The position numbers were made by a program, and so were the translations under genes. Positions 1 through 20,571 of a stretch of 20,571 bases of DNA are shown here, in pieces; position 1 is the stretch's first letter; each line of letters opens with the position of its first letter. The notes under the pieces were generated by a model, which did no database searches, had not been told where the DNA came from, and was given only the letters and a program-made list of their open reading frames with translations. The DNA comes from a virus. Where the stretch lies: positions 1-20,571 of the IMG/VR virus record IMGVR_UViG_3300028384_001243. One strand, written 5' to 3'.

Positions 1-39
1 ATGGCTGACAGATTTAAAAAGTTAGCAAACATTATTTAA
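1..39 (+). CDS. C-terminal end of an upstream gene (partial)
   Basis: The first 13 codons are open and end in TAA at 37-39, giving MADRFKKLANII. The ATG at base 1 may be an internal methionine, because the window edge cuts the sequence. The position directly before the major capsid gene is where T4-like phages carry the scaffold/prohead core gene (gp22). That assignment rests only on position, and twelve residues are too few to test it. A very short complete peptide cannot be excluded. Confidence 0.4.
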   Translation: MADRFKKLANII

Positions 40-46
40 TAACATT

Positions 47-55
47 AAAGGAGAG
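47..55 (+). promoter_or_regulatory. Ribosome binding site of the major capsid gene
   Basis: AAAGGAGAG lies 8 bases before the ATG at 64. It is a near-perfect Shine-Dalgarno sequence, as expected for the most highly expressed late protein, and it fixes the start. Confidence 0.8.
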
Positions 56-63
56 AAATAAAA

Positions 64-1674
64 ATGGCAAATTTTGATTTATCTAAACTAATGGAAGGAA
101 AGAACCCACAGTCTGTAATGTTGGAAGAAACAAGACAACTTAAAGGTAAGTGGGAACAAACTGGACTTCTTGAAGGTTTAAAAGAAAGAGACCAACATCA
201 GATGTCGGTTCTTTTAGAAAACCAAGCAAAACAATTGCTTGACGAGGCTAACGCAACTTCTGCTGCTTCTGGAAACGAAGAGTGGAGTGGTGTAGCTTTA
301 CCATTGGTAAGACGTATCTTCGGTGAAATTTCATCGAAAGAATTCGTTTCGGTACAACCGATGAACTTACCCTCAGGTCTAATATTTTATTTAGACTTTA
401 AATACAATAACCAACAATTTGGTGATGTAGCTTATTCAGGTTCTTCACTATTTGGTGGTGACGGTACTGATTTAGGTTCTACTAACGTAGCTGAAAATGG
501 TCTTTACGGAGACGGTAGATTCGGTTATACGTTAAATGACCAATCAATTGACGTAGTTGCTGGTAATACTACTGTTGCAACTGCATCTTTATCAGACTTG
601 AACTTTGATTCAAGCTACACAGGTTCATTAGATAACAATGAGATTATCAAGATTACTATCGCGAAATCTAACATTGATTCACAAGCTGATGACTCTGCAA
701 TTAGAGCGTTTACTATCGCTTCTGCTTCTGTTGCATCTAACTTAGGTGCTTTCAACAAAGTAAGTGGAAATGATTACGTATTCTTCGTATCTGCATCTGA
801 AGGTGCTGGTATCGATGGTGTACAAGTAAAATATTCTAAAGACAACACTGCTGCAAACAGAGGTGACTTTGAAGATAGAGACCCTGTAAACAACGCAGGT
901 GGTGCAGCTGGTTCTGGTACAGTACTTGATATCCCAGAAATCGACCTTGAGTTGAAGTCTGAGGCTATCGTAGCTAAGACCAGAAAGTTAAAGGCAGTTT
1001 GGACTCCTGAACTTGCTCAAGACCTTAACGCTTACCACTCAATTGACGCTGAAGCTGAATTAACTTCTATGTTATCTGAGTACATCTCATTAGAGATTGA
1101 CTTAGAAATCTTAGATATGTTAAGAAGCAACGCTTTAACAACTGAGTATTGGTCAGCTACTATCGGTGAAGAGTACAACGGTTCAACTTGGTCTTCTGCT
1201 ACTGACGGTGTTGCTTACCAAAAGAACACTTGGTTCCAGACTTTAGGTACTAAATTAAACAAAGTATCTAACAAGATTCACCAATTGACTCTTAGAGGTG
1301 GTGCTAACTTTATCGTTGCATCTCCTGACGTATGTACTATCTTAGAATCTATCCCAGCATTCTCAGTATCAGCTGATAAAGACGCTGCTACATTCGCTGC
1401 GGGTGTTTCTCAAGTTGGTTCTTTAGCTAACAGATACACAGTTTATAAGAATCCTTATCAGACTAACAACGAAATCCTAATGGGCTTCAAAGGGTCTAAC
1501 TTCTTAGAAACTGGTGCAGTTTATGCTCCATACGTACCACTTATCATGACTCCATTAGTGTATGACCCATCTAACTTCACTCCAAGAAGAGGTGTGATGA
1601 CAAGATACGCTAAGAAAATGGTAAGACCAGAATTCTATGGTAAAGTTTATATTAAAGATATTCACTTAGTATAA
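64..1674 (+). CDS. gp23: Major capsid protein, T4 gp23-like
   Basis: This 536-residue protein forms the hexameric shell of the phage head. T4 gp23 has 521 residues, so the length fits. Two stretches identify it: residues 81-110 (VRRIFGEI, then SVQPMNLPSGLIF) match the conserved gp23 region around 'VQPMNGPTGQIF'. Residues about 305-345 (LKAVWTPELAQDL followed by DAEAEL) match the gp23 signature 'LKAEYTMELAQDL...DAEAEL'. The N-terminal 61 residues are charged and helix-prone and end in LLDE before Ala62, which fits the L/I-x-E cleavage rule of the T4 prohead protease, so the mature protein would start near residue 62. Residues about 120-290 are a Ser/Thr/Gly-rich variable region. Codons ending in C (AAC, GAC, ATC, TTC) look more common here than in the following genes, consistent with high expression. 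A strong terminator follows. Confidence 0.95.
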   Translation: MANFDLSKLMEGKNPQSVMLEETRQLKGKWEQTGLLEGLKERDQHQMSVLLENQAKQLLDEANATSAASGNEEWSGVALPLVRRIFGEISSKEFVSVQPMNLPSGLIFYLDFKYNNQQFGDVAYSGSSLFGGDGTDLGSTNVAENGLYGDGRFGYTLNDQSIDVVAGNTTVATASLSDLNFDSSYTGSLDNNEIIKITIAKSNIDSQADDSAIRAFTIASASVASNLGAFNKVSGNDYVFFVSASEGAGIDGVQVKYSKDNTAANRGDFEDRDPVNNAGGAAGSGTVLDIPEIDLELKSEAIVAKTRKLKAVWTPELAQDLNAYHSIDAEAELTSMLSEYISLEIDLEILDMLRSNALTTEYWSATIGEEYNGSTWSSATDGVAYQKNTWFQTLGTKLNKVSNKIHQLTLRGGANFIVASPDVCTILESIPAFSVSADKDAATFAAGVSQVGSLANRYTVYKNPYQTNNEILMGFKGSNFLETGAVYAPYVPLIMTPLVYDPSNFTPRRGVMTRYAKKMVRPEFYGKVYIKDIHLV

Positions 1675-1698
1675 TATCTAATATAGATTGATTTTTTT

Positions 1699-1728
1699 AA
1701 AAGGGGATGATTTTTCATCCCCTTTTTT
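1699..1728 (+). terminator. Rho-independent terminator after the capsid gene
   Basis: A 12-base stem (1699-1710 pairing with 1715-1726) with four G-C pairs in a row closes on a TTTT loop. T-rich sequence follows, and A-rich sequence on the other arm could make it bidirectional. It separates the capsid gene from the neck genes. An in-frame ATG at 1707 lies inside this hairpin and is not a plausible start for the next gene. Confidence 0.9.
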
Positions 1729-1736
1729 ATTATACT

Positions 1737-1749
1737 ATATTTATAAATG
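1737..1749 (+). promoter_or_regulatory. Putative T4-type late promoter
   Basis: ATATTTATAAATG contains TATAAATG, one base from the T4 late-promoter consensus TATAAATA. It lies just after the terminator and 24 bases before the next start. A transcript starting about 6-8 bases downstream would have a short leader holding the AAAGGAGAG ribosome site. The nonamer ATATTTATA recurs at 10594, 13616 and 13659. Confidence 0.55.
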
Positions 1750-1760
1750 GTAAAGTATAC

Positions 1761-1769
1761 AAAGGAGAG
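1761..1769 (+). promoter_or_regulatory. Ribosome binding site fixing the start at 1773
   Basis: AAAGGAGAG lies 3 bases before the ATG at 1773. It is the same sequence used by the capsid gene. It argues for 1773 rather than the in-frame ATG at 1707, which lies in the terminator hairpin. Confidence 0.75.
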
Positions 1770-1772
1770 ATA

Positions 1773-2918
1773 ATGAGTAACACTTGGACAGGTTCGGTAT
1801 CCGTTGAAATTTCTGGTAACACTCCCTTCGGTATCTATGATGAGGATAATCAATTCCAATCAGATGGGCCAAAGGTAGCTAAGTGGTGTGCAAGAAGACT
1901 TGGATATCCAATTATAGACGTTGAACTAATAGATTTAAACTTCTATTCTTGTTTTGAAGAAGCAGTTTCAGAATATGGAGCTCAGGTAAATCAGTTTAAC
2001 ATTAGAAACAACCTTGGTTCACTTTTAGGTAAACCAACAGGTACAGATTATACACATAAACAAGTTGCAGGTTCTCCATTACCACAAATTATCAAATTAT
2101 CAGAATCTTATGGAACTTATGCTAATGTTGGTGGTAGAACTGATATTAAGAAAGGATATGTGGAAACAAACGCTAACCAACAGGAGTACGATTTACAATC
2201 TCTATGGGGTGCAGTTAGTGAAAGTGGTAACCGATTGGATATCACACGAGTATTCTACGAAGGAACACCTGCGATAAACAGATTCTTTGACCCATATTCA
2301 GTTAGTGGACAAGGAACTCTTAACTTAATTGATGAGTTTGGATTCGGTTCATTCTCACCAGCAGCACAATTCATGTTAATGCCTATATTCGAAGACTTAC
2401 AAAGATTCCAACATATAGAATTTAACGACCAAATTAGAAAATCAGCACATACATTCAATATAGTAAACAATAAATTACAAATATTCCCAATTCCAAAGGG
2501 AAATCAAAAACTTTGGTTTGAATATATTGTAAAAGATGAATATGATGCCAACTCAACTGTTGTAGATGATTCGGTTGTATCTGATTACTCGAATGTTGGT
2601 TATGATTTCATGACTTATTCACAAATAAATGATGTGGGTAAACAATGGATTAGAAAATATTCGTTGGCTTTAGCTAAAGAACTATTAGGAGCTATTAGAG
2701 AAAAGTATAGTACTGTTCCAATTCCTGGTTCTGAGGTATCATTAGATGGTGCAGCGTTAAGAGCTGAAGCACAAACAGAAAAAGACCAGTTGGTAGAACA
2801 ACTTAGAGCAAACTTAGAAGAAGTTTCAAATAAAGTTAGATACCAAACAGAAGCGGAGAACTCGGACAATCATCAAAAATTGATGAATAAAGTTCCAATA
2901 AACATATACATAGGATAA
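1773..2918 (+). CDS. gp13: Neck protein, T4 gp13-like
   Basis: This 381-residue protein is a candidate for the head-completion/neck protein that joins the filled head to the tail. The reading frame is open from 1707, but the ribosome site supports the ATG at 1773. Residues 34-72 (KVAKWCARRLGYPIIDVEL, then FEEAVSEYG) follow the gp13 N-terminal pattern 'CLRRLGAPVI-V-V---Q--D-I-EA--Y'. Residues about 300-381 (AKELLGAIREKYSTVPIPG, then a charged helix and a terminal INIYIG) look like the C-terminal helix region of T4-type neck proteins. T4 gp13 has 309 residues, so this one is longer, mainly in the middle. It is the first gene of a tightly packed series and is followed after 4 bases by the gp14-like gene. 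The assignment is from remembered family patterns, supported by the order 13-14-15. Confidence 0.75.
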   Translation: MSNTWTGSVSVEISGNTPFGIYDEDNQFQSDGPKVAKWCARRLGYPIIDVELIDLNFYSCFEEAVSEYGAQVNQFNIRNNLGSLLGKPTGTDYTHKQVAGSPLPQIIKLSESYGTYANVGGRTDIKKGYVETNANQQEYDLQSLWGAVSESGNRLDITRVFYEGTPAINRFFDPYSVSGQGTLNLIDEFGFGSFSPAAQFMLMPIFEDLQRFQHIEFNDQIRKSAHTFNIVNNKLQIFPIPKGNQKLWFEYIVKDEYDANSTVVDDSVVSDYSNVGYDFMTYSQINDVGKQWIRKYSLALAKELLGAIREKYSTVPIPGSEVSLDGAALRAEAQTEKDQLVEQLRANLEEVSNKVRYQTEAENSDNHQKLMNKVPINIYIG

Positions 2919-2922
2919 TACA

Positions 2923-3378
2923 ATGCCAAGGTTCACAGGAGTAAAAGATATAGCCTTTTTTGAACACATCTCCTCAGAATTGGTAGATGATGTTGTAACT
3001 ACACCCATAACATTCTATAAGTTATCGGTGTATGAGTCACGCACTAACTTATATGGTGAATCTCTTGGTAAAACTTATCATCCTGGTATCGATATAAACT
3101 GTCTTATTGAAAGACAAGACTCAGAAATGACCTACGAAGGGTTCGGTTACGATAGAAATCAAACTGCAGAGTATAGATTTAATAGATTTGCACTTGAAGA
3201 TAAGAACTTATATCCAGAAATTGGTGATATTATCTTCCACAACAATGCATACTTTGAAATTGACAATGTTAGAGAAGACCAAATGTTAGCTGGTAGACAG
3301 GCACAGAAATTCTCTATCATATGTAACAGTTTTATGGTAAGACGTTCTGCAATTAACATAGAGGAGAGAACAGTATAA
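2923..3378 (+). CDS. gp14: Neck protein, T4 gp14-like (short)
   Basis: This 151-residue protein probably forms the neck with the gp13-like protein. Residues 43-64 (LYGESLGKTYHPGIDINCLI) resemble the gp14 segment 'D-LYGE----F-----IE-YI'. Residues 72-114 (EGFGYDRNQTAEYRFNR, then YPEIGDIIFHNNAYFEIDNV) resemble its 'KFGL-I-DE--F-I-R ... P-EGDLIYFP----FEI--V' core. The ending FSIICNSFMVRRS fits the last strand pair. T4 gp14 has 256 residues, so this is a compact version lacking N-terminal and C-terminal parts. It starts 4 bases after the gp13-like gene, and its TAA overlaps the next ATG by one base (TAATG). The assignment is weaker than for its two neighbours and leans on gene order. Confidence 0.6.
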   Translation: MPRFTGVKDIAFFEHISSELVDDVVTTPITFYKLSVYESRTNLYGESLGKTYHPGIDINCLIERQDSEMTYEGFGYDRNQTAEYRFNRFALEDKNLYPEIGDIIFHNNAYFEIDNVREDQMLAGRQAQKFSIICNSFMVRRSAINIEERTV

Positions 3379-4514
3379 TGAGTGAACCATTCAAAAGTTC
3401 TGAAAGAAAGAATAGAGGTGATGAAATAGCTCTACCAAAGGGAGAACAATTCTCAGTATCACTATATGATGTCGATTTGGCTATCATGGAGTATATGAGA
3501 GATGTTGTCTTGCCTGAACTTGATGAAAATGGTAACAAAATTAAAGTACCAGTTCTTTATGGTAATCCTGAGAGATGGAAATCTGCAAGAAAAGATGGAG
3601 TTTTAAGAGATGTACGTGGAAAAATACAACTTCCACTCTTAATGTACAAAAGAAACTCGATTGAAAGGGATGCGGCGTCTAATTCTATGAATAGATACCT
3701 ATCTTACCCAACATATCAGAAATATAACAACAAACAAAAATACGATAAGTTCAGTTTAATGAATGGTGTGCAACCAAACACCCAAAATTACAACATCACA
3801 ATGCCAGATTACGTATCGATTACATATGAGGTGATGATTTGGACTAACTTTACTGAACATATGAATAAAATCGTAGAGTCTTTTCAATATGCAACTGATG
3901 AATATTGGGGTGATAAAGACAAATTCAAGTTTAGAACACGAATTGACTCATTTGATAACCAAAGTGAAGTAGGACAAGGTTCGGAACGTATTATTAGAAC
4001 TACATTCAACATGGTCACTAATGCATATTTGTTACCTGAAGAGTTCAACAAGAAAAAAACAAATGATTTATCCTTTGGCCCTAAGAAAGTAGTCATAGGG
4101 ATGGAAACCGACCTAACAGGTGGTAGTGGAAATGGATTTACAACACCAAAACTGATAAACGAATACTCAGACATATTAGATTACCTTGCATTAAGAGGCT
4201 CAGCTTCGGGTTCATTCGTAGATGCAGATACTTTCAAGGTATTAAACGTAGAAGTTCCACAAATTCCACCATACTTAGTTGGTTCATTTGACTTGGACAA
4301 GAGATTTTCTATTTATATAAACGGAGTTAAGATATCTTCACAAAAATGGAGTACCGAAGTAGATGGTTCTGACCTATTAATTAACTTTAGTACTGGTTCA
4401 TTAGCAGTTAGTGGTAGTTATCCAGCTGATTTGGTAACAACTGCAACAGATTTGGGTTATATCTTAGAAAATACAGATGAATTTGGTATAACAGGTAAAT
4501 TTATTGAATTATGA
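3378..4514 (+). CDS. gp15: Tail sheath stabiliser / tail terminator, T4 gp15-like, with extra C-terminal domain
   Basis: This 378-residue protein is likely to cap the tail tube and sheath and dock on the neck. Residues 24-95 (IMEYMRDVVLPEL, then VPVLYGNPERWKSA and KIQLPLLMYKRNSI) match the gp15 pattern 'VPITYAS-E-----... LPRI---L--F-Y'. Residues 141-220 (VSITYEVMIWTNFTEHMNKIV, then RTTFNMVTNAYLLPE) match 'MIYELSIFTRYEDDMFQIVEQ' and '---L-F-VNGWMYPP' of T4 gp15. T4 gp15 has 272 residues. The extra C-terminal part, about residues 306-378, looks like a separate beta domain (FSIYINGVK ... LLINF ... LGYILENTDEF). The two small downstream proteins seem to share it. The start overlaps the stop of the previous gene (TAATG) and the stop overlaps the next ATG (ATGA), so translation of these genes is probably coupled. 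Confidence 0.75.
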   Translation: MSEPFKSSERKNRGDEIALPKGEQFSVSLYDVDLAIMEYMRDVVLPELDENGNKIKVPVLYGNPERWKSARKDGVLRDVRGKIQLPLLMYKRNSIERDAASNSMNRYLSYPTYQKYNNKQKYDKFSLMNGVQPNTQNYNITMPDYVSITYEVMIWTNFTEHMNKIVESFQYATDEYWGDKDKFKFRTRIDSFDNQSEVGQGSERIIRTTFNMVTNAYLLPEEFNKKKTNDLSFGPKKVVIGMETDLTGGSGNGFTTPKLINEYSDILDYLALRGSASGSFVDADTFKVLNVEVPQIPPYLVGSFDLDKRFSIYINGVKISSQKWSTEVDGSDLLINFSTGSLAVSGSYPADLVTTATDLGYILENTDEFGITGKFIEL

Positions 4515-4840
4515 TTAAAGAATTAAAACTTTTATTGAATCAAATTCATGAACCAGATGAGTTTTTGTTAGAAAACTACGATGGTCGACATCCTGTTTAT
4601 CATATATGGATACTTAGGAATGCAAAATTTAAAGATTTACATGCAAATCTAAGGAGAGAACGACCAGAACACGCAAGATTTGATGTATTTGTGAATGGTC
4701 AATGGATTTTAGAACAAGATTATATACTTGAACAACAAAATAAAGATATACTTGTCAAGTTTATCAAGGCAAACTTTGGTTATATCCTTGAGGCTGATGA
4801 TAAGATAACAATAGTAGGAGATGTTGAAATAGATGGCTAA
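4511..4840 (+). CDS. Small structural protein with 'NG..L..DY' beta domain
   Basis: I do not recognise this 109-residue protein as a named family. The N-terminal half is charged and probably helical. The C-terminal half, from residue 57 (FDVFVNGQWILEQDYIL ... ILVKF ... FGYILEADDKITIVGDV), has the look of the small beta domain found in many phage tail and fibre proteins ('vyvNGv.l..g.DYt....t.itl...l..gD.I.v'). It aligns with the end of the gp15-like protein, including the shared GYILE block, and with the next gene product. The gene overlaps the gp15-like gene by 4 bases and the next gene by 8, so it is made with the neck/tail-completion proteins. It is probably a minor virion protein; the role is unknown. 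Confidence 0.7.
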   Translation: MIKELKLLLNQIHEPDEFLLENYDGRHPVYHIWILRNAKFKDLHANLRRERPEHARFDVFVNGQWILEQDYILEQQNKDILVKFIKANFGYILEADDKITIVGDVEIDG

Positions 4841-5198
4841 AGTAAAACCAAATATAGATGTTCCACATAACGGAATCGCTGGTGCACATTCATTGGTAAA
4901 CTCAGTTATCAATGATTTTTTCATTTATTCACACTCAGTAGATTCTATCTCGTTGAATGATGAATTATTTAGTTTAACATTGAATAATAAGAAATTTGTA
5001 TATCAAGAAGTCAAAGTTGACTCTAACAAGGATTACATTAATATTTATTTACAAGGTGTTCTTAAAGATAAGAGTACTTATTCCGCCGTGGAGAGTGGTA
5101 ATAATATAGTTATAGAGTTTAATGAAAGTATTACATTACGACCTGAAGATATCGTGGCAAACGATTTTGAAGTTCGTGGAAAGATAGTAAGTAGATAA
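4833..5198 (+). CDS. Small structural protein with related C-terminal beta domain
   Basis: I do not recognise this 121-residue protein. Residues 11-50 are hydrophobic and mixed (HNGIAGAHSLVNSVINDFFI), with no clear signal peptide or membrane segment. Residues 68-121 (YINIYLQGVLKDKSTYSAV, then NIVIEFNESITL and DFEVRGKIV) can be laid over the second half of the preceding protein and the gp15 C-terminus, with Gln replacing the usual Asn before Gly. The start ATG lies inside the previous gene (8-base overlap). The TAA overlaps the ATG of the giant fibre gene (TAATG). Its place between tail-completion and fibre genes suggests a structural or connector role. Confidence 0.65.
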   Translation: MAKVKPNIDVPHNGIAGAHSLVNSVINDFFIYSHSVDSISLNDELFSLTLNNKKFVYQEVKVDSNKDYINIYLQGVLKDKSTYSAVESGNNIVIEFNESITLRPEDIVANDFEVRGKIVSR

Positions 5199-8100
5199 TG
5201 GCAACACTTATTCAAAGTAAACAGATTGAAGGAATTGTAACGGCCTCAGTTATAGAGGGAACGTTTCAGGTAAGTGGTTCACAAATTATCACAGGTTCAC
5301 AAGAACTCTCAGGTGATATTACCGCATCCAATATACGAGTAACTGGTAACTATTATGGTGATGGTTCACAACTAACATTTGGTGGAACTGGAATCGTAAG
5401 TGGTTCAGAACAAATTAGTATTTCACTAACAAGTGGATATTCTGCATTTTCTTCTTCATTAGATTCACGATTAGTATCTTTAGAAAACGCAACAGATGAT
5501 ACTGGTTCAGATTCACAAACACTTTCTATAAGTGGTGACCAACTGACAATCACCAGTGGAAATACCGTAACTATTCCTACTGGTAGTGGAGTATCCTCGT
5601 ATACAGATTTAATAAATGTACCATCTTCAATTGTAAGTTCATCTGCACAAATAACGGCATTAGGATTTGTATCATCAAGTGGTGATAATACACCAGATGG
5701 AACGGTTAGTTCATCAGCACAGATAACTGCATTAGGATTCATTAGTTCAAGTACAGATGCACAAACACTAAGTTTAAATCAAGTAACAAGAATATTATCT
5801 ATTTCAAATGGTAATAGTGTTGATTTAACACCTGTTGTTGGTGGTGCAAGTGACATTAGTGGTTCTATTTGGTCAACGGGTTCAAATTGGTATTATGTAT
5901 CAGCTGACTTGAAAGTGACTGGTTCATTCCACGCAACATCACTTACTGGTTCGATAGATTATTCAAACTTAACAAACGTTCCAACATTAGTTAGTGGTTC
6001 AAGTCAAATCACTGCGTTTGGATTCGTAAGTGAAAGTACGGACATAAGTTCACTAAACTCATACACATCTTCAACAGACGGAAGATTAACAAACATAGAG
6101 GCAGCTACAGGCTCATACTTAACATCAAGTGGGTCAGTAGACTTTACAGACATAACATCAGTTCCAAGTGGATTGGTAAGTGGTTCTATTCAAGTATTAG
6201 GTGGAACTGATATAGTAAGTAGTTCAGCTCAAATCACGGCATTAGGGTTCGTGAGTGAAAGTGGTGATAGTACTCCTGCAGGTACGATTAGTGGTTCTGC
6301 ACAGATTACTGCACTTGGATTCATTAGTTCATCACACACAGATATTACTTCATTAAATACATTTACATCATCTATCCAAACAGAAGTTGATGGATTATCT
6401 GCAGCAACGTCATCTTACTTAACTTCAAGTGGTTCAGTTGATTATACAGATTTAACTTCAGTACCGAGTGGTATCGTTAGTGGTTCATCACAAATAACTT
6501 CATTAGGATTCATTTCTGAAAGTACAACAATACCCGCGGGTACTATTAGTGGTTCTGCTCAAATTACTTCGTTAGGGTTCATAAGTTCGTCTCATACTGA
6601 CATAACTTCATTAAACTCTTTCACACAATCAGCAGACCAACGTCTTGATTCATTAGAAGGAGTAAGTGGTTCATATCTAACATCATCAGGTTCAGTATCA
6701 TATGACGATATAACTGGTAAACCAACGTTAATCAGTCAATCAGGACAAGTAAACTATAATGAATTATTAAACAAACCAGCTTTCATTGGTGGAACGAATG
6801 TAACAATCACTTCCGCGAGTAATGGTATAACAATTAATTCTACTGGTGGTGGAAGTGGTTCGGGTGACATAACACACCTAAACGCATTTACTCAATCAGC
6901 TAATACAAGATTCACACAACTATCAGCTGATACCGCATCACAAGCTCAAAGATTAGATTCTTTGGAGGCAGAGAGTGGGTCATACTTAACTTCTTTAGAT
7001 AGTGGTATAGTAAGTTCATCTGCACAGATTACTGCATTAGGATTTGTTTCTGAGAGTTCTGATTTAACATCTCTTAATTCGTTTACATCATCTATCCAAA
7101 CAGAAGTTGATGGACTAAGTTCACAAACTTCATCTTACTTAACATCAACTGGTTCAGTTGATTATACAGACATCACTTCTGTTCCAAGTGGAATTGTTAG
7201 TTCATCTGCACAAATCACATCTTTAGGATTTGTTTCTGAGAGTAGTGCAGACCTTACATCATTAAATACATTTACTGCATCAAACGCTAATACTTCATTG
7301 AACTCATACACTTCATCCTTAAATGCGGGTGTAAGATTATTTAGTATTGAAAATACAACCCAATCTTTAGATTCAAGGTTAGATAGTGTTGAAGCAGCAA
7401 CATCATCATATTTAACATCATCAGGTTCAGTAGACTTCACGGATATCACATCAGTACCTTCGGGTATACTAAGTAGTTCTGAACAATTGCCTAATGGATT
7501 GGTAAGTGGTTCGTCACAAATTACTGCATTAGGATTTATCTCTGAAAGTACACCTTTACCAACTGGAGTAGTTAGTGGTTCATCACAATTAACTTCATCT
7601 TACGATGCTAGATATCAACAAAGTGGTTCATCGATTCCATTCAATGGAAATAGAATTGTATCACAAGAGAAATTACCAACGATGTTTACATCATCGTTCA
7701 ATCCTGGTACAAGTGGCTCGGTAGTTGATTTCTTAAATGCAATATTCTATCCAAACACAGAACCATCAATCACAAGTGAAAACCAAACAATCGCGGAGTT
7801 TAGTGCAAGTGGGGCTTCCATATTTACAATAGAGGCAACTGACCCAGAAGGGCAATCATTAACATTTGGAACGTCATCAACATATACAGATGACTTGGTT
7901 CGAGTATCTTCTGCAGGTGTTGTAACTCTAAACGCAACTGCAACTTCTGCATCATTCAATACTGATTTAGTAGGAGGTTCACATGGACACACTTTTGTAG
8001 CTCGTGTTGAAGATACATTTGGTGCAGAAGTAACAAAAGATATTACAATATTTGTAACTCCAAACGCGGCTCCTCAATTTAGAGAAACATCCGTAGTTGG

Positions 8101-10594
8101 TAACGTAATCACAACTGTAAGTTCAAACTTAAATGAAAATAGTGCAAATGGTACGTTAGTAAAAAGAGTATTCTTTACAGACGCTGAAGGTGATTCAATC
8201 ACAATTGATTCATCATCAATCTCACCTGCAGGTGGTTCTACTCACTTTACTATTACAAAATACTCAACTTATGTTGACATAGAACAAAATACAGGTTCAT
8301 TAGATTATGAAACTTATCCTGTTTATACATTTAGTTTAAGTGCATCTGATGAACATTATCAAAATTCGGATGACTCTGATTCTATTGTAACTTTACCAGT
8401 TTCAATTAGTGTTGTAGATAACGTACATCCTACAATCAATAACCAAACATTATCAAGTATAAATGAGAATTCATCAAACGGAGCAACTGTTGGAACTATT
8501 TCAGCAACTGACTCTGAAGGTGACGCTATAACATTCTCACAATTTACACTATACAAATTAGAATTAGATAACGTAGATGTATCAAGTGGTTCTTATGGTG
8601 GAACTTCACAGGCAACAGACCCACATGAAAATCCTTTCAATATGGATTCAAGTGGTAACGTAACAAGAAAGAATGGTGTATTCTTAAACTCTGACTTGAT
8701 AAACGAATATCAATACACAGTAAGAGTGAGAGATTCATTCAACACTGCATCTAACGAAGCTATCGTAACAATACCAATTGATGACGATACACCAGCAACG
8801 TTGACAGATAACTGGTCAGCTGGGCCATATATCAAAGAATCTCAAAATAGTGGTTCTACTATTAGAACAACTGATTATGGTTCAACTGTTGCGGATTATA
8901 ACTCAAATCAGAGTGGTACATTCACTTCATCAAATCCAGCTATCGCAATTGCATCCAATGGTAACTTATCATTAGCAGTTGACTTAAGTGGTTCGGTAAC
9001 ACAAAGTGGTGATACTATTAGTTCAACTATTACATTTACAAACACGTTCGGTACAACTACTACTGACGCTTTAGTTGTGAATGTAGTTGATAATGTTGCA
9101 CCAACTATTTCATTCACAAATCAAACCGCTAACTTCAATACCAACTTAGGAACAAGTGGTACAACTATGGTTAGTATGAGTGTGAGTGATACGGAAGGAG
9201 ATACTCCATTCTCTGCATCATTGAGTGGTTCTGATTTAGAATTAATTTACTCAAACGCTGATTCTTCATCAATAGGATTACACTTAACAACAGACGCAAT
9301 CGCAAGAGAATATTTTTATAGTGTAACAATAACAGACCAATTTGGTAGTTCAAGAACATATAGTGATAGAAGTTTCACAGTAGCACAAGCAGACACGGGT
9401 ACTTTAGGTGGTGATACTACATCATACATCATTGAGTCAGCAGTAAGTGGGGCATTGATTAGAGAAAGTTCAAATGGTAGAACTGGTAATCAAGCTCAAC
9501 TGACAGTATCATACTCACCTTCGTATGGGTCACCATCAGTAGCTTCGTTTACTTCATCATTAGACGAAACAATAGCTATTAACTCAAGTGGTCAATTATC
9601 ACTATTAGTAGACTTAAGTGGTTCGGCAACTTCATCGGGTGATACTATCACTCCAACGATTACATTCCAAGACCAATATGGTAACTTGGGTAGTGGTTCA
9701 ATCACCATCAATGTAGCTGCAAATCAAGCACCAAACGCAACATTCACAGACCAATCAGGAAACTTTGAAACTGATTTTGCAACAAGTGGTACAACTATGG
9801 TTAGTATGAGTATTTCAGATGATGAATCTGATACACCATTCTCTGCATCTATTAGTGGTTCTAACTTGGAGTTAGTATACTCATCAGCTGATTCATCTTC
9901 AGTTGGTATCCACGCGACTTCCGATTTAACCGCAAGAACTCATACATACTCAGTAACGGTATTTGACCAATTCGGTAAATCAAGAACTTATACTGATAGA
10001 ACATTTACGGTAGCTCAATCAGCTGATTATGGTAAAGTTTATATCTATCGTTCAAGTTATGGTTCAGATGCTGGATTGAGTTCTAACTATAATGCACTTA
10101 TGGGAGCATCAACATTAACATCGGATGTTCCACCAGAAGTAACCGCATATACTGCAAACAATACATCACCATATAGATTGATTAGTTCGTCATTAGGTGA
10201 ATCAACATTGGTATTGGCAGGTGGTGAACAAGCTGACTTAGTTGCAACGTTAAGTGGGTCTGATTTAGATACAATTATTAGTGAGTCTAATCCATTAACA
10301 ATGGGTAACTCAGCTGAACAATATATAATCATAGCTCCATCTGGTTCTGATATGATTGGTATACCAACATCGATGACTGATGGATTCGGAGACAATACCG
10401 CTGGAAGATACGTAATGGCAGTAAAAGCTGATGGTGGTTCGTGGGGTCAAGAAGGTTCTACAATTCACTTATTAGATACAAGTGGTTCAGTTAACGGATA
10501 CGATAAACATTTTGTAATAGGTAGAACGGGACACAACTCGGCAGCGAGTGTAGAACTTCGTATAATCGAAGCCTCAGGTTCTTTACCAAGTTAA
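5198..10594 (+). CDS. Giant modular fibre/adhesin protein with SSAQ repeats and cadherin-like domains
   Basis: This 1798-residue, Ser/Thr/Gly-rich protein is probably a long tail fibre or virion adhesin. Residues 1-60 (MATLIQSKQIEGIVTASV, then VSGSQ) form a likely attachment region. Residues about 148-790 hold ten copies of an SSAQIT-A-LGF-S-S repeat, usually alternating with SGSYLTSSGSVDYTDITSVPSG and 'SLNSFT' linkers. Residues about 850-1610 hold five domains marked by TDPEGQS, TDAEGDS, TDSEGDA, SDTEGDT and SDDESDT, typical of cadherin-like or related Ig-fold repeats that may bind calcium. The last two lie in a tandem duplication. Residues about 1611-1798 form a unique C-terminal region that I cannot assign. 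There is no S74 domain and no signal peptide. The start is coupled to the previous stop by TAATG. Long minus-strand frames here are by-products of the biased, repeated composition. Confidence 0.85.
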   Translation: MATLIQSKQIEGIVTASVIEGTFQVSGSQIITGSQELSGDITASNIRVTGNYYGDGSQLTFGGTGIVSGSEQISISLTSGYSAFSSSLDSRLVSLENATDDTGSDSQTLSISGDQLTITSGNTVTIPTGSGVSSYTDLINVPSSIVSSSAQITALGFVSSSGDNTPDGTVSSSAQITALGFISSSTDAQTLSLNQVTRILSISNGNSVDLTPVVGGASDISGSIWSTGSNWYYVSADLKVTGSFHATSLTGSIDYSNLTNVPTLVSGSSQITAFGFVSESTDISSLNSYTSSTDGRLTNIEAATGSYLTSSGSVDFTDITSVPSGLVSGSIQVLGGTDIVSSSAQITALGFVSESGDSTPAGTISGSAQITALGFISSSHTDITSLNTFTSSIQTEVDGLSAATSSYLTSSGSVDYTDLTSVPSGIVSGSSQITSLGFISESTTIPAGTISGSAQITSLGFISSSHTDITSLNSFTQSADQRLDSLEGVSGSYLTSSGSVSYDDITGKPTLISQSGQVNYNELLNKPAFIGGTNVTITSASNGITINSTGGGSGSGDITHLNAFTQSANTRFTQLSADTASQAQRLDSLEAESGSYLTSLDSGIVSSSAQITALGFVSESSDLTSLNSFTSSIQTEVDGLSSQTSSYLTSTGSVDYTDITSVPSGIVSSSAQITSLGFVSESSADLTSLNTFTASNANTSLNSYTSSLNAGVRLFSIENTTQSLDSRLDSVEAATSSYLTSSGSVDFTDITSVPSGILSSSEQLPNGLVSGSSQITALGFISESTPLPTGVVSGSSQLTSSYDARYQQSGSSIPFNGNRIVSQEKLPTMFTSSFNPGTSGSVVDFLNAIFYPNTEPSITSENQTIAEFSASGASIFTIEATDPEGQSLTFGTSSTYTDDLVRVSSAGVVTLNATATSASFNTDLVGGSHGHTFVARVEDTFGAEVTKDITIFVTPNAAPQFRETSVVGNVITTVSSNLNENSANGTLVKRVFFTDAEGDSITIDSSSISPAGGSTHFTITKYSTYVDIEQNTGSLDYETYPVYTFSLSASDEHYQNSDDSDSIVTLPVSISVVDNVHPTINNQTLSSINENSSNGATVGTISATDSEGDAITFSQFTLYKLELDNVDVSSGSYGGTSQATDPHENPFNMDSSGNVTRKNGVFLNSDLINEYQYTVRVRDSFNTASNEAIVTIPIDDDTPATLTDNWSAGPYIKESQNSGSTIRTTDYGSTVADYNSNQSGTFTSSNPAIAIASNGNLSLAVDLSGSVTQSGDTISSTITFTNTFGTTTTDALVVNVVDNVAPTISFTNQTANFNTNLGTSGTTMVSMSVSDTEGDTPFSASLSGSDLELIYSNADSSSIGLHLTTDAIAREYFYSVTITDQFGSSRTYSDRSFTVAQADTGTLGGDTTSYIIESAVSGALIRESSNGRTGNQAQLTVSYSPSYGSPSVASFTSSLDETIAINSSGQLSLLVDLSGSATSSGDTITPTITFQDQYGNLGSGSITINVAANQAPNATFTDQSGNFETDFATSGTTMVSMSISDDESDTPFSASISGSNLELVYSSADSSSVGIHATSDLTARTHTYSVTVFDQFGKSRTYTDRTFTVAQSADYGKVYIYRSSYGSDAGLSSNYNALMGASTLTSDVPPEVTAYTANNTSPYRLISSSLGESTLVLAGGEQADLVATLSGSDLDTIISESNPLTMGNSAEQYIIIAPSGSDMIGIPTSMTDGFGDNTAGRYVMAVKADGGSWGQEGSTIHLLDTSGSVNGYDKHFVIGRTGHNSAASVELRIIEASGSLPS
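5620..7560 (+). repeat. SSAQIT-type protein-coding repeat array in the giant fibre gene
   Basis: Ten degenerate copies of a unit containing [SG]S[SA]QIT[AS][LF]GF[VI]S are spread through this stretch, most within longer units of about 40-60 residues that also include SYLTSSGSVDYTDITSVPSG. Spacing is irregular but always in frame. Part of the array is a larger duplication: 6362-6394 and 7082-7114 are identical over 33 bases, and similarity continues for well over 100 bases at the same 720-base offset. These are coding repeats, not intergenic ones. Confidence 0.85.
8823..10030 (+). repeat. Tandem duplication of a ~200-residue Ig/cadherin-like pair
   Basis: Unit 1 (about 8823-9394) and unit 2 (about 9417-10030) encode the same order of elements: I-ES...SG..IR, then LS-L-VDLSGS-T-SGDTI--TITF, then TSGTTMVSMS-SD, PFSAS-SGS-LEL-YS-ADSSS-G, and D-FG-SRTY-DR-FTVAQ. 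The 30 bases at 9151-9180 are identical to 9781-9810, exactly 630 bases apart. The copies have diverged elsewhere, with small in-frame insertions. Confidence 0.85.
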
Positions 10595-10612
10595 TATTTA
10601 TAAAAAGGAGAA
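10594..10612 (+). promoter_or_regulatory. AT motif and ribosome binding site before the short fibre gene
   Basis: ATATTTATAAAAAGGAGAA fills most of the 26-base gap. It combines the nonamer ATATTTATA seen before other units with a good Shine-Dalgarno sequence (AAAAAGGAGA) 9 bases before the ATG at 10621. There is no terminator here, so the motif may add an internal late promoter to read-through transcription. Confidence 0.45.
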
Positions 10613-10620
10613 TAAAAGAG

Positions 10621-11172
10621 ATGCCATCATTTAGTTCAAAAGTACAACTTACAACATCAGCTCAGAATTCCAACATCGTATTGGCCGATGTTGATAGAAT
10701 AAAAGGTGCGTTTAAAACATACGTATCTGCATCTACTATGAATGACACATCTGTAAATTATTTTTCAGATGGACAAATAGTATATGTGGAGGATAGTGGT
10801 TCTCTTTTTAAGGCAACCGTAACTCCTGCAAACTACATCGATACTTTTGTTGACACCGTTTCATTTGCCGCTTTTTCATTCAATAGTGGTTCATTTGTTA
10901 GTGCATCATTTGATGGAACAAATACACTTACTTTCTTTGGAGAAGTAGTAGATGGTTCAAATAGAATCTCAATGTCTGTTGATTTATCAGCATTGACTGG
11001 TTCTGGAGGAGGTGGTAGTGGTGATATTACTGCCGTTCTTGCTGGTGATGGTTTGACTGGTGGAGCAACAAGTGGTAATGCTACTCTTTCAGTAGGTGAA
11101 GGAGACGGTATTTCAGTAACATCTAATTTTGTGAACTTACATACAGGTTCTGCACACTTTACACAAGGTTAG
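10621..11172 (+). CDS. Short fibre or adaptor protein
   Basis: This 183-residue protein is probably structural. Residues 1-80 (KVQLTTSAQNSNIVLADVDRI, then FSDGQIVYVEDSGSLFKATVT) look like the N-terminal block of phage fibre proteins that carries a 'DGqIVYv.dtg.lf' strand pair. Residues 125-165 (a GSGGGGSGDI linker, then AGDGLTGGATSGNATLSVGEGDGISV) match a beta module that usually sits inside much longer fibres. Here the protein ends about 20 residues later, so it may be a truncated fibre or a short adaptor joining fibres to the baseplate. It has a strong ribosome site. The 70 bases after it hold only a weak GAGT/ACTC hairpin and the ribosome site of the next gene. Product family not recognised. 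Confidence 0.7.
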   Translation: MPSFSSKVQLTTSAQNSNIVLADVDRIKGAFKTYVSASTMNDTSVNYFSDGQIVYVEDSGSLFKATVTPANYIDTFVDTVSFAAFSFNSGSFVSASFDGTNTLTFFGEVVDGSNRISMSVDLSALTGSGGGGSGDITAVLAGDGLTGGATSGNATLSVGEGDGISVTSNFVNLHTGSAHFTQG

Positions 11173-11242
11173 AATTTTAATCGGAGTACATACTCTTTTA
11201 ACAAATGGTTACAATTAACAACAAAAAGGAAAATTAAAAATT

Positions 11243-13546
11243 ATGGCTCAAACTATTAAACATAGAAGAGGTAAACTGGAAAGTGTTAAAGATATAAGCC
11301 CGATTAATGGTGAGTTAATCATTGCATCGGGGTCTGACTTATCTGTACACCAAGAAGGTTTACTGTTTGTTGGGGTTGAAGGAAATGTATTAACTCCCTC
11401 AAACAAAATATTGACAGGTTCCGCCACATTAGACGTAACTGGAAACGATTACGACCACTCTATTGATGGTGTTCCTTATTATGAAACCGATGCTAAAACA
11501 CTAACAATTTTAGGACACGGAGGTAATACAAATATAGAATTTACAACCAATTCATTAGACCTAAGAGGTTCAGGTATTATATCTTCATCAGCTCAGGTAT
11601 CTGATTTAGCTGGTGTAAATAATAACTCAATTACTTTCACTGCTGGTGACGGTCTTGAATTTTCAAGTGGTGATGGTGTATTCACGTTGAACCAATCTTC
11701 AGATGAAACATTCAACATCCAACTTGATTTAGCTTCAGACGGTGGTCTTGAATTTAACAGTAATGAAGTAAGAATTAAATTAGATGGTAGTACACTTGAT
11801 AGAACTTCAAGTGGTATTAAATTATCTGACGAAAACTTAAATGCATCATTAAACGCATTCACAGGTTCAACTAACTTAACCATTGCAGGTGAAACAGTAG
11901 CTATCAACGGTGGTACTGTAACTTTAGCAGCAATGACTAATGGTAGTGGTATCCTATCTGGGTCAGTTGGTTTAGGTGCAGTAGCAACTGATGCGGCATT
12001 TGACCAAACATCTGATTCAATCGTATTCTTTGATGCAACTGATAGTTCTGTAAGAAGAGATTCAGTAGGTGATTTCTTAACTGCAATCGCGGGTACTAAC
12101 TTAACTGTATCTTCAGGTCAATTAGTAGCAAACGCTGGTGATATTACTGGTGTAACTGCAGGAAGTGGTATCACAGGTGGTGGTAACACAGGTACTGTTG
12201 TAGTAGCATTAGATTCTGGTTCTATCGCTGGTGATGGTTTAACTGCTAAATCAAATGGTAGTGGATTGGATATCAATGCATCTGATTTCACAGGTGATGG
12301 TTTAGAAGTAAACTCATCTGATATTAGAGTTAAATTGGATGGTTCAACTATCGATAGAAGTTCAGATGGTATTAAATTATCTGATGAAAACTTAAACACT
12401 TCATTGAACTCATTTACTGCATCAGCAGGTGATGTTGTGACTTTAGATGTTGGTATCGATAACGGTAATGTTCTTCAAGCAGATGCAAATGTAGCTGATG
12501 ATGATTTCTTAAGAATCGCTGGTACACAAGTTGAAGGTAGAACCGCATCACAAGTTAAATCTGATATTGGTTTAAGTAATGTAGAAAACACTGCTATTTC
12601 AAGCTTCGCTGGTTCAGCTAACATTACAACTGTTGGAACAATTGGAACTGGTACATGGCAAGGTACTGTAATTGATAAAGCATATTTGGATGACGAAGTA
12701 CTAAACACTTCGTTGAACTCATTTACTGCATCAAATGCTAATACATCATTGAACTCATTTACTGCATCAGCAGGTGATGTTGTGACTTTAGATGTAGGTA
12801 TTGGTAACAACAACGTTCTTCAAGCAACTACTGGTATTGCAGATGATGATTTCTTGAGAGTTAATGGTACTAAGATTGAAGGTAGAAGTGCATCAGAACT
12901 ACTTAGTGATATTGGTGCACAAGCATCACTTTCAAGTACAAGTATTACTATTGGTGATTCTTCAATCTCCCTTGGTGGTACAGATACTACTTTGACTGGA
13001 TTGACTGATATTGATATGACTGCAGCTGACCACACAATCTTTAATGGAGTGGGAGCTAACACACTTACTCTTGGTGCATCAACTACTGATATCGTAATCG
13101 CTGGTAACTTAACTGTTAGTGGTACACGTACAGTTGTTAACACTACAACTGTTCAGTATGATGATAACATCCTTGAATTGAATGGTGGTGGTTCTAACAA
13201 TGGTGGTATCCATGTAAAAGACGCTGAAGGTGCAACCAACGTTACTGGTTCCTTAATTTGGGATACTGGTGCTGACTATTGGTCTGCAGGGCCTCTTGGA
13301 AGTGAAAAGGAAATCACAAGATATAATACAGATGCAACAACTAATAACGTACAGAAAGTTAACGCTTCTAACTTATTAGTAGATTCAGCTATATCTGATG
13401 ATGGTACTGCAGTAACAATCAGTTCTGACTTAATCATTAGTGGATTGACTGCTTCTCAAATCGTTGTAACTAACGGTTCAAAACAGTTAACATCTTCTAC
13501 TGATATCTCATCCCTTACATTGACAATGGATGGTGGAGAATTCTAA
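11243..13546 (+). CDS. Tail fibre protein with IK-RRG N-terminal anchor
   Basis: This 767-residue protein starts with MAQTIKHRRG...INGELIIA. That is the short N-terminal anchor common to many phage fibres (the 'IQLRRGT...L..GEIG' type, as in the Mtd N-terminal domain family). The middle is made of repeated beta modules: 'AGDGLEFSSGDGV', two near-identical blocks RIKLDGST-DR-S-GIKLSDENLN-SLN-FT, and two blocks GDVVTLDVGI-N-NVLQA...ADDDFLR. Residues about 618-700 carry the GNLTVSGTRTVVNTTTV...DDNILELNGG...GSLIWDTGADYWSAG module also found in the next fibre. The protein ends in a short SSTDISSLTLTMDGGEF tail without an S74 domain. The ribosome site is AAAAAGGAAAA, and a terminator follows. Confidence 0.85.
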   Translation: MAQTIKHRRGKLESVKDISPINGELIIASGSDLSVHQEGLLFVGVEGNVLTPSNKILTGSATLDVTGNDYDHSIDGVPYYETDAKTLTILGHGGNTNIEFTTNSLDLRGSGIISSSAQVSDLAGVNNNSITFTAGDGLEFSSGDGVFTLNQSSDETFNIQLDLASDGGLEFNSNEVRIKLDGSTLDRTSSGIKLSDENLNASLNAFTGSTNLTIAGETVAINGGTVTLAAMTNGSGILSGSVGLGAVATDAAFDQTSDSIVFFDATDSSVRRDSVGDFLTAIAGTNLTVSSGQLVANAGDITGVTAGSGITGGGNTGTVVVALDSGSIAGDGLTAKSNGSGLDINASDFTGDGLEVNSSDIRVKLDGSTIDRSSDGIKLSDENLNTSLNSFTASAGDVVTLDVGIDNGNVLQADANVADDDFLRIAGTQVEGRTASQVKSDIGLSNVENTAISSFAGSANITTVGTIGTGTWQGTVIDKAYLDDEVLNTSLNSFTASNANTSLNSFTASAGDVVTLDVGIGNNNVLQATTGIADDDFLRVNGTKIEGRSASELLSDIGAQASLSSTSITIGDSSISLGGTDTTLTGLTDIDMTAADHTIFNGVGANTLTLGASTTDIVIAGNLTVSGTRTVVNTTTVQYDDNILELNGGGSNNGGIHVKDAEGATNVTGSLIWDTGADYWSAGPLGSEKEITRYNTDATTNNVQKVNASNLLVDSAISDDGTAVTISSDLIISGLTASQIVVTNGSKQLTSSTDISSLTLTMDGGEF

Positions 13547-13568
13547 TCAGAATTAGAATAAACTTAAA

Positions 13569-13599
13569 AGAATCCTCACTTCGGTGGGGATTTTTTTTT
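13569..13599 (+). terminator. Rho-independent terminator with UUCG loop
   Basis: AATCCTCAC (13571-13579) pairs with GTGGGGATT (13584-13592, one G-T pair) around a TTCG tetraloop, followed by nine T residues. It closes the transcription unit that begins before the gp13-like gene. Confidence 0.93.
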
Positions 13600-13601
13600 A
13601 T

Positions 13602-13680
13602 TATGAAATAAATTCATATTTATATAAGTGAAGAAATACCCAAATATTTGGGGAGAGAATATTTATATAAAATTTAGGAT
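13602..13680 (+). promoter_or_regulatory. Promoter/operator region before the S74 fibre genes
   Basis: Between the terminator and the ATG at 13688 lie, in order: an inverted repeat TATGAA-ATAAA-TTCATA (13602-13618); ATATTTATATAAG (13616-13628); a perfect 14-base palindrome CCCAAATATTTGGG (13639-13652); and ATATTTATATAAAA (13659-13672). The two AT motifs resemble the putative late promoters at 1737 and 10594, and the second is close enough to the start to serve as a promoter. The palindrome could be a protein-binding site. The ribosome site of the next gene is weak (AGGA at 13676-13679). Confidence 0.5.
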
Positions 13681-13687
13681 GTAGTAA

Positions 13688-16600
13688 ATGGCAGCTATTA
13701 TACAATTGAGGAGAGGTTCATCTCCTTCATCACTTTCTTATGGAGAACCGTACATCAACGATGATTCAGCATCCTTGGTTGTCGGTTTATCTGGCTCAAA
13801 CGATATTATAACACTTGCAAAGTTAGAACAAAAAAACTTTGGTAACCTTTGGATTGACGGAGACTTAACTGCGTCAAATATTTCTGCAAGTGGAGACATA
13901 AGAATTGGAGGACAACTGTTTCTTGGAGATGCTGCTGAAGATGCCGTTGTAATTCAAGGTTCTTTATCTTCTTCACTTATACCTGAGAGTGGTAGTACGT
14001 ATAATATAGGTTCATCTACAAAACCTTGGAATAATCTTCACATTGGACAAATATTTGCAACAACAACCGTTGTAACAAGTTCGGCTCAAATCACTGCATT
14101 TGGATTCATATCTTCGTCAACTGATATTTCTTCAATAAATAACTTCACACAATCAGCTGACCAAAGATTAGACTCACTTGAAAGTGATAGTGGGTCATAT
14201 CTAACTTCATCAGGTTCGGTATCCTATGATGATATAACAAGTAAACCAACACTACTTAGTGGTTCTGCACAGATTACGGCATTTGGATTTACTTCTTCAT
14301 CAACTGATATCTCATCCTTAAATACATTTACTTCATCAGCTGACCAAAGGTTAGATTCTTTGGAAGGTGATAGTGGTTCTTATCTAACATCACTTGATGG
14401 TGGTATCGTAAGTTCATCTGCACAGATTACGGCATTTGGATTTACTTCTTCATCAGCTGATATTAGTTCATTGAATTCATTTACACAATCATTCAATACT
14501 GCAATCACACTTAGTTCAGATGATGTAACAATTCTTGGTAACTTAACAGTACAAGGAACAGAAACAACATTAAATACTCAAACTTTACAAGTTGAGGATA
14601 AAAATATTTTAGTAGCAAGTGGAGCCGCTGATTCTGCCGCTGCTAACGGAGCTGGTCTCACAATCGATGGGGCTAATAAATCATTACAATGGAATCATAC
14701 AGATTCACAGTTTAGATTTGACGCTGATGTTTCAGCTTCAGCTTTCTATGGTGATGGTTCTAATCTTACAAACGTAGGAGCTCCTCTTACTTCATTAAAT
14801 GCATTTACCGCATCAAATGGAAACGATTCATTAAACGCATTCACATCATCAAATAGTAATGATTCACTAAACGCAGCAACATCTTCATATCTAACTTCTT
14901 CGGGTTCGGTTGATTATAGTGACATAACTTCAGTACCAAGTGGTATTGTAAGTTCATCTGCACAGATTACTGCATTTGGGTTCGTATCATCAAGTGGTGG
15001 AAACTTAACATCATTAAACGCATTTACACAGTCAGCTGACCAAAGATTAGATTCATTAGAATCAGATAGTGGTTCTTACTTAACATCATCAGGTTCAGTA
15101 GACTTTACAGATATAACTTCAGTACCAAGTGGATTATTAAGTTCATCTGCACAAATCACTTCATTTGGATTCATTTCTGAATCATCTGAAAATACATCAT
15201 TAAATGCATATACCGCATCAAATGATATTAATATATCTAACATACATTCAATTACATCTTCATTTGACCAAAGATTAGATTCACTTGAAGGTGAGAGTGG
15301 TTCTTACTTAACATCATCAGGTTCAGTAGATTATTCTGATATCACTTCACTACCTACATTAGTAAGTCAATCAGACCAAGTTAATTATAATGACCTACTT
15401 AATAAACCAGCTTTCATTGGTGGTGTAAATGTAACTATCACATCAGCAAGTAATGGTATAACGATAAACGCAACATCAGGTTCTGGTGGAGCTTCAGTTG
15501 CACACTTAAACTCATTTACACAATCCGCTAACGTAAGATTTGGTCAATTATCAACAGAAACTGGTTCACAAAATCAGAGATTAGACTCACTTGAAAGTGA
15601 AAGTGGTTCTTACCTTACTACATTAGATAGTGGAATTGTAAGTACATCTGCTCAAATCACTACATTTGGATTTATTAGTGAGAGTACATCACTTACATCA
15701 CTAAATTCATATACTGCATCAAACGACATTAATATAACCAATATTCATTCAACAACTTCTTCATTAGAACAAAGAGTTGGACAAATAGAATTAAATACTG
15801 GTTCATATGGTGGTGGTGGAACGGACTTAACACAACTGAATACATTTACAGGTTCAGCAAACCAAAGATTAGATTCTTTAGAATCTGAAAGTGGTTCTTA
15901 TGTACTTACTAGCGGGACTCAAACAATAGGTGGTAATAAGACCTTTAGTGGACTAACTACCATTGAAGGTGATTTGACATTAAATGAAAATATTGTACAT
16001 AACGGAGATAACAACACTAGATTCAGTTTTGGAACTGATAGTATCACTCTACGAGCAGGAACTTATAGCTTTTTTAATATATCTGCAACAGAAATTGTAG
16101 CAAATAGTCAAGGAAACGATATAGATTTCAGAGTACGAGGTGATAATGATAACTACACATTATACGTAGATGCTGGTAATGATAGAGTTCATATAGGTGA
16201 ATCCACAGGTGGAACTCAAAAATTAAACATTAAAGGAGCAGTATCTGCATCATCATATTATGGTGATGGTTCTAACCTTACAAATGTAGGAGCAGACCTA
16301 ACTTCACTAAACTCATTTACTGCATCTAATGGTAATGATTCATTGAACTCAATTACATCTTCATTTGACCAAAGATTAGATTCACTTGAAGGAGAGAGTG
16401 GTTCATACAACACAATTACTGCATTCCATACATTTACTGCATCCCTTGGAACAGTATCTACATTCGCGGTAACACAATCGGTACAAGATGATGATACACT
16501 TATTCCAACTGCAAGAGCGGTATCCGCATCGATTGCAGAAGTTGATACGGCTAATTTAACATCACTAAATTCATTTACCGCATCAAATGGAAATGATTCT

Positions 16601-17233
16601 CTGAATACATTCACAGGTAGTAATGGTAATACATCAATCAATTCATTTACTTCATCATTCAATACCGCACTTACTTTAGATTCTTCTAATGTAACTGTAC
16701 TTGGTAACTTAACAGTACAAGGAACAGAAACGATATTGAATACACAAACACTTAACATTGAAGATAAGAACTTATTAATCGCAAGTGGTGCAGCTGACTC
16801 TTCAGCAGCAAATGGTGGTGGTATTACAATTGATGGAGCTAACGCAACTATGACTTGGAATCATAGTGATTCGAGATTAGACTTTAATAAGTCATTACAC
16901 ATTACAGGTGATATCGAAGCAACGGGTGACGTTGTTGCATTTGCATCATCGGATGAAAGATTAAAAGATAACATTCAACCTATCGAAAACCCACTTGAAA
17001 AACTATCACAAATAAGTGGTAAAACTTTTGATTGGAATGAAGAGAAACAGAATATTTATAAAGGAAGAGATTACGGAGTTATAGCCCAAGAAATAGAAGC
17101 AGTATTACCAGAACTTGTAAATACAAGAGAAGATACTGGATACAAGGCAGTAAAATACGATAAACTTGTTCCACTATTGATTGAATCTATAAAAGAACTT
17201 CAAAAACAAATAGAAGAACTAAAATCTAAATAG
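13688..17233 (+). CDS. Long tail fibre with C-terminal peptidase S74 chaperone domain
   Basis: This 1181-residue protein starts with MAAIIQLRRGSSPSSLSYGEPYI, the fibre anchor motif. It then has six SSAQITAFGF-type repeats with QSADQRLDSLE-DSGSYLTSSGSVDYTDIT spacers (residues about 130-670). It carries two copies of a GNLTVQGTET-LNTQTL-EDKN module (about 265-345 and 990-1070) and two YGDGSNLTNVGA links. Residues 1088-1181 are an S74 intramolecular chaperone: SDERLKDNIQPIENPLEKL, then FDWNE, YGVIAQEIEAVLPE, YKAVKYDKLVPLLIES and a short coiled coil. In this family, Ser (here Ser1088) and Lys five residues later (Lys1093) cut the chain before the Ser after trimer folding, so the mature fibre would be 1087 residues. 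The gene lies 11 bases before a second S74 fibre gene. Confidence 0.93.
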   Translation: MAAIIQLRRGSSPSSLSYGEPYINDDSASLVVGLSGSNDIITLAKLEQKNFGNLWIDGDLTASNISASGDIRIGGQLFLGDAAEDAVVIQGSLSSSLIPESGSTYNIGSSTKPWNNLHIGQIFATTTVVTSSAQITAFGFISSSTDISSINNFTQSADQRLDSLESDSGSYLTSSGSVSYDDITSKPTLLSGSAQITAFGFTSSSTDISSLNTFTSSADQRLDSLEGDSGSYLTSLDGGIVSSSAQITAFGFTSSSADISSLNSFTQSFNTAITLSSDDVTILGNLTVQGTETTLNTQTLQVEDKNILVASGAADSAAANGAGLTIDGANKSLQWNHTDSQFRFDADVSASAFYGDGSNLTNVGAPLTSLNAFTASNGNDSLNAFTSSNSNDSLNAATSSYLTSSGSVDYSDITSVPSGIVSSSAQITAFGFVSSSGGNLTSLNAFTQSADQRLDSLESDSGSYLTSSGSVDFTDITSVPSGLLSSSAQITSFGFISESSENTSLNAYTASNDINISNIHSITSSFDQRLDSLEGESGSYLTSSGSVDYSDITSLPTLVSQSDQVNYNDLLNKPAFIGGVNVTITSASNGITINATSGSGGASVAHLNSFTQSANVRFGQLSTETGSQNQRLDSLESESGSYLTTLDSGIVSTSAQITTFGFISESTSLTSLNSYTASNDINITNIHSTTSSLEQRVGQIELNTGSYGGGGTDLTQLNTFTGSANQRLDSLESESGSYVLTSGTQTIGGNKTFSGLTTIEGDLTLNENIVHNGDNNTRFSFGTDSITLRAGTYSFFNISATEIVANSQGNDIDFRVRGDNDNYTLYVDAGNDRVHIGESTGGTQKLNIKGAVSASSYYGDGSNLTNVGADLTSLNSFTASNGNDSLNSITSSFDQRLDSLEGESGSYNTITAFHTFTASLGTVSTFAVTQSVQDDDTLIPTARAVSASIAEVDTANLTSLNSFTASNGNDSLNTFTGSNGNTSINSFTSSFNTALTLDSSNVTVLGNLTVQGTETILNTQTLNIEDKNLLIASGAADSSAANGGGITIDGANATMTWNHSDSRLDFNKSLHITGDIEATGDVVAFASSDERLKDNIQPIENPLEKLSQISGKTFDWNEEKQNIYKGRDYGVIAQEIEAVLPELVNTREDTGYKAVKYDKLVPLLIESIKELQKQIEELKSK
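14083..15690 (+). repeat. SSAQIT-type repeat array in the first S74 fibre gene
   Basis: Six coding repeats read S[AS]AQIT[ATS]FGF[ITV]S[SE]S, separated by spacers with ADQRLDSLE-DSGSYLTSSGSV or TSLNAFTASN. They are the same family as the ten copies in the giant fibre gene. At about 15290-15690 a module of roughly 100 residues (S-SGSVDYSDIT, VSQS-QVNYN-LLNKPAFIGG-NVTITSASNG and onward) matches 6655-7060 of that gene. It includes an identical 20-base string (6773-6792 and 15404-15423). Confidence 0.85.
14460..16900 (+). repeat. Duplicated GNLTVQGTET fibre module
   Basis: The blocks at about 14470-14725 and 16636-16890 encode the same roughly 85 residues: SFNTA-TL-S, then VT-LGNLTVQGTET-LNTQTL, EDKN-L-ASGAADS-AANG and TIDGAN...WNH-DS. 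The bases at 14534-14565 and 16700-16731 are identical (32 bases, 2166 apart). The second copy leads straight into the S74 domain. Confidence 0.85.
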
Positions 17234-17244
17234 AATTTTAGAAC

Positions 17245-19533
17245 ATGGCACAAACAATTAAATTAAAAAGGTCTGCAACTCAAGGTAAAGTACCAAGTAC
17301 TGGTAATTTATCTTTAGGTGAAATTGCTATTAACACTTATGATGGTAGGGTATTCCTTAAGAAGAACGATGGTTCTGATTCCATACAACACGTTGTAGTT
17401 ACTGATTCGATAACAACAGGTTCAATCACAATTTTTGGTAATATTAGTGGTTCATGGAATGGTCATGTTATTGATAAACAATATTTAGATGATGAGATTT
17501 TAAACACCTCATTAAACACATTTACTCAATCAGCTATTACAATTACTGGTAATGGTACGAGTGGTAGTGTAGCCGTATTTAATGACACACACGAAGTAAC
17601 AAATGCGACAATAACTTCAGTTGATGGTGGTACAATCATAACACACGATAATGATACAAATATTATATTCACAGTTTCTGGTTCAAACGGTGAATTACTT
17701 ACAATCACAGATTCAAATACGGGTAATCTATTAGAAGTAAATGATGCTTCTGGTATTGATGTATTTACGGTATCTGCAGTTGGTGATGTATCTGCATCTG
17801 GTGCAATTACGGCATCTGACATTACAGGACTTACTTCACTAAATGTAAATGGTAATATTTATGGTACTTCATTTAATGGAACAGGTTTAGTAAGTGGTTC
17901 AGTGCTTAGACCAGATGGTGATGGTATTGTATCAGAATCAGCACAAATAGATGCTCAATCTGCTACTAATCCTGCTGCCATATATGATAATAGTGGAACA
18001 CCTACTCTAAGAAGTGGTATTACACAAGGTGAATTACAAACCGCGATAGGAGTTGATGCTGCTGGAACGAAAAACTCTACTGATGTAACACTTGGTGGTT
18101 CTTACGATTATATTACTGCTGGTGGAACTGATAACCAAACACTTACATTAGGACAAATTGATTTAACAACCGATGTTACTGGTGTTCTTCCATCTGCTAA
18201 TTTAGATACTGATACGGCACACTTAAGTGGAACACAAACATTTACAGGTACAAAAACATTCAACGCAAGTGGAAACTCAATCATCATTGGTGATACTTTA
18301 AGAATCGATGAAGATGGTAGTGGATTGAGAATGACAAATGTTGGTGCTTTCGAAAGTGCTAGTGAAGGTTTCCATATTTTCTCAAATGGAAATTTAAGAT
18401 TATCAACCAATGGTAGTGGGGCAGGTACAACTGCAGTAATATTTGACCAGACAACAAAAGACGCAACCTTTGAAGGAAATATACTCGCTGGTAACATTAG
18501 TGGTTCTTCATTTAATGGAACAGGTTTAGTTAGTGGTTCATCCTCAGAAGTTAAAACGTTTTTATCAATAACTTCAGCAGATATTTCCGATGTAGATGCA
18601 TTTTCACAAAGTGGTAATTATAGTGGATTAAGAGCACAAGCAACTACTGCAGGTGATGTTGGATTAGGAAATGTTACCAATGAGAGTAAATCTACTATGT
18701 TTACAGACGCTGCTCTCACGGGTACACCAACCGCACCTACGGCCGATACAGACGATAATACTACTCAAATAGCTACAACTGAATTCGTAAAAGCTCAAAA
18801 TTACCTTACAAGTGCTGATGGTGGTAACGCAACAACATTAGATGGTATTGATTCAAGTGGATTCATTAGAGCCAACGCCGATGACGATGTATCTGCTCAC
18901 ACCGAATGGCAAGATAGTAAAGAAATAAGACTTGGTTCGGGTAACGATGCTCAACTATATCACAATGGAACAAATATGTTCCTTGCAAATGGTACTGGTA
19001 ATCTTATTATCAGAAACAACACAGATAATGGTAATGTAGTTTTACAATCAGATAATGGTTCAGGTGGTGTAGCTACTTATCTTTACCTTGATGGTACAAA
19101 TGAAAAAGTACAGATTGATAAACCAACAGATATATCTGATACAACTCAATCAACAAGTAAAACGACTGGGGCATTAGTTGTAGATGGTGGTGTTGGTATT
19201 GCAAAAACACTTAATGTTGGTGAAGATGTTGTAGCATTTGCATCATCGGATGAAAGATATAAGGATAATGTTACCCCAATCGAAAATCCAAACGAAAAAC
19301 TAAAACAAATTGGTGGATATACTTTTGATTGGAATGATAAACATGAAGTATTTAAAGGACAACATGATGTTGGTGTAATTGCACAAGAGATAGAAAAAGT
19401 TTTACCAGAAATTGTAGAAACAAGAGAAAGTGGATACAAGGCAGTAAAATACGAAAAGATAGTAGCTTTACTAATCGAATCTAACAAAGAACTTCTGAAA
19501 AGAATCGAAGATTTAGAATCAAAAATTAATTAA
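17245..19533 (+). CDS. Second tail fibre with C-terminal peptidase S74 chaperone domain
   Basis: This 762-residue protein opens with the clearest fibre anchor here: MAQTIKLKRSATQGKVPSTG, then LSLGEIAINTYDGRVFLKKNDG. The shaft holds known marine phage fibre modules: two SFNGTGLVSGS links, LSGTQTFTGTKTFN, TPTAPTADTDDNTTQIATTEFVKA (about 495-515), LDGIDSSGFIRANADDDVSA (about 532-550), LYHNGTNMFLANGTGNLIIRN, and TTGALVVDGGVGIAKTLNVGED. Residues 668-762 are an S74 domain (SDERYKDNVTPIENP, FDWND, VGVIAQEIEKVLPEIVE, YKAVKYEKIVALLIES, coiled coil). The predicted dyad is Ser668/Lys673, giving a 667-residue mature fibre. It lacks SSAQIT repeats apart from one remnant (SESAQIDAQ). There is no obvious ribosome site; it starts 11 bases after the previous stop and is probably translated by reinitiation. 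Confidence 0.93.
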   Translation: MAQTIKLKRSATQGKVPSTGNLSLGEIAINTYDGRVFLKKNDGSDSIQHVVVTDSITTGSITIFGNISGSWNGHVIDKQYLDDEILNTSLNTFTQSAITITGNGTSGSVAVFNDTHEVTNATITSVDGGTIITHDNDTNIIFTVSGSNGELLTITDSNTGNLLEVNDASGIDVFTVSAVGDVSASGAITASDITGLTSLNVNGNIYGTSFNGTGLVSGSVLRPDGDGIVSESAQIDAQSATNPAAIYDNSGTPTLRSGITQGELQTAIGVDAAGTKNSTDVTLGGSYDYITAGGTDNQTLTLGQIDLTTDVTGVLPSANLDTDTAHLSGTQTFTGTKTFNASGNSIIIGDTLRIDEDGSGLRMTNVGAFESASEGFHIFSNGNLRLSTNGSGAGTTAVIFDQTTKDATFEGNILAGNISGSSFNGTGLVSGSSSEVKTFLSITSADISDVDAFSQSGNYSGLRAQATTAGDVGLGNVTNESKSTMFTDAALTGTPTAPTADTDDNTTQIATTEFVKAQNYLTSADGGNATTLDGIDSSGFIRANADDDVSAHTEWQDSKEIRLGSGNDAQLYHNGTNMFLANGTGNLIIRNNTDNGNVVLQSDNGSGGVATYLYLDGTNEKVQIDKPTDISDTTQSTSKTTGALVVDGGVGIAKTLNVGEDVVAFASSDERYKDNVTPIENPNEKLKQIGGYTFDWNDKHEVFKGQHDVGVIAQEIEKVLPEIVETRESGYKAVKYEKIVALLIESNKELLKRIEDLESKIN

Positions 19534-19541
19534 ATCGTATT

Positions 19542-19643
19542 ATGAGTGTCCAAATCACAAAGGTATCAGACACACAAATACAACTCAATCCTCAAATTGT
19601 AAAGGATGAACTTCAGTTGTACTATGATGTTAATAGAGGATAA
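19542..19643 (+). pseudogene. 33-codon miniature paralogue of the LamG gene
   Basis: An open frame of 33 codons fits exactly between the second S74 fibre gene and the LamG-type gene, and overlaps the latter by one base (TAATG). Its product starts MSVQITKVSDTQIQLNPQIV and ends LQLYYDVNRG. The first 20 residues match the start of the next protein (MGVRIQKSVGTQLEIGPSIV) at 9 positions. Its DELQLYYDVN lines up with DDVLFFFDAT there. The rest of the LamG fold is missing. It is either the remnant of a duplicated LamG gene after an internal deletion, or a small real peptide that keeps only the N-terminal anchor. The open frame and tidy overlap suggest it may still be translated, perhaps to couple expression of the LamG gene. 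Confidence 0.6.
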
Positions 19644-20374
19644 TGGGAGTAAGAATACAAAAATCAGTTGGAACTCAATTAGAGATTGGCCCTTCAATAG
19701 TTGGGTACAATGGTACTGGTAATTGGGATGATGATGTTTTATTTTTCTTTGATGCAACAAATCCTAAATCATATACTGGTAGTGGTAATACTTGGACAGA
19801 TTTAAGTTCGAGTGGAAATAATGCTACTATAAATGGTGCAACCTTTTCAACTGACCACATAAGTTTTGATGGTTCAAATGATTATCTATCATGGGGTTCA
19901 AACTTCTCTATCAATGTGCACAATGGATTTACATTTTGGGTAGTTTGGGATTTACCATCTCAATCAAGTGGTGCTTGGAATTATTTCTTATACCATAACC
20001 CTTCAGGAAATCATAAATATGAATTTGGTCAATATGGGACAAATGCAGATACATTCCATTACAAAGATAATATCTCTTATGCTGGTACTGCTATGACAAC
20101 TTCAATGGGTAGTGGATATGCAACTTACGCATTTGGAGCTAATTCAGATGGTCGTTCTTATACGAGTGTGAATGGTGCACCAGCAACTGTAAAGAATCCA
20201 GGTTCGAATTCATATTGGGCAACTACACCAACTACACCTATGGTATTTAATGAATTGTTCAGAGGTGGTGGTACTGCACTTGCCGCAAATGTAAAAATGT
20301 TAATTTTTTATAATAGAGGACTAACAAACGAAGAGTTGTATCAAAACAATAGGGTTTCAAAATCAAGAAGATAA
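19643..20374 (+). CDS. LamG/concanavalin-like lectin domain protein
   Basis: This 243-residue protein has a short N-terminal anchor (residues 1-28), then a LamG-type jelly roll. The signs are FFFDATNPKSYTGSGNTWTDL (35-55), NNATINGATF (59-68), SFDGSNDYLSW (74-84), a central FTFWVVWD strand, and the closing MLIFYNRGLTNEELYQN near the C-terminus. This is the classic frame of the laminin-G-like lectins in phage structural genes ('DA-NP-SY-GSGTTW-DLSGN-N-GTL ... FDGSNDY ... YNRALT-EEI-QN'). Such domains bind glycans, so a role in receptor binding or virion decoration is likely. It overlaps its neighbours by single TAATG junctions on both sides. There is no signal peptide, and the length suits a single domain. 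Confidence 0.88.
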   Translation: MGVRIQKSVGTQLEIGPSIVGYNGTGNWDDDVLFFFDATNPKSYTGSGNTWTDLSSSGNNATINGATFSTDHISFDGSNDYLSWGSNFSINVHNGFTFWVVWDLPSQSSGAWNYFLYHNPSGNHKYEFGQYGTNADTFHYKDNISYAGTAMTTSMGSGYATYAFGANSDGRSYTSVNGAPATVKNPGSNSYWATTPTTPMVFNELFRGGGTALAANVKMLIFYNRGLTNEELYQNNRVSKSRR

Positions 20375-20571
20375 TGTACGATGTTTATTATACTACGGGT
20401 GGCGGCCCGTATACAAATGCAGGTTCTGATAAGTGGGTAAATGATTGGTTAGACCTAATTGCACCCAAGTTAGATGTAAAACCAATTCTTCTTATTCATA
20501 GAAATAAACCAAATAATTTTGATGAAATTGATTACGAGTTTCCAATAGAAACTTATTGGCATGGTGATGAT
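20374..20571 (+). CDS. Unassigned protein, N-terminal part (cut by window end)
   Basis: An open frame of 66 codons runs off the window end. It starts at an ATG overlapping the LamG gene stop (TAATG). The product begins MYDVYYTTGGGPYTNAGSDK and continues with a hydrophobic strand (KPILLIHR), then EFPIETYWHGDD. The alternation of a Gly-rich start, a beta strand and a helix could suit a nucleotide-sugar-binding (glycosyltransferase-like) fold. I cannot confirm a family from 66 residues. Confidence 0.6.
   Translation, partial: MYDVYYTTGGGPYTNAGSDKWVNDWLDLIAPKLDVKPILLIHRNKPNNFDEIDYEFPIETYWHGDD

Follow-up and report, generated by a model that had tools for sequence, protein, structure and literature searches.

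What is a reading frame of only 33 codons doing between a phage tail-fibre gene and a lectin-like gene, and where did it come from? The window, the whole stretch of DNA analysed here, is a viral contig of 20,571 bases that encodes a T4-type major head protein (PHROG 138; closest named phages Microcystis phage Mel-JY01 at 53.7% and Flavobacterium immuto phages at 49.3%). On its + strand, an ATG at 19542 opens a frame that runs to a TAA at 19643 and encodes MSVQITKVSDTQIQLNPQIVKDELQLYYDVNRG; the stop overlaps the ATG of the next gene as TAATG (19641-19645). A sequence-only reading had described this frame and junction correctly, and had taken the frame for a copy of the following LamG gene that retained only its N-terminal part, perhaps as an anchor peptide. 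We conclude instead that it is very probably an ordinary gene remnant: a LamG gene from a separate lineage (LamG1), once full length, of which an in-frame deletion of the middle left only the two ends. The features concerned are the following.

17245..19533, + strand: tail-fibre-like gene with a C-terminal Peptidase_S74 chaperone (PF13884, E 1.4e-15; PHROG tail fibre families), upstream border of the slot
19542..19643, + strand: 33-codon frame, very probably what remains of a LamG1 gene after in-frame loss of its middle; both ends match LamG1
19542..19634, + strand: segment (codons 1-31, MSVQ...YYDVN) probably derived from the LamG1 5' end; 73/93 nt and 22/31 aa against L248 LamG1
19630..19635, + strand: TTAATA, putative deletion join (microhomology); TTAATA/AATA repeats in L248 and L221
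19632..19645, + strand: AATAGAGGATAATG, probably derived from the LamG1 3' end (N-R-G-stop and the overlapping ATG); 14/14 nt against L259
19643..20374, + strand: LamG2, full-length LamG-type gene, 243 aa, 67% identical to the LamG gene of L002
20374..20571, + strand: start of the conserved MYDVYYTT... gene, downstream border of the slot; the complete gene in L248 encodes 331 aa

The MYDVYYTT gene allowed this slot to be followed through related contigs (given L numbers here). Its relatives are encoded in 360 IMG/VR stretches, and 80 contigs were read for slot content; in 71 of these 80 loci the slot is empty, the fibre gene being followed directly by the MYDVYYTT gene. Searches for this gene (complete in L248, 991-1986) in Pfam, PHROGs, NCBIfam and PDB sequences gave nothing convincing, and the gene's sole match in the phage collection is in an uncultured phage of 484 kb (LR756508, 36.8%). 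Where the slot (19534-20373 in the window; loci L173-L252) is occupied, it holds LamG1 in four loci, with a LamG1-type 3' end also seen at the contig edge of L209; 553-aa proteins beginning MASLKNTT or MATLKNTQ in L208 and L250; a 273-aa gene in L207; and, in L196, a 156-aa gene behind the end of a LamG-like gene.

Full-length LamG1 genes (256-257 aa) lie after the fibre gene and just upstream of the MYDVYYTT gene in the IMG/VR contigs L248, L254, L255, L221 and L259, of which L254, L255 and L259 were added by a search with the LamG1 N-terminus. The order fibre-LamG1-MYDVYYTT is complete in L221, L223, L239, L248 and L259; the L254 and L255 contigs start near the fibre's end, and the order visible there is LamG1-MYDVYYTT. 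LamG1 of L221, L223, L239 and L248 is 257 aa long and occupies the slot up to a TAATG overlap with the next start codon. The check proposed with the sequence-only reading thus came out in its favour on this point, in that relatives do hold a full-length LamG gene where the window has the short frame. The LamG1 products of L248 and L254 match PF13385 (Laminin_G_3) above the cut-off, the domain covering residues 99-243 in L248; this complete jelly-roll lectin domain is absent from the 33-mer, which gave no match in a Pfam search. The LamG1 N-terminus found no relative when GTDB genomes were scanned with it, and tblastn with the 33-mer in INPHARED and in genomes G001-G003 gave no matches.

Both ends of the short frame are homologous to the ends of LamG1. 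At the N-terminus, residues 1-31 match L248 LamG1 at 22 positions (71%, E 3.6e-16); the 33-mer as a whole is 70% identical to the start of L255 LamG1 (E 2.5e-16), and it also matches that of L254 (E 8.4e-15). Its alignment scores are 122-123 against LamG1 genes, 44 against its own neighbour LamG2 and at most 42 against other LamG genes outside the LamG1 lineage. Against a general HMM built from 75 LamG N-termini the 33-mer scores about as well as the best shuffles, because the LamG1 lineage is absent from that HMM. At the other end, the last codons (AAT AGA GG-stop, then TG) are those of every LamG1 gene. The LamG1 C-terminus is always ...KFNRG-stop, encoded by AATAGAGGNTAATG with the next gene's ATG included; the end sequence is AATAGAGGTTAATG in L248, L254, L255 and L221, and the window's AATAGAGGATAATG is identical to the L259 end. 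This 3' match is short (14 nt), though specific: AATAGAGG-N-stop closes 11 of the 6603 frames in the loci, all of them LamG1 (these include overlapping records of the same contigs and represent about five distinct sequences), and a LamG1-type 3' end is expected 0.00 times in the shuffled window.

The short frame is 672 nt (224 codons) shorter than LamG1 of L248, L221 and L259 and 669 nt shorter than that of L254 and L255, in each case a multiple of three. It also sits where LamG1 sits, after the fibre gene and upstream of the MYDVYYTT gene, but with LamG2 intervening. The claim that only an N-terminal part was retained was therefore wrong: besides the start of the LamG1 gene, its stop and the two or three codons preceding it were kept, which points to an internal in-frame deletion, and the match at both ends makes the frame, in all probability, LamG1 minus 224 codons. 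The remnant is clearly recognisable because relatives keep the whole gene at the same place; more generally, short frames in such arrays become explicable when both of their ends are compared and not the start alone.

In-frame remnants that arise by deletion between short repeats keep both ends of the gene, lose the middle and carry a small repeat at the join; the window's frame is alike in all three and differs in no notable way. The microhomology at the join is 4-6 nt: TTAATA occurs at the 5' breakpoint in L248 and at the 3' end in L221, and within L248 AATA is shared. The exact break cannot be placed inside TTAATA, and breakpoints and microhomology both shift with the homologue used as proxy. 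The join lies inside a short direct repeat, AATA, which would extend to TTAATA had the lost 3' end resembled that of L221; this position suggests replication slippage or short-repeat recombination. Because LamG1 and LamG2 are found together intact in this slot in none of the fetched loci, the state before the deletion is a reconstruction, and we infer the direction of change. A full LamG1 gene of about 257 codons would have stood between the fibre gene and LamG2, joined to the latter by a TAATG overlap; recombination or slippage between repeats at codons 30-31 and about three codons before the stop would have removed 224 codons in frame (relative to L248) and left a 33-codon frame with the old start and the old stop/ATG overlap. 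The frame would then persist by handing ribosomes on to LamG2, or its loss of sequence may simply be recent, and not because the peptide works.

A role for the remnant of this kind would add to the deletion rather than offer another origin. We consider it plausible from the layout of the junction, though on balance unlikely, that the frame is now selected as a translational leader coupling LamG2 to the fibre operon. In favour of such a role, the deletion spared the start, an in-frame passage and the AGAGG-AUA-AUG end: being in frame, it left the TAATG overlap usable, AGAGG (19635-19639) lies three bases before the ATG, and in every LamG1 homologue the following gene is preceded by AATAGAGGNTAATG. 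Against it, RNA folding of the junction is no better than that of shuffles (z 0.01). The overlap is also ordinary in these phages, since LamG arrays occur in many loci and in 24 of 77 LamG genes the start codon lies in a TAATG or TGATG overlap; in L004, for example, tandem LamG genes share the same overlap at the 4681 junction (CATAATGAG). That a gutted lectin gene has been kept for a functional 33-residue product, or as a coupling leader by which the neighbouring lectin's expression is tuned, seems to us rather improbable; if true, one deletion would have turned a lectin gene into a regulatory mini-cistron. The frame is most likely a remnant in which the start and the stop/AUG overlap outlasted the deletion.

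We hold it very unlikely that the 33-mer itself is a retained working micropeptide, such as an anchor or partner peptide for LamG proteins on the fibre. The frame is open and its residues 16-30 are nearly unchanged, and across the 30 retained codons compared with L248, dN is 0.16 and dS 1.04, much as between full-length LamG1 pairs. These values fit either constraint or a recent deletion, and the latter explains the low dN equally well. Moreover, no second short version was found, either among 9705 short frames scanned around relatives (about 260 loci; best match of another short frame to LamG1 N-termini, E 4e-4) or by a scan of 2.9 million viral contigs with one exact DNA pattern, so there is no sign among these of a conserved small protein. 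The AlphaFold model of LamG1 (70 sequences; pLDDT 76.8, pTM 0.81) resembles viral LamG/concanavalin-A-like proteins, and Foldseek against the PDB gives the same broad lectin fold. In this model residues 24-29 form, with high confidence, a strand of the lectin sandwich, the prediction for residues 1-10 is weak and nothing marks a separate anchor domain, so that the isolated 33-mer would be a fragment. With a single strand of the predicted sandwich at the end of the retained segment, the proposed anchor is unsupported; a functional peptide is possible but without support.

An assembly artefact, with a chimeric or collapsed contig at the join, has about as slim a chance. The window is one metagenomic record with a short repeat at the join, and the slot varies among relatives, so that reads of a phage with full LamG1 could have been joined at the repeat to those of a phage without it. 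Such a join would be expected to give an exact frame with an intact old stop/start overlap only about one time in three.

That the following LamG gene was duplicated and the copy then reduced to its N-terminus is more doubtful still, and already contradicted. The resemblance behind this proposal is real: 9 of the first 20 residues are identical between the two products, and their BLOSUM62 local score of 44 exceeds the best of 2000 shuffles (39). DELQLYYDV does align with DDVLFFFDA as the sequence-only reading had it (DELQLYYDVN with DDVLFFFDAT), though only across an 8-residue gap. Yet the 33-mer is far nearer to LamG1 of other phages, as the scores above indicate and as does nucleotide identity in its 5' segment (73/93 against L248 LamG1, 54/93 against the following LamG gene), and it bears the LamG1 3' end. 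On sequence grounds it is no recent copy of its neighbour: the apparent source is LamG1, which stands alone in this slot in relatives. What stood of the earlier proposal is a deletion in a receptor-binding-type locus, strongly supported by full LamG1 in the same slot of relatives; what fell is a preceding duplication of the neighbour. Chance resemblance of a random short frame, for which its shortness might speak, is contradicted by E values of about 1e-16 to LamG1 together with an independent 3' match at the syntenic place, and can be practically dismissed.

LamG2 itself is only about 24-26% identical to LamG1 (64/265 for L248). It falls below the Pfam reporting limit used, and its assignment to LamG rests on the identity to L002, a sub-threshold match of its L004 homologue to Laminin_G_3 and alignment with the LamG set. 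Its relatives at 66-67% identity, in L002, L004 and L006, adjoin genes resembling ssb and uvsX/recA (names that reflect our reading of the sequences, not a family search). In L004 (3959-5334), as in L002 and L006, the LamG2-lineage genes lie just upstream of these genes and outside any fibre cluster. The lineage therefore occurs at different genome locations, and, LamG1 and LamG2 being separate lineages, two LamG lineages have met in this slot. The locus thus gives a legible picture of turnover beside a phage fibre gene, with the slot empty, occupied by LamG or by other genes, or holding a deleted LamG and a LamG of a second lineage. There is no sign of a new system: the frame is a gene remnant of an ordinary kind, well accounted for, in a fibre-end slot that varies among relatives.

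The LamG1 genes of these uncultured phages remain the closest comparison. They are like the 33-mer in slot (where the contig shows both borders), first 31 residues, last codons and stop/ATG overlap, and differ in being full length with the MYDVYYTT gene directly next, whereas in the window LamG2 follows. Literature searches on gene remnants and on LamG genes of phage fibres turned up nothing of direct relevance, and the main text of a 2020 study of Baltic Sea Flavobacterium phages (PMC7077304) contains no mention of virion mass spectrometry of LamG proteins, nor of immuto. Overlap-joined tandem LamG genes are ordinary in these phages. Flavobacterium phage vB_FspM_immuto (MW353175), whose major head protein is 49% identical to that of the window, carries a tandem of LamG "structural protein" genes (220-221) immediately behind a tail-fibre-like gene, as in the window. 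The first of them overlaps the stop of the fibre-like gene (TAATG), and the start motif DGLVLNLDA...SYPGSG is common to both; the LamG sequences are distantly related, and the immuto genes seen are full length, unlike the 33-codon frame.

Of the three fibre-like genes recognised in the window (starting at 11243, 13688 and 17245), two terminate in a Peptidase_S74 chaperone. The Peptidase_S74 domains of the neighbouring genes at 13688-17233 and 17245-19533 are about 73% identical to each other, which suggests domain exchange or duplication inside the fibre cluster. Further upstream, 5198-10594 encodes a fibre-like protein of 1798 aa with a cadherin domain match (PF00028, E 2.5e-9) and many repeated SSSAQITALGF-type motifs.
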